Shown: positions 1-64,000 of the stretch, one piece after another
Numbering within the stretch: the first letter of the stretch is position 1
Layout: every line of letters starts with the position of its first letter
Assembly: GCA_902520835.1 (NCBI GenBank)
Contig: CABYPD010000001.1
Location: 1-64,000 of the forward strand
Source of the DNA: an uncultured Bacteroidota bacterium
GTDB taxonomy: Bacteria > Bacteroidota > Bacteroidia > Flavobacteriales > Flavobacteriaceae
Direction: 5' to 3'
Length of the DNA stretch: 64,000 nucleotides
The notes under the pieces: model-generated
The model's input: the letters and a program-made list of their open reading frames with translations, nothing else
What the model was told of the DNA's origin: nothing
The model's database searches: none
Position numbers and translations under genes: made by a program

Positions 1-572
1 CCGATGAAGAAAAAATATCAATCATTCAAAAAAATGTAAAAGAAATTTTAGAGACATTAGGAATGGACATGACTGATGATAGCTTAAAAGGAACGCCTAA
101 AAGAGTTGCTAAGGCTTATGTAAAAGAATTGTTTGGTGGACTAAATCCAAAAAATTTACCAACCAGCTCCACATTTGAAAATAAATATCAATATGGTGAA
201 ATGTTAGTGGAAAAAAATATTACTGTTTTTTCTACATGCGAACATCACCTTCTTCCAATTTATGGTAAAGCTCATGTAGCATACTTTGCTAATGATCGAG
301 TTGTTGGGTTATCTAAGATGAATAGAATTGTTGATTATTATGCTAGAAGACCTCAAGTTCAAGAAAGGTTAAATATTCAAATAGTTAAAGCATTACAGAG
401 AATTTTAAAAACTGATGATGTTGCTTGTATAATTGATGCAAAACACATGTGTGTTAACTCAAGAGGTATAAGACATATAGATTGTAGTACGGTTACTGGT
501 GAATTTGGAGGAAAATTTAAGGACAAGTTAACTAAAAGAGAATTTTTAGATTATATTCGTACAGAAAGCTAA
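1..572 (+). CDS. folE: GTP cyclohydrolase I, 5' end outside window
   Basis: GTP cyclohydrolase I converts GTP to dihydroneopterin triphosphate, the first step of folate (and queuosine precursor) synthesis. The reading frame is open from position 3 with no stop, so the gene begins before the window; the ATG at 63 is internal. Zinc ligands are visible as Cys in STCEHHLLP (about nt 237-263) and Cys in HMCVNSRG (about nt 444-467), which match the family's Cys-His-Cys site. The C-terminus ends normally (FLDYIRTES). It lies 10 bp upstream of cysS on the same strand and is probably co-transcribed with it. Only the first part of the N-terminal helical region is missing. Confidence 0.95.
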   Translation, partial: DEEKISIIQKNVKEILETLGMDMTDDSLKGTPKRVAKAYVKELFGGLNPKNLPTSSTFENKYQYGEMLVEKNITVFSTCEHHLLPIYGKAHVAYFANDRVVGLSKMNRIVDYYARRPQVQERLNIQIVKALQRILKTDDVACIIDAKHMCVNSRGIRHIDCSTVTGEFGGKFKDKLTKREFLDYIRTES

Positions 573-582
573 AATTTTTCCG

Positions 583-2022
583 ATGTTATCATCGAATAAG
601 GATTTAAAAATATACAACTCACTAACTTCAACAAAAGATTTTTTCTCTCCGATTAACGAAAATCTAGTAGGTATGTATGTTTGCGGACCCACTGTATACA
701 ATACAGTACACCTTGGAAATATTAGAACTTTTATTTCTTTTGATTTAATTTTTAGATATTTAAAACATTTAGGTTACAATGTAAGGTATGTAAGAAATAT
801 AACAGATGTTGGCCATTTAGAAGATGATTCTGACGAAGATAAAATTTCGAAAAGAGCTAAAATTGAAAAAATTGAACCTATGGAAGTCGTTCAAAAATAT
901 ACCAATGAATTTCATTCAATTTTAGATTTATTTAATGTTTTGAAGCCAAGTATTGAGCCTACTGCATCAGGCCATATGATTGAACAAATTGAAATGATTC
1001 AAGAAATTATTGATAAAGGTTATGCTTATGAAAGTAAGGGATCGGTATATTTTGACACAAAAACCTTTAGTAAAGATTTTAAATATTCTAAACTTAGTAA
1101 TCGTAATCTAGATAATGTAATTAACGAATCAAGAGATTTAGCAGGTAGTGATGAAAAGAGAAACCTTCAAGATTTTGCATTATGGAAAAAAGCCGAAAAA
1201 AAACATATTATGAAATGGAAATCTCCATGGAGTTTAGGTTTTCCTGGATGGCATCTTGAATGCTCTGCTATGAGCAGAAAATATTTGGGAAATAAATTTG
1301 ATATACATGGGGGCGGACTTGATCTTAAATTCCCACATCATGATTGTGAAATAGCTCAAAATGAATGTTTATCAAATGAAGTTTCAGCAAATTTTTGGCT
1401 TCATGCTAACATGCTAACATTAAATGGAAAGAAGATGTCTAAATCTACAGGAAATTCAGTTTTAGCTAGTGAAATATTTGATGGAAATAATAATATTTTT
1501 TCCAAATCTTTCTCTCCAATGACTTTAAAGTTTTTTATGTATCAAGCTCATTATAGAAATACTCTTGATTTATCAAATGAAGCTTTGTTGGCTTCAGAAA
1601 AAGCTTTTGAAAAAGTTATTCAATTAAAGAAAGATTTAGATAATCTAGAAACCTCAGATACTTCTAATTTTAGTTCACAAGATTGGATTGACAATTGTTA
1701 TGAATCTCTTAACGATGACTTCAACTCACCAAAATTGATAGCTAATTTCTTTGATCTTATTAAAATAATTAATGAAATAAAATCTGGAAAAAAGAGAATT
1801 GATAAAGAAAATAAAGATTTGTTGATTAATTATTTCAGTGTATTTAGTACTGATATTCTTGGTCTTAGTTTTGAATTAGGAAAGAATGATGATCAAAATC
1901 AAATATTAGATATTTTAATTGAACTAAGAGATAGAGAGAGAGAAAATAAAAATTATATTATTTCTGACTTTATAAGAGATAAATTAAATTCTTTAGGAAT
2001 CAATATTAAAGACAATAAATGA
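583..2022 (+). CDS. cysS: Cysteinyl-tRNA synthetase
   Basis: Class I aminoacyl-tRNA synthetase charging tRNA-Cys with cysteine in the cytoplasm. The protein has 479 residues, normal for the family. The Rossmann core starts with CGPTVYN (zinc-ligand Cys34), the HIGH-type motif is HLGN (43-46) and the KMSKS loop is at residues 284-288. The zinc-binding HHDCEIAQ segment follows [10 protein letters not shown]. The start ATG at 583 places the first strand directly before CGPTVYN. The stop overlaps the start of yidD (ATGA), so the two are translationally coupled. Confidence 0.97.
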
Positions 2023-2240
2023 GAGGAATTTTAATTTTTCCTATTATCATTTTAATAAAGTTTTATCAATTTTTTATATCCCCTATTTTAGGATTAAATT
2101 GTAGATTTTCCCCAACATGCTCAAACTATGCACTAGAATCCTTAAAAAAGCATGGTTTAATTGCTGGAATATATTACTCATTTAGAAGGATTTCTAAATG
2201 TCATCCGTGGGGAGGAAAAGGCTATGACCCAGTTCCATAA
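2019..2240 (+). CDS. yidD: Membrane protein insertion efficiency factor YidD
   Basis: Small (73 residues) membrane-associated protein that assists YidC-dependent insertion of inner-membrane proteins. The N-terminus is an amphipathic/hydrophobic helix (about residues 3-25), followed by the family's cysteine-containing core [19 protein letters not shown] and the C-terminal [13 protein letters not shown] signature. It starts inside the cysS stop codon (ATGA overlap). In many bacteria yidD sits beside rpmH and yidC; here it is in the cysS-lgt string instead, as often in flavobacteria. Confidence 0.93.
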
Positions 2241-2250
2241 TTATTATATA

Positions 2251-2258
2251 TATATTTG
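2251..2258 (+). promoter_or_regulatory. Candidate -7 box upstream of lgt
   Basis: TATATTTG matches the Bacteroidota -7 consensus TAnnTTTG and ends only 4 bp before the lgt ATG. No TTG lies at the expected distance upstream, so this is a weak call. If used, the transcript would be essentially leaderless. Confidence 0.35.
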
Positions 2259-2262
2259 AAAA

Positions 2263-3090
2263 ATGAATGATTTTATACTTGAATGGTCTCCTGATGAAAA
2301 AATAATTTCTCTTGGTTCAATTGGAATCCACTGGTACAGTTTAATGTTTTTATTGGCATTCTTCATAGGATTTCAAATAATGAAAAAGATTTATATCAAA
2401 GAAAAAAAAGATATTGCACTTTTAGATCCTTTTTTAGTACACATGGTTTTAGGAACAATTATTGGCGCTAGATTAGGCGAGGTGTTTTTTTATAATTGGA
2501 ATTATTTTCAAAATAATTTACTTGAAATATTTTTACCATTTAAGATTGATGATTCAGGATGGAAATTTATAGGTTTTAGAGGACTTTCTAGTCATGGTGC
2601 GACAATTGGTATTATAACTTCAATTATTATTTATAAAATAAAATATAAATACGACTCTGTTTTATGGATTTTTGACAGATTAGTTATTGCAGTTGCACTA
2701 GGTGGTATGTTTGTTAGAATCGGTAATTTTTTCAACTCAGAAATTCTTGGAAAATTTACAAACTCAGATTTTGGAGTGATTTTTTTAAATCGCGGAGAAA
2801 ATTTACCTAGACATCCAGCTCAACTATATGAAGCTTTTGGTTATTTGATTCTATTTGCACTTCTAGTTTTGATATATAATAAAACAAAACTCTCCGACAA
2901 GAAAGGATTTATTTTTGGATTTTTCCTTACTAAATTATTCTCTATTCGCTTCATTGTTGAATATGTTAAAGAAAGTCAAGGTGGTCTTGAAGAAACATTG
3001 GGCATTTTATCAACTGGTCAGTGGCTTAGTATTCCATTTATAATTTTTGGATTTTTGTTGATGATAAATAGTTACAGAATCAAAGAATAA
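2263..3090 (+). CDS. lgt: Prolipoprotein diacylglyceryl transferase
   Basis: Inner-membrane enzyme that transfers diacylglycerol from phosphatidylglycerol to the lipobox cysteine of prolipoproteins, the first step of lipoprotein maturation. The 275-residue protein has about seven hydrophobic segments. Family motifs include GARLGEVFFYNW, the HG-loop in RGLSSHGA, RIGNFFNSEILGK and the conserved RHPAQLYEA. Several lipoprotein substrates are encoded in this window, for example at 13177 and 50523. It is 22 bp after yidD and 2 bp before a small membrane gene. Confidence 0.96.
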   Translation: MNDFILEWSPDEKIISLGSIGIHWYSLMFLLAFFIGFQIMKKIYIKEKKDIALLDPFLVHMVLGTIIGARLGEVFFYNWNYFQNNLLEIFLPFKIDDSGWKFIGFRGLSSHGATIGIITSIIIYKIKYKYDSVLWIFDRLVIAVALGGMFVRIGNFFNSEILGKFTNSDFGVIFLNRGENLPRHPAQLYEAFGYLILFALLVLIYNKTKLSDKKGFIFGFFLTKLFSIRFIVEYVKESQGGLEETLGILSTGQWLSIPFIIFGFLLMINSYRIKE

Positions 3091-3092
3091 TA

Positions 3093-3314
3093 ATGAAGAA
3101 AAATTATTTATTGGTTGGATTCAAAAGATTATTAGTTACATTATTTTTAATGTTTTTAGGCCCTACTGTTTTATTTCAAGCATTTAAAAACGATGACCAT
3201 GCATGGTATGTGATTGTTCTTGCAATTGGTTTGATAATTTGTGCTACTGCAATTTTTACACTTTTCTCAGGTATTATGTCCATTATTAAACATATTTTTG
3301 AAAAAGATTTATAA
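3093..3314 (+). CDS. Small two-helix membrane protein (DUF6095-like)
   Basis: A 73-residue protein with two predicted transmembrane helices (about residues 10-31 and 39-62) and a lysine-rich N-terminus (MKKNYLLVGFKRLL). It resembles short flavobacterial proteins of the DUF6095 type, recognised from general pattern only. It sits 2 bp after lgt and 5 bp before thrS, so it belongs to the same operon. No catalytic residues can be seen and no function is known. Confidence 0.75.
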   Translation: MKKNYLLVGFKRLLVTLFLMFLGPTVLFQAFKNDDHAWYVIVLAIGLIICATAIFTLFSGIMSIIKHIFEKDL

Positions 3315-3319
3315 AAATA

Positions 3320-5251
3320 ATGCTTGATATTAAATTTCCAGATGGTTCAGTTAAACAATTTGAAAATGGTATTACACCTTTTGAAATAGCAAAATCAATC
3401 AGTAATTCTCTTGCAAAAAGTATTTTAAGTGCTTCTTTTAACGAAACAACTATTGAACTATCTACAAAATTAAATGAAAATGGAAATATCAAATTCTATT
3501 CATGGGATAATGATGAAGGAAAGAAAGCTTTTTGGCATTCGACTGCTCATGTTTTAGCTCAGGTTATATTAGAGTTTTATCCAAAATCTAAATTAACTAT
3601 TGGACCTGCAATTGATTTAGGATTTTACTATGATGTCGATTTTGGTGATGATGTTTTCTCTGAAAACGATTTTTCGAAAATTGAGAAGAGGATAATTGAA
3701 ATTTCCCGTGAAGGTTATGATTTTAAAATGCGAGAATGTTCTAAAGATGAAGCTGTAGAGTATTATAAATCTGAAAAAAATGAATATAAACTGGAGCTTA
3801 TTGAAGATATTGATGATAAAATAACTTTTTGTGATCACTCTAATTTTTCAGATTTATGTCGTGGTGGTCATCTTTTAAATACAAAGCTTATTAAGAGTGT
3901 AAAACTTTTAAATGTAGCTGGCGCTTACTGGAGAGGAAACGAAAACAATAAGCAACTAACTAGAATCTATGGTATTTCATTTCCAAAAGAAAAACTATTA
4001 AATGAATATCTCCAATTAATTGAAGAAGCAAAAAAAAGAGATCATAGAATAATTGGAAAAAAAATGAATCTTTTTACTTTCTCAAGTAAAGTCGGTCAAG
4101 GTCTACCACTCTGGCTTCCAGCTGGAGCTGAACTTAGAGAGAGGCTTGAAAATTTCTTAAAAAAAGCTCAAAAAAATGCTGGATATGAAATGGTAATCTC
4201 ACCACACATTGGAAATAAAAAATTGTATGAAATTTCTGGTCATTATGAAAAATATGGTGAAAGTAGTTTCCACCCAATTAAAACTCCAAATATAGATGAA
4301 GAATTTTTACTTAAACCTATGAATTGTCCTCATCATTGTGAAATTTATAATTCACAACAATGGAGCTACAGAGATTTACCAAAAAGATATGCTGAATTTG
4401 GAACTGTGTACCGATATGAACAAAGTGGTGAATTACACGGTTTAACTAGAGTTAGAGGTTTTACTCAAGATGATGCGCATATTTTTTGTACTGAAGATCA
4501 ACTAGTGCAGGAGTTTAAAAATGTTATTGATTTAGTTCTCCACGTATTTAAATCATTAGGTTTTGAAGATTTTACTGCTCAAATTTCTCTCAGAGATAAA
4601 GAAAATAAGGAAAAATACATTGGTTCAGATAAAATTTGGAAGATAGCTGAAGATGCAATTATTGAGGCAACTGAAGAGAAAGAGTTAAATTATAGAATTG
4701 AGTATGGAGAAGCTGCATTTTACGGTCCAAAACTAGATTTTATGGTAAAGGATGCACTAAGTCGCGAATGGCAACTAGGAACAATACAAGTAGATTACAA
4801 TTTACCTGAAAGATTTAATCTGTCATATAAAAATCAAAACAATGAGCTTGTAAGACCTGTAATGATTCATAGAGCACCTTTTGGAAGTCTTGAAAGGTTT
4901 ATAGCAATATTAATTGAACATACAGGCGGGATTTTTCCTCTTTGGTTAGCTTCAAATCAAATTAAATTGATAGCAGTTGGAGATAAACATAAAAATTACA
5001 CTCAAAAAGTTTCAAATTTATTAGAAAAGTCCGAAATTCGCGCAACCTCTGATTTAAGAAATGAAACGGTAGGAAAAAAAATCAGAGAAGCAGAAAAATC
5101 AAAGATTCCATTTATGGGAATAATTGGTGATAAAGAAGTTAATAATCAAACAATATCAATAAGAGCAAAAGGAGGTGGAGAATTTGGAGAAATGGATATT
5201 AAGAAATTAATTAACTTTATTAGAGAAGAAGAATTAAAATCATATAATTAA
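3320..5251 (+). CDS. thrS: Threonyl-tRNA synthetase
   Basis: Class II aminoacyl-tRNA synthetase for threonine, 643 residues, the standard four-part enzyme: an N-terminal TGS domain (about 1-60), the editing domain with HSTAH (about 73-77) and [14 protein letters not shown], the catalytic core with the zinc cysteine in [10 protein letters not shown], and a C-terminal anticodon-binding domain ([11 protein letters not shown] to the end). It is followed after 2 bp by the non-ATG start of infC, an order (thrS-infC-rpmI-rplT) conserved in many bacteria. Confidence 0.97.
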
Positions 5252-5253
5252 AA

Positions 5254-5820
5254 ATTAAAGTTATAGCACTAAGAAGAAAAAGAGGCAGAAGACCTGGAAG
5301 AATAATTAAAAAAAATCCTCATAAAATTAATGAGGAAATTGATGCAAGTGAGGTTAGGCTTGTAGGTGATAATGTACAAGTTGGTATTTACTCTAAATTA
5401 GAAGCCTTAAAGATAGCTAAATCGCTTGAAACTGACTTGGTTGAAATTTCTCCAAAAGCTTCTCCACCTGTTTGTAAAGCTTTAGATTATAAAAAGTTTT
5501 TATACGATCAAAAAAAGAGAGAGAAATTTTTAAAAGCAAAAACTCAAAAAGTTATTGTGAAAGAAATCAGATTTGGTCCTCAAACCGATCAGCATGATTA
5601 TGAATTCAAAAAAAAGCATGCAATTAAATTTTTACAAGATGGAGCTAAGTTAAAAGCTTTTGTATTTTTTAAAGGTAGATCTATTATTTTCAAAGAACAA
5701 GGTCAAATATTACTTTTGAAATTAGCCCAAGAATTAGAAGAATATGGAAAAGTTGAGCAATTACCAACGCTAGAAGGGAAAAAAATGATTATGTTTGTGA
5801 ACCCAAAAAAAAATAAATAA
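5254..5820 (+). CDS. infC: Translation initiation factor IF-3, ATT start
   Basis: IF-3 binds the 30S subunit and checks the initiation codon and initiator tRNA. The frame runs open from 5248 and the first ATG is at 5437, which would remove the N-terminal domain. Codons 5254-5436 encode a normal IF-3 N-terminus ([41 protein letters not shown]), so initiation must use a non-ATG codon; ATT at 5254, 2 bp after the thrS stop, is the best candidate, and ATA at 5263 is the alternative. The product is then 188 residues, the usual size. A rare initiator for infC is known from enterobacteria, where it permits autoregulation by IF-3 itself; use of the same device here is inference. Confidence 0.92.
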
Positions 5821-5827
5821 GTAGGAA

Positions 5828-6025
5828 ATGAGTAAATTAAAGACTAAGTCCAGTGCCAAGAAAAGGTTTAAAGTAACTGGCTCAGGAAAAATAAAAAGAA
5901 AGCATGCTTTTAAAAATCACATCCTTACAAAAAAATCAAAAAAAAGAAAATTAAAACTTACCCACGATGGTTTAGTTCATGACAGTGATTTGACTAATAT
6001 TAAAAAACAATTAAGATTAAAATAA
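5828..6025 (+). CDS. rpmI: 50S ribosomal protein L35
   Basis: Small, very basic ribosomal protein of the large subunit, 65 residues. The N-terminal [27 protein letters not shown] and [11 protein letters not shown] are diagnostic for L35. It lies 7 bp after infC and upstream of rplT. Confidence 0.97.
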
Positions 6026-6086
6026 TTTGTAAAACAGGTAAAAGGTTTTAAAGTTTTAATTACACCTCAACCAAAAATTATATAAA

Positions 6087-6431
6087 ATGCCAAGATCAGT
6101 AAATACAGTCGCATCAAGACAAAAAAGAAAAAAAATTTTAAAAAAAGCCAAAGGCTACTTTGGTAGAAGAAAAAATGTTTATACAGTAGCAAAAAATGCT
6201 GTTGAAAAAGCACTTTCTTACGCATACAGAGACAGAAAAGCTAAAAAGAGAGTTTTTAGATCATTATGGATAACAAGAATTAATGCTGCTGCCAGAGAAC
6301 ATGGTCTTTCTTATTCAGAATTAATAAATAAACTGAAATCAAATAATATTTTAATAAATAGAAAAGTTTTAGCGGATTTAGCTATGAACGACCCAAAAAA
6401 ATTTGAGGAAATTGTAAAAAAAATTAAATAG
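6087..6431 (+). CDS. rplT: 50S ribosomal protein L20
   Basis: Large-subunit assembly protein that binds 23S rRNA early, 114 residues. Diagnostic segments are [45 protein letters not shown] and [10 protein letters not shown] 61-bp AT-rich gap separates it from rpmI; I could not find a convincing L20-binding leader in it. The stop faces the dnaB stop with 1 bp between them. Confidence 0.97.
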
Positions 6432-6464
6432 ATCAGAAAGGATCTTCTTCTTCTTCTGATCTAT
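6428..6464. terminator. Hairpin between convergent rplT and dnaB
   Basis: A perfect 11-bp inverted repeat (ATAGATCAGAA / TTCTGATCTAT) with a 15-nt loop covers the rplT stop codon and the last codons of dnaB on the other strand. It is symmetrical and would fold in both transcripts. There is no U-tract on either side, so termination is inferred from position only; it could instead protect 3' ends. Confidence 0.45.
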
Positions 6465-7949
6465 AGCTTCCACTTTCAAAAGCTTGATCGGGATTAATCT
6501 TAGTTTCATCGTTCAATTTAGATTGATACTCAAAAGGATTATCAAATGTGTTTAAATTTTCAAACTTTCCAAGCGAACTTATAAACTTCAGCTTTATTGA
6601 GTTCAGTCCACCATTTCTATGCTTAGATACAATAAATTCTGCTTGACCAAGTGCAGGAGATCTATCCTCATCATCCCATTCATCAATTTTATAGTATTCC
6701 GGTCTATATAAAAATGAAACTATATCAGCATCTTGCTCAATAGCACCAGACTCTCTCAAATCTGAAAGAATTGGTCTTTTAGTTCCTCCTCTTAATTCAA
6801 CAGCACGTGATAATTGTGATAGAGCTATAATTGGTATATCTAGTTCTTTTGCAAGTGCTTTTAAATTTCTAGAAATAGTTGAAATCTCTTGCTCTCTGTT
6901 TCCAGATTTTTGAGAAGATCCAATTGTCATTAATTGTAAATAATCTAAAACAATTAATTTAATACCATACTGAGAAGATAATCTTCTAGCTTTAGCTCGA
7001 AGTTCAAAAATAGATAATGACGGAGTATCATCAATATATAAAGGAGCATTTTCAAGATTTGAGACTTTTACATTTAACTGTTCCCATTCAAATTTTTCTA
7101 GCTTTCCAGTTCTCAATTTTTCTGAATTCAAGCCAGTTTCTGATGAAATTAATCTAGTAATTAATTGAAGAGCAGACATTTCTAATGAGAAAAATGCAAC
7201 TGGAATATTGTTTTCAACAGAAATATTACGAGCCATAGAAAGGGTAAAAGCAGTCTTACCCATACCAGGTCTAGCCGCAATAATTATTAGATCACTTTGT
7301 TGCCATCCAGAGGTCAACTTATCAATTTCATTAAATCCTGATGGTATTCCACTGAGCCCCTCTTTTTTAGAAATCTCTTCAATTTTTTTCTTTGCAGCAA
7401 TTACAAGATTTTCTGCTGTTTGTGAATTTTTCTTAAGATTGCCTTGAGAAATATCATAAATTTTTGATTCTGCATTATCTAATAAGTCAAAGACATCAGT
7501 TGTTTCATCATATGAACTTTCAATTATTTCACTGGATATTTCAATAAGTTTTCTTTGAATAAACTTTTGAAGTATGATTCGAGAATGAAACTCAATGTGA
7601 GCAGAGGATGAAACTTTTTGAGTAAGTTCAACTAGATAAATATCTCCACCAATTAAATTTAATTTCGCTTCTTTTTTCAATTGATGAGAAACAGTCTTAA
7701 TATCAATAGGTTCTTGTTGTTCAAATAGATTAATAATAGCAGAATAAATAATCTTATGACTTTCTTTATAAAATACATCAGGATGTAAAATATCAATAAC
7801 CTCATCTACACCTTTTTTATCAATATCATGGCACCTAAAACAACCTCTTCCAAATCAACAGCTTGTGGAGGGATTTTACCCTTTTGAATTGAATAAACAG
7901 AACCAGGATTTGAATTGGATGCTGAACTTATGTTTCTAATACTTTTCAC
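6433..7949 (-). CDS. dnaB: Replicative DNA helicase DnaB, frame broken at A6G tract
   Basis: Hexameric replicative helicase. The C-terminal ATPase is complete: Walker A ARPGMGKT, LIVLDYLQLM, the arginine-finger segment SDLRESGAIEQDADIV and YRPEYY. The gene is read in two frames. From a GTG at 7949 the first frame encodes 47 residues with the DnaB N-terminal signature KIPPQAVDLEEVVLGAM and stops at TAG (7808-7806). The second frame, open from 7854 to 6433, continues exactly where homologues do (KKGVDEVIDILHPDVFYKES). The switch lies at 7818-7812, where the coding strand reads A-AAA-AAG, a classical -1 slippery heptamer; slipping there would give a 505-residue protein of normal length with no residues gained or lost. 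A 1-bp deletion or a sequencing error is the alternative. No other lesion is present. The TTG at 7680 is internal and not a start. Confidence 0.9.
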
Positions 7950-7972
7950 ACTTTAAACTTAAAAAATGATTA

Positions 7973-7992
7973 ATTAATTAGTACTAATTAAT
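7973..7992. promoter_or_regulatory. 20-bp perfect palindrome in the dnaB leader
   Basis: Ten bases (ATTAATTAGT) are followed directly by their exact reverse complement, centred between 7982 and 7983. It lies 23 bp upstream of the dnaB GTG and 11 bp downstream (in dnaB direction) of a TAnnTTTG-like box at 8011-8004. Position and symmetry suggest an operator for a dimeric regulator, but no regulator is known. Very high local AT content makes chance palindromes less rare. Confidence 0.45.
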
Positions 7993-8003
7993 ACCATTTT
8001 AAG

Positions 8004-8011
8004 CAAACATA
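8004..8011 (-). promoter_or_regulatory. Candidate -7 box upstream of dnaB
   Basis: Read on the minus strand this is TATGTTTG, a match to TAnnTTTG, 54 bp upstream of the dnaB start. No TTG is visible at the expected spacing, so support is limited. Confidence 0.35.
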
Positions 8012-8047
8012 AATATGTTAATAACTATGAGGATAATGTTGATAGTA

Positions 8048-9007
8048 CTAGCTTAACTCATTAAAAACGCCCATAGATGTAAATCTATTTGACCTTTCCT
8101 CCAGTAGTTTTGCAGTTGAAATCTTTTTAAGATCATCAAAAGAAACTAAAATCTCTTTTTTTACTGTGTTGAAAACTTTATTTCTATTTTGATGAGCTCC
8201 ACCCAAAGGTTCTTTAATTATTTTATCAATTAATTTATTTTTTTTCATGTCTTCAGGTGTTAGTTTTAAAACTTCAGCTGCTCTTTCCTTATAATCCCAA
8301 CTTCTCCACAAAATTGAAGAACAAGATTCTGGTGAAATAACAGAATACCATGTGTTTTCTAACATCATGATTTTATCTCCAATTCCAATTCCTAATGCTC
8401 CACCAGAGGCCCCCTCACCTATTACCAGACAAATTATCTGAGTTTTTAAATTAAACATTTCAAAAAGATTTCTAGCAATTGCTTCTGCTTGGCCCTTTTC
8501 TTCAGCCTCAATACCAGGATAAGCGCCTGGTGTATCGATCATGGTAACTATAGGAATTGAAAATTTTTCTGCCAGTTTCATCAGACGTAAAGCTTTTCTG
8601 TAACCCTCAGGACTTGCCATTCCAAAATTTCTGTACTGTCTGGTCTTTATGTTATACCCTTTTTGTTGACCAATAAACATGAAAGATTGATTATCGATTT
8701 TTCCTAAACCGCCAATCATAGCTTTATCATCCGAAATGTTTCTATCTCCATGTAGTTCTAAAAAAGTTCCATCGGTCAAGGCATTTATATAGTCTAAAGT
8801 ATAAGGTCTTGATGGATGTCTAGACAACTGTACTCTCTGCCATGGAGTTATGTTTGAATATATTTTTTTTTTAGTTTTTTCAATTTTTAATTTTAATTTC
8901 CTGCATGTATCTCTTACGTCCACTTTACTTTCATCTCCTATGATATTACACTTTTCTAATTGATCTTCAAGCTCTTTCAGAGGTAATTCAAAATCTAAAT
9001 ACTCCAT
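8048..9007 (-). CDS. accA: Acetyl-CoA carboxylase carboxyltransferase subunit alpha
   Basis: Alpha subunit of the carboxyltransferase that moves CO2 from biotin to acetyl-CoA, making malonyl-CoA for fatty acid synthesis. Length 319 residues, typical. Recognisable parts are the N-terminal [17 protein letters not shown], the [21 protein letters not shown] segment, the substrate-binding [24 protein letters not shown], and [26 protein letters not shown] box lies 10 bp upstream (9025-9018), so it probably has its own promoter, although it follows the LptF/LptG gene by only 40 bp. Confidence 0.96.
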
Positions 9008-9047
9008 AAATATTTTTCAAATATAATCGAAATTATATAGTTAAAAA

Positions 9048-10124
9048 TCATTTTTTTACAAGTTTAAGTATGTAAAATGTAATTAATAAAAACACAAAAT
9101 TTGGTAGCCAAGCTCCGATATTGGGATTCCAATCAGATTTTGAAACTAAAACAGAGAAAAGTTTATCAAAAAAAATAAAAACAAAAGCCAGGACTATTCC
9201 AAAAGCTAAGTTAACTCCAATACCACCTCTTTTTTTATTTGAAGTTACCATAACTGCTAAGAGAGTTAAAATCAAAATTGTGATAGGAAGAGTATATCTT
9301 TTGTTTCGTTCTAGCAAATGACTGGAGAGAATTGGAGAACCACTAGCTTTTTCTTCCTTAATAAATTCATTTAACTCAAACATATTTAATGTTTTAGCTT
9401 GGTATGTGACAGATGAAAGATCACTAATAGAAAAATTAAAAATTGTATCAAAAATCCTTTTTGTTTCAATAATTTCATTTTCATCTTTATATTTTCTACT
9501 AAAATAATCTGTTAATCTATATATGCTATCTTCTTCAATCCAACGAATATTTCTTGAAAATATTTTTTGTGTTAATTTATTTTTTTCAAAAACTTCGTAT
9601 GAAAAATTATATGCTTGATTCCTAGTTGGATTATAGGAACTAACATAAATAAAATCATTTTCATTAATTTGTTTATGAAGCTTTGAAACATTTCTATCTT
9701 TTTTATTTTTTGACAAATATTTATATTGAAATTCATTAAAACTTTTATTTTTTTTTGGAACAATAAACATCCCAGAAATAAATGTAATAAATGATACAGT
9801 TATACCGCATACAATGAATGGCTTTAAATAACGATTATATGAGACTCCCGAACTTAATATTGCAACGATCTCAGAATTATTAGAAAGCTTTGATGTAAAC
9901 CAAATAACTGACAGAAAAACAAAAATTGGAATTAAGGAATAACCATAATACCAAACAAAATCTGAATAATAATCCAAGACTTGATAAAGAGTCAAATCAT
10001 GTTCTTTAAATTTATCAATCTTTTCAGAAATATCGACCAAAATTCCAACTGGAATGAACAATAAAAACATCATCAAAAATGTTGAGAAAAAATTTTTAAC
10101 TATATATAAATCCAAAATCTTCAT
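9048..10124 (-). CDS. LptF/LptG family LPS-transport permease
   Basis: Member of the YjgP/YjgQ permease family that, with the ATPase LptB, extracts lipopolysaccharide from the inner membrane. The 358-residue protein has three N-terminal transmembrane helices (about 12-33, 56-77 and 101-122), a periplasmic beta-rich domain (about 125-270), and three C-terminal helices (about 277-356), as in the family. Sequence alone does not separate LptF from LptG; flavobacterial genomes carry two such genes and only one is here. Its ATG shares one base with the tgt stop, so translation is coupled. Confidence 0.9.
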   Translation of the reverse strand: MKILDLYIVKNFFSTFLMMFLLFIPVGILVDISEKIDKFKEHDLTLYQVLDYYSDFVWYYGYSLIPIFVFLSVIWFTSKLSNNSEIVAILSSGVSYNRYLKPFIVCGITVSFITFISGMFIVPKKNKSFNEFQYKYLSKNKKDRNVSKLHKQINENDFIYVSSYNPTRNQAYNFSYEVFEKNKLTQKIFSRNIRWIEEDSIYRLTDYFSRKYKDENEIIETKRIFDTIFNFSISDLSSVTYQAKTLNMFELNEFIKEEKASGSPILSSHLLERNKRYTLPITILILTLLAVMVTSNKKRGGIGVNLAFGIVLAFVFIFFDKLFSVLVSKSDWNPNIGAWLPNFVFLLITFYILKLVKK

Positions 10125-11254
10125 TACAATCTAATATCCAATTTTTTAGCCATATTTTTTTTCCAAGATAAAAATTTCCCTTCACGAATTTTATTTTTTG
10201 TTGTTTCAATTATCCATTTATAGAAACCTAAGTTATGAATTGTAGCGATTTGCTTTCCTAGATTTTCATTTATACTAAAAAGATGTCTTAAATAAGCTTT
10301 TGAATACAAATTATCTACGAATGTATTTCCATTTAAATCAATCACAGAGTGATCATTTTCCCATTTTTTATTTTTAATGTTTATAGTACCTTCTGAAGTG
10401 AACAACATTCCGTTTCTTGCATTTCTAGTTGGCATAACACAATCAAACATGTCAATTCCTAAGGAAATATTTTCAATAATATTTAATGGGGTACCAACAC
10501 CCATCAAATATCTGGGTTTTCTTTCTGGCAATATTTCACATACAATTTCTGATATTTCATACATAATATCATGAGGCTCACCAACAGACAATCCTCCAAT
10601 AGCATTACCATCTAAATCCATTGAAGAAATATGTTGAGCAGACATTTTTCTTAGGTCTTTGTACATCCCACCCTGTACGATTGGGAAGAGGACTTGATTA
10701 TGAAGGTATTTAGATTTTGTTGTATTAAATCTTTTTACACATCTATCTAACCAATTATGGGTTAGCTCCATTGATTTTTTTGCATATATTTTTTCACATG
10801 GATATGGTGTGCATTCATCAAATGCCATTATTATATCAGCTCCGATAGATCTTTGAATGTCTATTGCATTTTCTGGTGTAAAAAAATGATATGACCCATC
10901 TATATGTGATTTGAATTTAACTCCATCAGAATTAATTTTTCTATTGTTAGATAAAGAATAAACTTGATATCCACCACTGTCGGTTAAGATACTTCTATCC
11001 CATTTCATAAATTGGTGTAATCCACCCGCATTTTCAATTATTTCTTTTCCTGGTCTTAAATAAAGGTGATATGTATTAGACAAAATAACATCTGGAGAAA
11101 TACTTTCTTTTAAGTCTTTATTATGAACTCCTTTGATAGCAGCTGAGGTTGCGACGGGCATAAAAACTGGAGTTTCAAATTCACCATGATCAGTTGATAC
11201 TTTTCCAATTCGTGCATTAGTATCAATATCTTTTTTTAAAATACTAAATTTCAT
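10124..11254 (-). CDS. tgt: Queuine tRNA-ribosyltransferase, no zinc cysteines
   Basis: tRNA-guanine transglycosylase exchanges the wobble guanine for preQ1 in tRNAs with GUN anticodons. Present are ILTDSGGYQVYS (catalytic Asp, about residue 92), the substrate loop IVQGG and LMGVGTP, and the nucleophile region GIDMFDCVMPTRNARNG. The usual C-terminal zinc site (CxCxxC with a later His) is absent: where it should stand the protein reads IDLNGNTFVDNLYSKAYLRHL. To my recollection other Flavobacteriia also lack it, so this is probably lineage-specific rather than inactivating. The 376-residue length is normal. Confidence 0.95.
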   Translation of the reverse strand: MKFSILKKDIDTNARIGKVSTDHGEFETPVFMPVATSAAIKGVHNKDLKESISPDVILSNTYHLYLRPGKEIIENAGGLHQFMKWDRSILTDSGGYQVYSLSNNRKINSDGVKFKSHIDGSYHFFTPENAIDIQRSIGADIIMAFDECTPYPCEKIYAKKSMELTHNWLDRCVKRFNTTKSKYLHNQVLFPIVQGGMYKDLRKMSAQHISSMDLDGNAIGGLSVGEPHDIMYEISEIVCEILPERKPRYLMGVGTPLNIIENISLGIDMFDCVMPTRNARNGMLFTSEGTINIKNKKWENDHSVIDLNGNTFVDNLYSKAYLRHLFSINENLGKQIATIHNLGFYKWIIETTKNKIREGKFLSWKKNMAKKLDIRL

Positions 11255-11259
11255 TTTTT

Positions 11260-11291
11260 CAAATATAATTCAATAAGTAATTGAATTACAA
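11260..11291 (-). promoter_or_regulatory. Promoter of tgt-lptFG
   Basis: On the minus strand TTG (11291-11289) is followed after 21 bp by TATATTTG (11267-11260), the Bacteroidota -33/-7 pair. The -7 box ends 5 bp before the tgt ATG, so the expected transcript has almost no leader. Confidence 0.6.
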
Positions 11292-11364
11292 TCTGATTGC
11301 AAGTAAAAACATAAATGAATTGAAAGTTTAGCTAATTTTTTATATGATATGAGTCAAAAGGTTA

Positions 11365-11372
11365 TATTTTTG
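11365..11372 (+). promoter_or_regulatory. Candidate -7 box upstream of the transketolase genes
   Basis: TATTTTTG fits TAnnTTTG and ends 4 bp before the ATG at 11377. No TTG is seen at the usual upstream distance. Confidence 0.4.
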
Positions 11373-11376
11373 TTAG

Positions 11377-12213
11377 ATGAATGAATTGGAAAATTTAGTT
11401 ATTCAAGTTAGAAGAGATATTCTCAGAATGGTTAATAATGTTAAATCTGGTCACCCTGGTGGGTCACTTGGATGTACTGAATTTTTTGTTGTTTTATTTT
11501 TTAAAATAATGAAAAGAAATGAGAAATTTGAAATGAATGGAAAAAACGAAGATTTATTTTTTCTTTCTAATGGTCATATTTCTCCAGTTTATTATAGCAC
11601 CTTAGCCAGAGCTGGTTACTTTCCTGTAAAAGAATTAAATACTTTTAGAAAAATTAATTCAAGATTACAAGGACATCCTACAACTCATGAAGGTCTTCCT
11701 GGAATTAGAATTGCCAGTGGTTCATTAGGTCAAGGAATGTCTGTTGCGATTGGAGCTGCCATCACAAAAAAATTAAATAAAGATGATAGTATTGTTTATA
11801 CTCTTCACGGTGATGGTGAACTTCAAGAAGGTCAGAATTGGGAAGCAATCATGTTTGCATCAGCAAATAAAATTGATAATATTATTTGTACAATCGACTA
11901 CAATCAAAAACAAATTGATGGAGACATAAAAGATGTTTTAGATTTAGGTGATTTAAAGATCAAGTTTTCATCCTTCGGATGGACTGTTTTTGAAATAAAA
12001 AATGGCAATAATATTGAAGAAGTTGAAGATGTATTTTTAAAAGCGAAGAATGAATCTGGTAAAGGTAAACCTATTGTAATAATTATGAATACTATAATGG
12101 GAAATGGCGTTGATTACATGATGGGTACTCACAAGTGGCACGGTGTTGCTCCAAATGATGAAGAATTAAGAATTGCATTGGATCAAAATCCAGAGACTTT
12201 AAAAGATTATTGA
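11377..12213 (+). CDS. Transketolase, N-terminal subunit
   Basis: Thiamine-diphosphate-binding half of a transketolase encoded as two polypeptides; the enzyme moves two-carbon units in the pentose phosphate pathway. The 278 residues contain the SGHPGGSLG loop, the ASGSLGQGMSVAIGAA segment and the cofactor-binding GDGELQEGQNWEA (GDG...N) motif, ending with the MMGTHKWHG segment. It corresponds to the first half of single-chain transketolases. The C-terminal subunit starts 1 bp after the stop, so the halves are made together. Confidence 0.93.
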   Translation: MNELENLVIQVRRDILRMVNNVKSGHPGGSLGCTEFFVVLFFKIMKRNEKFEMNGKNEDLFFLSNGHISPVYYSTLARAGYFPVKELNTFRKINSRLQGHPTTHEGLPGIRIASGSLGQGMSVAIGAAITKKLNKDDSIVYTLHGDGELQEGQNWEAIMFASANKIDNIICTIDYNQKQIDGDIKDVLDLGDLKIKFSSFGWTVFEIKNGNNIEEVEDVFLKAKNESGKGKPIVIIMNTIMGNGVDYMMGTHKWHGVAPNDEELRIALDQNPETLKDY

Positions 12214-12214
12214 T

Positions 12215-13180
12215 ATGGATGAATATATAAATACAGGAAATAAAGATACTAGATCTGGATTTGGGGTTGGTCTTTTAGAATTGGGCAGAACCAATCCTAA
12301 TGTTGTGGCTTTATGCGCAGATCTAACTGGGTCATTAAAAATGAATGAATTTAAAAATGAATTTCCTGAAAGATTTATTCAGGTTGGTATTGCTGAAGCA
12401 AATATGATGGGAATAGCTGCTGGTATGACAATTGGAGAAAAAATCCCTTTTACAGGAACATTTGCAAATTTTTCAACAGGTCGTGTTTATGATCAAATTA
12501 GACAATCTATTGCCTATTCTAATAAGAATGTAAAAATTTGTGCCTCACATGCTGGTATTACACTTGGTGAAGATGGAGCTACTCATCAAATTCTTGAAGA
12601 TATTGGTTTAATGAAAATGTTGCCAGGAATGACTGTAATAAATACTTGTGACTATAATCAAACTAAAGCTGCAACAATTGAAATATCTAAATACAATGGT
12701 CCTGTTTATCTTAGATTTGGAAGACCAAAAGTCCCGAATTTTACTGAAGAAGATCAAAATTTTGAGATTGGTAAAGGTATTAAATTGATTGAAGGAAGTG
12801 ATGTTACCATTGTAGCTACCGGTCATTTAGTTTGGGAATCTATTTCTGCTGCTAAAGATTTATTAAGTCAAGGAATTAATGCAGAAGTAATAAATATTCA
12901 TACTATAAAACCATTAGATAAGGATATTATTTTAAAATCTATAAATAAAACCAATTCTTTAGTTTCCTGCGAAGAACACAATATATTGGGAGGATTGGGT
13001 GAGTCAATTTCAAGATTAATAGTTCAAAATAATAAATTGTGCCCTATGGAGTTTGTTGGGGTAAATGATTCTTTTGGTGAATCTGGTACACCAGAGCAGC
13101 TTATGAATAAATATAAATTAAACTCAGAGAATATCATTGATAAGTGTGTAAAGGTGATTTCAAGAAAAAAACTGATCTAA
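12215..13180 (+). CDS. Transketolase, C-terminal subunit
   Basis: Pyrimidine-binding half of the split transketolase, 321 residues. It carries the catalytic Glu in VGIAEANMMGIAAG, the region FTGTFANFSTGRVYDQIRQSIAY, GITLGEDGATHQ, and a C-terminal transketolase domain (about 190-310). Together with the preceding gene it equals one full transketolase. Its stop codon overlaps by 3 bp that of the convergent FKBP gene. Confidence 0.93.
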   Translation: MDEYINTGNKDTRSGFGVGLLELGRTNPNVVALCADLTGSLKMNEFKNEFPERFIQVGIAEANMMGIAAGMTIGEKIPFTGTFANFSTGRVYDQIRQSIAYSNKNVKICASHAGITLGEDGATHQILEDIGLMKMLPGMTVINTCDYNQTKAATIEISKYNGPVYLRFGRPKVPNFTEEDQNFEIGKGIKLIEGSDVTIVATGHLVWESISAAKDLLSQGINAEVINIHTIKPLDKDIILKSINKTNSLVSCEEHNILGGLGESISRLIVQNNKLCPMEFVGVNDSFGESGTPEQLMNKYKLNSENIIDKCVKVISRKKLI

Positions 13181-14070
13181 TTACTATCTAAATAATCTGG
13201 GATACCGTCACCATCGCTATCATCAGGAATACCGTCATTATTTGTATCGTACTCATTTCTTGTTAAAACGCCATCATTATCATCATCATTATCTACATAA
13301 TTAGGTATATTATCTGAGTCTGTATCATCATTGTTAAAGTTATGATCACCATCAAGATCTTCATCAATTGTAAGAACAGTATCGTTGTCGTGATCTGTTC
13401 TGCTAAATGTCATCATATCAACTTTAAAAATTAATGGTGAATAAGGTGGAATTGAAATACTACCATTTTGAAAGTAACCTAATCCTGATGGAAAAATAAC
13501 AAATCCAATTCCAAAATCAAAAAAATTGTATGTACCATTGCTATTAATTGTAACATCTCCTTTTTTAAGAAGAGGAAGAAATTCTTGAAAACCTCTTATT
13601 AAGTTTTTACCCTCCATCCATATTGGATTTTCTCTTGAATCAAAACTTTTACCATCAAACAATAATCCTTGATAACTTACAAAAACTGAATCTGCAACAG
13701 AGGGATTCTCACCTTTCCCATTCCTTATAATATGATAATAAAGATTATGATTGACAATTTGATCATTTTCATCTTTAATTCCAATTTGAATAGTTGAAAC
13801 CTGGTCAAAAATTGGGGTTTTATTAATATTATCACCAACAATTGAATCAAAAATAATATCAGAAGAATCATAAGATGTAATATTTTCAAAATCCTGATAA
13901 TTATAAAAATGTGATTTCATAAACTGAACTATTGAATCATTTTCAATTATATATTGTTCTGTTAAATCATTTAATGGAATAACTGATTGATTAGACTCAT
14001 CTTTTTTACAAGAACAGAAAATTAAAATAAAAAATATAGATATGGTGTGTAGTCTAAAAATAGGCTTCAA
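13177..14070 (-). CDS. FKBP-type peptidyl-prolyl isomerase lipoprotein with Ca-binding-like tail
   Basis: Lipoprotein signal (hydrophobic residues 8-18, lipobox FCSC, Cys21). A FKBP domain spans about residues 115-235: VFVSYQGLLFDGKSFDS, LIRGFQEFLPLLKKGD and SIPPYSPLIFKVDMM. The last 60-65 residues are a run of Asp/Asn-rich DxDxDG-type repeats (DTDSDNIPNYVDNDDDNDGV, DGDGIPDY), like thrombospondin type 3 repeats that bind calcium. It probably helps fold exported or outer-membrane proteins; FKBP lipoproteins such as GldI occur in gliding flavobacteria, but this one is not clearly GldI. The tail could attach to the surface or sense calcium; both are guesses. Confidence 0.85.
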   Translation of the reverse strand: MKPIFRLHTISIFFILIFCSCKKDESNQSVIPLNDLTEQYIIENDSIVQFMKSHFYNYQDFENITSYDSSDIIFDSIVGDNINKTPIFDQVSTIQIGIKDENDQIVNHNLYYHIIRNGKGENPSVADSVFVSYQGLLFDGKSFDSRENPIWMEGKNLIRGFQEFLPLLKKGDVTINSNGTYNFFDFGIGFVIFPSGLGYFQNGSISIPPYSPLIFKVDMMTFSRTDHDNDTVLTIDEDLDGDHNFNNDDTDSDNIPNYVDNDDDNDGVLTRNEYDTNNDGIPDDSDGDGIPDYLDSN

Positions 14071-14142
14071 ATCTTAATTATTAATTTCGATGCAAGATAC
14101 AATTTTCTAAATATTATTATCTTAGTTTAAGTTTAAAAATTA

Positions 14143-14634
14143 ATGCATAATATAGTAGTAAATCACAGTAAAATAATTAGGATATGTAACAGGCTTGCTT
14201 ATCAAATTATTGAAAATTCTCAAAATGATGAGTTTATATTAGTTGTTGGCATTAAAGAAAAAGGGTTTAAAATATCAAATATTATTGTAGATAGGCTTAC
14301 CAAAATTTCAACAAAAAAAATTGAACTTAAATACATTGATTTAGATAAATCTAATCCTAAAAAATATATAAAAAGCGATTTAAACTGTTCTAAAAAATAT
14401 GAAAAAGTTTTTTTAATTGATGATGTTCTAAATACTGGTAAAACATTAATGTACTCTGTCAATAAATTGTTAGAATATGATTTTAACATTATTAAAACTG
14501 TTGTTCTTATTGATAGAAATCATAAAAAATTTCCAGTAAAAGTTGATTTTAAAGGCATTTCACTTTCAACAAATTTTGATGATACAGTCAAATTAAATTT
14601 CAAAAAAAACAAGTTAGAGGCAATTATTATTTAA
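14143..14634 (+). CDS. Phosphoribosyltransferase-domain protein
   Basis: A 163-residue type I phosphoribosyltransferase fold with the PRPP-binding motif VFLIDDVLNTGKTL (about residues 88-101). General layout resembles PyrR or hypoxanthine phosphoribosyltransferase, and flavobacteria often carry such a gene beside shikimate kinase. Substrate cannot be assigned. Its 3' end overlaps the aroK gene on the opposite strand by 21 bp. Confidence 0.85.
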   Translation: MHNIVVNHSKIIRICNRLAYQIIENSQNDEFILVVGIKEKGFKISNIIVDRLTKISTKKIELKYIDLDKSNPKKYIKSDLNCSKKYEKVFLIDDVLNTGKTLMYSVNKLLEYDFNIIKTVVLIDRNHKKFPVKVDFKGISLSTNFDDTVKLNFKKNKLEAIII

Positions 14635-15174
14635 AATTGATATAATTTTATTTACAACTTCAATAGTATCTGATCTCTTTGAGTCAATAACATAATTCGA
14701 TTTTTCATAAAATGGATGTCTCTCAAATAAATGTTTTGCTATGAAATTATTCATTTCTTGAACAGATTCAATATGTGATATAATTGGTCTTTTATCTTTT
14801 CTTGAAAATAGTCTATTGGATAATATCTGTAAAGAAACCTTCAAATAAAATGTGTTTTTTGTTTTTGATTTAATTAAGTCAATATTATTTGAATAACAAG
14901 GTGTACCACCGCCTACTGATAGTACAAATTTAAATTTATAATCTAAAATTTTAGTAAGAATTTTTTTTTCAATTTTTCTAAACTCTACTTCACCATAGTT
15001 GGAAAAAATTTCTGAAACAGTTTTTTCATATTTTTTTTCAATTTCTTTATCTAGATCAATAAATGAAACATTAAGCTTTTTGGCTAATTTTTTCCCAACT
15101 GTTGATTTTCCACTTCCCATGTAACCAATTAAAACAATAATATTAAAATTCTTTGAAGGATTAAATGATTTCAT
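14614..15174 (-). CDS. aroK: Shikimate kinase
   Basis: Phosphorylates shikimate at O3 in the pathway to chorismate and aromatic amino acids. It has 186 residues with Walker A GYMGSGKSTVGKKLA near the N-terminus, the shikimate-binding FIDLDKEIE, FRKIEKKIL and SVGGGTPCY, and the lid with RLFSRKDKRPI. A TAAATTTG -7 box lies 7 bp upstream of the ATG (15189-15182). Confidence 0.94.
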   Translation of the reverse strand: MKSFNPSKNFNIIVLIGYMGSGKSTVGKKLAKKLNVSFIDLDKEIEKKYEKTVSEIFSNYGEVEFRKIEKKILTKILDYKFKFVLSVGGGTPCYSNNIDLIKSKTKNTFYLKVSLQILSNRLFSRKDKRPIISHIESVQEMNNFIAKHLFERHPFYEKSNYVIDSKRSDTIEVVNKIISILNNNCL

Positions 15175-15202
15175 ATGTCTACAAATTTATGAGAAATATT
15201 TA

Positions 15203-15233
15203 TTGAATAATATGTTTATTGGCCCTATATTTG
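15203..15233 (+). promoter_or_regulatory. Promoter of the tRNA-Lys/tRNA-Leu/carotenoid unit
   Basis: TTG (15203-15205), 20 bp, TATATTTG (15226-15233): both boxes fit the Bacteroidota consensus. The mature tRNA-Lys begins 15 bp further on, leaving a short 5' leader. It is the only clear promoter upstream of crtI-crtB-crtZ. Confidence 0.7.
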
Positions 15234-15248
15234 CGAGCGTTAAAATAA

Positions 15249-15321
15249 GACCTGGTAGCTCAGCTGGTAGAGCATCTCCCTTTTAAGGAGAGGGTCCTGG
15301 GTTCGAACCCCAGCCAGGTCA
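15249..15321 (+). tRNA. tRNA-Lys (anticodon UUU)
   Basis: Full cloverleaf: acceptor GACCTGG/CCAGGTC, D-stem GCTC/GAGC, anticodon stem TCTCC/GGAGA with loop CTTTTAA (anticodon TTT), T-stem CTGGG/CCCAG with TTCGAAC loop, discriminator A. CCA is not encoded. It decodes AAA/AAG, very frequent codons in this AT-rich genome. Confidence 0.97.
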
Positions 15322-15329
15322 CTACTCTA

Positions 15330-15413
15330 GCGCACGTGGCGGAACTGGTAGACGCGCTAGGTTGAGGGCCTAGTGGGAAATATCCCTTGGAGGTTCGATT
15401 CCTCTCGTGTGCA
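15330..15413 (+). tRNA. tRNA-Leu (anticodon GAG)
   Basis: 84 nt with a long variable arm (class II). Acceptor GCGCACG pairs with CGTGTGC (one G-U), the anticodon stem CTAGG/CCTAG closes loop TTGAGGG with anticodon GAG, the T-loop is TTCGATT, and the discriminator is A. CCA is not encoded. It lies 8 bp after tRNA-Lys, and the crtI start follows 14 bp downstream. Confidence 0.96.
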
Positions 15414-15427
15414 CAACCATCTTTAAA

Positions 15428-16900
15428 TTGAAAAAGAAAGTTATAATTATCGGCTCTGGCTTCTCATCGCTTTCCGCTGCCTGTTACCTAGGTAAAGCTG
15501 GGTTTGAGGTTTGTGTTTACGAAAAAAATAATGATTTTGGGGGAAGAGCTAGACAGTTTAAACAAGATGGTTTTACCTTTGATATGGGACCAAGTTGGTA
15601 CTGGATGCCTGATGTTTTTGAAAAATTTTTTAATGATTTCGGTAAAAAATGTTCTGACTTATATGAAATAAAAAAGCTAAATCCAGCTTATAGAGTAATT
15701 TTTGAAGACGGTGAAGAAATTAAAATTGGTGACTCAATTGAAAATATTATGCAAACCTTTGAAGAAATTGAAAAAGGTAGTGGAAAAAAACTAAGAGATT
15801 TTTTGAAAGAATGTAAAGAAAACTATGATCTCGCGGTTTCAAATATGCTTTATAAAATGCCCGGAAAATCAGTTTTTGAGTTAATTAATTATCAAACAAT
15901 TTTAAAAACTGGTTTGTTCATTACAAATATTAAAAGTCAGATTAATAAAAGATTTAAAAATCCTAAGCTTAGATCAGTTTTACAATTCCCTGTTCTATTT
16001 TTAGGAGCCAAACCTTCCCAAACTCCTGCTTTTTATAACTTTATGAATTTTGCTGATTTTGGACTGGGAACTTGGCAACCTAAAAATGGTTTTTTTGATG
16101 TAATTTTATCAATGATTGCTACAGCAAAAAATTTTGGAGTTAAATTTTATAACAACTCACCTGTTCAAGAAATTCTGGTTAAAAATAAATCCGTACATGG
16201 TATAAAAACTAAAAATAAAATTGTTAAATGTGATATAATTGTTTCGGGTGCTGATTACTCACATACTGAGAAACTCCTTCCCAAAATTTTAAGACAATAT
16301 TCAGAAAAGTATTGGTCAAATAGAACTTGGTCACCCTCCTCGCTTCTATTTTATTTAGGACTTAATACAAAAATTAATGATTTAGATCATCATAATTTAT
16401 TTTTTGATACTGATTTTGATAATCACGCTGATGAGATCTACTCCAATCCAAAATGGCCAAAATCACCTCTATTTTATTTGAATATTACATCTAAAACATT
16501 TAACCATACTGCACCAAAAGGTTATGAAAATTTATTTATTTTAATTCCCATAGCAACAGATCTTGATGATAATGAAAAAACTAGAGAAAAATATTTTAAT
16601 TTGGTCATTAAAAGAATAGAAAATAAAATAAATCAAAAAATTAAAAATAGTATAGTTTATAAGAGAAGCTATTGTATTAAGGAATTTAAAGATGATTATA
16701 ATTCTTTTGGTGGAAATGCATATGGTTTGGCAAATACATTAACTCAAACTGCATTTCTTAGACCAAAACTTGAAAGTAAAAAAGTAAAAAAATTGTATTT
16801 TAGTGGACAACTAACTGTTCCTGGTCCAGGTGTACCACCTTCAATTGTTTCAGGAAAATTAGTTTCTGATTTGATAATTAAAGATGAAATCAATATTTGA
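15428..16900 (+). CDS. crtI: Phytoene desaturase
   Basis: FAD-dependent desaturase that converts phytoene to lycopene. The dinucleotide-binding motif VIIIGSGFSSLSAACYLGKAGFEVCVYEKN starts the protein, and the C-terminal GQLTVPGPGVPPSIVSGKLVSDLI is the carotenoid-desaturase signature. The frame stays open back into tRNA-Leu (GTG at 15407), but translation from inside a tRNA is unlikely; TTG at 15428 gives the usual KKKVIIIGSG beginning and about 490 residues. The end overlaps crtB by 17 bp. Its product feeds a cyclase encoded elsewhere. Confidence 0.94.
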   Translation: MKKKVIIIGSGFSSLSAACYLGKAGFEVCVYEKNNDFGGRARQFKQDGFTFDMGPSWYWMPDVFEKFFNDFGKKCSDLYEIKKLNPAYRVIFEDGEEIKIGDSIENIMQTFEEIEKGSGKKLRDFLKECKENYDLAVSNMLYKMPGKSVFELINYQTILKTGLFITNIKSQINKRFKNPKLRSVLQFPVLFLGAKPSQTPAFYNFMNFADFGLGTWQPKNGFFDVILSMIATAKNFGVKFYNNSPVQEILVKNKSVHGIKTKNKIVKCDIIVSGADYSHTEKLLPKILRQYSEKYWSNRTWSPSSLLFYLGLNTKINDLDHHNLFFDTDFDNHADEIYSNPKWPKSPLFYLNITSKTFNHTAPKGYENLFILIPIATDLDDNEKTREKYFNLVIKRIENKINQKIKNSIVYKRSYCIKEFKDDYNSFGGNAYGLANTLTQTAFLRPKLESKKVKKLYFSGQLTVPGPGVPPSIVSGKLVSDLIIKDEINI

Positions 16901-17723
16901 TAAAGTTTCAGCTGATTGCTCTAAAAATGTTACTAACTCGTATAGCACATCTTTTAGTCTTGCTACGAAAATGCTTTCAAAAAGTATAAGACAAGATATT
17001 TATAACATATACGGGTTTGTTAGATTTGCAGATGAAATTGTTGATACTTTTCATGATTATAATAAAAGGGAGTTGTTAGAAAGATTCATCGACGAATTAA
17101 ATTATTCCTTAAGAAATAAAATCAGTTCAAATCCGATTTTAAATTCATTTCAAAATACTGTTAACAAATACAATATTGATTATGAGTTAATCAATTCTTT
17201 TTTGAAAAGCATGAAAATGGATTTAAAAAAAATGAAATATAATTCTGAAAAAGAATACAAGGAATATATATATGGATCAGCCGATGTAGTTGGTCTAATG
17301 TGTTTAAAAGTTTTTTTAGATGGAAACGAAAAATATTATCAAAAACTTAAGCCTAGTGCAATGGCTTTGGGTAGTGCATTTCAAAAAGTAAATTTTCTAA
17401 GAGATTTGAATGCAGATTTCCATGAATTAAATAGGACATATTTTCCAAATCTTGATTTTAAAAATTTTAATGATGATTCCAAGAAATTAATCTTAAATGA
17501 TATTGAAAATGATTTTAGGAATGCACTTATCGGAATACAAAAACTTCCAAATAACTCTAAGTTTGGAGTTTATGCTGCTTATAAATATTACAAGAGACTG
17601 TTAAATAAACTAAAAAAAACATCATTTATCAGAATTAAAAATGAAAGAATTAGAGTTCCTAATTATCAAAAAGTTGATGTTTTAGCTAGATCATATGTTA
17701 GATACAGATTAAATATTTTGTGA
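16884..17723 (+). CDS. crtB: Phytoene synthase
   Basis: Condenses two geranylgeranyl diphosphates to phytoene, the first committed step of carotenoid synthesis. The 279-residue all-alpha protein has the aspartate-rich motif FADEIVDTFHD (about 48-58), YCxx-type segment YGSADVVGLMCLKVF, and the second Asp motif NFLRDLNADFHELNRTYFP. It overlaps crtI by 17 bp and crtZ by 1 bp, so the three are coupled. Confidence 0.95.
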   Translation: MKSIFDKVSADCSKNVTNSYSTSFSLATKMLSKSIRQDIYNIYGFVRFADEIVDTFHDYNKRELLERFIDELNYSLRNKISSNPILNSFQNTVNKYNIDYELINSFLKSMKMDLKKMKYNSEKEYKEYIYGSADVVGLMCLKVFLDGNEKYYQKLKPSAMALGSAFQKVNFLRDLNADFHELNRTYFPNLDFKNFNDDSKKLILNDIENDFRNALIGIQKLPNNSKFGVYAAYKYYKRLLNKLKKTSFIRIKNERIRVPNYQKVDVLARSYVRYRLNIL

Positions 17724-18169
17724 TGGAAATAATTCTATGGATAACAGTATTAATTTTTACATTTTTATTAATGGAATTCATGGCTTGGTTTAGTCACAAA
17801 TATATAATGCATGGTTTTTTATGGGTTTTACACAAGGATCATCACAAAAAAGATCATAAATCTTGGTTTGAAAGAAATGATGTTTTTTTCATTTTTTACG
17901 CAGCAGTGAGTATGATTTTTGTTGTTTTATGGTCTGATTTTAATTTTTTCTTTGGGCTTCCAATTGCTATTGGAATTTTTCTTTATGGTCTGACTTATTT
18001 TTTAGTTCACGACATTTTTATTCATCAAAGATTTAAAATTTTTAGAAATATTGACAACAAATACGCTAGAGGCGTAAGAAGGGCTCACAAAATTCATCAC
18101 AAAAACATTAATAAGAATGGAGGAGAATGTTTTGGAATGTTATTTGTGCCAAAAAAATATTTTAAATAA
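17723..18169 (+). CDS. crtZ: Beta-carotene hydroxylase
   Basis: Membrane-bound non-haem di-iron hydroxylase that adds the 3 and 3' hydroxyls of zeaxanthin. Of about 148 residues; histidine clusters HKYIMHG, HKDHHKKDH, HDIFIHQRF and HKIHHKN form the metal site between hydrophobic helices. The ATG at 17723 overlaps the crtB stop (TGATG); a GTG 3 bp upstream is possible but less likely. With crtI, crtB and a cyclase elsewhere, it predicts zeaxanthin as pigment. Confidence 0.94.
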   Translation: MEIILWITVLIFTFLLMEFMAWFSHKYIMHGFLWVLHKDHHKKDHKSWFERNDVFFIFYAAVSMIFVVLWSDFNFFFGLPIAIGIFLYGLTYFLVHDIFIHQRFKIFRNIDNKYARGVRRAHKIHHKNINKNGGECFGMLFVPKKYFK

Positions 18170-18632
18170 GGCTCATTTTTGCGGCAGCTTCAGCACAATC
18201 GAAACCTTTGTTTCCGAATTTACCTCCACTCCTTTCAATAGACTGTTGTATATTATCATCGGTAAGCAAGCATAATATAATAGGACATGTGGGAGTTAAA
18301 TTTAAATCTTTAATTCCATTACAAACTGATTGAGAAATAAACTCAAAATGCATAGTCTCGCCTTTAATTATACTACCTACTGCAATTATTGCATCCAGGT
18401 CAAAATTTTTTTTCATATTTGAGCATCCATATATTAACTCAAAGCTTCCAGGTACTTTAAAATGGATAATATCCTCTCTTTCTATTTCAATAGTTTTAAA
18501 AAAACCAAACACACCATCGAGCAGCCTATCAATAATTTTTGGATTCCACTCAGAGGAAACTATACCAAACTTTTTATTTTTAGCTTGTTTTAATAAAACT
18601 TTAGATGGGGTTGGTTTGAATATTGAAGACAT
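18162..18632 (-). CDS. ribH: 6,7-dimethyl-8-ribityllumazine synthase
   Basis: Penultimate step of riboflavin synthesis, forming icosahedral or pentameric shells. 156 residues; the substrate-binding VSSEWNP, the VPGSFEL turn, AVGSIIKGETMHFEFIS and the C-terminal SGGKFGNKGFDCAEAA are characteristic. It follows the TPR protein gene after 1 bp, and its stop end overlaps convergent crtZ by 8 bp. Confidence 0.95.
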   Translation of the reverse strand: MSSIFKPTPSKVLLKQAKNKKFGIVSSEWNPKIIDRLLDGVFGFFKTIEIEREDIIHFKVPGSFELIYGCSNMKKNFDLDAIIAVGSIIKGETMHFEFISQSVCNGIKDLNLTPTCPIILCLLTDDNIQQSIERSGGKFGNKGFDCAEAAAKMSLI

Positions 18633-18633
18633 A

Positions 18634-19386
18634 CTACTCAGATTCAGATATCTTCATTTCTATAATATCGGCTTGCTGTGATTTTGGAAAATCATCTTTA
18701 ATTTGATTAAAATATTTATTTGCTTTTGATTTTTTACCAAGAAATAAGGATAGATCACCTGCTTTCATTAAAATTAAAGGCATAATAAAAGAGTTGTCAT
18801 TTGCCTTTGATAAAGCTTTTTCAAAATAATCAAGTCCATCATTTAATTGATTAAGTTGTATAAATGAATCACCAATTGTAGACAAGGCCAAAGAGCTGAG
18901 AATCTCATCATTTGATTTAAAGTCATTTAAATATTTAATAGCCAAGTCATATTTCTCCAAATTAAAGTATGCAATACCTGAATAATAATAAGAAATATTG
19001 GCAGCTGGAGTTCCTTTGTAGTTGTCTATAATATCTAAAAAACCAAATTTACCCTCAGCTCCTTCAAGTGATAATTTATATAATGAGTCAGAATTATTTT
19101 CAATATTTGAGGCTTCATTAAAATATTTTTGAGCAGTAAAAATTTCAAGGTTAGCTTCTTCAGCCTTTGGCTCAAAAAAAAGTTTACTGTAAGAAAAATA
19201 TAATACGAAAATCAATACTAAAACCAATACAGCACCAGAAAGATATTTTTGATATTTATTTACAAAAATTTCAGTTTTGGATGCGCTTTCGTCTAAAGTT
19301 TCAAAAACTTGTTTAGTTGAGCTCAAATTAGCATTTGAATTAGACTTAGATATATTTTTTCTAGATCTTTTTTTATATGTAGCCAT
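18634..19386 (-). CDS. TPR membrane protein (YfgM-like)
   Basis: A 250-residue protein with a basic, Ser/Asn-rich cytoplasmic N-terminus (1-45), one transmembrane helix (about 48-69) and TPR-type repeats through about 110-245 (for example YYSGIAYFNLEKYDLAIKYLNDF and ALSTIGDSFIQLNQLNDGLDYFEKAL). The layout resembles YfgM/ancillary SecYEG-interactor proteins. In flavobacteria it commonly precedes ribH. Function beyond protein-protein interaction is not evident. Confidence 0.85.
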   Translation of the reverse strand: MATYKKRSRKNISKSNSNANLSSTKQVFETLDESASKTEIFVNKYQKYLSGAVLVLVLIFVLYFSYSKLFFEPKAEEANLEIFTAQKYFNEASNIENNSDSLYKLSLEGAEGKFGFLDIIDNYKGTPAANISYYYSGIAYFNLEKYDLAIKYLNDFKSNDEILSSLALSTIGDSFIQLNQLNDGLDYFEKALSKANDNSFIMPLILMKAGDLSLFLGKKSKANKYFNQIKDDFPKSQQADIIEMKISESE

Positions 19387-19394
19387 AACTCAGG

Positions 19395-19423
19395 CAAAAA
19401 TAAAATTTTATTCTAATCAACAA
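19395..19423 (-). promoter_or_regulatory. Promoter of the TPR-ribH unit
   Basis: Minus strand TTG (19423-19421), 18 bp, TATTTTTG (19402-19395); the -7 box ends 8 bp before the ATG at 19386. Confidence 0.55.
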
Positions 19424-19474
19424 GGATAATTAATTAATTATTTTATTTAATTTACAATAAGATTCTAAAGATTA

Positions 19475-20563
19475 ATGATTTCTAATTTCATAAAAAAAAT
19501 ATCAATCATAAACTATAAAAATATAGAAGACAAAGAATTTTTGTTTGATAATAAAATTAATTGTTTAGTTGGTAATAACGGAGTTGGAAAGACAAATATT
19601 TTAGATTCGATTTTTCATTTGTGTGTGGGAAAAAGCTATTTTAATTTAAGAAATGATCAAATAATAAATAAAAAAAATGATTATATGTTGATTGAAGGCG
19701 ATTTTGTATGTAATGATAAAAATGAAAAAATTGTTTGTAGTATTAAAAGAGGTGGAAAAAAAGTTTTAAAAAGAAACAACAAAGCTTATAAAAAGCTTTC
19801 TGGTCATGTAGGCCTTATCCCTGTAGTGTTAATATCTCCCTACGATACTGATCTAATTAATGACGGTAGTTTTGAAAGAAGAAAATTTATTGACAGTATA
19901 ATTTCTCAAAACAATAAAACTTACTTGAATCAATTAATTGATTATAACAAAATTATACAGAATAGAAATAAATTATTAAAAAATTCAAATTACAATACTA
20001 AAACAAACCTGGAAATGATCGATGTATATGATGAAGAGTTGATTAAATTATCTAGTCCAATTCATGAAATTAGAAAGTCATTTATAGAAGAATTTGAACC
20101 TTACTTTATTGAAAAATATAAACAGATTTCATCAGAAACTGAAAATGTTTCAGTATCATATAAAAGTGATTTACATGAAAAGAGTATGAAAGAGCTTTTA
20201 AAAGATTCCTTAAAAAAAGATTTTATACTACAATATACAAGCTCAGGAATTCACAAAGATGATTTAATTTTTAATATTGATAGTTATAGTATTAAAAAAT
20301 TTGGTAGTCAAGGGCAACAAAAATCATTTATTATAGCTCTAAAACTTGCACAATTTGAATATTTAAAAGAAAAAACAGGCAGCTCCCCTATTCTCTTAAT
20401 GGATGATATATTTGATAAGTTAGATTTTAATAGGGTAAAAAATATTGTTAATATAGTTAATGATACGAGCTTTGGTCAATTATTTATATCTGATACTGAT
20501 AGCGACAGGGTAGAAAAAATTTTAAATACTTTAAATTTATCTTCAAAAATTTTCAATCTATGA
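19475..20563 (+). CDS. recF: DNA replication/repair protein RecF
   Basis: SMC-like ATPase that directs RecA loading at single-strand gaps. 362 residues with Walker A GNNGVGKTNILDSI near residues 32-45, the ABC-type signature region KFGSQGQQKSFIIALKLAQ, and Walker B SPILLMDDIFDKLD. It shares 4 bp (ATGA) with the next gene. In many bacteria it sits by dnaA-dnaN; here it does not. Confidence 0.95.
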   Translation: MISNFIKKISIINYKNIEDKEFLFDNKINCLVGNNGVGKTNILDSIFHLCVGKSYFNLRNDQIINKKNDYMLIEGDFVCNDKNEKIVCSIKRGGKKVLKRNNKAYKKLSGHVGLIPVVLISPYDTDLINDGSFERRKFIDSIISQNNKTYLNQLIDYNKIIQNRNKLLKNSNYNTKTNLEMIDVYDEELIKLSSPIHEIRKSFIEEFEPYFIEKYKQISSETENVSVSYKSDLHEKSMKELLKDSLKKDFILQYTSSGIHKDDLIFNIDSYSIKKFGSQGQQKSFIIALKLAQFEYLKEKTGSSPILLMDDIFDKLDFNRVKNIVNIVNDTSFGQLFISDTDSDRVEKILNTLNLSSKIFNL

Positions 20564-20853
20564 AAAGAACATTCAAAACGAATAAAATGGAAAGTATGAT
20601 TGATAATTTTTTAAATCAGAAGAAGATTTCAGATGGAATTTTCAATGTTAAAATAAATAAAGCATGGAAAAATTCTGTTGGAAATAAAATATATAAACAT
20701 ACAAAATCAATTTACTATAAAAATGGAAATCTATTTATACAAGTTGATAATCCAATATTAAAGCAAGAGATAGTTTATAGTAAAGGAGCTATTATAAAGC
20801 TCTTAAATAAAGAAATCAAACAAGAAATAATTGAAAAAATTATTCTAAAATAA
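20560..20853 (+). CDS. DUF721/DciA-like protein
   Basis: 97-residue basic protein with the DUF721 core IFNVKINKAWKNSVGNKIYKHTKSIYYKNGNLFIQVDNPILKQEI. DUF721 includes DciA, which helps load the DnaB helicase in bacteria lacking DnaC/DnaI. The coupling with recF (ATGA overlap) fits a replication role; the exact function here is inferred. Confidence 0.85.
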   Translation: MKRTFKTNKMESMIDNFLNQKKISDGIFNVKINKAWKNSVGNKIYKHTKSIYYKNGNLFIQVDNPILKQEIVYSKGAIIKLLNKEIKQEIIEKIILK

Positions 20854-20859
20854 AGTTTC

Positions 20860-21264
20860 TTACTTTGGAAAATGAAAAGTTGACTCAATTTCTGCATTTT
20901 CATCGCTATCAGATCCATGAATTGAGTTTTCCCCTTTTGATATAGCATACTTTGCTCTTATTGTACCATCTTTTGCATTTTTAGGATCTGTATCACCAAT
21001 TAAATTTCTAAATTCTGAAACGGCACTTTCCTTTTTAAGAACAGCAGCAACTATGGGACTTCTACTCATATATTGAGTTAAATCGTTAAAGAATGGTCTA
21101 TCTTTGTGGACAGAATAAAACAACCTGGCGTCATCAATACTTAAGTGAGTTAATTTTAAAGAAATAATTTCAAAACCAGCCTCTGAAATATCATTTAATA
21201 TTTTTCCAATCAGTCCTCTCTCAACTGCGTCTGGTTTAATCATCATAAAAGTTTTATTTGACAT
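20860..21264 (-). CDS. ndk: Nucleoside diphosphate kinase
   Basis: Transfers the gamma phosphate between nucleoside triphosphates and diphosphates through a phosphohistidine. 134 residues from the ATG at 21264 ([21 protein letters not shown]). The active-site segment [15 protein letters not shown] contains the catalytic His. The frame extends 19 codons further upstream to 21321, but the family starts at NKTF, and a TACGTTTG -7 box (21285-21278) lies inside that extension, so I reject the longer start. Confidence 0.95.
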
Positions 21265-21325
21265 TTTATTTTTTTTGCAAACGTAATAAAAACATTCAAA
21301 TGAAATATTGTAATTTTCCATTTTT

Positions 21326-22105
21326 ATGATTGATGAAGTAATTATAATAGGAACTGGTAAGGTAGCTTATCACTTTGCAAAAGAGATAAACAATAACCCA
21401 AAATTAAAACTAATTCAAATTCTAGGCAGATCAAAAAGGATAAACTCGCACCTTAATGAGTTTTCAGATATTTATTCCAGTGATTTTTCTCATATAAAAA
21501 AAAGTAAGTTTTGTATCATTGCTGTCTCTGATAATTCGGTTAAATCCGTAAGTACAAATATTAAAAAATTTGAAGGAACAGTTTTACATACATCAGGTAG
21601 TATTAATATGTCAATTTTAAATACTCATTTGAAATTCGGTGTTATATACCCTCTTCAAACATTTAGTTTTGATAGAATTATTGATTTCAATAAAATCCCT
21701 CTTTTAATAGAAGCTTCAAATAATGAAACTCTGAATGAATTAATTGATTTTAGCAATAAACTTTCTAAAAAGACAGTTATAATGAATAGTGATAAAAGAT
21801 TAATTTGTCACTTATCAGCTGTTTTTGCTAATAACTTTACAAATCATTTGATATATACCAGCGAAAAACTTCTTGAAAAATTTGACATTGATAAAGATCT
21901 AATTCATCCACTTTGTGAAGAAACAATTCTAAAGATTAAATCCATTTCTAGCTATGATGCTCAAACTGGACCAGCTTCTAGAAATGATTTAGAAACAATT
22001 AAGAATCATATAACTTTTTTAAAGAAAAATAATCTAACTTTCAATATGGATATGTACAAGTCTATAAGTGAATCAATTATAAAAACTAAATTTGATAAAC
22101 AATGA
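21326..22105 (+). CDS. Rossmann-fold / DUF2520 protein
   Basis: 259 residues. The N-terminal half is a Rossmann domain beginning [17 protein letters not shown] with the strand [11 protein letters not shown]; the C-terminal half (about 130-255) is a helical DUF2520 domain with [16 protein letters not shown]. The architecture is like short-chain ketopantoate or pyrroline-5-carboxylate reductases. It overlaps the KdsC-like gene by 4 bp. Substrate unknown. Confidence 0.85.
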
Positions 22106-22623
22106 GCTACAAAACAAAATTAAAAAGCATAAAAAACTTTGTTTTTGATGTTGATGGAGTATTTACTGATGGATCTATAACTGTCGATATCCATGGTAAT
22201 GAATTAAGACAATTCAGCACTAGGGATGGAATTGCTGTAAAGCTTGCAACAGATTTAGGTTATAAAATATGTGTAATAAGTGGGGGTAATAATGAAGGAG
22301 TAAGAAAGAGATTAAATAGACTTGGGGTCAAAGATGTTTTTTTAGGAGTCGATAATAAACAAATGATTTACAATGAGTTTTTAGATAAGTATAAATTAAA
22401 TAACTCAGAAACTGTATTTATGGGGGATGATCTTCCTGACATTACTATCCTTCAAATTTGTGGTTTATCATCATGTCCAAATGATGCATGTCCAGAAGTA
22501 AGGTCAATTGTAGAATATATTTCGATAAAAAATGGTGGAATGGGATGTGTAAGAGATATAATTGAACAAACTCTAAAGGCACAAGGTAAGTGGAAATTAA
22601 AAGAAACTTCTAAAAATATATAA
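22102..22623 (+). CDS. HAD phosphatase, KdsC-like (KDO-8-phosphate phosphatase)
   Basis: 173-residue HAD-superfamily enzyme without cap domain. Motif I is FDVDGVFTDGSI (nucleophile and acid/base Asp), motif II is CVISGGN, motif III/IV GDDLPDITIL. This size and motif I wording match 3-deoxy-D-manno-octulosonate-8-phosphate phosphatase, which prepares KDO for lipopolysaccharide core. The stop overlaps a 27-codon ORF. Confidence 0.88.
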   Translation: MSYKTKLKSIKNFVFDVDGVFTDGSITVDIHGNELRQFSTRDGIAVKLATDLGYKICVISGGNNEGVRKRLNRLGVKDVFLGVDNKQMIYNEFLDKYKLNNSETVFMGDDLPDITILQICGLSSCPNDACPEVRSIVEYISIKNGGMGCVRDIIEQTLKAQGKWKLKETSKNI

Positions 22624-22706
22624 TGAATTTTTGGAAAAAAGAATATTCTATAGTTCTAGTTCTAAACCTAATATATTTAATTTTTTTCTTTCTATTAATG
22701 CAATAA
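22623..22706 (+). CDS. 27-residue single-helix membrane ORF before the symporter
   Basis: ATG shares one base with the preceding TAA and the ORF ends 3 bp before the symporter ATG. It encodes a short polar N-terminus (MNFWKKEYS) followed by a hydrophobic helix of 17-18 residues ending LLMQ. Length, topology and exact fit into the operon resemble the small accessory subunits found next to some sodium-coupled transporters. The assignment to such a role is inference; expression is not shown. Confidence 0.55.
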   Translation: MNFWKKEYSIVLVLNLIYLIFFFLLMQ

Positions 22707-22709
22707 GCC

Positions 22710-24368
22710 ATGCATAATTTAGATTGGTTTATTTTAATATCAACAATCCTTTTTATAGTAATTTATGGTGCTATAAAAACAAGAAAAAATAGTAACATTA
22801 ATTCTTTTCTTAAAGGAGATAATTCATCAAACTGGTTCACAATTGGTGTCTCAGTAATGGCAACCCAAGCTAGTGCTATCACTTTTTTATCAACACCAGG
22901 ACAAGCTTACAACGATGGAATGGGATTTCTCCAATTTTATTTAGGCCTTCCACTAGCAATGATTATTATATGCATTGTCTTTGTTCCAATTTACCATAAA
23001 TTAAAAGTTTTCACTGCTTATGAATTTTTGGAAAAAAGATTTGATAAGAAAACAAGAACTCTTGGTGCTATACTATTTCTAGTTCAACGTGGTCTTGCAG
23101 CTGGAATTACAATTTTTGCCCCATCTATAATACTGTCATCAGTATTAAATATAGATTTAAAATTGTTAAATATAATTATTGGATTATTAGTTATAATTTA
23201 TACTGTTTCAGGAGGAACTAAGGCTGTTAACATAACACAGAAGCAACAAATGTTTGTTATATTTTTTGGTTTATTTTTTGTTTTTTTCTTTATCATTAAC
23301 AATCTACCAGAACAATTAACAACATCAAAACTCTTTGACTATGCTAAAGTTTCAGATAAAATGAAAATTTTAGATTTTTCTTTTGAGCCTAACAACAGAT
23401 ATACTTTTTGGAGTGGCATAACAGGTGGTCTATTTTTGGCTCTTTCATATTTTGGGACTGATCAAAGTCAAGTTCAAAGATATATTTCAGGAAAATCTGT
23501 AAGAGAAATTAGATTGGGTCTAGTGTTTAATGGAATATTTAAAATCCCAATGCAGTTTTTTATTTTATTAATTGGAGTTTTAGTTTTTATATTTTTTGAA
23601 TTTAATAACTCGCCATTAAATTTTAATCCGCAGGCAGTTGACTATTTAGAAAAGAATCGTAAACTTGATTTTGAATCTCTTAAAGAAGACTACAAAACTC
23701 TTAACCTAGAAAAAGATGAAATTCAAAGGTTATTTTTAGATGAAAAATTAAATGACCCTTTAATCTTAAATTCTTTACAACAAAAAGAAATGAAAATTAG
23801 AGATGATGTTAAAGATTTAATTGACGAAAGCAGTAAAATCGAAAAAAATGATAAAGATTATGTGTTTTTACACTTTATTTTGAATTATCTTCCAAGAGGT
23901 CTTATTGGTCTATTAATCGCTGTTATAATTTGTGCTGCAATGTCATCAACAGCATCAGAACTTAATGCTCTTGCAGCAACAACCACGGTTGACCTTTATA
24001 AAAGAAATCTTAATGTAAAAAAGAGTGAGAAACATTTTTTAAAAATGTCAAAGTTTTTTACGATTACTTGGGGATTAATAGCAATTTGTTTTGCAAGTAT
24101 TGGAAATCTTTTTGAAAACCTAATTCAATTAGTTAATATTATAGGATCTATTTTCTATGGCACCATTTTAGGAATATTTCTTGTTGCATTTTTTATAAAA
24201 AAAATAACTGCTAACTCAGTATTTTGGGCAGCATGTATATCACAAACTATAATTTTCTTTATATACTTTAATATCGATATAAGCTATCTATGGCTTAATT
24301 TTATTGGCGCTGTTGTAACAATATTGTTATCTATTATATTTGAGAGCCTGAAATTATTTAGCAGATAA
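22710..24368 (+). CDS. Sodium:solute symporter (SSS family)
   Basis: 552-residue inner-membrane transporter with about 13-14 hydrophobic helices. The sodium:solute symporter fold shows in FTIGVSVMATQASAITFLSTPGQAY (helix 1-2), YTVSGGTKAVNITQKQQ, YFGTDQSQVQRY and ICAAMSSTASELNALAATTTVDLYKR. A soluble, highly charged insertion (about residues 310-385, rich in Lys/Glu/Asp) lies between two helices. Substrate cannot be told; relatives carry sugars, amino acids or organic acids. The 3' end overlaps the convergent DUF2911 gene by 15 bp. Confidence 0.92.
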   Translation: MHNLDWFILISTILFIVIYGAIKTRKNSNINSFLKGDNSSNWFTIGVSVMATQASAITFLSTPGQAYNDGMGFLQFYLGLPLAMIIICIVFVPIYHKLKVFTAYEFLEKRFDKKTRTLGAILFLVQRGLAAGITIFAPSIILSSVLNIDLKLLNIIIGLLVIIYTVSGGTKAVNITQKQQMFVIFFGLFFVFFFIINNLPEQLTTSKLFDYAKVSDKMKILDFSFEPNNRYTFWSGITGGLFLALSYFGTDQSQVQRYISGKSVREIRLGLVFNGIFKIPMQFFILLIGVLVFIFFEFNNSPLNFNPQAVDYLEKNRKLDFESLKEDYKTLNLEKDEIQRLFLDEKLNDPLILNSLQQKEMKIRDDVKDLIDESSKIEKNDKDYVFLHFILNYLPRGLIGLLIAVIICAAMSSTASELNALAATTTVDLYKRNLNVKKSEKHFLKMSKFFTITWGLIAICFASIGNLFENLIQLVNIIGSIFYGTILGIFLVAFFIKKITANSVFWAACISQTIIFFIYFNIDISYLWLNFIGAVVTILLSIIFESLKLFSR

Positions 24369-25211
24369 TAATCTATCATTTAGCCTATTTAAAGTATTTA
24401 CTCCGTCAGGGCCACCAGTTTTAATAGCATCATCAAGACCTAATTTTGCATATTGAATAGCTTTTTTCATTTTACCAGCTTTTTCATAAATCAAGGATTT
24501 ATATCTATACTGCCAATATCTATGTTCTTTATTATCAGGATAAGCCAGATTAATCCATTTCATAGCTTGTTTAATATTTATATTTTCTTCCATATAAAAT
24601 ACTGCAGCAGAGCTTAAATCATTTTTTGTTGGATTATTTGACATTACATTGTCAATCTGTTTTTTCATTTTTTCAGTTGTCATAACATCCAAATTGTAAG
24701 AAATAAATTGATCGTCCCAAGCAAAATCTAATGTAGCTCCGTTATTAGAAATATTATTTATTGAAATGGTAAATGTTTCAATAGTAAACGGTAATGTAAT
24801 AAAACTTGAAAAAACATTTAGTAAAACCTTGTTTTCATCAATCTCTTTAAGAGCTCCCCAGTTTTTATTTTTCTCATAAAATATTAGACTTAATCCATTT
24901 TTTTCAGAATCAGGAATTGAATATAAAAAATACTCCCCAGCCTTTAATAATTTAGAGTTCACTTTTACATCTTCAGAAAATGAAATTGCAGTTGCTTGGT
25001 TAGCTCCTGTTCTCCATACTTCGTTAAAGGGAACTATATTTCCAAAAATTTTTCTTTCTTTTTTTGATGGTCTTGAATAATCAATTGAAATATCTACTAG
25101 ACCAACCTTTTGAAAGATCTTAGATCTTGGACTTGCCTGTGGGGAAGAGATTTGTGCTAGTGAAAAATTAGACATCAATAAAATTAAAAACGTGATAATA
25201 TACTTTTGCAT
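24354..25211 (-). CDS. Exported DUF2911 protein
   Basis: Signal peptide from the ATG at 25211 (MQKYIITFLILLMSNFSLAQ), then a DUF2911 domain (about 22-170) with SPRSKIFQKVGLVDISIDYSRPSKKERKIFG and FNEVWRTGANQAT, and a helical C-terminus with TPR-like character (about 205-285). The frame is open 22 codons further upstream, but that extension is charged and would bury the signal peptide. The family is common in Bacteroidota; its function is unknown. Confidence 0.85.
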   Translation of the reverse strand: MQKYIITFLILLMSNFSLAQISSPQASPRSKIFQKVGLVDISIDYSRPSKKERKIFGNIVPFNEVWRTGANQATAISFSEDVKVNSKLLKAGEYFLYSIPDSEKNGLSLIFYEKNKNWGALKEIDENKVLLNVFSSFITLPFTIETFTISINNISNNGATLDFAWDDQFISYNLDVMTTEKMKKQIDNVMSNNPTKNDLSSAAVFYMEENINIKQAMKWINLAYPDNKEHRYWQYRYKSLIYEKAGKMKKAIQYAKLGLDDAIKTGGPDGVNTLNRLNDRLLSAK

Positions 25212-25244
25212 GTTTTTTGTTTTAGTATGGTTTTTACAAATATT

Positions 25245-25709
25245 ATGAAAATTTTTAAAATTCATACTAAACAACATTTACCTATAACAATTGAAGAAGG
25301 CTGGAGTTTTCTTTCAAACCCAAAAAATTTATCAACCATAACACCTGATTACATGAAATTTAAGATAACTGACTGTGATCTTAGATCTGTTTATCAAGGT
25401 CAAATAATACAGTATATAGTAAGACCAATTATGAATATTCCCCTAAAATGGGTTACTGAAATAACGCATGTAGTGCATGAAAAATATTTTGTTGATGAAC
25501 AAAGATTTGGTCCATATTCATTATGGCATCACAAACATTTTATTAAAGAGATAGAAAACGGAATAGAAATGGAAGATGTTATACATTACAAAATTCCTGG
25601 AGGAATATTTGGTGAATTTTTAAACAGTCTTTTTATAAGAAATCAACTCAATGAAATTTTTGAGTACAGAAAAAACAAGTTAATTGAAATATTTGGAGAA
25701 ATATCATGA
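25245..25709 (+). CDS. SRPBCC-fold protein of the photolyase operon
   Basis: A 154-residue START/SRPBCC-type ligand-binding protein: HTKQHLPITIEEGWSFLSNPKNLSTITPDYMKF at the N-terminus and WHHKHFIKEIENGIEMEDVIHYKIPGG further on. The start is set at the ATG at 25245; the upstream ATG at 25206 would add a hydrophobic 13-residue stretch overlapping the divergent gene. It is the first gene of a coupled operon with an SDR and two photolyase-family genes, an association seen in other light-exposed bacteria. The ligand is unknown. Confidence 0.83.
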   Translation: MKIFKIHTKQHLPITIEEGWSFLSNPKNLSTITPDYMKFKITDCDLRSVYQGQIIQYIVRPIMNIPLKWVTEITHVVHEKYFVDEQRFGPYSLWHHKHFIKEIENGIEMEDVIHYKIPGGIFGEFLNSLFIRNQLNEIFEYRKNKLIEIFGEIS

Positions 25710-26401
25710 AAAAAAACATACTTATAATAGGTGGTTCATCTGGCATAGGATCATCACTTTTAAATAAAATATCAAATCAACATAATGTTTATGCTGCTTG
25801 CAGATCAAATAATTCTATTCCGGAAAATGTTAATTATATCAAATATGATGTTCTTAATGATGAATTAGATACCACATCAATTCCAGAATCAATTGATGGC
25901 TTTGTTTATCTCCCAGGAAGTATCAATCTCAGACCATTTAAAAGCTTGAGTATTGAATCCTTTAAAGAAGATTTAGAAATCAATTTAATAGGACTTATTA
26001 AATCAATTAAAAGTGTACTAAAAAATTTAAACAACTCTGAATCATCAAGTATAGTTTTATTTAGCACTGTTGCAGTTCAAAGAGGAATGCCTTTTCACTC
26101 AAGTATATCTGCTGCTAAAGGAGGTGTGGAAGGTCTTGCAAAATCATTAGCTGCTGAATTTTCACCCAAAATTAGAGTGAATGTTATAGCGCCTTCTTTA
26201 GTTGACACCCCTCTGGCAAATAGATTTTTGAATAACGATTTAAAAATTGAAAAATCTTCCCAAAGACACCCTTTAAAGAGAATTGGTCAACCTGAAGACA
26301 TATCTAACTTTATTGATTATTTGCTTTCGGAAAAATCAAGTTGGATGACTGGTCAAATTATTTCAATTGATGGTGGACTTTCAACTATTGAAACAAATTA
26401 A
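25706..26401 (+). CDS. SDR-family protein without catalytic tyrosine
   Basis: 231-residue short-chain dehydrogenase/reductase fold with the nucleotide loop GGSSGIGSSL (9-18), Ser120 at the catalytic Ser position and Lys138. The catalytic Tyr of YxxxK is Ile134 (SSISAAKGG), so classical dehydrogenase chemistry is doubtful. The C-terminal part is normal (IAPSLVDTPLANRFL, WMTGQIISIDGG). It overlaps the SRPBCC gene by 4 bp and the photolyase gene by 1 bp. Confidence 0.87.
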   Translation: MKKNILIIGGSSGIGSSLLNKISNQHNVYAACRSNNSIPENVNYIKYDVLNDELDTTSIPESIDGFVYLPGSINLRPFKSLSIESFKEDLEINLIGLIKSIKSVLKNLNNSESSSIVLFSTVAVQRGMPFHSSISAAKGGVEGLAKSLAAEFSPKIRVNVIAPSLVDTPLANRFLNNDLKIEKSSQRHPLKRIGQPEDISNFIDYLLSEKSSWMTGQIISIDGGLSTIETN

Positions 26402-27696
26402 TGATTGCACAATCTATATTTTGGTTTAGAAGAGATTTAAGATTTATCGATAATCATGGTCTATTTCAAGCTTTAACTCAAAGTAAAATAGTTAATCCAA
26501 TTTTTATTTTTGATGAAAATATAACCAAGAAATTAGATACAAATGATCACAGATTAGCTTTTATTAAAAGCCAATTAAATAATCTAGATAAGGAATTAAT
26601 AAAATTTAATTCATCATTAAATGTATATTATGGAAGTCCAATCAAAATTTTTGAAAAAATAATAAACGAAAACTCAATAGATGCAGTTTTTTGGAATAAA
26701 GATTATGAACCTTATGCAATTAAAAGAGATAAAGAAATAGAAAAATTATTAAAATCAAACAACATCAAATCTTTTAACTTCAAAGATCAAGTAATCTTTG
26801 AAGAAAGAGAAGTAGTGAAAAATGATGGCTCTCCTTACGTTGTTTATACACCATACTCAAAAAAATGGATAGAAAAATTCTCAAATAAAGATGTTAAACA
26901 TTTTAAATCTGAAACTTTTCTTTCAAAGATCAAAAAATTAAAAAAGTTAAATACTAATACTAAAATATTTGATATTAATGAATCAAATATAAAACCACCT
27001 AAAGTTAACTTCAGTAATGATATAATTAATAATTATGAAAGAGACAGAAATATTCCTGAAACAGATGGAACAAGTAAGTTAGGACTTCATCTGAGATTTG
27101 GGACCAAAAGTATTCGATCATTAGTTAAAAAAAGTAATCTTTCAGAAAACAAAACATTTTTGAAAGAATTAATATGGAGAGAGTTTTTTATGCAAATTCT
27201 TTGGCATTTTCCTGAAACAACTACGCAATGCTTTAAATCTAAATATGAAAAGATTAAATGGAGAAACAATATGGATGAGTTTAATGCGTGGTGTGAAGGT
27301 AAAACAGGATATCCAATAGTTGACGCTGGAATGAGAGAACTTAATGAAACAGGCTTTATGCACAATAGAGTGAGAATGATAACTGCAAGTTTTTTATGTA
27401 AACATCTTTTGATTGATTGGAGAATTGGTGAAAAATATTTTGCTTCAAAGCTGTTTGATTATGAACAATCAAGTAATATTGGAAATTGGCAATGGGTAGC
27501 TGGGTGTGGTGTTGATGCTGCACCATACTTTCGAATATTTAATCCATACGAACAACAGAAAAAGTTTGATAAAGAAAAAGTATATATAAAAAAATGGATT
27601 TCTGAGTATGATACTACTAAATATCCTCAAGAAATTGTTAATCACAAATTAGCCCGTGAAAGATGCTTAAAAGCATATAAAGAAGCAGTATCTTGA
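26401..27696 (+). CDS. phr: Deoxyribodipyrimidine photolyase
   Basis: Light-driven enzyme that splits cyclobutane pyrimidine dimers. 431 residues: N-terminal antenna domain starting IFWFRRDLRFIDNHGLFQAL, then the FAD domain with DGTSKLGLHLRFGTKSIR, LKELIWREFFMQI, GYPIVDAGMRELNETGFMHNRVRMI and NWQWVAGCGVDAAPYFRIFNPYEQQKKFD. All flavin-pocket segments look intact. It overlaps the second photolyase gene by 4 bp. Confidence 0.95.
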   Translation: MIAQSIFWFRRDLRFIDNHGLFQALTQSKIVNPIFIFDENITKKLDTNDHRLAFIKSQLNNLDKELIKFNSSLNVYYGSPIKIFEKIINENSIDAVFWNKDYEPYAIKRDKEIEKLLKSNNIKSFNFKDQVIFEEREVVKNDGSPYVVYTPYSKKWIEKFSNKDVKHFKSETFLSKIKKLKKLNTNTKIFDINESNIKPPKVNFSNDIINNYERDRNIPETDGTSKLGLHLRFGTKSIRSLVKKSNLSENKTFLKELIWREFFMQILWHFPETTTQCFKSKYEKIKWRNNMDEFNAWCEGKTGYPIVDAGMRELNETGFMHNRVRMITASFLCKHLLIDWRIGEKYFASKLFDYEQSSNIGNWQWVAGCGVDAAPYFRIFNPYEQQKKFDKEKVYIKKWISEYDTTKYPQEIVNHKLARERCLKAYKEAVS

Positions 27697-29162
27697 AAGA
27701 ATCTACAGCTATTATATTTCCTAATCAATTATTTGAACAATCTGAGATGATTGATCAATGTAAATATTTTATTATTGTTGAGGAATATTTATTTTTTAAC
27801 CAATTTAAGTTTCATAAACAAAAAATTCTATTTCATAGAATTTCAATGAAAAAATATGAAAGTTACCTTTTTTCAAGGGGGAAAAATGTTTTATACATAG
27901 ATTCTTTCAAAAAAGAATCTGATATAAGAATTCTAATTGATCAATTAACTAATGTAAATGAAATTAACCTATATGATCCTAATGATGATTGGTTGTCAAG
28001 AAGAATATTCAAGCATTCAAAAAAAAATAAAATTAAATTAAATATTCATAAAAACCCATCTTTTATTACTTCAGAAGATACCTTAAAATCATTTTTTAGA
28101 AGTGAGAAAAAAAAATTCTTTCAAACCTCATTTTATAAGAAGCAAAGAATTGAATTAAATATCTTAATAAACAATGGCCAACCGGCTGGTGGGAAGTGGA
28201 CATATGATGATTTGAATAGAGAAAAATATCCTAAAGATAAAGAAGCACCAAAATTAAAAAAATTTCAAAAAGATGAAATTAGAGTTAAAAATGAATTATA
28301 CGTTAATGATTATTTCAAAAACAATCCAGGAAATATTGAAAAATTCATATATCCAACAGATTTTAAACAAGCTAAACAATGGTTTGATGATTTTTTAGTA
28401 AATAGATTTGATGAATTTGGGCCTTATGAGGATGCTGTATTAAAAGAAAAATCAATACTAAATCATAGTGTCCTTTCTCCATTATTAAACTCTGGATTAA
28501 TTAGCCCAAATTATGTAATTGAAAAATCATTACATTTTTATAATAAAAACAATATTAGATTAAATTCATGTGAAGGTTTTTTGAGACAAATAATAGGGTG
28601 GCGAGAGTTTATAAGAGGTGTCTATATTGCTGTAGGTAATAAAGAAAGAATAAGAAATTTTTGGAATTTCGGCAGAAAAATACCTAATTCATTTTATAAT
28701 GGTGATACAGGTATTGAACCAATTGATGATACTATAAAAAAAATAAATAATAGTGCATATGCAAATCATATTGAAAGATTAATGATTATTGGAAATTTTA
28801 TGCTTTTATGCGAATTTGAACCAAACGAAGTTTATAAGTGGTTCATGGAAATGTTTATTGACTCATATGATTGGGTTATGGTTCCAAATGTTTATGGAAT
28901 GAGTCAGTTCTCAGATTCTGGCATGATGTCAACAAAACCATACATAAGCAGTAGCAACTATATTCTAAAGATGAGTAATTATAAAAAAGGAGATTGGTGT
29001 AAAATATGGGATTCGTTATTCTGGAATTTTATGGATAAGCAAAGAGAATTTTTCATAAAAAATCCTAGAATGAGAATGCTAGTAAGTAGTTTTGACAGAA
29101 TGGAAGAAAGTAAAAGAACTTTATTGCTAAAAACTGCAGACGAATACTTAAAAAATCTTTAA
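27693..29162 (+). CDS. Cryptochrome/photolyase of the FeS-BCP type, cluster ligands missing
   Basis: 489-residue protein of the prokaryotic (6-4) photolyase/cryptochrome group: N-terminal DPRP-type antenna domain (TAIIFPNQLF), then the FAD domain with GFLRQIIGWREFIRGVY, HIERLMIIGNFMLLCEFEPNEVYKWF and MSQFSDSGMMSTKPYISSSNYILKMSNY. In characterised members this is followed by a loop with YCxxC and ACPF cysteines that bind a 4Fe-4S cluster; here it reads NYKKGDWCKIWDSLFW, leaving only Cys436 in that stretch. It starts with TTG overlapping the phr stop (TTGA). Probably repairs (6-4) photoproducts or senses light, without a cluster. Confidence 0.9.
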   Translation: MKESTAIIFPNQLFEQSEMIDQCKYFIIVEEYLFFNQFKFHKQKILFHRISMKKYESYLFSRGKNVLYIDSFKKESDIRILIDQLTNVNEINLYDPNDDWLSRRIFKHSKKNKIKLNIHKNPSFITSEDTLKSFFRSEKKKFFQTSFYKKQRIELNILINNGQPAGGKWTYDDLNREKYPKDKEAPKLKKFQKDEIRVKNELYVNDYFKNNPGNIEKFIYPTDFKQAKQWFDDFLVNRFDEFGPYEDAVLKEKSILNHSVLSPLLNSGLISPNYVIEKSLHFYNKNNIRLNSCEGFLRQIIGWREFIRGVYIAVGNKERIRNFWNFGRKIPNSFYNGDTGIEPIDDTIKKINNSAYANHIERLMIIGNFMLLCEFEPNEVYKWFMEMFIDSYDWVMVPNVYGMSQFSDSGMMSTKPYISSSNYILKMSNYKKGDWCKIWDSLFWNFMDKQREFFIKNPRMRMLVSSFDRMEESKRTLLLKTADEYLKNL

Positions 29163-29437
29163 TGAATCAGAGAGATTTAGATAGAATTATTGAAATGGCA
29201 TGGGAAGATAGAACTCCTTTTGACGCAATATTATTACAATTTGGAATAAATGAAGGAGATGTTATTAAGCTTATGAGAAACAATCTCAAATCTTCTAGTT
29301 TTAAGCTTTGGAGAAAGAGGGTTCAAGGTAGAAAAACTAAACATAAAAATTTGATACATTATCCTGAAGGTGTTACCCCGAGGTTTAAATGTAAAATGCA
29401 AAGGCATATTACAGGAAATAAAATAAGTAAACGTTAA
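29162..29437 (+). CDS. TIGR03643/DUF2805 protein
   Basis: 91-residue basic protein beginning NQRDLDRIIEMAWEDRTPFDAI and containing GINEGDVIKLMRNNLKSSSFKLWRKRVQGRKTKH, the TIGR03643 family pattern, which looks like a helix-turn-helix. The family is often found near photolyases or cryptochromes. Last gene of the operon, sharing one base with the previous stop. A DNA-binding role is plausible but unproved. Confidence 0.88.
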   Translation: MNQRDLDRIIEMAWEDRTPFDAILLQFGINEGDVIKLMRNNLKSSSFKLWRKRVQGRKTKHKNLIHYPEGVTPRFKCKMQRHITGNKISKR

Positions 29438-29438
29438 T

Positions 29439-30752
29439 TTAATTTTTAATTCGTTCAATTTTAGCACCAATATTAGATAAACGCATATCTATATCTTCAT
29501 AACCTCTATCAATTTGTTCAATATTATGAATTATACTAGTGCCTTTTGCTGAGAGAGCAGCAATTAAAAGTGATATTCCAGCTCTTATATCAGGGGATGT
29601 CATCGTTGTAGATTTTAATTTTGATTTAAAATCATGACCAATAACAGTAGCTCTATGTGGGTCACACAAAATTATCTTTGCACCCATATCTATTAACTTA
29701 TCAACAAAGAACAATCTGCTCTCGAACATTTTTTGGTGAATAAGAATGCTTCCTCTAGCTTGAGTTGCTACTACAAGAACAATACTTAATAAATCTGGTG
29801 TAAACAATGGCCATGGCCCATCTGAGATAGTTAATATGCTACCATCAATATAATTTTGTATTTCATAACCATTAGTATGAGCTGGTATTTTTAAATCATT
29901 TCCTGAAGTTTCGAAAGATAAACCAAGTTTTGAAAAAACATTAAGAATCTGTTCTAAATACTTAAAATTAACACCTTTAATGGTTATTTCACTTTGGGTT
30001 AATGCAGCAAGTCCAATCCAACTTCCAATTTCAATAATGTCTGGTTCAATTAAATGTTTACATCCTTCAAGTGAATCAACACCACTAATTTTCAATAAAT
30101 TTGAACCAATTCCTGAAATTTTACCACCCATGTTATTAATCATAATACACAGTTGTTGGATATATGGTTCACATGCAGCATTATAAATTATAGTTTCACC
30201 ATCTGCTAAAGAAGATGCCATTATAAGATTAGCAGTACCTGTAACAGAGGGCTGATCTAAAAGAATATTGTTTCCTTTCAATGAAGACGCATCAACATTA
30301 TAAATGTAATTCTGACTGTCATAATTAAATTTTGCACCTAGCTTAATAAGTCCGTCAAAATGTGTATCTAATCTTCTTCGACCTATCTTATCGCCACCTG
30401 GCTTTGGAATCGATGCTTTACCAAACCTTGATAACAATGGTCCAATAATCATAATAGAACCTCTTAAACCTTTGGCTTTATCATTATAAGAATCAGAATT
30501 TAACTTATTAAGATCTATTGAATGAGATTTAAAAGAGTATTTATTCTTAGCTAGTTTATTGACCTCAACACCGATATATTTAAGGAGGTCAATAAGTCTT
30601 AATACATCAATTATTTCTGGAACATTTTCGATTATAACTTCCTCCTCTGTTAATAAAACAGCGCACAGGACTTGAAGAGCCTCATTTTTTGCACCTTGAG
30701 GAATTATATCACCACTTAGCTTTATACTTCCTTCTACTTTGAAAGAATTCAT
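29439..30752 (-). CDS. murA: UDP-GlcNAc enolpyruvyl transferase, Asp at active site
   Basis: First committed step of peptidoglycan synthesis. 437 residues, two inverse alpha/beta domains; Lys22-Asn23 (GAKNEALQ) and the active-site loop KPGGDKIGRRRLDTH are present. The loop has Asp121 where most MurA enzymes have the Cys that fosfomycin alkylates. Asp at this position is known to be functional and fosfomycin-insensitive in mycobacteria and chlamydiae. It directly abuts the DUF4290 gene. Confidence 0.95.
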   Translation of the reverse strand: MNSFKVEGSIKLSGDIIPQGAKNEALQVLCAVLLTEEEVIIENVPEIIDVLRLIDLLKYIGVEVNKLAKNKYSFKSHSIDLNKLNSDSYNDKAKGLRGSIMIIGPLLSRFGKASIPKPGGDKIGRRRLDTHFDGLIKLGAKFNYDSQNYIYNVDASSLKGNNILLDQPSVTGTANLIMASSLADGETIIYNAACEPYIQQLCIMINNMGGKISGIGSNLLKISGVDSLEGCKHLIEPDIIEIGSWIGLAALTQSEITIKGVNFKYLEQILNVFSKLGLSFETSGNDLKIPAHTNGYEIQNYIDGSILTISDGPWPLFTPDLLSIVLVVATQARGSILIHQKMFESRLFFVDKLIDMGAKIILCDPHRATVIGHDFKSKLKSTTMTSPDIRAGISLLIAALSAKGTSIIHNIEQIDRGYEDIDMRLSNIGAKIERIKN

Positions 30753-31391
30753 TTATTTTCTTTTATAATTTCTATATGGTTTTTTACCTTTTTTACCAGA
30801 CTTTGAATTTTTCCTGTGTGAAACAGAAATCAAATCCTTTGAATCAGATAATGCAGGACTTGATGAATCTAGAGATATCTTACCGTTTGAGAGCTCAAAC
30901 AAATGCTCATATATAACAGAATCCTCAACAGTATCTTTATTCCAATTAAGAAAACATTTTTTCATGTGGTTAGCTATAACATAAACTAATTGTGATTTCA
31001 TTTCTCCATCTTCCCAACTCACAGCAACATCAATCATTTTTTTTATATTATTTCCGTAAAACCTGTATTTTGGATGATTTTGAGGGTAATTTAATTTTTC
31101 TGGTTTTTGTTCAAAAATTTCTTTTGAAGGTTTTGGATAAGGTGAATCTACATCAAGTTTAAACTGAGACATAATAAACAATTGATCCCAAAGTTTATGT
31201 TGAAAGTCAGGTACATCACGTAAATGAGGGTTTAAATTACCCATCACGCCAATAATGGCTTTAGCCATATTATTTCTTTCGCCTTTATTATTACATTCAA
31301 TTGCTTGATTAACCATTTTATGTATATGACGACCATATTCAGGAATTATTAGGTCTTCCCTATCACTATTGTATTCTAAGTTTTCTATCAA
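30753..31391 (-). CDS. DUF4290 family protein
   Basis: 212 residues; begins IENLEYNSDREDLIIPEYGRHIHKMVNQAIE, a clear DUF4290 pattern, and ends in a strongly basic tail (KNSKSGKKGKKPYRNYKRK) that may bind nucleic acid. The start codon is TTG. Found in Bacteroidota next to murA; function unknown. Confidence 0.85.
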   Translation of the reverse strand: MIENLEYNSDREDLIIPEYGRHIHKMVNQAIECNNKGERNNMAKAIIGVMGNLNPHLRDVPDFQHKLWDQLFIMSQFKLDVDSPYPKPSKEIFEQKPEKLNYPQNHPKYRFYGNNIKKMIDVAVSWEDGEMKSQLVYVIANHMKKCFLNWNKDTVEDSVIYEHLFELSNGKISLDSSSPALSDSKDLISVSHRKNSKSGKKGKKPYRNYKRK

Positions 31392-31427
31392 AATTTATGA
31401 TTTTGTTTAAAATTAAATATTTTTTTC

Positions 31428-31712
31428 CTACAAAGAAATTATTCCATCAATTTTAGATACATCTTTATATTTTTTAATTACTTGATCAGCAGAACTTAAT
31501 TTTACAATAATTGTTAAACTTACATAAGTATTTTTTGATGAAATTTTCCTTGATATTTTTGTTTTGAATTTTTTAAATTCTAGTTCTACTTGATTAATCT
31601 TTTCGCCCTTATTTTCTACTATAAATTTAAAAACATAATCAGTTGGCCAATCGTGAGTTTCGTTTAATTTAGTTTTAAGATTATTGTAAAAAGAATCGCT
31701 TTTTTTTGACAT
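31428..31712 (-). CDS. DUF493 family protein
   Basis: A 94-residue protein beginning SKKSDSFYNNLKTKLNETHDWPTDYVFKFIVEN with a ferredoxin-like DUF493 core (SKNTYVSLTIIVKLSSADQVIKKYKDVSKIDGIISL). The ATG at 31712 is preferred over the one at 31733 because the upstream seven codons overlap the -7 box TATATTTG (31726-31719). Small regulatory-type domain; role unknown. Confidence 0.85.
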   Translation of the reverse strand: MSKKSDSFYNNLKTKLNETHDWPTDYVFKFIVENKGEKINQVELEFKKFKTKISRKISSKNTYVSLTIIVKLSSADQVIKKYKDVSKIDGIISL

Positions 31713-31718
31713 TGAATT

Positions 31719-31726
31719 CAAATATA
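31719..31726 (-). promoter_or_regulatory. Candidate -7 box upstream of the DUF493 gene
   Basis: TATATTTG on the minus strand, 6 bp before the ATG at 31712. No TTG at standard distance. Confidence 0.4.
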
Positions 31727-31766
31727 ATGACAAATTATATTTTTATATTACAGATAATAAAATTTG

Positions 31767-32309
31767 ATGAAAAAGATTTTAATTACTGGTGGACCTTCTA
31801 CGGGTAAAACATCTCTCGTCTCTGAACTTAAAAAACATGGTTTTTATTGTTTTGATGAGATCTCTAGAGAGCTTACCCAAAGAATGAGGAATGAGGGTAT
31901 TGAGCAATACTTTCTAAACAACCCAATAGAGTTCAGTAAGGAATTATTTAAATTGAGATTTGAACAATATGAACAAGAAGTTGATTCTTCCAACTTTATA
32001 GTTTATGACAGAGGGCCGATTGATGTATTAGCATACTTAGATTTTAAAACAATTGAAATTCCTATAGATCTTATTAATAAATCAAGAGAAATATCTTATA
32101 ATCATATTTTTATTTTAAAGCCTTGGGAAGATATATATGTGAATGATTCTGAGAGATATGAAACCTTTGAGGAATGTATAAATATTCATAAATCATTATT
32201 AAAAACTTATAAAAATTTTGATTTAGATTTGATAGAAATACCAAATTCAAGTATTGAGGAAAGAATTAAATTTGTTAAAAAGATTTTTGTAAATGAAAAA
32301 GGGCCTTAA
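31767..32309 (+). CDS. AAA_28-type ATPase (NadR-like)
   Basis: A 180-residue P-loop protein with Walker A TGGPSTGKTSLV at the very N-terminus, an Asp-rich middle (FIVYDRGPIDVLAYL) and HIFILKPWEDIYVNDSERYETFEE, as in AAA_28/NadR-kinase-like ATPases. A TTG 3 bp upstream is possible but ATG at 31767 is preferred. It overlaps fmt by 17 bp. Substrate is not known. Confidence 0.82.
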   Translation: MKKILITGGPSTGKTSLVSELKKHGFYCFDEISRELTQRMRNEGIEQYFLNNPIEFSKELFKLRFEQYEQEVDSSNFIVYDRGPIDVLAYLDFKTIEIPIDLINKSREISYNHIFILKPWEDIYVNDSERYETFEECINIHKSLLKTYKNFDLDLIEIPNSSIEERIKFVKKIFVNEKGP

Positions 32310-33237
32310 AATAATTTTCTTTGGAACTCCAGATTTTGCAATTGAAAGTTTAGATTCACTTTATAATTCATACCATGAATTACTGTGCGTAGTTACTTCC
32401 TCTGATAAAAAATCTGGAAGAGGGATGAAAATAAATTTAAGTGAAGTAAAAAAATATTCAATTGAAAATGATTTAAATCTACTTCAACCTCAATCTTTAA
32501 ATGATAAGGAATTTATCAAAGAATTGAAGCAATATCAAGCTGATTTATTTGTTGTTGTAGCATTTAAATTCTTGCCAAAAAAAATTTGGGAAATTCCAAA
32601 ATTGGGCACAATCAATATACATGCATCACTTCTTCCTAATTTAAGAGGAGCTGCACCCATAAACTGGGCTTTAATTAATGGTTTAAAGGAGACAGGACTA
32701 ACAAGTTTTTTCATAAATAAAAAAATTGATTCAGGAGATATAATACTACAAGAAAAAACACCAATTTATGAATACGACAATTTTGAGTCACTTTATATAA
32801 AACTAAAAAAAATGAGTAATGAATTTATAACTAAAACTATAGAATTAATTGGTGAAGAAAACATTACAACACAAAAACAACAAACAATAAAAAATTTACT
32901 TCAAGCTCCAAAGCTTAATAAAGAAAACACTAGAGTAAACTGGAATGATTCAGCAATTAATATATATAATTTCGTTAGAGGATTATCTCCTTTTCCATGT
33001 GCTTGGACTATTGAAAATAAAACAAACAAAAGAGTTTTAATTTACGATGTAAGTGTGGGAACTTCAACTACAGAAAAAGAGATAGGAAAAATATCATTAA
33101 AAGAACCAAAAAAACTTTCAATAATCACTAAACAAGGAACTATTGAAATTAAGCAACTTAAAATTGAAGGAAAAAAATCTATTAGTGGTAGTGATTATTT
33201 AAATGGAAATTACAAAAGTGAAATAAAATTTATTTAA
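32293..33237 (+). CDS. fmt: Methionyl-tRNA formyltransferase
   Basis: Formylates initiator Met-tRNA. 314 residues: IIFFGTPDFAIESLDSL, the folate-binding HASLLPNLRGAAPINWAL motif with the catalytic Asn-His-Asp arrangement (NIHAS, DSGDIILQ), and the C-terminal OB-like domain (RGLSPFPCAWT). It overlaps the ATPase gene by 17 bp and abuts YqgE. Confidence 0.95.
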   Translation: MKKGLKIIFFGTPDFAIESLDSLYNSYHELLCVVTSSDKKSGRGMKINLSEVKKYSIENDLNLLQPQSLNDKEFIKELKQYQADLFVVVAFKFLPKKIWEIPKLGTINIHASLLPNLRGAAPINWALINGLKETGLTSFFINKKIDSGDIILQEKTPIYEYDNFESLYIKLKKMSNEFITKTIELIGEENITTQKQQTIKNLLQAPKLNKENTRVNWNDSAINIYNFVRGLSPFPCAWTIENKTNKRVLIYDVSVGTSTTEKEIGKISLKEPKKLSIITKQGTIEIKQLKIEGKKSISGSDYLNGNYKSEIKFI

Positions 33238-33783
33238 TTGTATAAGGGCAAAATTTTAATATCAAACTATACACTTGTTAATGATTTAGAATTTAACAAG
33301 GCAGTTATATTAATTGTAAGAAATGATAATGAAGGAAGCATTGGATTTATATTAAATAAAAAGTCAAACTATCTATTATCCGATATAAATTTTGGGAATA
33401 AAGAATTAAATATTCCAATTTATAAAGGTGGACCTGTCATGATAGATACAATACACTTTATTCATAAAAAGACAAAATTATTTCAAAAAAGCACAAAAAT
33501 TACAAATGAAATATTTTGGGGAAATGAATTTGAAAAAGCTGTAGAACTAATAATAGATAAAAAAATTAATCCAAAAGAAATAAAATTTTTTATTGGATAT
33601 TCAGGATGGGATGAAACTCAACTGGAAAATGAAGTTGATGAAAAATCTTGGCTTATAACGGAAACCTACTCTACAAAAGAAATTTTTGGTTTTGAAAAAC
33701 TATTATGGAAAAATAATCTTGAAAAATTTGGTGATTACTACAAGTTATGGTCAAACAGCCCTGAAAATCCTAATTATAATTAA
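33238..33783 (+). CDS. YqgE/AlgH family protein
   Basis: 181 residues matching UPF0301: GKILISNYTLVNDLEFNKAVILIVRNDNEGSIGFILNK, IYKGGPV and FFIGYSGWDETQLENEVDEKSWL. The initiation codon is TTG, immediately after the fmt stop. The family is conserved but its function is not established. The end overlaps a convergent gene by 14 bp. Confidence 0.9.
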   Translation: MYKGKILISNYTLVNDLEFNKAVILIVRNDNEGSIGFILNKKSNYLLSDINFGNKELNIPIYKGGPVMIDTIHFIHKKTKLFQKSTKITNEIFWGNEFEKAVELIIDKKINPKEIKFFIGYSGWDETQLENEVDEKSWLITETYSTKEIFGFEKLLWKNNLEKFGDYYKLWSNSPENPNYN

Positions 33784-34603
33784 TAGAATCATTAAGTAAA
33801 TTATTCAAGATTATGGCTGTTTCATTAACATATGTTTTTTTTCTATAATTAGTCACAGGAACAATTCCTTGAATTACATTAGTTATAAACAACTCATCTG
33901 CACTTACAAGATCGAATGGAGAAATTTGTAGTTCTTCAATAACCAATCCATTAGATTTTATAATATTAATTAAGTTTTTTCTCAAAACACCATTTAAACA
34001 CCCCGACTTCAAATCAGGTGTATAAATTTTTTTATTTTTTATATAAAATAAATTTCCATTAATAAATTCACAAACCATTTTTCTATCATTTAGAAGAATA
34101 CAATTATCTAAATCATTTTCACTTGCATATATTGACGCTAGAACATTGATAGACTTATTATTTGATTTAATTGAATGAACTAATTGATTACTAATAAAGT
34201 AGTCTTTATAAAGATCTACTTTAACCTCTTTTTTTTTTATGAAGTATTTTGAATCATCAATTCTATCAATATTTATAATGTAACCAATGTCGTTAGTAAT
34301 AGGTTTATACCTTCCAGGTGAGTTCCTATAAACTGTAATCCTAATTCTTGAATTTAAACCTAAATTACTTGTACTATTTAATTTTAGTATTTCATTTTTT
34401 AAAAATTCAGGAGTAAAAGAATTAGGTATATTAAACCTTAAAACCCTCATTGATGACATTAATCTAAAATAATGGTCTTCCCAAAAAGGAATATAATTAG
34501 ATATAACTCTTAAAGTTTCAAAAACAGCATCTCCAAATAGAAATCCTCTATTGTTAGAAAGTTGATTGCTTTCATTTACAATATTACCATTAAAATTAAT
34601 CAT
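33770..34603 (-). CDS. Class IV aminotransferase
   Basis: PLP-dependent fold type IV enzyme of 277 residues, related to branched-chain aminotransferase, D-amino-acid aminotransferase and aminodeoxychorismate lyase. Visible are NRGFLFGDAVFETLRV, FWEDHYFRLMSSM, the lysine region VHSIKSNNKSINVLA, and ELFITNVIQGIVPVTNY. It cannot be assigned to one of the three activities by eye; a folate-pathway role as PabC is one option. It lies 9 bp after the START-like gene. Confidence 0.85.
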   Translation of the reverse strand: MINFNGNIVNESNQLSNNRGFLFGDAVFETLRVISNYIPFWEDHYFRLMSSMRVLRFNIPNSFTPEFLKNEILKLNSTSNLGLNSRIRITVYRNSPGRYKPITNDIGYIINIDRIDDSKYFIKKKEVKVDLYKDYFISNQLVHSIKSNNKSINVLASIYASENDLDNCILLNDRKMVCEFINGNLFYIKNKKIYTPDLKSGCLNGVLRKNLINIIKSNGLVIEELQISPFDLVSADELFITNVIQGIVPVTNYRKKTYVNETAIILNNLLNDSINYN

Positions 34604-34612
34604 AGTTAGTTA

Positions 34613-34996
34613 TCAAGAAGAACCAATAACACTTTTTAAATCCGAAATTTGGCTATCCCACAGCATTTTAGACTCTTCAACCTCATCTTCATCAGCAAAA
34701 TCAGTTACTATTAATGAAACATCTTTAGTAATTTCATCGACAGTAATTTTAATTTCAAAAAAGGAATCATCTTCATTATCCAGCCATCTAAACTTAACAA
34801 AAGCATTATTTTTTGATGAAATTAATTCTGCTTTTTCTTCTGAACCATCCCAAAAAAAGGAAAAAACTTTCCCTCTTGAGTTAACATTATCTGCAAACCA
34901 CTCTGAAAGGTTAGAAGCCGATGATATGTACTGATACAACATGTTTGGGGAAGCGGATATAGGAAACTCTAATTCATATTTTACTTTATCAGACAT
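34613..34996 (-). CDS. START-like domain protein
   Basis: 127 residues from the ATG at 34996: SDKVKYELEFPISASPNMLYQYISSASNLSEWFADNV, then FFWDGSEEKAELIS and a C-terminal helix, an AHSA1/START-like ligand fold. The frame is open 34 codons further upstream, but that part is Lys/Ile-rich and overlaps the tRNA-Met promoter region, so it is excluded. Common in flavobacteria beside the class IV aminotransferase. Ligand unknown. Confidence 0.85.
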   Translation of the reverse strand: MSDKVKYELEFPISASPNMLYQYISSASNLSEWFADNVNSRGKVFSFFWDGSEEKAELISSKNNAFVKFRWLDNEDDSFFEIKITVDEITKDVSLIVTDFADEDEVEESKMLWDSQISDLKSVIGSS

Positions 34997-35060
34997 TTGG
35001 CCAATATATATATTAAAATTGATGTTGAAAAGAATTATTTTTTTTTTTTTTAAACTCAGT

Positions 35061-35090
35061 TTGTACCTACCTATATTGTTTATATATTTG
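35061..35090 (+). promoter_or_regulatory. Promoter of tRNA-Met
   Basis: TTG (35061-35063), 19 bp, TATATTTG (35083-35090), with the mature tRNA starting 10 bp further on. Both boxes agree with the Bacteroidota consensus and with the tRNA-Lys promoter at 15203. Confidence 0.7.
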
Positions 35091-35100
35091 GGCCTCATTT

Positions 35101-35174
35101 GGCGAGGTAGCTCAGGTGGTCAGAGCGTCGGATTCATAACCCGGAGGTCGGGAGTTCAAGTCTCCCCCTCGCTA
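35101..35174 (+). tRNA. tRNA-Met (anticodon CAU)
   Basis: Cloverleaf with acceptor GGCGAGG/CCTCGCT (G1-U72 wobble), D-stem GCTC/GAGC, anticodon stem TCGGA/CCCGG (A-C mismatch next to the loop, also seen in other Bacteroidota as far as I recall), loop TTCATAA, T-stem GGGAG/CTCCC. CCA is not encoded. The elongator form is preferred over the initiator because G1-U72 forms a pair; tRNA-Ile2 with lysidine is a less likely option. The next base already belongs to the hisS stop codon on the other strand. Confidence 0.92.
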
Positions 35175-36536
35175 CTAAAACTTATAATTTTTTATTGAAT
35201 CATTCAATTCATGTTTTATTTCATCTCCTGTTTTTAAATTTTTTATCTTAATTACCTTCTCTTCTGCTTCTTCTTTTCCATAAATTAATACGTAATTATA
35301 TTTATTTTTATCTGCATATGTAAATTGCTTAGATAACTTCACAAAATCAGGATAAATTGACACATTCCTTTCGGTTCTTAACTCGTTAACAATAAAAGAA
35401 ATATCATGAATAAATTCGTTTCCAAAATTTATTATCAAAATGTCATTTGGTGATTTAATTTCTTCAGGAAATAAATTATTATCATCCATTAAATGATATA
35501 TCCTTTCAAGACCAAATGATATACCAATTCCAGATAAATTATTAGCATTAAATCTTTCAGTTAAATTTTTGTATCTACCACCTCCTCCAATTGAACCAAT
35601 TTCAGAGTTAGTAAGTGAAACAACTTCATAGATTACACCAGTGTAATAATCAAGTCCTCTTGCAAGAGTTAAATCAAATAAAACATCAAATTTATTGTTC
35701 AGTGTTAAATCAAGAAGAGTCTTTAATTCGCTTAATGCTTTTTTTGAATTATCATTATCAATAAATTGTTCATTTATTAAAGATAAAGCCTGGCTAGTAT
35801 TATTAGATTCAAAAATTTGTTTTAACAATGGGCAAAATTTATCTTTTAAACCTAATTTATCTTTTAGCTCATATATAACTTTTTCAGAGCCTATTTTATT
35901 TAACTTATCAAGAATGGTTACAAAATCAATGAAATTATCATTTAGTTCAATTTTTCTACAAATAGATGACAAAATTTCTCTGTGATTTACTTTTATTTGA
36001 ATTTTTTGAAAGCCAAGATTTTTAAAAACATCATAATACATTTGAATCATTTCATATTCTAAATATGTTGAATCTGATCCTATAACATCAGCATCGCACT
36101 GAGTAAACTCTTGATACCTTCCCTTCTGAGGTCTATCAGCTCTCCAAACATTTTGTATTTGAAATCTTCTAAATGGAAATTTTATTTCATTCCGATGTTG
36201 TGAAACGTATCTAGCTAATGGTACTGTAAGGTCATATCTTAGAGCTTTTTCTGAAATTGAATTTATAAACTCAGTCGTTTTATTTTCATTAAAGGCCTTA
36301 ATATCTGCTTTTCTTACCTTTTCTCCTGAATTTAGAATATTAAATATCAATCTATCACCTTCATTACCATACTTACCGGATAATGTTTCTCTTTTTTCGA
36401 AAGAAGGAGTTTGTATCTCTAGATATCCATATTTTGTAAATACATCTCTGATTATATCTACAATATAATTTCTTTTTAAAACTATTTCTGGATGATAATC
36501 CCTAGTTCCTTTAGGAATTGTAGGTTTCATTGACAT
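35175..36536 (-). CDS. hisS: Histidyl-tRNA synthetase
   Basis: Class II synthetase, 453 residues: KPTIPKGTRDYHPE at the N-terminus, motif 2 area RYDLTVPLARYVSQ and FRRFQIQNVWRADRPQKGRYQEFTQCDADVIGS, the histidine A motif LARGLDYYTG and motif 3 SGIGISFGLERI, then an anticodon-binding domain. A TAACTTTG -7 box (36549-36542) lies 5 bp before the ATG. The stop lies 1 bp from tRNA-Met. Confidence 0.96.
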   Translation of the reverse strand: MSMKPTIPKGTRDYHPEIVLKRNYIVDIIRDVFTKYGYLEIQTPSFEKRETLSGKYGNEGDRLIFNILNSGEKVRKADIKAFNENKTTEFINSISEKALRYDLTVPLARYVSQHRNEIKFPFRRFQIQNVWRADRPQKGRYQEFTQCDADVIGSDSTYLEYEMIQMYYDVFKNLGFQKIQIKVNHREILSSICRKIELNDNFIDFVTILDKLNKIGSEKVIYELKDKLGLKDKFCPLLKQIFESNNTSQALSLINEQFIDNDNSKKALSELKTLLDLTLNNKFDVLFDLTLARGLDYYTGVIYEVVSLTNSEIGSIGGGGRYKNLTERFNANNLSGIGISFGLERIYHLMDDNNLFPEEIKSPNDILIINFGNEFIHDISFIVNELRTERNVSIYPDFVKLSKQFTYADKNKYNYVLIYGKEEAEEKVIKIKNLKTGDEIKHELNDSIKNYKF

Positions 36537-36577
36537 ATAGTCAAAGTTAAATAAATTGAAACTCTAAAAAAATAAAA

Positions 36578-37027
36578 TTATTTATCAGATTTGATCACTT
36601 CAAAATTCAAATCAAAATAAACTTCTCTGTGTAGTCTGATTTTTGCTGTGTAAGTACCTGTTTTTTTGATATTTGAAGATAAATGAATACATTTTTTTTC
36701 AATGTTTAACCCATTAAATGATAGTTCTTTAGAAATGTCAGCACTAGTTACTGATCCAAATAATTTATCGCTTTCAAGAGATTTAGCAGAGATCTTAAGC
36801 TCTAACTTCTCAAGTTTTTTAACAACTTTTTGCGCTTCAGAAATAGCTTCTTTCTGCTTATTTTGTGATTGTTTAATTTTTTCAGCTAAAACCTTTTTTG
36901 CAGATGAGGTTGCTAGCACTGCTTTACCTTGGGGTATTAAAAAATTTCTACCATATCCATTTTTAACAATGACCAGATCATCTTTAAAACCTAAATTTTC
37001 AACGTCTTCTTTTAAAATTAATTCCAT
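36578..37027 (-). CDS. rplI: 50S ribosomal protein L9
   Basis: 149 residues: N-terminal rRNA-binding domain (ELILKEDVENLGFKDDLVIVKNGYGRNFLIPQGKAVLAT), a long connecting helix (about 40-80) and the C-terminal domain. It is the last gene of the rpsF-rpsR-rplI operon, 7 bp after rpsR. Confidence 0.96.
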   Translation of the reverse strand: MELILKEDVENLGFKDDLVIVKNGYGRNFLIPQGKAVLATSSAKKVLAEKIKQSQNKQKEAISEAQKVVKKLEKLELKISAKSLESDKLFGSVTSADISKELSFNGLNIEKKCIHLSSNIKKTGTYTAKIRLHREVYFDLNFEVIKSDK

Positions 37028-37034
37028 TTAGTAA

Positions 37035-37322
37035 TTATTTTAATAAATCTGATTGATATGGAAGCAAAGCTAAATGTCTGGCTCTTTTAACTGCAACAGA
37101 AACTTTTCTTTGAAATTTTAAAGAAGTTCCTGTTAATCTTCTAGGTAATATTTTTCCTTGCTCATTAATGAATTTTAATAAATAGTCAGGGTCTTTATAA
37201 TCAATATACTTTATACCCAATCTTTTAAATCTACAGTATTTTTTTTTGCCCTTAGTTGAAATATCAAGTGGTGTTAAGTATCTAACTTCGCCTTGATTAG
37301 TATTTAAATCCATTTCAGCCAT
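37035..37322 (-). CDS. rpsR: 30S ribosomal protein S18
   Basis: 95 residues with [36 protein letters not shown] and [11 protein letters not shown], diagnostic of S18. Its ATG shares one base with the rpsF stop. S18 pairs with S6 on the platform of the small subunit. Confidence 0.96.
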
Positions 37323-37669
37323 TATGCTTTTTCTTTTTTAAGTTTATTTCTTCTTTTTACAGCCCAGTCATTGGCATCTTTATCTAATTTAACATTAAGA
37401 AATCTCATTACTCTCTCATCTCTTTTAAGCTCAGTTTCATAAATATTAATGATATTCGAATCCCCATTATGTTCAAAATCAATCAAAGCATAAAATCCAC
37501 TTAATTTATTTTGAATTTTGTAGGCTAATTTTTTTAATCCCCAATTTTCAACATCAATAATTTTACAATCATTGTCTTTTAGGAGTTTTTCATATCTTTT
37601 AATAGCGTCATTAACCTGATCTTCGGAAAGGGCCGGGTTAAGAATGAAAACTGATTCGTAATGACTCAT
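37322..37669 (-). CDS. rpsF: 30S ribosomal protein S6
   Basis: 115 residues from the ATG at 37669 ([18 protein letters not shown]), with [22 protein letters not shown] and [16 protein letters not shown]. An alternative TTG two codons upstream is not needed. First gene of the S6-S18-L9 operon. Confidence 0.95.
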
Positions 37670-37686
37670 AAACAAAATTTGTCGGG

Positions 37687-37716
37687 CAAAAATAGTTTTT
37701 ATATCATTACTTACAA
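37687..37716 (-). promoter_or_regulatory. Promoter of rpsF-rpsR-rplI
   Basis: Minus strand TTG (37716-37714), 19 bp, TATTTTTG (37694-37687); the ATG is 17 bp downstream. Confidence 0.6.
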
Positions 37717-37729
37717 AATAAATTTATAT

Positions 37730-40138
37730 TTAATTGTAGGGATCTATATCTACAGATATTTTAACAGATTTAAATTCAGGATATTCAGCAAAACGTTTTA
37801 GTAGTTTTGACAGGTTATTTTTGGTAGATTTTAAATAAGCAAAATCATCAATTTTAATAAGAAGAACTTTAATATAGAAATTATTTATTCTACTAACAAT
37901 AGGAAACTCTGGACCTAAAATTTGAAAATCAATCATATTTTTAATAGCACTGTATATCCATTGAGATGAAGTGTTTAAAACTTCTACTTTTTTTGATTTT
38001 ATTGATATTTTAATGAGTTTTGAAAACGGGGGGTAATTAAATTCTTTTCTTTGATTCAATTGAAAATTATAAAATTCCATATAATTATTATCAATGAGTC
38101 TTTGATGAATATAATGATTTTTATAATTGGTTTGAATAACGACTTTTCCTCTTGACAATGATCTCCCCGCTCTTCCTGAAACTTGTTTTATTAACTGAAA
38201 ATATTTTTCATGTGATCTAAAATCTGGGTAATTTAAAAGAAAATCAGATTCAATTACCCCAACTAAATCAACATTACTAAAATTCAATCCCTTCGCAATC
38301 ATTTGAGTTCCAATTAAAACTTGAAATTTTTTATCTTGAAAATCATTAATAATTTTTTTTAGATTTTTTTTTGATCGAGTTGTATCATAATCAAATCTTG
38401 CAAGTTTTACATTAGGAAAAAGCTTAGAAAATTCACTTTCAAGAGTTTGAGTACCTACACCGCATTTCTTCATTGTTGGAAGCGAACATGAATTACAATT
38501 AATTGACATCTTTCTAAAAAAACCACAATAATGACATTTTTCCAGGTTATCATTTAAGTGATAAGTCAAACTAACATCACAATTCGGACACATATTAACA
38601 TGATTACAAGCAGAACATTTTAAATAAGTTGAATAACCTCTACGATTTCTAAATAAGATCACCTGATTATCAGAGCTTAATGCATTTTCAATATATTTAA
38701 GCAATTCACTTGAAAATAAACTTCTATCAGATTTAGATGGTTCAATTAATTTAATTTCGGGAGGCGAAAAATTACCATATCTTTCATTAAGTTTTACTAA
38801 TGAAAATTTATTATTAATTGAGTTGTAATACGTTTCTAAACTTGGGGTTGCAGATCCTAAAAGACAATTAATATTTAAGAATTTAGCAAGGTAAATTGCA
38901 CAATCTCTAGCATTATATCTTGGATTAGGTTCGAACTGTTTATAAGAATTTTCGTGTTCTTCATCGACAATAATTAAACTTAAATTTTTATGAGGTAAAA
39001 AAATTGATGAACGTACACCTAATATAATTTTAGGAGATTTATTGGAATTTAATTCTTTCCATATCTCATACCTAATATTGGATGAAATAGAAGAATGATA
39101 AACTATTAACTCAGAGCTAAAATATTCCTTAAATCGAAATACAAGTTGTGTAGTTAAAGCTATTTCAGGGACGAGAAAAAGTACACTTTTTCCATCTTTT
39201 AAATATTCTTTAACCAAAGAAATGTAAACTTCAGTTTTACCAGATGATGTTACACCCATTAAATTAACAACATTTGTTTCTTGAAAATCACTTTTAATAT
39301 TATCAAAAGCCTTGAGCTGAGCTTGGGATAGATTAATTTTTTTCTCTTTTATTTCAAACTCAGATTTTAACCTATCAACTTTAAGCTTATTTTTAATCAG
39401 TAATTCTTTCCTAACTAAGCCATCAATGACACTTGAAGAAATTTTTAAAGCATCTAATATTGTTGATTTTGAAAAATATTGTTCTTGATTATTTTTTAGA
39501 AAAAAATCAATAACATCTTTCTGCTTATTGGTTCTTAGACTAATTGATTCGAATTTTATTTTACTATTTAAAGAGTAGAATATCTGATATTTTTCAATAT
39601 AAGTACTATAAACTTCCTGCTTAATCTCTATAATATCTTTATAAATTAATTCATTTACATTTTTTAAAATTGAATTACCAAAAATTCGAGACAAGTCCTT
39701 CACAAGGATTTCTTGATTTTGGTTTATTACCTCCAATAAATGAATAGATTTTTCCGATAAACTATCGTGTGAATTATCATTTTTTAGCTTGACTACTGTT
39801 TCACTCCTAATCAGTAATGATTTTGGAAGAGCAGCATCAAAGACAGTCCCAATAGGACACATGTAATAGTTACTTATCCATTTATAAAAATTAATTTGAG
39901 AAACTCCAACACAGGGAATTTCATCAACAATAAATTTAATTTCTTTAAGATTGAAATCAATATTTACATTTTTTGATTTACTTAGAACAATACCAGTATA
40001 AAGTTTTTTACTGCCAAAACTTACAACTACCCTGCACCCTACTGAAATTAATTCAAATTCAGATTCAGAGATTAAATAATCAAATGTATTGTCAATTGGA
40101 AGTGGAATAACAACTTCAATTACATAAGGATAATTCAA
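37730..40138 (-). CDS. priA: Primosomal protein N' (replication restart helicase)
   Basis: 3'-5' helicase that restarts stalled forks and loads DnaB. 802 residues, with the N-terminal DNA-binding domain (about 1-200), helicase lobes with Walker A GVTSSGKTEVY and the DEEH box VDEEHENSYKQ, a zinc domain with eight cysteines (CSACNHVNMCPNC, CHYCGF, CNSC, KKCGVGTQ), and motif region QVSGRAGRS. The start codon appears to be TTG (40138). The paired action with DnaB is notable given the dnaB frameshift. Confidence 0.95.
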   Translation of the reverse strand: MNYPYVIEVVIPLPIDNTFDYLISESEFELISVGCRVVVSFGSKKLYTGIVLSKSKNVNIDFNLKEIKFIVDEIPCVGVSQINFYKWISNYYMCPIGTVFDAALPKSLLIRSETVVKLKNDNSHDSLSEKSIHLLEVINQNQEILVKDLSRIFGNSILKNVNELIYKDIIEIKQEVYSTYIEKYQIFYSLNSKIKFESISLRTNKQKDVIDFFLKNNQEQYFSKSTILDALKISSSVIDGLVRKELLIKNKLKVDRLKSEFEIKEKKINLSQAQLKAFDNIKSDFQETNVVNLMGVTSSGKTEVYISLVKEYLKDGKSVLFLVPEIALTTQLVFRFKEYFSSELIVYHSSISSNIRYEIWKELNSNKSPKIILGVRSSIFLPHKNLSLIIVDEEHENSYKQFEPNPRYNARDCAIYLAKFLNINCLLGSATPSLETYYNSINNKFSLVKLNERYGNFSPPEIKLIEPSKSDRSLFSSELLKYIENALSSDNQVILFRNRRGYSTYLKCSACNHVNMCPNCDVSLTYHLNDNLEKCHYCGFFRKMSINCNSCSLPTMKKCGVGTQTLESEFSKLFPNVKLARFDYDTTRSKKNLKKIINDFQDKKFQVLIGTQMIAKGLNFSNVDLVGVIESDFLLNYPDFRSHEKYFQLIKQVSGRAGRSLSRGKVVIQTNYKNHYIHQRLIDNNYMEFYNFQLNQRKEFNYPPFSKLIKISIKSKKVEVLNTSSQWIYSAIKNMIDFQILGPEFPIVSRINNFYIKVLLIKIDDFAYLKSTKNNLSKLLKRFAEYPEFKSVKISVDIDPYN

Positions 40139-40180
40139 AATAGACTTTTTATAACTTTACAAATTAAACATTAAAAAATT

Positions 40181-40762
40181 ATGGAATTAGTTTTCGCAAG
40201 CCATAACGAAAATAAAGTTAGTGAAGTAAGAAAAATACTGCCACCAAATTTTAAAATTATTAGTTTAAATGACTTAAATTTTTTTGATGATATTCCGGAA
40301 AATGAAGAAACATTGGAGGGAAATGCAATTTTTAAGTCTAATTTTATCTATAAAAAATTTAAAACTAATGTATTTGCTGATGATACTGGTCTTGAAATAA
40401 AAGCTCTAAATAATTTACCCGGTGTAAAATCTGCTAGATATTCTGGTTTGGATAGAGATTCTAATAAAAATATAAATAAAGTGTTAACTAATCTTCGTAA
40501 TGAAAATAATAGAAAAGCAAGATTCAAAACGGTTATATCTCTAAATATAAAAGGAAAATTAAAATTATTTGAAGGTATAATCAACGGTAATATAACCCAT
40601 AAACCTATTGGAGAAAAAGGATTTGGTTATGATCCTATCTTCATACCTGAAAATTATAATAAGACATTCGCAGAAATGAGTTTAGCCCAGAAAAATAAAA
40701 TAAGTCATAGATCAATTGCAATCAATAAATTAATATCATTTTTAGGAAAAGTTTATGATTGA
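40181..40762 (+). CDS. XTP/dITP diphosphatase (RdgB/HAM1 family)
   Basis: Removes non-canonical purine nucleotides (ITP, XTP) from the pool. 193 residues: SHNENKVSEVRKIL, DDTGLEIKALNNLPGVKSARYSG, and GEKGFGYDPIFIPENYNKTFAEMSLAQKNKISHRSIA, all family landmarks. Confidence 0.94.
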   Translation: MELVFASHNENKVSEVRKILPPNFKIISLNDLNFFDDIPENEETLEGNAIFKSNFIYKKFKTNVFADDTGLEIKALNNLPGVKSARYSGLDRDSNKNINKVLTNLRNENNRKARFKTVISLNIKGKLKLFEGIINGNITHKPIGEKGFGYDPIFIPENYNKTFAEMSLAQKNKISHRSIAINKLISFLGKVYD

Positions 40763-40790
40763 TTTTTTCAAGAAAAATATATTTTGATGT

Positions 40791-41564
40791 ATGTTTACTG
40801 CAGTGAAATTAAACTTTCTTAAAATTTTATTTTTTGTTTTATTATCTGTAAAGAGTTTTTCTCAAGAAAAAGTTATTGGTATTGTTGAAAATGATGCAGA
40901 TTCAAAACCGATATCTAATGTTCATGTCATAAATTTAAATAAGGTAGTAGGTGTTATAACAGACAAATCAGGAAGTTTTGAAATAGACGTTGAGGTTAAT
41001 GATACTTTATATTTTTCTTATCTAGGTTTTAAATCTATTAAGATCAGAGTTACTAATGACCTAATAAAATTTAAAAATTCCAAGATTAGATTGACTGAAC
41101 TTGCATATGCCCTAGAAGAAGTTATTGTTTCTCCTTATCAACTAACCGGATATCTAGAAATAGATGCTAAAAATGTCCCGATAAGTAAATCTTACAGATA
41201 CAGTATACCTGGATTACCAACAAGGGGTTACGAAGCTGGATCCAAAAATCCTGGAGCTATTTCAAAAGTTTTTGGTTCAATTTTTAATCCTTTGGACTAC
41301 CTCTATAATCTTTTTGGTAAAAAACCTAAACAGTTTAGAAAATTAAAACTAATGAAAGAAGATTTTAGAATCAGAGAGCTTCTTAGCTCTAAGTTTGATA
41401 GAGAAACTCTAGTTGAACTCCTTCAGGTAGAAAAAATTGATCTCAATGAAATTTTGAGAAACTGTAGTTACTCAGAAAGTTTTATTCTCTCTGCAAATGA
41501 TCTTCAAATTCTTGAAGCAATTAGCCAATGCTATGAAGAATATAAACTTCTTAACAGAAAATAA
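40791..41564 (+). CDS. Exported carboxypeptidase-regulatory-like domain protein
   Basis: Signal peptide (about residues 1-25, ending KSFSQ), then a CarboxypepD_reg-like beta-sandwich (about 28-110: VIGIVENDADSKPISNVHVINLNKVVGVITDKSGSFEI). The rest (110-257) is alpha/beta with no recognised domain, containing RGYEAGSKNPGAISKVFGSIFNPLDYLYNLFG and FDRETLVELLQVEKIDLNEILRNC. The family is frequent in Bacteroidota envelopes, often linked to TonB systems; here it stands alone, so function is open. Confidence 0.82.
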   Translation: MFTAVKLNFLKILFFVLLSVKSFSQEKVIGIVENDADSKPISNVHVINLNKVVGVITDKSGSFEIDVEVNDTLYFSYLGFKSIKIRVTNDLIKFKNSKIRLTELAYALEEVIVSPYQLTGYLEIDAKNVPISKSYRYSIPGLPTRGYEAGSKNPGAISKVFGSIFNPLDYLYNLFGKKPKQFRKLKLMKEDFRIRELLSSKFDRETLVELLQVEKIDLNEILRNCSYSESFILSANDLQILEAISQCYEEYKLLNRK

Positions 41565-41601
41565 TACTTCTATATAAATACTTATCTTTACATATTAATT
41601 T

Positions 41602-42939
41602 ATGTCTAAAAAATCTTTAAATGCCATTTCACCAATTGATGGAAGATACTCATCAAAAACTGAAAATTTATCAAATTTTTTCTCAGAAAAAGCATTGATT
41701 AGATATAGAGTTTTAGTTGAGATTGAGTATTTTATTTCATTAACTGAAGTTGAAATACCAGGCTTAAGTAATTGGAAATCTAGTGATAATAAATTAATAA
41801 AAAATATTTATGAGAAATTCTCAGATGATGATGCAATTGAGATAAAGAAAATTGAAAAAACAACAAACCATGATGTTAAAGCAGTAGAATACTTTCTTAA
41901 AGAAAAATTTAATGATCTAGGTTTTGAAAATTATAGTGAATATATTCATTTTGGGCTAACTTCTCAAGATGTTAATAATACTGCAATTCCACTATCAATT
42001 AAAGACTTTTTACCTTCATACTACTTAATAATTGAAGATTTGATAAATGAGCTATCAATTAAAGTAAAGGATTATAGCGATATAGCAATGTTAGCAAGGA
42101 CACACGGACAACCAGCGAGTCCAACAAGATTAGGTAAAGAAATAAATGTTTTTAAATCTAGAATTATAGAACAATTTAATGTTATAAAAACAATACCTAT
42201 ATCATGTAAATTTGGTGGTGCTACAGGAAATATGAATGCTCATAAAGTTGCCTTTCCTAAAATAGATTGGGTTAATTTCTCTAATAATTTTGCTAAAAAA
42301 CTAAATTTAAAACTATCATACCCAACAACTCAGATTGAACACTATGATAATTTGGCTAGATTATTTGATAATTTCAAAAGAATAAACACTATAATTCTAG
42401 ATCTAAATAAAGATTTATGGCAATATATTTCTATGGATTACTTTCAACAAAAAATTATTAAAAATGAAGTTGGTTCATCTGCTATGCCACACAAAGTGAA
42501 TCCAATTGATTTTGAAAACAGTGAAGGAAATATAAGTTATGCTAATGCAATTTTTGAATTTTTATCTTCAAAACTTCCTGTTTCTAGGCTGCAAAGAGAT
42601 TTAACTGATAGTACTGTTTTAAGAAATGTAGGTGTACCAATTAGTCATACAATTATTGGAATTAAATCTACCATGAAAGGTTTAAATAAATTAGTTGTTA
42701 ATAAACAAATAATAACTGAAGACTTGGAAAAAAATTGGATTGTAATTTCTGAAGCAATTCAAACAATCTTAAGACGAGAAGGAGTTGATAAACCATATGA
42801 GTTACTTAAAGATTTAACAAGAAATAATGCTAAAATTGATGAAAAGGTTTTTATTGATTTCATATCTCAATTATCTATTTCTGAAAATGTAAAAAAAGAA
42901 ATGCTTTCAATTACACCTTTTAATTATACAGGTTATTGA
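41602..42939 (+). CDS. purB: Adenylosuccinate lyase
   Basis: Catalyses two fumarate-releasing steps in purine synthesis. 445 residues: NAISPIDGRYSSKTENLSNFFSEKALIRYRV, TTNHDVKAVEYFLKE, HFGLTSQDVNNTA, ARTHGQPASPT and the signature GSSAMPHKVNPIDFENSEGN. Confidence 0.96.
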   Translation: MSKKSLNAISPIDGRYSSKTENLSNFFSEKALIRYRVLVEIEYFISLTEVEIPGLSNWKSSDNKLIKNIYEKFSDDDAIEIKKIEKTTNHDVKAVEYFLKEKFNDLGFENYSEYIHFGLTSQDVNNTAIPLSIKDFLPSYYLIIEDLINELSIKVKDYSDIAMLARTHGQPASPTRLGKEINVFKSRIIEQFNVIKTIPISCKFGGATGNMNAHKVAFPKIDWVNFSNNFAKKLNLKLSYPTTQIEHYDNLARLFDNFKRINTIILDLNKDLWQYISMDYFQQKIIKNEVGSSAMPHKVNPIDFENSEGNISYANAIFEFLSSKLPVSRLQRDLTDSTVLRNVGVPISHTIIGIKSTMKGLNKLVVNKQIITEDLEKNWIVISEAIQTILRREGVDKPYELLKDLTRNNAKIDEKVFIDFISQLSISENVKKEMLSITPFNYTGY

Positions 42940-42940
42940 T

Positions 42941-43423
42941 ATGAAGAAATTGAATTTTATTATAATACTAATTGGAATTGCTATTATATCTAGGTTAATT
43001 CCTCATCCACCAAATTTTACTCCAATAACTGCTATAGCTTTATTCTCAACAATACATTTTAAGAACAAAATTTTAACTTATTTAATACCAATCATTGGCT
43101 TATTTTTTTCTGATTTGATTTTAGGCTTATCCATGGTAAACCTTTTTGTTTACCTTAGTTTTATTGCTATAACCTTTGTCGGATTTAAATTTCAAAAAAT
43201 AAATAATTACTCCATTCTACTTTCAAGTACTACTTTTTTCATTGTGTCAAATTTTGGAGTTTGGATACTTGGATATCCAAAAACTATTGAAGGCTTCATT
43301 CTTTGCTATTACATTGCTCTTCCATTTTTTCTTTACACAATTATTGGTGATTTATTTTATAGCTATGCAATGAAATATGGTTTGAGATACGCATTGAATA
43401 AAAAAATTGTTATTGCAGACTAA
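42941..43423 (+). CDS. DUF6580 membrane protein
   Basis: 160 residues with about five hydrophobic helices; begins LNFIIILIGIAIISRLIPHPPNFTPITAIALFS, a DUF6580 pattern (ECF-transporter S-component-like). It lies 1 bp after purB and overlaps the convergent rmuC stop by 4 bp. Possibly a vitamin- or metabolite-uptake component, but no ligand evidence exists. Confidence 0.82.
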   Translation: MKKLNFIIILIGIAIISRLIPHPPNFTPITAIALFSTIHFKNKILTYLIPIIGLFFSDLILGLSMVNLFVYLSFIAITFVGFKFQKINNYSILLSSTTFFIVSNFGVWILGYPKTIEGFILCYYIALPFFLYTIIGDLFYSYAMKYGLRYALNKKIVIAD

Positions 43424-44529
43424 TCGTTATCTCTAGTCTTATCTATCAATTGTTTTTGAAAATCAATATTAAATTTACCCTCAGAAATCTTCATAACATC
43501 TTTATCAATTTTTTTGAATTCATCTGAAGTTCTATTGTAATGGTTAACAACAGTGTTCAATGTATTTCCAAGTTTATTGTGATATGTTTGATAAGTTATT
43601 AGATGATCTGACAAATTTTGAACATTCTTAATAACAAGCTCAATTGATTTTTCAAATTTTAAATTATTAAGAGCTTTCATAGTAATTTGAAGCATCGGAA
43701 ATAAACTCATTGGTGAAACAATCATAACCTTTTTTTGGTATGCATACGAAACTAATTCTTTGGATCTAATCTTAAGACTTCCTACCCTGCTATTTAATAA
43801 GTCTTGGTATAATCCATCTGCAGGTATAAACATGAATGCATAATCTAAAGTTTTTTCTTGAGGCCTAATATATTTTGCTGTTTCATCAATTCTAGATTTA
43901 ATATCCTCTTTGAATTTTTTTTCTAAAAGATTTATTTCATTTTCATCTGAGCTTTCTATCATTTTATTATAGTTATCAAGAGAAAATTTAGCATCAATTG
44001 GAATTATATTATCATTTACTTTTACTATTGCATCTACAATACCACCATCTTTAAATGAGTATTGCATTTGAAATATTTCAGGCGGTAAAACATTAGATAA
44101 TAAGTTTTCAAGCTGAATTTCACCAAATATTCCTCTTTGCTTTTGATTGCCCAGAATCTTTTCTAAAGTTTTCATCTGATTAGCAAAACTTAAAACTTGT
44201 TCATTAGTTCCTTTAATTTTTTCTAATTCTACCGTTACTTCCTTAATTATTTTATTAGAATCAGAAAATTGTTTCTGCATTTGAGTTTTTGAACTCATTT
44301 GAAATTCAGAAATTTCTTTATTTATATTTTGAAGTTTTGATTCAATCTCTACTCTACTTTTCTCTGAGTTTTCACTAATTTCTTTTCTAATATCTTGAAC
44401 TTGATTTGTAAGGTTATTTGAAATCTTCAGAATAAGATCAGATTGATTATTTTTATTCCTTTTTGAAAAAAAATAGAGTAATAAGCCAATATTCGATAAA
44501 ACTAAAAGAATTAAAATTATTGAATCCAA
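43420..44529 (-). CDS. rmuC: DNA recombination protein RmuC
   Basis: 369 residues: N-terminal membrane helix (about 2-18), a long coiled coil (about 25-125), and the RmuC nuclease-like domain (about 135-345) with QRGIFGEIQLENLLSNVLPPEIFQMQYSF, PIDAKFSLDNY and AFMFIPADGLYQDLL. Limits DNA rearrangements in E. coli; mechanism not well known. It is 3 bp after carB. Confidence 0.92.
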   Translation of the reverse strand: MDSIILILLVLSNIGLLLYFFSKRNKNNQSDLILKISNNLTNQVQDIRKEISENSEKSRVEIESKLQNINKEISEFQMSSKTQMQKQFSDSNKIIKEVTVELEKIKGTNEQVLSFANQMKTLEKILGNQKQRGIFGEIQLENLLSNVLPPEIFQMQYSFKDGGIVDAIVKVNDNIIPIDAKFSLDNYNKMIESSDENEINLLEKKFKEDIKSRIDETAKYIRPQEKTLDYAFMFIPADGLYQDLLNSRVGSLKIRSKELVSYAYQKKVMIVSPMSLFPMLQITMKALNNLKFEKSIELVIKNVQNLSDHLITYQTYHNKLGNTLNTVVNHYNRTSDEFKKIDKDVMKISEGKFNIDFQKQLIDKTRDND

Positions 44530-44532
44530 AAC

Positions 44533-47382
44533 TTATTTGGTTAAATACATTTTTCTTCTTGAATAGATTTCATAAAAATCATCATCTTTTAGATCATCAA
44601 TAAAAAGAATACTCTCACCTGTACTTTTCATTTCAGGCCCTAAACTTTTATCTACATTAGGAAACTTACTAAAAGAAAAAACAGGTTGTTTGATTGCAAA
44701 TCCATCTAATTTTGGATCAAACTTAAAGTCTTTGAGTTTATTCTTTCCAAGCATAACTTTAGTGGCAAAATTTACATATGGTTGTTTATATGCTTTTGAA
44801 ATAAAAGGAACTGTTCTGGATGCTCTTGGATTAGCCTCAATAATGAATACTGTATCATCTTTAACAGCAAACTGGATATTAATTAAACCAACTGTGTTAA
44901 GCTCTATTGCAATCTTGTGGGTATGATCAATTATTTGCTGCATTACAAAATCACCTAAATTAAAAGGAGGTAGAGTTGCATTAGAATCACCTGAGTGAAT
45001 TCCACAAGGCTCTATATGCTCCATAATTCCGATAATTTGAACATTTTCACCATCACAAATGGCATCGGCTTCTGCTTCTATAGCTCCATCCAAATAATGA
45101 TCTAATAATAGTTTATTATTTGGAATTTTTTGTAGTAAGTCCACCACATGTGCTTCTAAATCTTCTTTATTTATAACAATTTTCATTCCTTGTCCTCCAA
45201 GTACATAAGATGGTCTAACCAAAATTGGAAAATTCAAAGTATCAGATAACTTCAAGGCTTCATCAGCTGTTTGAGCAACTCCAAATTCAGGATAAGGTAT
45301 TTTATTTTTTTTCAGTAACTCAGAAAAGGAACCTCGGTCTTCAGCAAGATCGAGAGATTCAAAAGATGTTCCAATTATTTTAACTCCATACTTATCTAGT
45401 TTTTCTGCTAATTTTAAAGCGGTTTGCCCTCCAAGTTGAACAATAACTCCAATAGGTTTTTCATGTTGAATTATATCATAAATGTGTTCCCAAAAAACAG
45501 GTTCAAAATATAATTTATCAGCTACATCAAAGTCAGTAGATACTGTCTCTGGATTACAATTTATCATGATAGTTTCATATCCACACTCAGAGGCAGCAAG
45601 AACACCGTGAACACAACAATAATCAAATTCAATACCTTGACCAATTCTGTTAGGGCCAGATCCTAAAACAATTACTTTTTCACGATCGGTTGACTTACTT
45701 TCGTTTTGAGTATATGTTTTACCATCAGAACTAGATATTTCCTGCTCAAAAGTAGAGTAATAGTAAGGTGTCATGGCCTTGAACTCAGCAGCGCATGTGT
45801 CAACAAGCTTATAAACCCTATTTATATTTAAATCTTTTCTTTTTATGTGAACTTGACTTTCTAAACAACCCAACATGTGAGCAATTTGTCTATCAGCAAA
45901 CCCTTTTTGCTTTGCTTCTAAAAGAAGATCTTTTGTAATGTTTTCAATATTATATTTTTCAATTTCATCTTCAAGAATTGACAATTCCTCAAATTGTCTT
46001 AAGAACCACATGTCAATTCTGGTAATTTCGTGAATTCTTTCTAATGAAATACCAATTTTAATTGCATCATAAACAACAAAAACTCTATCCCAACTAGCAT
46101 ACTTAAGTTTACTTATTATTGTTTGATAGTCAGTGTAACCTTTTCCATCTGCTCCTAAACCATTTCTTTTAATTTCCAAAGATTGTGTTGCTTTATGCAA
46201 TGCTTCTTGAAATGATCTTCCTATTGCCATGACTTCACCTACAGCTTTCATTTGTAATCCCAATGTTCTTTCAGATCCTTCAAACTTGTCAAAATTCCAT
46301 CTCGGTATTTTTACAATTACATAATCTAATGTGGGTTCAAATAATGCAGAAGTAGATTTTGTTATCTGATTATCTAATTCATCCAAAGAATAACCAATTG
46401 CTAGTTTACTTGCAATTTTAGCAATGGGATATCCAGTGGCTTTTGATGCTAATGCAGAAGATCTAGAAACTCTGGGGTTTATTTCAATAGCAATGATGTC
46501 TTCTTTTTCATCTGGGCTTACAGCAAACTGAACATTACATCCACCGGCAAAATCACCAATACTTCTCATCATTTTAATAGCCATATCCCTCATTTTTTGG
46601 TATGTGGTATCAGAAAGGGTCATGGCAGGGGCAACAGTTATTGAATCACCTGTGTGGATACCCATTGGATCCATATTCTCGATGGTACAAATAATTACAA
46701 CATTATCATTTTTATCTCTTAATAACTCTAATTCATATTCCTTCCATCCAATCAACGCCTTATCTATCATGACTTCGTGAATTGGAGAAGCTTCTAAGCC
46801 TCTTTTGAGAAGAGTGTCATATTTTTCTTTTTCATACACAATAGATGCACCGGTACCACCTAATGTAAATGAAGGTCTAACACATAAAGGAAATCCAAAC
46901 TCTTGAGCAATTTCTTTACCTTTTAAAAATGATGAAGCTGTTTCTGAAGGAGCATAAGGAATATCAATTTTATCTAACAACAATCTAAATTTTTCTCTGT
47001 CTTCAGTAATTTGGATAGCATCAATATCAACCCCAATAATTTCAACACCAAATTCTTCCCAAATCCCTTTTTCATCAGCCTCTATGCATAAATTCAAAGC
47101 TGTCTGACCACCCATTGTTGGTAAAACTGCATCTATTTTATGCTTAGAAAGAATTTTTTTAATGGATTTTGTGTTTAACGGAAGTAAATAAATGTGATCT
47201 GCCATCACTGGATCAGTCATTATAGTTGCAGGATTAGAATTGATTAAAATAGTTTCAATACCATCCTCTTTTAATGATCTAAGTGCTTGAGATCCAGAAT
47301 AATCAAATTCACATGCTTGTCCAATTATAATAGGTCCTGAACCAATAATAAGGATACTTTTTAAGTCTTTTCTTAGGGGCAT
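44533..47382 (-). CDS. carB: Carbamoyl-phosphate synthase large subunit without MGS domain
   Basis: Makes carbamoyl phosphate for pyrimidines and arginine. 949 residues: two ATP-grasp halves, starting SILIIGSGPIIIGQACEFDYSG and again IVLGSGPNRIGQGIEFDYCCVHG, with FALxxK-type segments and KFPNVDKSLGPEMKSTGE near the end. The usual C-terminal methylglyoxal-synthase-like domain of about 120 residues that binds UMP, IMP and ornithine is missing; the protein ends about 35 residues after LGPEMKSTGE. The ATG is preceded by a strong terminator of rpmH. To my knowledge flavobacterial CarB proteins are often this short. Confidence 0.95.
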   Translation of the reverse strand: MPLRKDLKSILIIGSGPIIIGQACEFDYSGSQALRSLKEDGIETILINSNPATIMTDPVMADHIYLLPLNTKSIKKILSKHKIDAVLPTMGGQTALNLCIEADEKGIWEEFGVEIIGVDIDAIQITEDREKFRLLLDKIDIPYAPSETASSFLKGKEIAQEFGFPLCVRPSFTLGGTGASIVYEKEKYDTLLKRGLEASPIHEVMIDKALIGWKEYELELLRDKNDNVVIICTIENMDPMGIHTGDSITVAPAMTLSDTTYQKMRDMAIKMMRSIGDFAGGCNVQFAVSPDEKEDIIAIEINPRVSRSSALASKATGYPIAKIASKLAIGYSLDELDNQITKSTSALFEPTLDYVIVKIPRWNFDKFEGSERTLGLQMKAVGEVMAIGRSFQEALHKATQSLEIKRNGLGADGKGYTDYQTIISKLKYASWDRVFVVYDAIKIGISLERIHEITRIDMWFLRQFEELSILEDEIEKYNIENITKDLLLEAKQKGFADRQIAHMLGCLESQVHIKRKDLNINRVYKLVDTCAAEFKAMTPYYYSTFEQEISSSDGKTYTQNESKSTDREKVIVLGSGPNRIGQGIEFDYCCVHGVLAASECGYETIMINCNPETVSTDFDVADKLYFEPVFWEHIYDIIQHEKPIGVIVQLGGQTALKLAEKLDKYGVKIIGTSFESLDLAEDRGSFSELLKKNKIPYPEFGVAQTADEALKLSDTLNFPILVRPSYVLGGQGMKIVINKEDLEAHVVDLLQKIPNNKLLLDHYLDGAIEAEADAICDGENVQIIGIMEHIEPCGIHSGDSNATLPPFNLGDFVMQQIIDHTHKIAIELNTVGLINIQFAVKDDTVFIIEANPRASRTVPFISKAYKQPYVNFATKVMLGKNKLKDFKFDPKLDGFAIKQPVFSFSKFPNVDKSLGPEMKSTGESILFIDDLKDDDFYEIYSRRKMYLTK

Positions 47383-47404
47383 CTTTTTAGGTTATTAATA
47401 TATC

Positions 47405-47443
47405 AAAAAAAAGGTGTTGCTAATAATAGCAACACCTTTTTTT
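47405..47443. terminator. Bidirectional hairpin between rpmH and carB
   Basis: A perfect inverted repeat (GGTGTTGCTA / TAGCAACACC) with a 4-nt loop is flanked by A8 on one side and T7 on the other, so the 18-bp extended stem with U-tract works on either strand. It lies after rpmH and before carB, both on the minus strand, and would stop rpmH transcripts. Confidence 0.88.
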
Positions 47444-47460
47444 ATATTTTTTTTATCAAC

Positions 47461-47619
47461 TTATTTTTTATGGCTCGGCTCACAAGAAACAGTTAATTTT
47501 TTTCTTCCTTTAGCTCTTCTAGATGCGAGAACTTTTCTGCCTTCTGCTGTAGACATTCTTTCTCTAAAACCATGTTTGTTTTTTCTTTTTCTGTTTGATG
47601 GCTGATAAGTTCTTTTCAT
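47461..47619 (-). CDS. rpmH: 50S ribosomal protein L34
   Basis: 52 residues, translated by hand: [17 protein letters not shown], then REKRM-like [24 protein letters not shown] and a 9-residue tail with a cysteine. Too short for the usual ORF cut-off. The ATG is at 47619; a TATATTTG -7 box is 24 bp upstream (47651-47644). The terminator at 47405 follows. Confidence 0.95.
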
Positions 47620-47643
47620 CAGTTGAGATCTTTAAAATTCGGC

Positions 47644-47651
47644 CAAATATA
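47644..47651 (-). promoter_or_regulatory. Candidate -7 box upstream of rpmH
   Basis: TATATTTG on the minus strand, 24 bp before the rpmH ATG; no TTG at the standard distance. Confidence 0.4.
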
Positions 47652-47721
47652 CAATAAATTACTTTTATTAAAACTAAATGTGAATAAATTTCTTTTAGTA
47701 ATTTCGTTGAAAATAATTTAA

Positions 47722-48237
47722 ATGTTTAATAAAATTTATAAACTAATTCTTTGCTTGTTGGTATTTGGATATTCCATCTATCAATTTACGTTAGACAATA
47801 TCGGAAATGGAATTGCTTTAATTTTTTTGAGTTTAATTTTTTTACTTCTTTATTTTAAAAATGAAATTTTAATTATGGCTTTTTTAAAAATGAGAAAACA
47901 AGACTTTGATGGAACTGAAAACTGGTTAAATAAAATTAAAAATCCCGAATCTTCATTAACAAAAAAACAATTCGGATACTATAATTATTTATTTGGTATA
48001 ATCTACTCACAAAAAAACTTAACTCAAGCTGAAAAATTTTTTAAAAAAGCTATTCAATATGGCCTAAACATGAATCAAGATCTTGCTATGGCAAAACTTA
48101 GTCTTGCAGGAATTTTAATGCAAAAAAGAAGAAAAAGAGAAGCTACACAATTGCTAAATGAAGCAAAAAAACTTGATAGTCATGGGATGCTAACCCAACA
48201 AATTAAATTGATGCAAACTCAAATGAAAAGAATTTAG
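47722..48237 (+). CDS. Small TPR membrane protein
   Basis: 171 residues: two N-terminal hydrophobic helices (about 5-21 and 28-50), then TPR-like helical repeats (YYNYLFGIIYSQKNLTQAEKFFKKAIQYGLNMNQDLAMAKLSLAGILMQKRRKREATQLLNEAKKL). It is exposed to the cytoplasm or periplasm depending on topology. The stop overlaps by 4 bp the convergent hydrolase. Function unknown. Confidence 0.82.
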   Translation: MFNKIYKLILCLLVFGYSIYQFTLDNIGNGIALIFLSLIFLLLYFKNEILIMAFLKMRKQDFDGTENWLNKIKNPESSLTKKQFGYYNYLFGIIYSQKNLTQAEKFFKKAIQYGLNMNQDLAMAKLSLAGILMQKRRKREATQLLNEAKKLDSHGMLTQQIKLMQTQMKRI

Positions 48238-48905
48238 TTTTTACTAATTAAATCCGGGAGATTATCATTAAACCATTTAGCATTAACTAAAATCATTGCA
48301 TGAGTTGCTTTCTTTACAAATATTGCATCTTTTATATAAATTGAAGGAAAAACTAAATCATGTGTTCCATGAATATGTATCAAATTGTCAGGATATTTAT
48401 CATTGTTCCATCCAGTAATTTTGTCAATTGACCATCTAAGATATTTTTTATCTCTTACAGATAAATATTTTCTATATAACTCAATTTTTTTATTGATTGA
48501 AGGGCCTAAGGCAAATTGAGCTAATGATTCAAAACTCTGTACCCAATTAACAGGAAAAAATTTATGAGCACCAATATTTTTTCCTAGTTGCATGAGAAAA
48601 GGTAATTCCTTACTAGTTTTCACGCTTGAGATTATAATAACTTTATAAACAGAAATTATTTTAGCTATCTCCTGAACAATTATTCCTCCAAAGGACACCC
48701 CAATTAAAACTATATTTTTCCCTTTGATTAACTTTGAAAGTCTAGAAACATAATTATCTAATTTTTCATTATCCGAGGGCATTAACCATTCCAAATAATT
48801 GATTTTAAAATTATTTGGAAGTATTATTCGTTCGAATATTAAAGAATTTGCTGCCATTCCAGGCATCATGTAAACTTCATATATTTTTTCTTTAATTTGG
48901 CTCAT
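48234..48905 (-). CDS. Alpha/beta hydrolase
   Basis: 223 residues of alpha/beta hydrolase fold: the nucleophile elbow GVSFGGII, an Asp in HIHGTHDLVFP, and a C-terminal His in ATHAMILVNA. The N-terminal VYMMPGMAANSLIFERI holds the oxyanion loop. Substrate unknown; it could be a carboxylesterase. Confidence 0.85.
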   Translation of the reverse strand: MSQIKEKIYEVYMMPGMAANSLIFERIILPNNFKINYLEWLMPSDNEKLDNYVSRLSKLIKGKNIVLIGVSFGGIIVQEIAKIISVYKVIIISSVKTSKELPFLMQLGKNIGAHKFFPVNWVQSFESLAQFALGPSINKKIELYRKYLSVRDKKYLRWSIDKITGWNNDKYPDNLIHIHGTHDLVFPSIYIKDAIFVKKATHAMILVNAKWFNDNLPDLISKN

Positions 48906-48964
48906 TTACAATCAAATAGAAGCAATTTTTGTATATTAGCTACTAAATTAAACAACTAATCTTA

Positions 48965-49255
48965 ATGTCATCACTTGATATCAACGATAATAATTTTTTG
49001 CGTCAATTTGAAGTTGAAATCAATGGTAATTTAGCCAAGGTTGAATATGCTCTTCAAGACAGAAAAATATTCTTAACCAAAATAATAATACCTAAAGACG
49101 CTGATAATGATTTCAAGGACAGATTTCTTACTGAAATATTTGAGATTATCAAAGAAAAAAACTTAAGGATGATGCCAACTGATATTGAAATTAAGAAATT
49201 TATAAAAAGTCACAGAGAGTACATGAAACTTCTTCCTGTTGGAGTGAGAATTTAA
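48965..49255 (+). CDS. GNAT N-acetyltransferase (YjdJ-like)
   Basis: 96 residues resembling the short Gcn5-related N-acetyltransferase subfamily: FEVEINGNLAKVEYALQDRKIFLTKIIIPKDADNDF, then a helix (RFLTEIFEIIKEKNL) and MPTDIEIKKFIKSHREYMKLL. The acetyl-CoA loop is degenerate (the usual RGxGxG is not seen: DADNDFKDR), so activity is uncertain. Overlaps the mtaB stop by 4 bp. Confidence 0.72.
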   Translation: MSSLDINDNNFLRQFEVEINGNLAKVEYALQDRKIFLTKIIIPKDADNDFKDRFLTEIFEIIKEKNLRMMPTDIEIKKFIKSHREYMKLLPVGVRI

Positions 49256-50535
49256 ATATTTCTAGCTATTACTAAATTATCACTATCAATTTTATCCAAT
49301 ATCATATTATTTATATTATCAACAAGATTTGATGCCCAAAGCGTTTTTACTCTGATATAATTATCTGAATAGCCGTGGATAAATCCGTTTTTATTTTCAG
49401 ATTCAAACAATACATTTCTCTTTTTTCCTAAATTATTTTTATAAAAATTATTTTTTTTTAATTCCGATAAATCTCTCAAAATTTTACTTCTAATTCCTTT
49501 AATTTTGTTAGAGTTCTTATTTTTTAATTTAACTGACTCAGTATTATCTCTTTCTGAATAAGAAAAAACATGTAAATATGATACATCTAATTTTTCTAAA
49601 AATTTATAAGTTTCCATAAAATCATTTTCATCCTCTTCGGGAAAACCTACAATAACATCAACTCCAATTGAACAGTCAGGAATTAAATTTTTAATTTTCT
49701 CAACTCTGTTTTCATAAAGATCTTTGAGATATCTTCTTTTCATCAATTTGAGTATTTTATCTGAACCACTTTGAAGAGGAATATGAAAATGAGGCATAAA
49801 TTTTTTACTATGACTGACAAGGTGAATAATCTCGTCGCTTAACAAGTTAGGTTCTATAGATGAAATTCTAACTCTTTCAAGTCCAGAAACTTTATCTATA
49901 TTTTTTAAGAGATCTAAAAAGGTTGATTCTTTTTTTAAGTCTCCATGCATTATTCCATAATCACCAATATTTACACCAGTTAAAACTATTTCTTTTATAC
50001 CTTTACCTACTAGTGTTTTTACATTATCTATAATTTCATTAATCTTGCCACTTCTTGATTTTCCACGAGCTAAAGGGATAGTACAATACGTACATTTATA
50101 ATCACATCCATCTTGAACCTTTAAAAAAGATCTTGTTCTATCACCAAGAGAAAAGGATGTTTGAAATGATTTAACATTATTTATTTCACACGAATGAGAC
50201 TCATTATTTTCAATGTAATTTAATACATCAAACTTTTTGTCAGCACCAAGAACAAGATCAACTCCATCAATCTGTCCAATTTCTCTAGGCTTTAACTGAG
50301 CATAACATCCAATGGCAATAATTTTAGATTTGGGGTTGCTTTTTTTTGCTCTGTTGACTAAATATTTAAACTCTTTATCAGCATTTTGGGTAACTGAGCA
50401 TGTATTAATTACATATACATCCGCATTTTCTTTAAATGAAACTTTATTATATCCTTTATTTTCAAAATCTCTTGAAATTGAAGAAGTTTCTGAGTAATTT
50501 AGTTTACATCCTAATGTCTTAAATGCTACATTCAA
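49252..50535 (-). CDS. mtaB: tRNA t6A37 methylthiotransferase
   Basis: Radical-SAM enzyme that adds a methylthio group to t6A at position 37 of tRNAs. 427 residues: N-terminal UPF0004 cysteines TLGCKLN, NTCSV and AIGCYAQLKP bind one cluster; CDYKCTYCTIPLARGKSRS (CxxxCxxC) binds the radical-SAM cluster; GFPEEDENDF and FSYSERDNTE match the family; a short TRAM-like C-terminus follows. The start codon appears to be TTG (50535), head to head with the next gene. Confidence 0.94.
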   Translation of the reverse strand: MNVAFKTLGCKLNYSETSSISRDFENKGYNKVSFKENADVYVINTCSVTQNADKEFKYLVNRAKKSNPKSKIIAIGCYAQLKPREIGQIDGVDLVLGADKKFDVLNYIENNESHSCEINNVKSFQTSFSLGDRTRSFLKVQDGCDYKCTYCTIPLARGKSRSGKINEIIDNVKTLVGKGIKEIVLTGVNIGDYGIMHGDLKKESTFLDLLKNIDKVSGLERVRISSIEPNLLSDEIIHLVSHSKKFMPHFHIPLQSGSDKILKLMKRRYLKDLYENRVEKIKNLIPDCSIGVDVIVGFPEEDENDFMETYKFLEKLDVSYLHVFSYSERDNTESVKLKNKNSNKIKGIRSKILRDLSELKKNNFYKNNLGKKRNVLFESENKNGFIHGYSDNYIRVKTLWASNLVDNINNMILDKIDSDNLVIARNI

Positions 50536-52163
50536 TTTTGAATAATTTCTGCAAATATAAATCTATCTCTAATAAAACAAACATTGGTTTTTTAATTATT
50601 ATTCTTTTAGGAATCTTACTTTCATCTTGCGAAAAAGACTCTGATATAGAAAACAATATTTTTAAATACAATGAATATTCAAATATTAGTTCATTAGATC
50701 CTGCATTTTCATCAACACTTAGAAATATTTGGCCAGTCAACCAAATTTTTAATGGTCTTGTTCAATTAGATAAAAATTTAGAAATTAAAGGAGATATTGC
50801 TTCTTCATGGACAATAAGTGAGGATAAAAGAACATATACATTCAAAATTCGTCAGGATGTATATTTTCATAATTCTGAACTTTTTGGTAAAAATTTAACT
50901 AGAAAAGTAATAGCGAAAGATTTTGAATATAGTTTCACTAGATTAATAGATAACAAAATAGCTTCCCCTGGGTACTGGGTGTTTAATAATGTAAAGGATT
51001 TTAAAGCAATTAACGACTCTATATTTCAGATTGAGCTCAAAAAAGAATTTGATCCATTTCTTGGAATTTTAAGCATGAAATATTGTTCTGTAGTTCCTCA
51101 TGAGATTGTAAGTGTACTTGGTGATAAATTTTCTAAAAAACCAATTGGAACTGGGCCATTTAAATTTAAGAAGTGGGATGAAAATGTAAAATTGGTTTTA
51201 TTAAAAAATAAAAACTATTTTGAACATGACTCTCTTGGTCAAAAATTACCTTATTTAGATGGTATAGCAATTTCATTTATACCTGATAAAAAAAGTGAAT
51301 TCATGGAACTTCTATCGGGAAGATTAGACATGGTTAGTTCACCTGAAAATTCGATAATTGATCAAATTTTTGATTATAAAGGTGATTTAAACCCTAGATT
51401 TTCTTCAAATTATAATCTTCTAAAATCGCCATACTTAAATACAGAATATATTGGATTTAATATTCAAAACAACATAAAAAAAGACACATTACTTAGATAT
51501 GCTATTAATTCTGGTATAGATCGAAAAAAAATGATGCAATATTTAAGAAAAAATATAGGTTATCCTGCTGAAAGTGGTATTGTACCTAATGGATTGAATA
51601 ATAGTTTTTATTTACCCAGATACAATTATGACCCTGATCTATCAAAAAAATTAATTTCCATTTATAAGTCAAATAATGATATTGATGAAATAAATATTAC
51701 AATTGTTTCAGACTCCCAGTATTTAGATATTTTAGAATTTATTCAATCAGAGCTTCAAAAAATTGGAGTTCAAGTTCAAATAGAAATTACACCCCCTTCA
51801 ATCCTAAGACAAGGAAAAGCAACTGGAAAATTTGATGCATTTAGAGCAAGTTGGATAGCTGATTATCCCCATGTTGAAAATTATTTTTCACTATTCTATT
51901 CAAAAAATCATACTCCGAAAGGTCCAAACTATACATTTTTTAGCGATAGAAATTTTGATAAATTATACGAACTAATAGGTAATAAAAAGTCAATTTCGTA
52001 TGAAAAAATCAGTAATAATCTTGAAAATATAATAAGAAGATATTCGCCAATTATTCCATTGTATTATGACATGAGTGTCAGGATAGTACCTAAAAATATT
52101 TCAGGACTAGAAGCAAATGCCATAAATCAACTAAATTTAAAAAGAGTAGTAAAGAAATTATAA
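50523..52163 (+). CDS. Peptide-type ABC transporter substrate-binding lipoprotein
   Basis: SBP family 5 (OppA-like) lipoprotein of 546 residues: lipobox LLSSC near residue 36 after IGFLIIILLGI, then NISSLDPAFSSTLRNIWPVNQIFNGLVQLDKNLEIKGDIASSWTISEDKRTYTFKIRQDVYFHN. The ATG at 50523 overlaps the mtaB start by 13 bp; a TTG at 50538 would avoid this and still include the signal peptide. It probably binds oligopeptides or similar; no permease gene is nearby. Confidence 0.9.
   Translation: MLHSILNNFCKYKSISNKTNIGFLIIILLGILLSSCEKDSDIENNIFKYNEYSNISSLDPAFSSTLRNIWPVNQIFNGLVQLDKNLEIKGDIASSWTISEDKRTYTFKIRQDVYFHNSELFGKNLTRKVIAKDFEYSFTRLIDNKIASPGYWVFNNVKDFKAINDSIFQIELKKEFDPFLGILSMKYCSVVPHEIVSVLGDKFSKKPIGTGPFKFKKWDENVKLVLLKNKNYFEHDSLGQKLPYLDGIAISFIPDKKSEFMELLSGRLDMVSSPENSIIDQIFDYKGDLNPRFSSNYNLLKSPYLNTEYIGFNIQNNIKKDTLLRYAINSGIDRKKMMQYLRKNIGYPAESGIVPNGLNNSFYLPRYNYDPDLSKKLISIYKSNNDIDEINITIVSDSQYLDILEFIQSELQKIGVQVQIEITPPSILRQGKATGKFDAFRASWIADYPHVENYFSLFYSKNHTPKGPNYTFFSDRNFDKLYELIGNKKSISYEKISNNLENIIRRYSPIIPLYYDMSVRIVPKNISGLEANAINQLNLKRVVKKL
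50552..50580 (-). promoter_or_regulatory. Promoter of mtaB
   Basis: Minus strand TTG (50580-50578), 18 bp, TATATTTG (50559-50552); lies inside the 5' coding part of the divergent lipoprotein gene. Confidence 0.55.
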
Positions 52164-52166
52164 AAA

Positions 52167-52529
52167 TTATTTTTCTTCCTCGTCACTATCATTCGAAGAA
52201 TTTTCTTCAGTAGCTGGAGCCTCTTCTATTGGAGCTTCCTGTGCAAATGGAGCCTCTTCTACTGGAGATTGCTTTGATTTTAATGAAACATTGGCATATC
52301 TATTTTTAAACTTATCAATTCTACCAGCTGTATCAACAAGTTTAGTTTTTCCAGTATAATAAGGGTGCGATGTTCTTGATATCTCTAATTTAACAAGAGG
52401 ATAATCAATACCTTCTACTGAGATTGAATCTTTTGTTTCAACTGCAGACTTAGTTATAAACACATCATTATTTGACATGTCTTTAAAAGCAACTAATCTG
52501 TAATTTTCTGGATGTATACCTTTTTTCAT
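52167..52529 (-). CDS. 50S ribosomal protein L31 type B with acidic tail
   Basis: 120 residues. The first 80 are a type B L31 (KKGIHPENYRLVAFKDMSNNDVFITKS, PYYTGKTKLVDTAGRIDKFKNRY) without the CxxC zinc site of type A. The last 35-40 are Glu/Pro/Ala-rich (EEAP repeats, ending SNDSDEEEK), making an unusually long acidic extension. The extension is built from a repeated 33-bp unit at DNA level. Confidence 0.93.
   Translation of the reverse strand: MKKGIHPENYRLVAFKDMSNNDVFITKSAVETKDSISVEGIDYPLVKLEISRTSHPYYTGKTKLVDTAGRIDKFKNRYANVSLKSKQSPVEEAPFAQEAPIEEAPATEENSSNDSDEEEK
52215..52260. repeat. Two-copy 33-bp spaced repeat in the L31 tail
   Basis: A 13-mer (TGGAGCCTCTTCT) occurs at 52215-52227 and again at 52248-52260, exactly 33 bp (11 codons) apart; TGGAG occurs further within the unit, so the EEAP motif is repeated in the encoded tail. 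Confidence 0.8.
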
Positions 52530-52546
52530 TTCTATAATAACGGATG

Positions 52547-52576
52547 CAAATTTAGCTTTTTTTTATAATTATGCAA
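52547..52576 (-). promoter_or_regulatory. Promoter of the L31 gene
   Basis: Minus strand TTG (52576-52574), 19 bp, TAAATTTG (52554-52547); ATG 17 bp downstream. Confidence 0.6.
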
Positions 52577-52622
52577 TAATTAAAACTAATAGATATTATC
52601 TTACTAACTTTACCAAAATTAA

Positions 52623-53576
52623 ATGATGGATTTATCGATTGTTATACCGCTTTATAATGAAGATGAATCTATTGACGAATTACATTCAAAAATAGTTTCT
52701 TCTCTTTCTAATTCATCATTGAATTATGAAATTATATTTATTGATGATGGAAGTTCTGACAATTCTTGGAATATTATTAAAGATGTTACAAAAAGAGTTC
52801 ATAATACTAGAGCAATTAGATTTTTAACAAACTATGGTAAATCCATGGCACTTTCTGCTGGATTTAAATCAACCAGAGGTGAAGTAGTTGTAACTATGGA
52901 TGCAGATTTACAAGATGATCCAAATGAGATTTTACAACTTTACAATGTATTAATTAATGAAGATTACCATATAGTTTCTGGATGGAAGAAAAAAAGATAT
53001 GATTCTGTAATATTTAAAAATTTACCATCCAAGCTGTTCAACTGGGCCGCTAGGTTATCTTCAGGTATTAATTTAAATGATTTTAACTGTGGAATTAAGG
53101 CATATAAGTCTGATGTGATAAAAGAAATTAAATTAACTAGTGGCATGCACAGATACATACCAGTTTTAGCTAAAAATTCAGGGTTCAATAAAATCGGCGA
53201 AAAAATAGTTCTTCACCATCCAAGAAAACACGGTAAAACAAAATATGGAGCTGATAGATTTATAAAAGGTTTTCTTGATTTAATAACCCTGTCTTTCATC
53301 GAAAGATTTGGAAAAAGACCTATGCATTTCTTTGGACTATTTGGAACCTTTATTTTAGTTACGGGATTAATTTTCTCAATCTACTTGGGAATTGATAAAC
53401 TTTTTATAAATACAACTTCAAGATTAATTACAGAAAGACCAGAATTTTACATTGCACTTGCTTCAATGATCATTGGATCTCAATTTTTTCTGGCTGGCTT
53501 TTTAGGGGAAATCATACTTAGAAATAAAAAACTTGACAATTATAAAATTAAAGAAAAGATAAATTTAGATGAGTGA
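52623..53576 (+). CDS. Family 2 glycosyltransferase (DPM1-like, two C-terminal helices)
   Basis: 317 residues: GT2 domain starting LSIVIPLYNEDESIDELHSKI, FIDDGSSDNSW, the metal-binding TMDADLQDDP and HYPRKHGKTKYG-type segment HHPRKHGKTKYGADRF, then two transmembrane helices (about 235-260, 275-300). It is like undecaprenyl-phosphate glucosyl/arabinosyl transferases (GtrB/ArnC). Substrate unknown. It overlaps the phosphohexomutase gene by 8 bp. Confidence 0.91.
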   Translation: MMDLSIVIPLYNEDESIDELHSKIVSSLSNSSLNYEIIFIDDGSSDNSWNIIKDVTKRVHNTRAIRFLTNYGKSMALSAGFKSTRGEVVVTMDADLQDDPNEILQLYNVLINEDYHIVSGWKKKRYDSVIFKNLPSKLFNWAARLSSGINLNDFNCGIKAYKSDVIKEIKLTSGMHRYIPVLAKNSGFNKIGEKIVLHHPRKHGKTKYGADRFIKGFLDLITLSFIERFGKRPMHFFGLFGTFILVTGLIFSIYLGIDKLFINTTSRLITERPEFYIALASMIIGSQFFLAGFLGEIILRNKKLDNYKIKEKINLDE

Positions 53577-55266
53577 AAAAATTAACCAGAATTTTAAAGT
53601 CTGGTCAGAAAGTCCATTTGACAAGGACACAAAAGAAGAAACAATAAAACTTAAGTTAAATAACATTGAAAATTTTAATGATTCTTTCTATAAAGACTTA
53701 GAGTTTGGAACAGGTGGAATGAGAGGAATAATGGGCGTAGGTCCAAATAGAGTTAATAAATACACTTTTGGTAAAAACACACAAGCTATCTCTGATATTA
53801 TCAATTTAAAAAGAGAGAAAAGTTCGGTTGTTATAGGCCATGATTGTCGAAATAATAGTAGAGAGCTGTCCTTAGAAGTTGCCAATATTTTTTCAGCAAA
53901 CAATATAAAAGTATTTATTTTTGATTCTTTAAAACCTACTCCACTAATATCTTATGCTGTTCGTCAATTAGATTGTATTTGTGGAATTGTACTAACAGCA
54001 TCCCACAACCCGCCTGAATACAATGGTTACAAAGTCTATTGGGAGGATGGAGGTCAAATAGTTCCTCCGATGGACAAAGAAATAATTGAAAAAATTAATA
54101 AGACTGATTACTCAAGTATTAAATTTTCTCCAAAAAATGATTTAATAAAAATTCTTGATGAAAATATTGAAGAAAAATTTAAAAAAATAAGTATCAAAAC
54201 AGCTAGAATTGGAAATTCTGACAGATCAAAATTAAAAGTTGTTTTTACTGCACTTCACGGAACATCATTTAAACTAATTCCTGAGATACTTAAATCCTCT
54301 GGATATTCAGATGTTAAATTAGTTGAAGATCAAATGATTCCTGATGGTAATTTTACGAATGTAAACTCATCAAATCCTGAAGATATAAACGCGTTAGAAC
54401 AAGCTATTATTTTAGGTAAAAAATATGATTCCGATATAATTATTGGGACAGATCCAGATGCCGACAGGTTTGGTATAGCTGTAAAAAACAACAACAATGA
54501 ATATGTTTTAATTAACGGTAACCAAGCTATGGTTGTTATGACAGATTATTTATTGAGTAAAGAAAATAAACTAAATGATAAATTTATTGCATCTACTGTA
54601 GTTTCAACTCCAATGATGGATAAAATATCTGAATTGAATAATATTAAATTTTTTAAATCTCTTACAGGATTTAAATGGATTGGAAAAATGATTAATGACT
54701 ATCCAGAGATGAAATTTATTGGTGGTGGTGAAGAAAGTTTTGGATATCTAATTGGAGATTTTGTTCGTGACAAAGATGCAATTACTTCTTCTTTATTAGC
54801 ATGTGAAATTTGTTCTGAATTAAAATCTCAAAACAGTAGTTTTTATAATAGACTAATAGAATGCTATATTAAATATGGTTTTTACAAAGAAAGACTATTC
54901 ACACTTAAAAAAGAAGGTAAAAAAGGAGCTGATGAAATAAATAAAATCATTAATGGATTTAAAGTGAATCCCCCAAAAAAATTATTAGATGATGATATAA
55001 AATTTGTAGAAGACTATGCGTCCTCAACTAAAATTAATGTAACAACTGGATCAAAATCTGAAATTAAATTACCAAAAACTAATATGATAATTTTTGAATC
55101 GAATAAAGGATATAGAGTTGCTGTCAGGCCTAGTGGAACAGAACCTAAAATAAAGTATTACTTTAGTGTAAATACAAAATTAGGGAGCAAAAATAAATTT
55201 GAATTAAAAAATATTGAATTAGACAATAAATTAGACAAACTAACAGAAAATTTTACTAAATATTAA
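53569..55266 (+). CDS. Phosphoglucomutase/phosphomannomutase
   Basis: Alpha-D-phosphohexomutase of 565 residues: the phosphoserine loop TASHNPPEYNGYKVY, the metal-binding loop GTDPDADRFGIAV, the sugar-binding GGGEESFGYLIGDFVRDKDA and the phosphate-binding VRPSGTEPKIKYYFS. It probably makes glucose-1-phosphate or mannose-1-phosphate for the neighbouring glycosyltransferase and envelope sugars. Confidence 0.93.
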   Translation: MSEKINQNFKVWSESPFDKDTKEETIKLKLNNIENFNDSFYKDLEFGTGGMRGIMGVGPNRVNKYTFGKNTQAISDIINLKREKSSVVIGHDCRNNSRELSLEVANIFSANNIKVFIFDSLKPTPLISYAVRQLDCICGIVLTASHNPPEYNGYKVYWEDGGQIVPPMDKEIIEKINKTDYSSIKFSPKNDLIKILDENIEEKFKKISIKTARIGNSDRSKLKVVFTALHGTSFKLIPEILKSSGYSDVKLVEDQMIPDGNFTNVNSSNPEDINALEQAIILGKKYDSDIIIGTDPDADRFGIAVKNNNNEYVLINGNQAMVVMTDYLLSKENKLNDKFIASTVVSTPMMDKISELNNIKFFKSLTGFKWIGKMINDYPEMKFIGGGEESFGYLIGDFVRDKDAITSSLLACEICSELKSQNSSFYNRLIECYIKYGFYKERLFTLKKEGKKGADEINKIINGFKVNPPKKLLDDDIKFVEDYASSTKINVTTGSKSEIKLPKTNMIIFESNKGYRVAVRPSGTEPKIKYYFSVNTKLGSKNKFELKNIELDNKLDKLTENFTKY

Positions 55267-55267
55267 A

Positions 55268-57088
55268 ATGTATTTTAAAAGAGTCTTAAGGCATGTTTTA
55301 GTTTATAAAAAAGAATTTATTCTTAATGTATTCTTTAGTGTTTTATATGCTTTCTTTAGCGCTGTAGCATTTTTATCATTAATGCCAATGCTTGAAGTAT
55401 TATTCAATGGTTCAAAAAAAATTACAGTTAAACCTATATTAGCAAAATCTGAGAGTCTTGGAAATTTTATTGAAAATTGGCTTAATTTTCAGGTTAGTTC
55501 TTACTCAGGAAATGACAATCAAAAAGCTATTCTTTTTGTTGTTGGAATTGTCATAGTGTTGTTCTTCTTAAAAAATGTCGCAAGTTATTTTGCTTTATTT
55601 TTTTCAACTATAATTAGGAACAGAGTTATAAAAGATTTGAAAGAAAGTATTTATAACAAAATAATAGTATTACCGATCGATTATTTTGCAAAAAACAAAA
55701 AAGGAGATTTAATTGCAAGAATGTCATCTGATGTTATGGAGTTACAAAATTCATTTTTATCAATTATAGAGATTTTAATTAGAGATCCACTAACTATTTT
55801 ATTTACTCTGAGTGCAATGTTTATTATTAGCTCTAAGCTTACATTTTTTGTTTTGTTTTTTATTCCAGTTTCTGGATTTATTATTTCTTACATAGGTAAA
55901 AGCTTGAAGAGAAAATCTTTAGTTGTTCAAAAAGAACAAGCAGAACTAATGTCAATCACTGAAGAGACAATTAATGGTATAAAAATAATCAAGACCTTTT
56001 TATCTGAGAATTTTTTTGTAAACAAATTTGATAAAACTAATACCAAGTATTTAAATTTTTCAAATAAATTAATTAACAGACAAAATATTGCAGCTCCTTT
56101 AAGTGAATTTCTGGGTATTTTAGTCATTGGAGTTCTTTTGTGGTATGGTGGAAAATTAGTACTTATTGATATGGAATTAAAACCTGCTGCTTTTATTACT
56201 TATATGGGATTGGCTTATGGTGTTTTAACACCAGCGAAATCTTTAAGCAAAGCTTTTTATTCATTAAAAAAAGGTAATGCAGCAGCAGAAAGAGTATTTG
56301 AAATTATAGATATGCACAGTGAATATCAAGAAAATGATAAAAATTTTGATGTGGAAGAATTCAAAAAAGAGATTGAATTTCAAGACGTTGATTTTAAATA
56401 TGATGAGAATTATGTTTTAAATAAGATAAACTTTAAAGTTAAAAAAGGTGAAATGGTTGCGATTGTTGGTGCATCGGGAAGTGGAAAATCTACACTAATT
56501 AACTTACTCCCTAGATTTTATGAACTTAACAATGGAGATATTTTGATAGATGGTAAAAGCATAAAAAGCTTGTCTCTAAAAAAATTAAGAAACCTAATTA
56601 GTATTGTTACTCAAGAATCTATTCTTTTTAACGCATCAATTGAAGAAAATATTCTTTTAGGCAATCAAAATCAAGGTCAACATAAATTAATAGAGGCTTC
56701 AAAAATTGCAAATGCTTATGAATTTATTAATGAATATGAAGAAAAATATAAATATAATGTTGGGGATAATGGATCTAATCTTTCTGGTGGACAAAAGCAA
56801 AGAATTGCCATTTCAAGAGCCGTTATATCAAACTCGCCAATACTTATTTTAGATGAAGCAACATCATCACTAGACTCAGAGTCTGAAAAGTTAGTTCAGG
56901 ACGCTTTAGAGAAATTGATGAAGAATAAAACTTCAATTGTTATAGCTCACCGATTATCAACAATCAAAAATTCTGACAAAATCATCGTTTTAGATAGCGG
57001 TAAAATTGTGGAGAAGGGAAATCATGATGAACTAATTAATAAAAATGGATATTATTCCAAGCTTATTAAATTACAGTCATTTAATTAA
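55268..57088 (+). CDS. MsbA-like ABC exporter
   Basis: 606-residue half-transporter: six transmembrane helices (about 20-310) then an ATPase with Walker A VGASGSGKSTLINLL, Q-loop VTQESILF, signature LSGGQKQRIAISRA, Walker B ILILDEATSSLDSE and H-loop IAHRLSTI. Homodimeric lipid or lipid-sugar flippase is likely given the preceding glycosyltransferase; the exact cargo is not shown. Confidence 0.92.
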   Translation: MYFKRVLRHVLVYKKEFILNVFFSVLYAFFSAVAFLSLMPMLEVLFNGSKKITVKPILAKSESLGNFIENWLNFQVSSYSGNDNQKAILFVVGIVIVLFFLKNVASYFALFFSTIIRNRVIKDLKESIYNKIIVLPIDYFAKNKKGDLIARMSSDVMELQNSFLSIIEILIRDPLTILFTLSAMFIISSKLTFFVLFFIPVSGFIISYIGKSLKRKSLVVQKEQAELMSITEETINGIKIIKTFLSENFFVNKFDKTNTKYLNFSNKLINRQNIAAPLSEFLGILVIGVLLWYGGKLVLIDMELKPAAFITYMGLAYGVLTPAKSLSKAFYSLKKGNAAAERVFEIIDMHSEYQENDKNFDVEEFKKEIEFQDVDFKYDENYVLNKINFKVKKGEMVAIVGASGSGKSTLINLLPRFYELNNGDILIDGKSIKSLSLKKLRNLISIVTQESILFNASIEENILLGNQNQGQHKLIEASKIANAYEFINEYEEKYKYNVGDNGSNLSGGQKQRIAISRAVISNSPILILDEATSSLDSESEKLVQDALEKLMKNKTSIVIAHRLSTIKNSDKIIVLDSGKIVEKGNHDELINKNGYYSKLIKLQSFN

Positions 57089-57139
57089 ACTAAAACATAG
57101 GCATATATTCTTCTTTTAGTTCAATTATTTTTTTTTTTT
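57083..57139 (+). terminator. Rho-independent terminator after the ABC exporter
   Basis: AACTAAAA (57088-57095) pairs with TTTTAGTT (57114-57121); beyond an A-C mismatch the stem extends (AATT / AATT), followed directly by T12 (57128-57139). It ends the 52623-57088 operon and isolates the next gene. Confidence 0.6.
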
Positions 57140-57161
57140 AACTTTAAGAAAAATCATAATT

Positions 57162-58160
57162 ATGAATCCATTAATTGAAATGTCAATACAAGGAGGTAGA
57201 TACCTGGAAGCTGAAAAACAAGTTGGAGATATTATTCTTTCTGAACCAAGCGCTGAAGCTTATTTTATGCTGGGAACAGTTAAATCAAATTTGTTACTAG
57301 ATAAAGGGCGAAGCTACATGGAGGTGCAATTTTGTTTTGATAAATATCTAGAAATGTCTGAGAACAGGTCTCAAGCAGAGAAAGATGTAATGGCTTTTTG
57401 CGTAGGGCTTTACTCTCAACTTGCAGAACTTGAGAAGAAACTACAAGAACAAAAGAAAAAGGAAGCGTGGAACGCTGCTCTTGGTGTACTTGTGACATTC
57501 GCAGCTTCAAAAATTATCGACAACTCAAAACAATCTTTTGGAGCAATAAGCGGAATAGTAGGTGCTGGTTTTGGTGTAGGAATGTCTATGGAAAGTCTTT
57601 CAAATATCGGTAGTTTAAGTGATATTATGGCATATGTAATCAGAATTAAAGTTGAAATGATTGACTATCTAAAAACTTGTGTTAAAAATGAAGTTAGGCT
57701 ATTTGAATCTGAAATATTAACTCTAGGTGAAAAATATGGAAATGTTGCTCAAGTTGATTCTTCTGTTGATGTTTCTGAGTTAAAGAGTGTTTTAGGAAAT
57801 AATTTCGTTCCTCCAACTGAAGCAATAGCGCTAGTACAAATTGGCGAAAGACATGCTAGTATAAAAACATGGCATACAAAAGGATTTTTAAAAAACACTC
57901 CCTTTCAAGTACCAGTTGGTGAAAATGTATTGTTTGGTTTTAAGAGCAATAAAAGCCCTAATTTAATGGAATATCTATTTACTACAAAAGGTGTTTATAT
58001 TATGAATAATCCAAAATTAATGCCATACAGTAAAGTCAGTTTTAAGCACAATCTATTAACAACTATTGGTCATAATAGGGTTTTTGGATTACAAACAAGA
58101 ATTGATAATCAAAGTAACATTATTGAAGCTCTAAACAATTTTATATCAACTAAGAAATAA
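57162..58160 (+). CDS. Unrecognised 332-residue protein with glycine-zipper segment
   Basis: I do not recognise this protein. Residues 1-65 look like one or two TPR helices (GGRYLEAEKQVGDIILSEPS, AEAYFMLGTVKSNLL). Residues 85-102 are a short Lys/Glu/Gln-rich coiled coil. Residues 103-142 are hydrophobic and Gly/Ala-rich (WNAALGVLVTFAAS, then FGAISGIVGAGFGVGMS), like a glycine zipper that could insert into membranes. Residues 150-215 are helical. Residues 218-332 are beta-rich, with LFGFKSNKSP, EYLFTTKGVYIMN and PYSKVSF, reminiscent of bacterial PH-like/short beta domains. Base composition seems less AT-rich than neighbours (for example nt 57300-57500). It is isolated by a terminator upstream and an 80-bp gap downstream. 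Confidence 0.8.
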   Translation: MNPLIEMSIQGGRYLEAEKQVGDIILSEPSAEAYFMLGTVKSNLLLDKGRSYMEVQFCFDKYLEMSENRSQAEKDVMAFCVGLYSQLAELEKKLQEQKKKEAWNAALGVLVTFAASKIIDNSKQSFGAISGIVGAGFGVGMSMESLSNIGSLSDIMAYVIRIKVEMIDYLKTCVKNEVRLFESEILTLGEKYGNVAQVDSSVDVSELKSVLGNNFVPPTEAIALVQIGERHASIKTWHTKGFLKNTPFQVPVGENVLFGFKSNKSPNLMEYLFTTKGVYIMNNPKLMPYSKVSFKHNLLTTIGHNRVFGLQTRIDNQSNIIEALNNFISTKK

Positions 58161-58205
58161 TTATTAAAAAATTGTGAAAGCTTTTACAAGAATAGAAAGT
58201 AAAAA

Positions 58206-58213
58206 TAGCTTTG
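58206..58213 (+). promoter_or_regulatory. Candidate -7 box upstream of the ECF sigma gene
   Basis: TAGCTTTG fits TAnnTTTG, 29 bp before the ATG at 58243. No TTG at the standard distance; an ECF-type autoregulated promoter cannot be recognised by eye. Confidence 0.35.
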
Positions 58214-58242
58214 TTCTTAAAATAAACTAAATCAGATTTTTT

Positions 58243-58821
58243 ATGTCAAAATCAAAAAGTATTTCTTTGAAAGATTTTGAAAATAAATTAATTAAAGACT
58301 TAAAAGATCCTTTTAAGCAAAATAAAGCTTTTGAAATTTTACTCAATAAGTATAAAGAAAAGGTATACTTTCAGATAAGAAGAATTGTTTTAAATCATGA
58401 TGATACTGATGATATTCTTCAAAATGTTTTCATTAAAGTATTTCGTGGAATCAAAGGTTTTAAAGGTGAAAGTAAACTTAGTACTTGGATTTACAGAATT
58501 GCATATAATGAATCTATAAACTTTTTAAAACTAAAAGAAAAAAAATATTTTTATTCATCTGAAATCATGATGAATACTATGGTTAATAACTTAAGAGAAG
58601 ATCCTTATTTTGATGGTGATGAGGTTGAATTAAAATTACAGGGCATAATATCAAGATTACCTAAACAACAGAAAATTGTTTTTCAAATGAAATATTTTCA
58701 AGAATTGAAATTTAGAGAAATTTCTGAAATTCTTGGAGTGACAACTGGCGCTCTTAAAGCATCATTTCATCTTGCTAAGCAAAAAATTATAAAAGAACTA
58801 AAATCAAATCAAACCTTTTAA
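58243..58821 (+). CDS. ECF-type RNA polymerase sigma factor
   Basis: 192 residues: region 2 (about 18-90) with DDILQNVFIKVFRGIKGFKGESKLSTWIYRIAYNESINFLK, region 4 (about 125-185) with LPKQQKIVFQMKYFQELKFREISEILGVTTGALKASFHLAKQKI. Region 3 is absent, as in extracytoplasmic-function sigma factors. Two downstream genes encode a membrane-anchored protein and an exported protein, the pattern of sigma/anti-sigma/sensor modules. Confidence 0.93.
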   Translation: MSKSKSISLKDFENKLIKDLKDPFKQNKAFEILLNKYKEKVYFQIRRIVLNHDDTDDILQNVFIKVFRGIKGFKGESKLSTWIYRIAYNESINFLKLKEKKYFYSSEIMMNTMVNNLREDPYFDGDEVELKLQGIISRLPKQQKIVFQMKYFQELKFREISEILGVTTGALKASFHLAKQKIIKELKSNQTF

Positions 58822-58844
58822 TAAAATCATTGTCAATATATTAA

Positions 58845-59261
58845 ATGAAAAAACTAAATAAAAAAGAAAATTTTAGAGTACCAGAAAATTATTTTAGTGA
58901 TTTCAATAAAAAAATCTATTTAAATTCTGGCATTAAGGAAAACTTTATTGTTCCTGAGGGCTATTTTAATAAATTAACTTTATCTAAAATAAATAACAAA
59001 AATAAAAGTGTTTTTAGAATTCGTGTAATCAGCACTGCAGCTGCATCTTTAATTTTTCTCTTTTTATCATACAATATGTTTATCAAACCAGATCAGCCAG
59101 ATTCATTTGATGAGAATCTATTGATATTTAGTGATTATGATATATATAATTCATTATACTCTGATGATATCAGTGCCAATGATATGATTGATAATTCCAA
59201 AAGTTATGATTATTTAATTTCGACGATGACTTATCAAGATGATTTATTAATTTTAGAATGA
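58845..59261 (+). CDS. Putative membrane anti-sigma factor with duplicated VPExYF motif
   Basis: 138 residues. The cytoplasmic N-terminus has two near-identical segments, ENFRVPENYF (8-17) and ENFIVPEGYF (32-41), 24 residues apart. A single helix follows (about 58-79), then an acidic exported C-terminus rich in Asp/Tyr/Ser. The gene lies 23 bp after the sigma factor. An anti-sigma role is inferred from position, topology and the known occurrence of single VPExYF motifs in such flavobacterial proteins. Confidence 0.75.
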   Translation: MKKLNKKENFRVPENYFSDFNKKIYLNSGIKENFIVPEGYFNKLTLSKINNKNKSVFRIRVISTAAASLIFLFLSYNMFIKPDQPDSFDENLLIFSDYDIYNSLYSDDISANDMIDNSKSYDYLISTMTYQDDLLILE

Positions 59262-59265
59262 TACT

Positions 59266-59700
59266 ATGAAAAATTTTATCACTTTTTTATTTATTTTTCT
59301 CTTTATGTTTTCTTTCTCACAAGAAAGAGAGAGAATGTCAAAAGAACAATATAGAGCAGCTCAAAAACTTTTCCTTCTTGAAAAATTAAATTTAGAACCC
59401 AATAGTGAAGAAAAATTTACCTCAATCTATTTCGAAACTCAAGAAAAAATTTATAATAAGATGATGTCTTACAGAAAAATAAAAAGAGATCTTTATAAAA
59501 ATGACTCAGCTGATTCTGATGAGTGTAATGCTCTAATTAAAAAGATGTATGATATTAAAAGAGATGAGCTTGATATAAGAGAGGGTATGATGCAAGAACT
59601 ATCAAAGATAATTTCTGTTGATAAAGTTTTGAGACTTCCAAGAATTGAAGAAGATTTTAGAATTACAATGATAAATAAGATTAGAGGAAATAATAATTAG
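59266..59700 (+). CDS. Exported sensor-like protein of the ECF sigma module
   Basis: 144 residues with a signal peptide (about 1-19, ending FSFSQ), then an all-helical, charged domain (RERERMSKEQYRAAQKLFLLEKLNLEPNSEEKFTSIYFETQEKIYNKMMSYRKIKR) like Spy/CpxP-type periplasmic proteins; flavobacterial relatives are annotated as sensors of ECF-type sigma factors. It follows the putative anti-sigma gene after 4 bp. Confidence 0.8.
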   Translation: MKNFITFLFIFLFMFSFSQERERMSKEQYRAAQKLFLLEKLNLEPNSEEKFTSIYFETQEKIYNKMMSYRKIKRDLYKNDSADSDECNALIKKMYDIKRDELDIREGMMQELSKIISVDKVLRLPRIEEDFRITMINKIRGNNN

Positions 59701-59726
59701 TTTATTTTTAAGAAAATTATCTCTAA

Positions 59727-60938
59727 TTGAAACTCCATTACAATCTACTACATGGCCTTTTTGATTGTTTAAATAATACATTAAACAATAAGTATTATGC
59801 TCACAAATCTATAGAGCTAATATTCAAGAAAAATAAAAAGTGGGGCTCAAGAGACAGAAGTTTTGTAGCTGAAGCAACTTATGATATAATTAGATACTTA
59901 AGACTTTATGATGAGCTTTCTAATTCGAATAACAGTTATACAAAAAAAAATATATGGAAAATTATTTCTCTCTGGATTTACTTTAATATAGACAGTAAGA
60001 CAAATTTTGAAAAATTATGGGTATTCAATAAAGAAGAAATAAACAAGGCTAAAAATATTCTTGAAAAGAAAAGAGTTTACAGAGAAAGTATTCCAGATTG
60101 GATCGACGAATTGGCAATTGAGGAAATAGGTGAAAAAAAATGGGAAAAAGAGATAAGCTCAATGAATAATAAAGCTGATTTAGTTCTAAGAGTTAATACA
60201 TTAAAAACAACCAAAAAAAATCTTATTAAAAAACTATATAACCAAAATATTCATTGCGAAGAAATTCCAGATCGCCCAAATGCATTAAAAGTCATAAAAA
60301 GAGTAAATATTTTTAAAACCATTGAATTTAAATTAGGTTTTTTTGAGTTACAAGATGCATCATCACAACTTGTAGCTGAATTTTTAGATGTTAATACAAA
60401 GCATAAAATTTTAGATGCATGTGCTGGTGCAGGTGGTAAAGCTCTCCACATTGCAAGTTTACTTAATAACAAAGGAAATATAATTGCAACAGATATTCAT
60501 GAATTTAAACTAAAAGAGCTAAAAAAAAGAGCTAGAAGAAATGGAATTCACAATATTACTACGAAGATTATTGACAATAAGTTTATAAGAAAGAATAAAG
60601 AAAAATTTGATAGAGTTTTAATTGATGCGCCGTGTTCAGGATTTGGAGTTATTAGACGAAATCCTGATTCAAAATGGAAGTTAAATCGAATGGATTTTAA
60701 TCGAATATTGAATAATCAAATCAATATTTTAAATAATTACAGTAAGCTTGTAAGTGATAATGGTATAATGGTATATGTTACATGCTCAATTTTTCCATCT
60801 GAAAATGAAAAACAAATTGCTTTGTTCTTGAACAATGAATTTGGAAAAAACTTTAAAATTATTGAAGAAAAAAAAATAAGCCCACATGATTCGGGTTATG
60901 ATGGATTTTATTTGGCAAAGCTTAAAAAGAAGTGTTAA
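59727..60938 (+). CDS. RsmB/NOP family rRNA cytosine-5 methyltransferase
   Basis: SAM-dependent m5C methyltransferase of 403 residues: N-terminal NusB-like helical domain (KNKKWGSRDRSFVAEATYDIIRYLRLY), then motif I LDACAGAGGKALHIAS, the substrate Cys in DAPCSGFGVIRRNPDSKW, and VTCSIFPSENEKQIALFL. The start codon is TTG at 59727. Which base of rRNA it modifies cannot be told; RsmB type is the best match. Confidence 0.9.
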   Translation: MKLHYNLLHGLFDCLNNTLNNKYYAHKSIELIFKKNKKWGSRDRSFVAEATYDIIRYLRLYDELSNSNNSYTKKNIWKIISLWIYFNIDSKTNFEKLWVFNKEEINKAKNILEKKRVYRESIPDWIDELAIEEIGEKKWEKEISSMNNKADLVLRVNTLKTTKKNLIKKLYNQNIHCEEIPDRPNALKVIKRVNIFKTIEFKLGFFELQDASSQLVAEFLDVNTKHKILDACAGAGGKALHIASLLNNKGNIIATDIHEFKLKELKKRARRNGIHNITTKIIDNKFIRKNKEKFDRVLIDAPCSGFGVIRRNPDSKWKLNRMDFNRILNNQINILNNYSKLVSDNGIMVYVTCSIFPSENEKQIALFLNNEFGKNFKIIEEKKISPHDSGYDGFYLAKLKKKC

Positions 60939-60990
60939 TAAATTTTATTAATATTTAATTTTCTATCAAAATTTACTTGACAAATTAATA

Positions 60991-60998
60991 TAAATTTG
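60991..60998 (+). promoter_or_regulatory. Candidate -7 box upstream of purL
   Basis: TAAATTTG, 10 bp before the ATG at 61009. A TTG at 60977-60979 is too close (11 bp) for a standard -33 box. Confidence 0.4.
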
Positions 60999-61008
60999 TT
61001 TTTAGAAA

Positions 61009-64000
61009 ATGATATCTTTTTTCACAAAAGACAACTCACACGTATATGCCGTCGAATCCGAAGGAGCACTTTCCCCCGAAACCCACAAAAAACTAGAATG
61101 GCTTTTTTCAGGGTCAGGTTATATTTCCAGTAAAATAATTGAATCTAAATATGTTGGTCCGAGGTCTAACATGACAACGCCATGGAGCACAAATGCTGTT
61201 GAGATTACTCAAAACATGGGTATTAGTGGAATTAAAAGAATTGAAGAATTTATTTTTTTTAACAATAAAAATTCTTTTGATCAGATGACCAATGAACTAT
61301 ATCAAAAATTAGATCAAAATATTTTTACAGTTAAAATTGAGCCTGAAGATTCAATTGAGATAACAAATATTAATGAATACAATAAAAGGGAAGGTCTTGC
61401 TCTAAGTGATGATGAAATTGTATATCTAGAAAATTTATCAAAAAAAATTAATAGAAATTTAACCGATTCTGAAGTATTTGGTTTTTCACAAGTTAACTCA
61501 GAGCATTGTCGGCACAAAATATTCAATGGAACATTCATTATAAACAACATTAAAAAAGAGAAATCTCTTTTTCAAATGATTAAGCAAACTACTAAACTTA
61601 ATAAAAACAGTGTAGTTTCTGCTTATAAAGATAATGTTGCTTTTATTCAGGGACCAAAAGTTCAACAATTTTCGCCTACTCTGTCAGAAAAACCATCAAT
61701 TTATAAAGACTCAACCTTTGAATCAGTAATCTCAATTAAAGCTGAAACTCATAATTTTCCAACTACTGTAGAACCTTTTAGTGGTGCAGCGACAGGATCT
61801 GGAGGAGAAATAAGGGATAGATTAGCCGGTGGACAAGGATCAATTCCTCTTGCAGGAACTGCAGTATACATGACTCCATATCCAAGATTTAATAATTCTA
61901 AGTTTGGTTTTGAAGAAAGAAAATGGCTTTATCAAAAGCCAATTGATATCTTAATCAAAGCATCTAATGGAGCATCAGATTTTGGAAATAAATTTGGCCA
62001 ACCGTTAATATCTGGTTCATTATTAACCTTTGAACATAAAGAAGGAAATAAACTTTTAGGATTTGATAAAGTAATAATGTTGGCAGGTGGAATTGGATAT
62101 GGAAAATTAGAACATTCTAAAAAGAAAAAAATTGATGATGGTGATTTAATTATTGTTTTAGGAGGTGATAATTATAGAATAGGTATGGGAGGTGCTGCTG
62201 TATCCTCAACTGATACAGGTGAGTATGCTTCTGGAATTGAACTAAATGCTGTTCAAAGATCAAATCCAGAAATGCAAAAAAGAGTAGCAAATGTTATTAG
62301 ATCAATAGTTGAATCTGACAATAATTTTATTAAATCAATTCACGATCATGGAGCTGGGGGACATTTAAATTGTATTTCTGAGCTTGTAGAGGATGTTGGT
62401 GGAATATTAGAAGTTGACAAATTACCAATTGGAGACAAAACACTTTCCTCAAAAGAAATTATTGGAAATGAGTCTCAAGAAAGAATGGGATTAGTAATAG
62501 CTGAAAAAGACTTCAATAAGTTAAAACAAATTTGTGAAAGAGAAAGAGCGCCTATATATAAAGTAGGTAAGGTAATTGAAAATGGAAGGTTTTTAGTTAA
62601 ATCAGATTTAAAAAATGAGACTTCAATTGACCTAGAATTATCAGATTTTTTTGGTAATTCACCAAAAACAATTTTAAAAGATACTATTTCAGATTTTTCA
62701 TATTCTGAACCTAAATTAGATTCTAAAAAAGTTTATTCATATTTGGATGACGTTCTATCTCTGGAATCAGTTGCATGTAAAGATTGGTTAACAAATAAAG
62801 TTGATAGATGTGTAACTGGAAGAGTTGTACTACAACAATGTACTGGTCCATTCCAAGTTCCACTAAATAATTGTGGTGTAATGAGTTTAGATTATAATGG
62901 TAAAAATGGAATAGCAACATCAATTGGTCATTCACCCATAATAAGTTTAATTGATCCTTCAAAAGGGTCGAGAAGTTCAATTGCTGAAGCACTAACTAAC
63001 ATCTTATTTGTTCCTCTGAAAGATAATTTAAAATCAATTTCCTTATCAGCTAATTGGATGTGGCCTGCTAATAATGATTCTGAAAACCATAGGTTATATC
63101 AGGCTGTTAAAGCTTGTTCTGAATTTTCAATCGATTTAGGAATAAATATTCCAACGGGCAAAGACTCTATGTCAATGAAACAAAAATACGCTGATAAAGA
63201 TGTATTATCACCTGGAACTGTTATAATATCTGCTGTAGGTCACACAGAGGAAATTAATAAAATCATTCAACCCTACTTACATGGAGAAGATGGATATATA
63301 TATAAAATTGACTTTTCGTCTGATAAATATAGTCTTGGAGGCTCAGCACTATACCAATCACAAAATAAAATTGGTAAAAATGCACCTGATATAAAAGATT
63401 CAGGATACTTTCAATTAGCTTTTAATACTATTCAAAAATGTATAAAAGAAAATACAGTTTACTCTGGTCATGATATAAGCTCAGGTGGAATGATAGTTAC
63501 ATTACTTGAAATGTGTTTAGCGTCGGATAACTATGGGCTTAATATTAATTTATCAAAGGATGATGATATCCTAGAATTATTATTTAGTGAAAATCATGGT
63601 ATTATTATTCATGCAAAAGAAGAAATTGAAAAGCTTTTTTCTAATAATAACATAAAGTTTGAAAAAATAGGGACAGTTAACAAATCAAACTCTATAGCAA
63701 TAACTAATTTAAATGAAAAATATAGATTTGATATTGATTATTATAGAAAAAAGTGGTTTGAAAAATCTTACATGCTTGATTCTATTCAGTCATCTGAAGC
63801 TAAAGCTTTAGAAAGATATAACTCATTATCCAAAAATAAGCTAGAATTTAAGTTTCCTAAATGGTTTAATGGAGATTTTAAGCCAAGTTTTAACAAGAGA
63901 GTCAAAGCAGGTGTAATTAGAGAAAAAGGAAGTAATTCTGAAAGAGAAATGGCTTACATAATGAATAAAGCAGGCTTCGAAGTTATCGATATTCATATGA
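61009..64000 (+). CDS. purL: Phosphoribosylformylglycinamidine synthase, 3' end outside window
   Basis: Large single-chain FGAM synthase of purine synthesis (normal length about 1200-1300 residues); 997 codons are visible and the frame is open to the window end. Landmarks: GPRSNMTTPWSTNAVEITQNMGI, QVNSEHCRHKIFNG, SIKAETHNFPTTVEPFSGAATGSGGEIRD, HDHGAGGHLNCISELVEDVGG, NESQERMG and TGKDSMSMKQKY; the last visible part (RVKAGVIREKGSNSEREMAYIMNKAGFEVIDIHM) is the beginning of the glutaminase domain. The first 25-30 codons are richer in C-ending codons than the rest. A TAAATTTG box lies 10 bp upstream. Confidence 0.96.
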   Translation, partial: MISFFTKDNSHVYAVESEGALSPETHKKLEWLFSGSGYISSKIIESKYVGPRSNMTTPWSTNAVEITQNMGISGIKRIEEFIFFNNKNSFDQMTNELYQKLDQNIFTVKIEPEDSIEITNINEYNKREGLALSDDEIVYLENLSKKINRNLTDSEVFGFSQVNSEHCRHKIFNGTFIINNIKKEKSLFQMIKQTTKLNKNSVVSAYKDNVAFIQGPKVQQFSPTLSEKPSIYKDSTFESVISIKAETHNFPTTVEPFSGAATGSGGEIRDRLAGGQGSIPLAGTAVYMTPYPRFNNSKFGFEERKWLYQKPIDILIKASNGASDFGNKFGQPLISGSLLTFEHKEGNKLLGFDKVIMLAGGIGYGKLEHSKKKKIDDGDLIIVLGGDNYRIGMGGAAVSSTDTGEYASGIELNAVQRSNPEMQKRVANVIRSIVESDNNFIKSIHDHGAGGHLNCISELVEDVGGILEVDKLPIGDKTLSSKEIIGNESQERMGLVIAEKDFNKLKQICERERAPIYKVGKVIENGRFLVKSDLKNETSIDLELSDFFGNSPKTILKDTISDFSYSEPKLDSKKVYSYLDDVLSLESVACKDWLTNKVDRCVTGRVVLQQCTGPFQVPLNNCGVMSLDYNGKNGIATSIGHSPIISLIDPSKGSRSSIAEALTNILFVPLKDNLKSISLSANWMWPANNDSENHRLYQAVKACSEFSIDLGINIPTGKDSMSMKQKYADKDVLSPGTVIISAVGHTEEINKIIQPYLHGEDGYIYKIDFSSDKYSLGGSALYQSQNKIGKNAPDIKDSGYFQLAFNTIQKCIKENTVYSGHDISSGGMIVTLLEMCLASDNYGLNINLSKDDDILELLFSENHGIIIHAKEEIEKLFSNNNIKFEKIGTVNKSNSIAITNLNEKYRFDIDYYRKKWFEKSYMLDSIQSSEAKALERYNSLSKNKLEFKFPKWFNGDFKPSFNKRVKAGVIREKGSNSEREMAYIMNKAGFEVIDIHM

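Follow-up and report, generated by a model that had tools for sequence, protein, structure and literature searches.

A lone orphan gene in a Flavobacteriaceae genome is probably the cargo of an integron-like gene cassette

Introduction

How did a gene without relatives in any collection we searched come to lie between two genes that are direct neighbours in the nearest genome? The question arises in a stretch of 64,000 nucleotides from an uncultured Flavobacteriaceae bacterium (contig CABYPD010000001.1; hereafter the window), where an intact open reading frame of 332 amino acids (57162..58160, forward strand) follows an ABC transporter gene (55268..57088, +) and precedes a gene for an ECF sigma factor (58243..58821, +). 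A first-pass annotation made from the sequence alone had described the gene as an orphan of no known family, standing alone between a strong terminator and the sigma factor gene, and had taken its codon use as a hint of acquisition. We followed up these claims, and in doing so we were led from the gene itself to its left edge, and from there to a family of tyrosine recombinases accompanied by small gene units.

Results

The 332-residue frame is a genuine gene and, as far as the collections searched reach, an orphan. Pfam, NCBIfam, PHROGs and PADLOC gave no family match at a useful score and the PDB gave no relative, which bears out the claim that the protein belongs to no known family; the profile search that had been proposed along with it returned no known-domain match (Pfam, NCBIfam). 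We found no relatives among 100 near genomes and 395 Bacteroidota genomes, none in plasmid or phage collections and none in IMG/VR or, by peptide words, in a contig set of 85,000 species, the last two scans having a reach limited to close relatives. The 49 genomes bearing the integrase described below hold no real relatives either. The sole weak matches of these searches are due to chance, and one of them falls within a histidine-biosynthesis locus. Low-scoring matches to NuoF and Glr1262 were rejected as noise. The spread of homologues had been suggested as a further check: there are none at the same locus, nor in the samples of the genus, the family or the phylum.

The codon use of the orphan was said to be less AT-rich than that of its neighbours. 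We could not confirm this: its GC3 of 0.164 lies near the mean of 0.148 (z = 0.75), and its codon use is host-like. The overall GC content is raised (0.325), but the source of this lies in codon positions 1 and 2 and hence in the amino acid composition, GC3 being ordinary. We thus rejected codon use as an argument for acquisition.

Yet, the gene was acquired. This follows from an empty site in related genomes and from a recombination site that marks the left end of the insert. In the nearest genome, that of a sister species whose sigma protein is 97% identical (G003), the ABC and ECF sigma genes are adjacent, the sigma start lying 17 bp past the ABC stop, and the same short junction is found in six more congeners (G016, G004, G022, G007, G008 and G010). 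Aligned with G003, the flanks are 97.6% identical up to 57097 and 96.8% identical from 58217. One 18-bp stretch of the empty site aligns to both junctions, and the insert is therefore bounded by an imperfect repeat of about 18 bp, with the exact core TAAACTAAA in a left copy (57086..57094, +) and a right copy (58223..58231, +). With these flanking repeats the inserted segment spans 57086..58231, without assigned strand, for a net gain of 1,137 bp over the empty site. Taken by itself, the 9-bp repeat says little in DNA as AT-rich as this (34 of 500 shuffles).

The left edge of the insert is an att site of about 40 bp (57083..57123, +; consensus CTAAACCATAGGCATATCTTCTTCTTTTAA). On the opposite strand, at 57090..57125, one reads directly from the sequence the remnant of the coding tail of a tyrosine recombinase, IELKEEYMPMF plus stop, where the intact recombinase of G003, at G003:C13:26343-27380, ends in TELKEEDMPMV plus stop. 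A DNA search of the genus showed that the first ~70 bp of the insert recur at several other places. We built a model of the site (R1; 44 positions) from 22 sites, leaving out the one in the window. Its sole significant match in the window is 57083-57123 (32.1 bits, E = 5e-9), and this site has an E-value of 1.2e-7 in a scan of the whole genome. In 23 congener genomes the motif CATAGGCATATCTTCTTCTTT has 21 matches and its reversed control none. Conservation is slight in the left half of the site. The empty site reads ACTAAACCA and corresponds to the left portion of the att consensus. Two types of sites occur in the genus: type B sites are integrase tails, and type A sites consist of an att, a short leader and a start codon. 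Intact integrases adjoin att copies in G003 and G017. The window site is of type A. Its leader (57128..57161, +) contains a conserved TAACTTTAAG and is common to five other cassettes of the genus; TAACTTTAAG is promoter-like and may serve as a promoter.

The same site accounts for the terminator. An inverted repeat, AATTAAACTAAAA...TTTTAGTTCAATT, extends across the att (57082..57127, +) and, with the T-run that comes after it, has a terminator-like look; hairpin and T-run together (57082-57140, ahead of the orphan) fold in a way that one of 200 shuffles equals. The first-pass annotation was right about the sigma factor neighbour, but what it called a strong terminator is a recombination site followed by a cassette leader. 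The AT-rich hairpin over the att, with its T-run, may still end transcription of the ABC gene.

The genome under study has only one other strong att, a decayed integrase tail beside rseP (G000:C4:51717-51757). At this RseP/M3-peptidase hotspot the homology to G003 ends precisely at the att core and picks up again near rseP. In between lies a 172-aa gene in our genome versus about 10.5 kb in G003, an island with a type I restriction system, a NucS-like nuclease cassette and an intact integrase. The system has thus been active since the sister species parted. G003 and G017 likewise have a hotspot at rseP. The decayed att and integrase tail lie around 4718-5320 of locus L131 (G000:C4:47000-60000), where the 172-aa gene has no Pfam family; the G003 island spans 11,000-19,400 of L132 (G003:C13:8000-27900), and its nuclease cassette is NucS/YhcG-like.

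Homologues of the integrase are sporadic, with 13 of 300 Flavobacteriaceae genomes carrying one, and none was found in our genome, which is 84% complete. Bacteroidetes genomes, mostly marine, hold 209 integrase-related stretches. The catalytic residues are conserved in relatives, R208, K236, R297, H320 and Y329 being invariant among eight integrases. All of our evidence derives from MAGs, from single-cell genomes and from a small number of isolates. In G626, an intact integrase is followed downstream by single-gene units, set apart by three copies of its tail (at 9885, 8967 and 7543; 87-91% identity over 60-80 bp). Four copies in G580 (at 5361, 7184, 7531 and 8262) bound units likewise.

To put numbers on this pattern we surveyed 78 named integrase loci with the last 33 nt of the integrase as query and 33-mers from the same genes as control. 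At the threshold used, 72 extra copies of the tail turned up in 29 of the 78 loci, i.e. 0.92 per locus against 0.022 for the control 33-mers, about 40 times as many. They lie mostly downstream of the integrase (62, against 10 upstream). The 55 units between tail copies measure 917 bp in the median. A single ORF of at least 70 aa is present in 36 of them, and of the 64 ORFs of this size 46 are convergent to the integrase. The window cassette agrees with the surveyed ones in length and orientation. Many array sites are also recovered by R1, independently of the counting script. Two loci with related integrases (L163 and L190) have att copies in common and almost entirely different cassette sequence. 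Four of the nine cargo proteins scanned have no Pfam family at E 0.01.

The longest arrays that we saw, of six units each, are at L152 (11042-14084) and L163 (7507-12672), and the smallest units of L152 measure 276-465 bp. Among the products of the four att-bounded units of L124 (5359-8944; G580:C5) are a UmuDC-like pair, a small HTH protein together with a partner of 141 aa, and a membrane-like protein of 73 aa.

Discussion

We propose that the arrays are built by a Xer-like tyrosine recombinase which would use an att of ~30-40 bp overlapping the 3' end of its own gene. A cassette unit would consist of an att copy and usually one gene and, presumably as a circle, would recombine at the CTAAAC core with an att-like target. 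Insertion at the integrase tail would restore the end of the reading frame and leave a fresh att. Since each insertion would leave a new att, cassettes would stack as a tandem array, and since they would be added at the 3' end of the integrase, each would carry a copy of its last codons. In the window, a cassette made of att, leader and orphan would have recombined into a secondary chromosomal site between the ABC and sigma genes, leaving the core duplicated at both ends of the insert. The target, TAAACTAAACCA, agrees with the left part of the att consensus. We infer that the integrase catalysed this insertion, and it would have acted in trans or have been lost since; action in trans is suggested because no integrase is seen in our 84%-complete genome. 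The orphan is very probably the cargo of a single-gene cassette of an integron-like system of marine Bacteroidetes, which landed at a secondary site.

Could such an insert arise without the integrase? Illegitimate recombination might have pasted an old piece of array, att and gene together, into the ABC/sigma junction by way of the TAAACTAAA microhomology. This would fit a genome in which no integrase was detected, and a repeat as short as TAAACTAAA is likely enough by chance. But it leaves as coincidences that the left break coincides with the att core, the point of recombination also at the RseP hotspot and in the arrays, and that the empty site is itself the left part of the att consensus, and we regard it as unlikely. 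Two other accounts dispense with the insertion altogether. Host-like codon use is what one would expect of an ancestral gene lost from all relatives, yet the clean two-gene junction in seven congeners, one of them 97% identical, the att at the insert edge and the lack of any relative in the samples of genus, family or phylum make this highly improbable. The related genomes are single-cell or metagenome assemblies, and an amplification or assembly chimera might be suspected; both flanks, however, run collinear with the empty site, the ORF of the insert is intact and host-like in its codon use, and the edge of the insert is marked by a cassette att, so that we would give a chimera hardly any credit.

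The cassette reading invites comparison with integrons. There, too, a tyrosine recombinase is accompanied by small cassettes in tandem, most of them holding one gene and each provided with its own recombination site, and integrons also have orphan cargo genes and occasional insertions at secondary sites. Among the defining features of integrons, which we took from PMC9668308, the tandem array of small cassettes next to the integrase is present here, and most genes point in one direction, as in an ordinary integron with IntI and attC. However, the integrases score 18.5-28.4 bits with the integron integrase model (TIGR02249), far under its cut-off of 265. The sites are conserved in sequence, and their consensus lacks the R''/R' boxes of attC (GTTRRRY/RYYYAAC); no consistent attC-like hairpin fold is seen, since the bottom-strand z-score is -4.3 for the window site, whereas two arrays give -0.7 and -0.95. 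The site also sits within the 3' end of the integrase's own gene. On the first two of these tests, integrase model and attC-type site, we rejected a filing as integron, and an ordinary integron cassette is a very implausible source of the orphan. Unlike in integrons, arrays are extended from the 3' end of the gene for the integrase, the site repeats the last integrase codons in conserved sequence where an integron has a folded attC, and the cassettes of this genus have a common promoter-like leader.

Other known systems share part of these traits. The closest models to the integrase are those of Xer recombinases (XerC/XerD and archaeal XerA; NF040815, TIGR02224), and the closest solved structure is an archaeal XerC-like protein (PDB 4a8e). 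But unlike Xer proteins the family is sporadic and linked to cassette arrays, and it falls below all Xer cut-offs, for which reason we did not file it there. SCC elements at rlmH are islands that integrate in tandem at the 3' end of one gene. As in the arrays described here, their att at the gene's 3' end is regenerated at each insertion and elements stack; here, in contrast, the target gene is that of the recombinase itself, and the units are of ~0.9 kb, mostly single-gene and without a recombinase of their own. Tycheposons and other tRNA-targeting islands of marine bacteria are tyrosine-recombinase islands that bring accessory cargo into streamlined genomes. Tycheposons resemble our system in having a tyrosine recombinase and accessory cargo in streamlined marine genomes, but they target tRNA genes and form larger islands. 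We know of no recombinase-tail att repeats in tycheposons or other tRNA-targeting islands. The term tycheposons is used in PMC10872708.

More generally, we think it likely that a second integron-like platform, of independent origin, exists in marine Bacteroidetes. In it, a Xer-like integrase whose att is the 3' coding end of its own gene would collect cassettes that mostly hold one gene, many of them coding for proteins without relatives, and could scatter them to secondary chromosomal sites. In the open-licence papers searched we found no description of integrase-tail cassette arrays, and this gene-collecting route looks like an undescribed one. Few gene-capture systems are known from the small genomes of streamlined marine Bacteroidetes. 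If our reading is true, a cassette platform distinct from integrons would explain the origin of many of their orphan genes, the last ~33 bases of the integrase would be a simple search key for harvesting cassette genes from metagenomes, and this would be a second case of a recombinase turned gene collector.

What the orphan itself does is a matter for more guarded statements. Structure prediction from the single sequence gives one confidently modelled part, a helical hairpin at residues ~11-40. This is compatible with the TPR-like start suggested before, but no TPR profile of Pfam matches the protein even at E 10. The model of the whole protein has a pLDDT of 42, and that of the C-terminal third 35, too poor for a structure search. 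Residues 103-142 had been read as a Gly/Ala-rich, membrane-active segment. The enrichment is real (a maximum of 14 G+A per 40 residues; 22 of 5000 shuffles), with glycine clustering on its own insignificant (251 of 2000 shuffles), but no glycine-zipper profile of Pfam matches and the peak hydropathy of 1.35 over 19 residues (KD19) is under the usual transmembrane level. A heptad-like helix lies at about 151-192, and the beta-rich C-terminal end is predicted in outline only, by models below pLDDT 50. No bPH profile of Pfam matches this end, and its comparison with 29 bPH_3 sequences gave a shuffle-level score, in a test where positive controls failed too. The Gly/Ala-rich segment is all that speaks for the proposed membrane-remodelling or effector protein. 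The protein is probably soluble, a helical scaffold that ends in a beta-rich part. For its role we can offer a tentative guess, in which we put little confidence, of a cytosolic accessory function, perhaps in anti-phage defence, because the sister island carries restriction and nuclease cargo. A variable island of G017 contains a small protein (L133 7796-8239; G017:C7) that by eye is PH-domain-like with a SHOCT-like tail.
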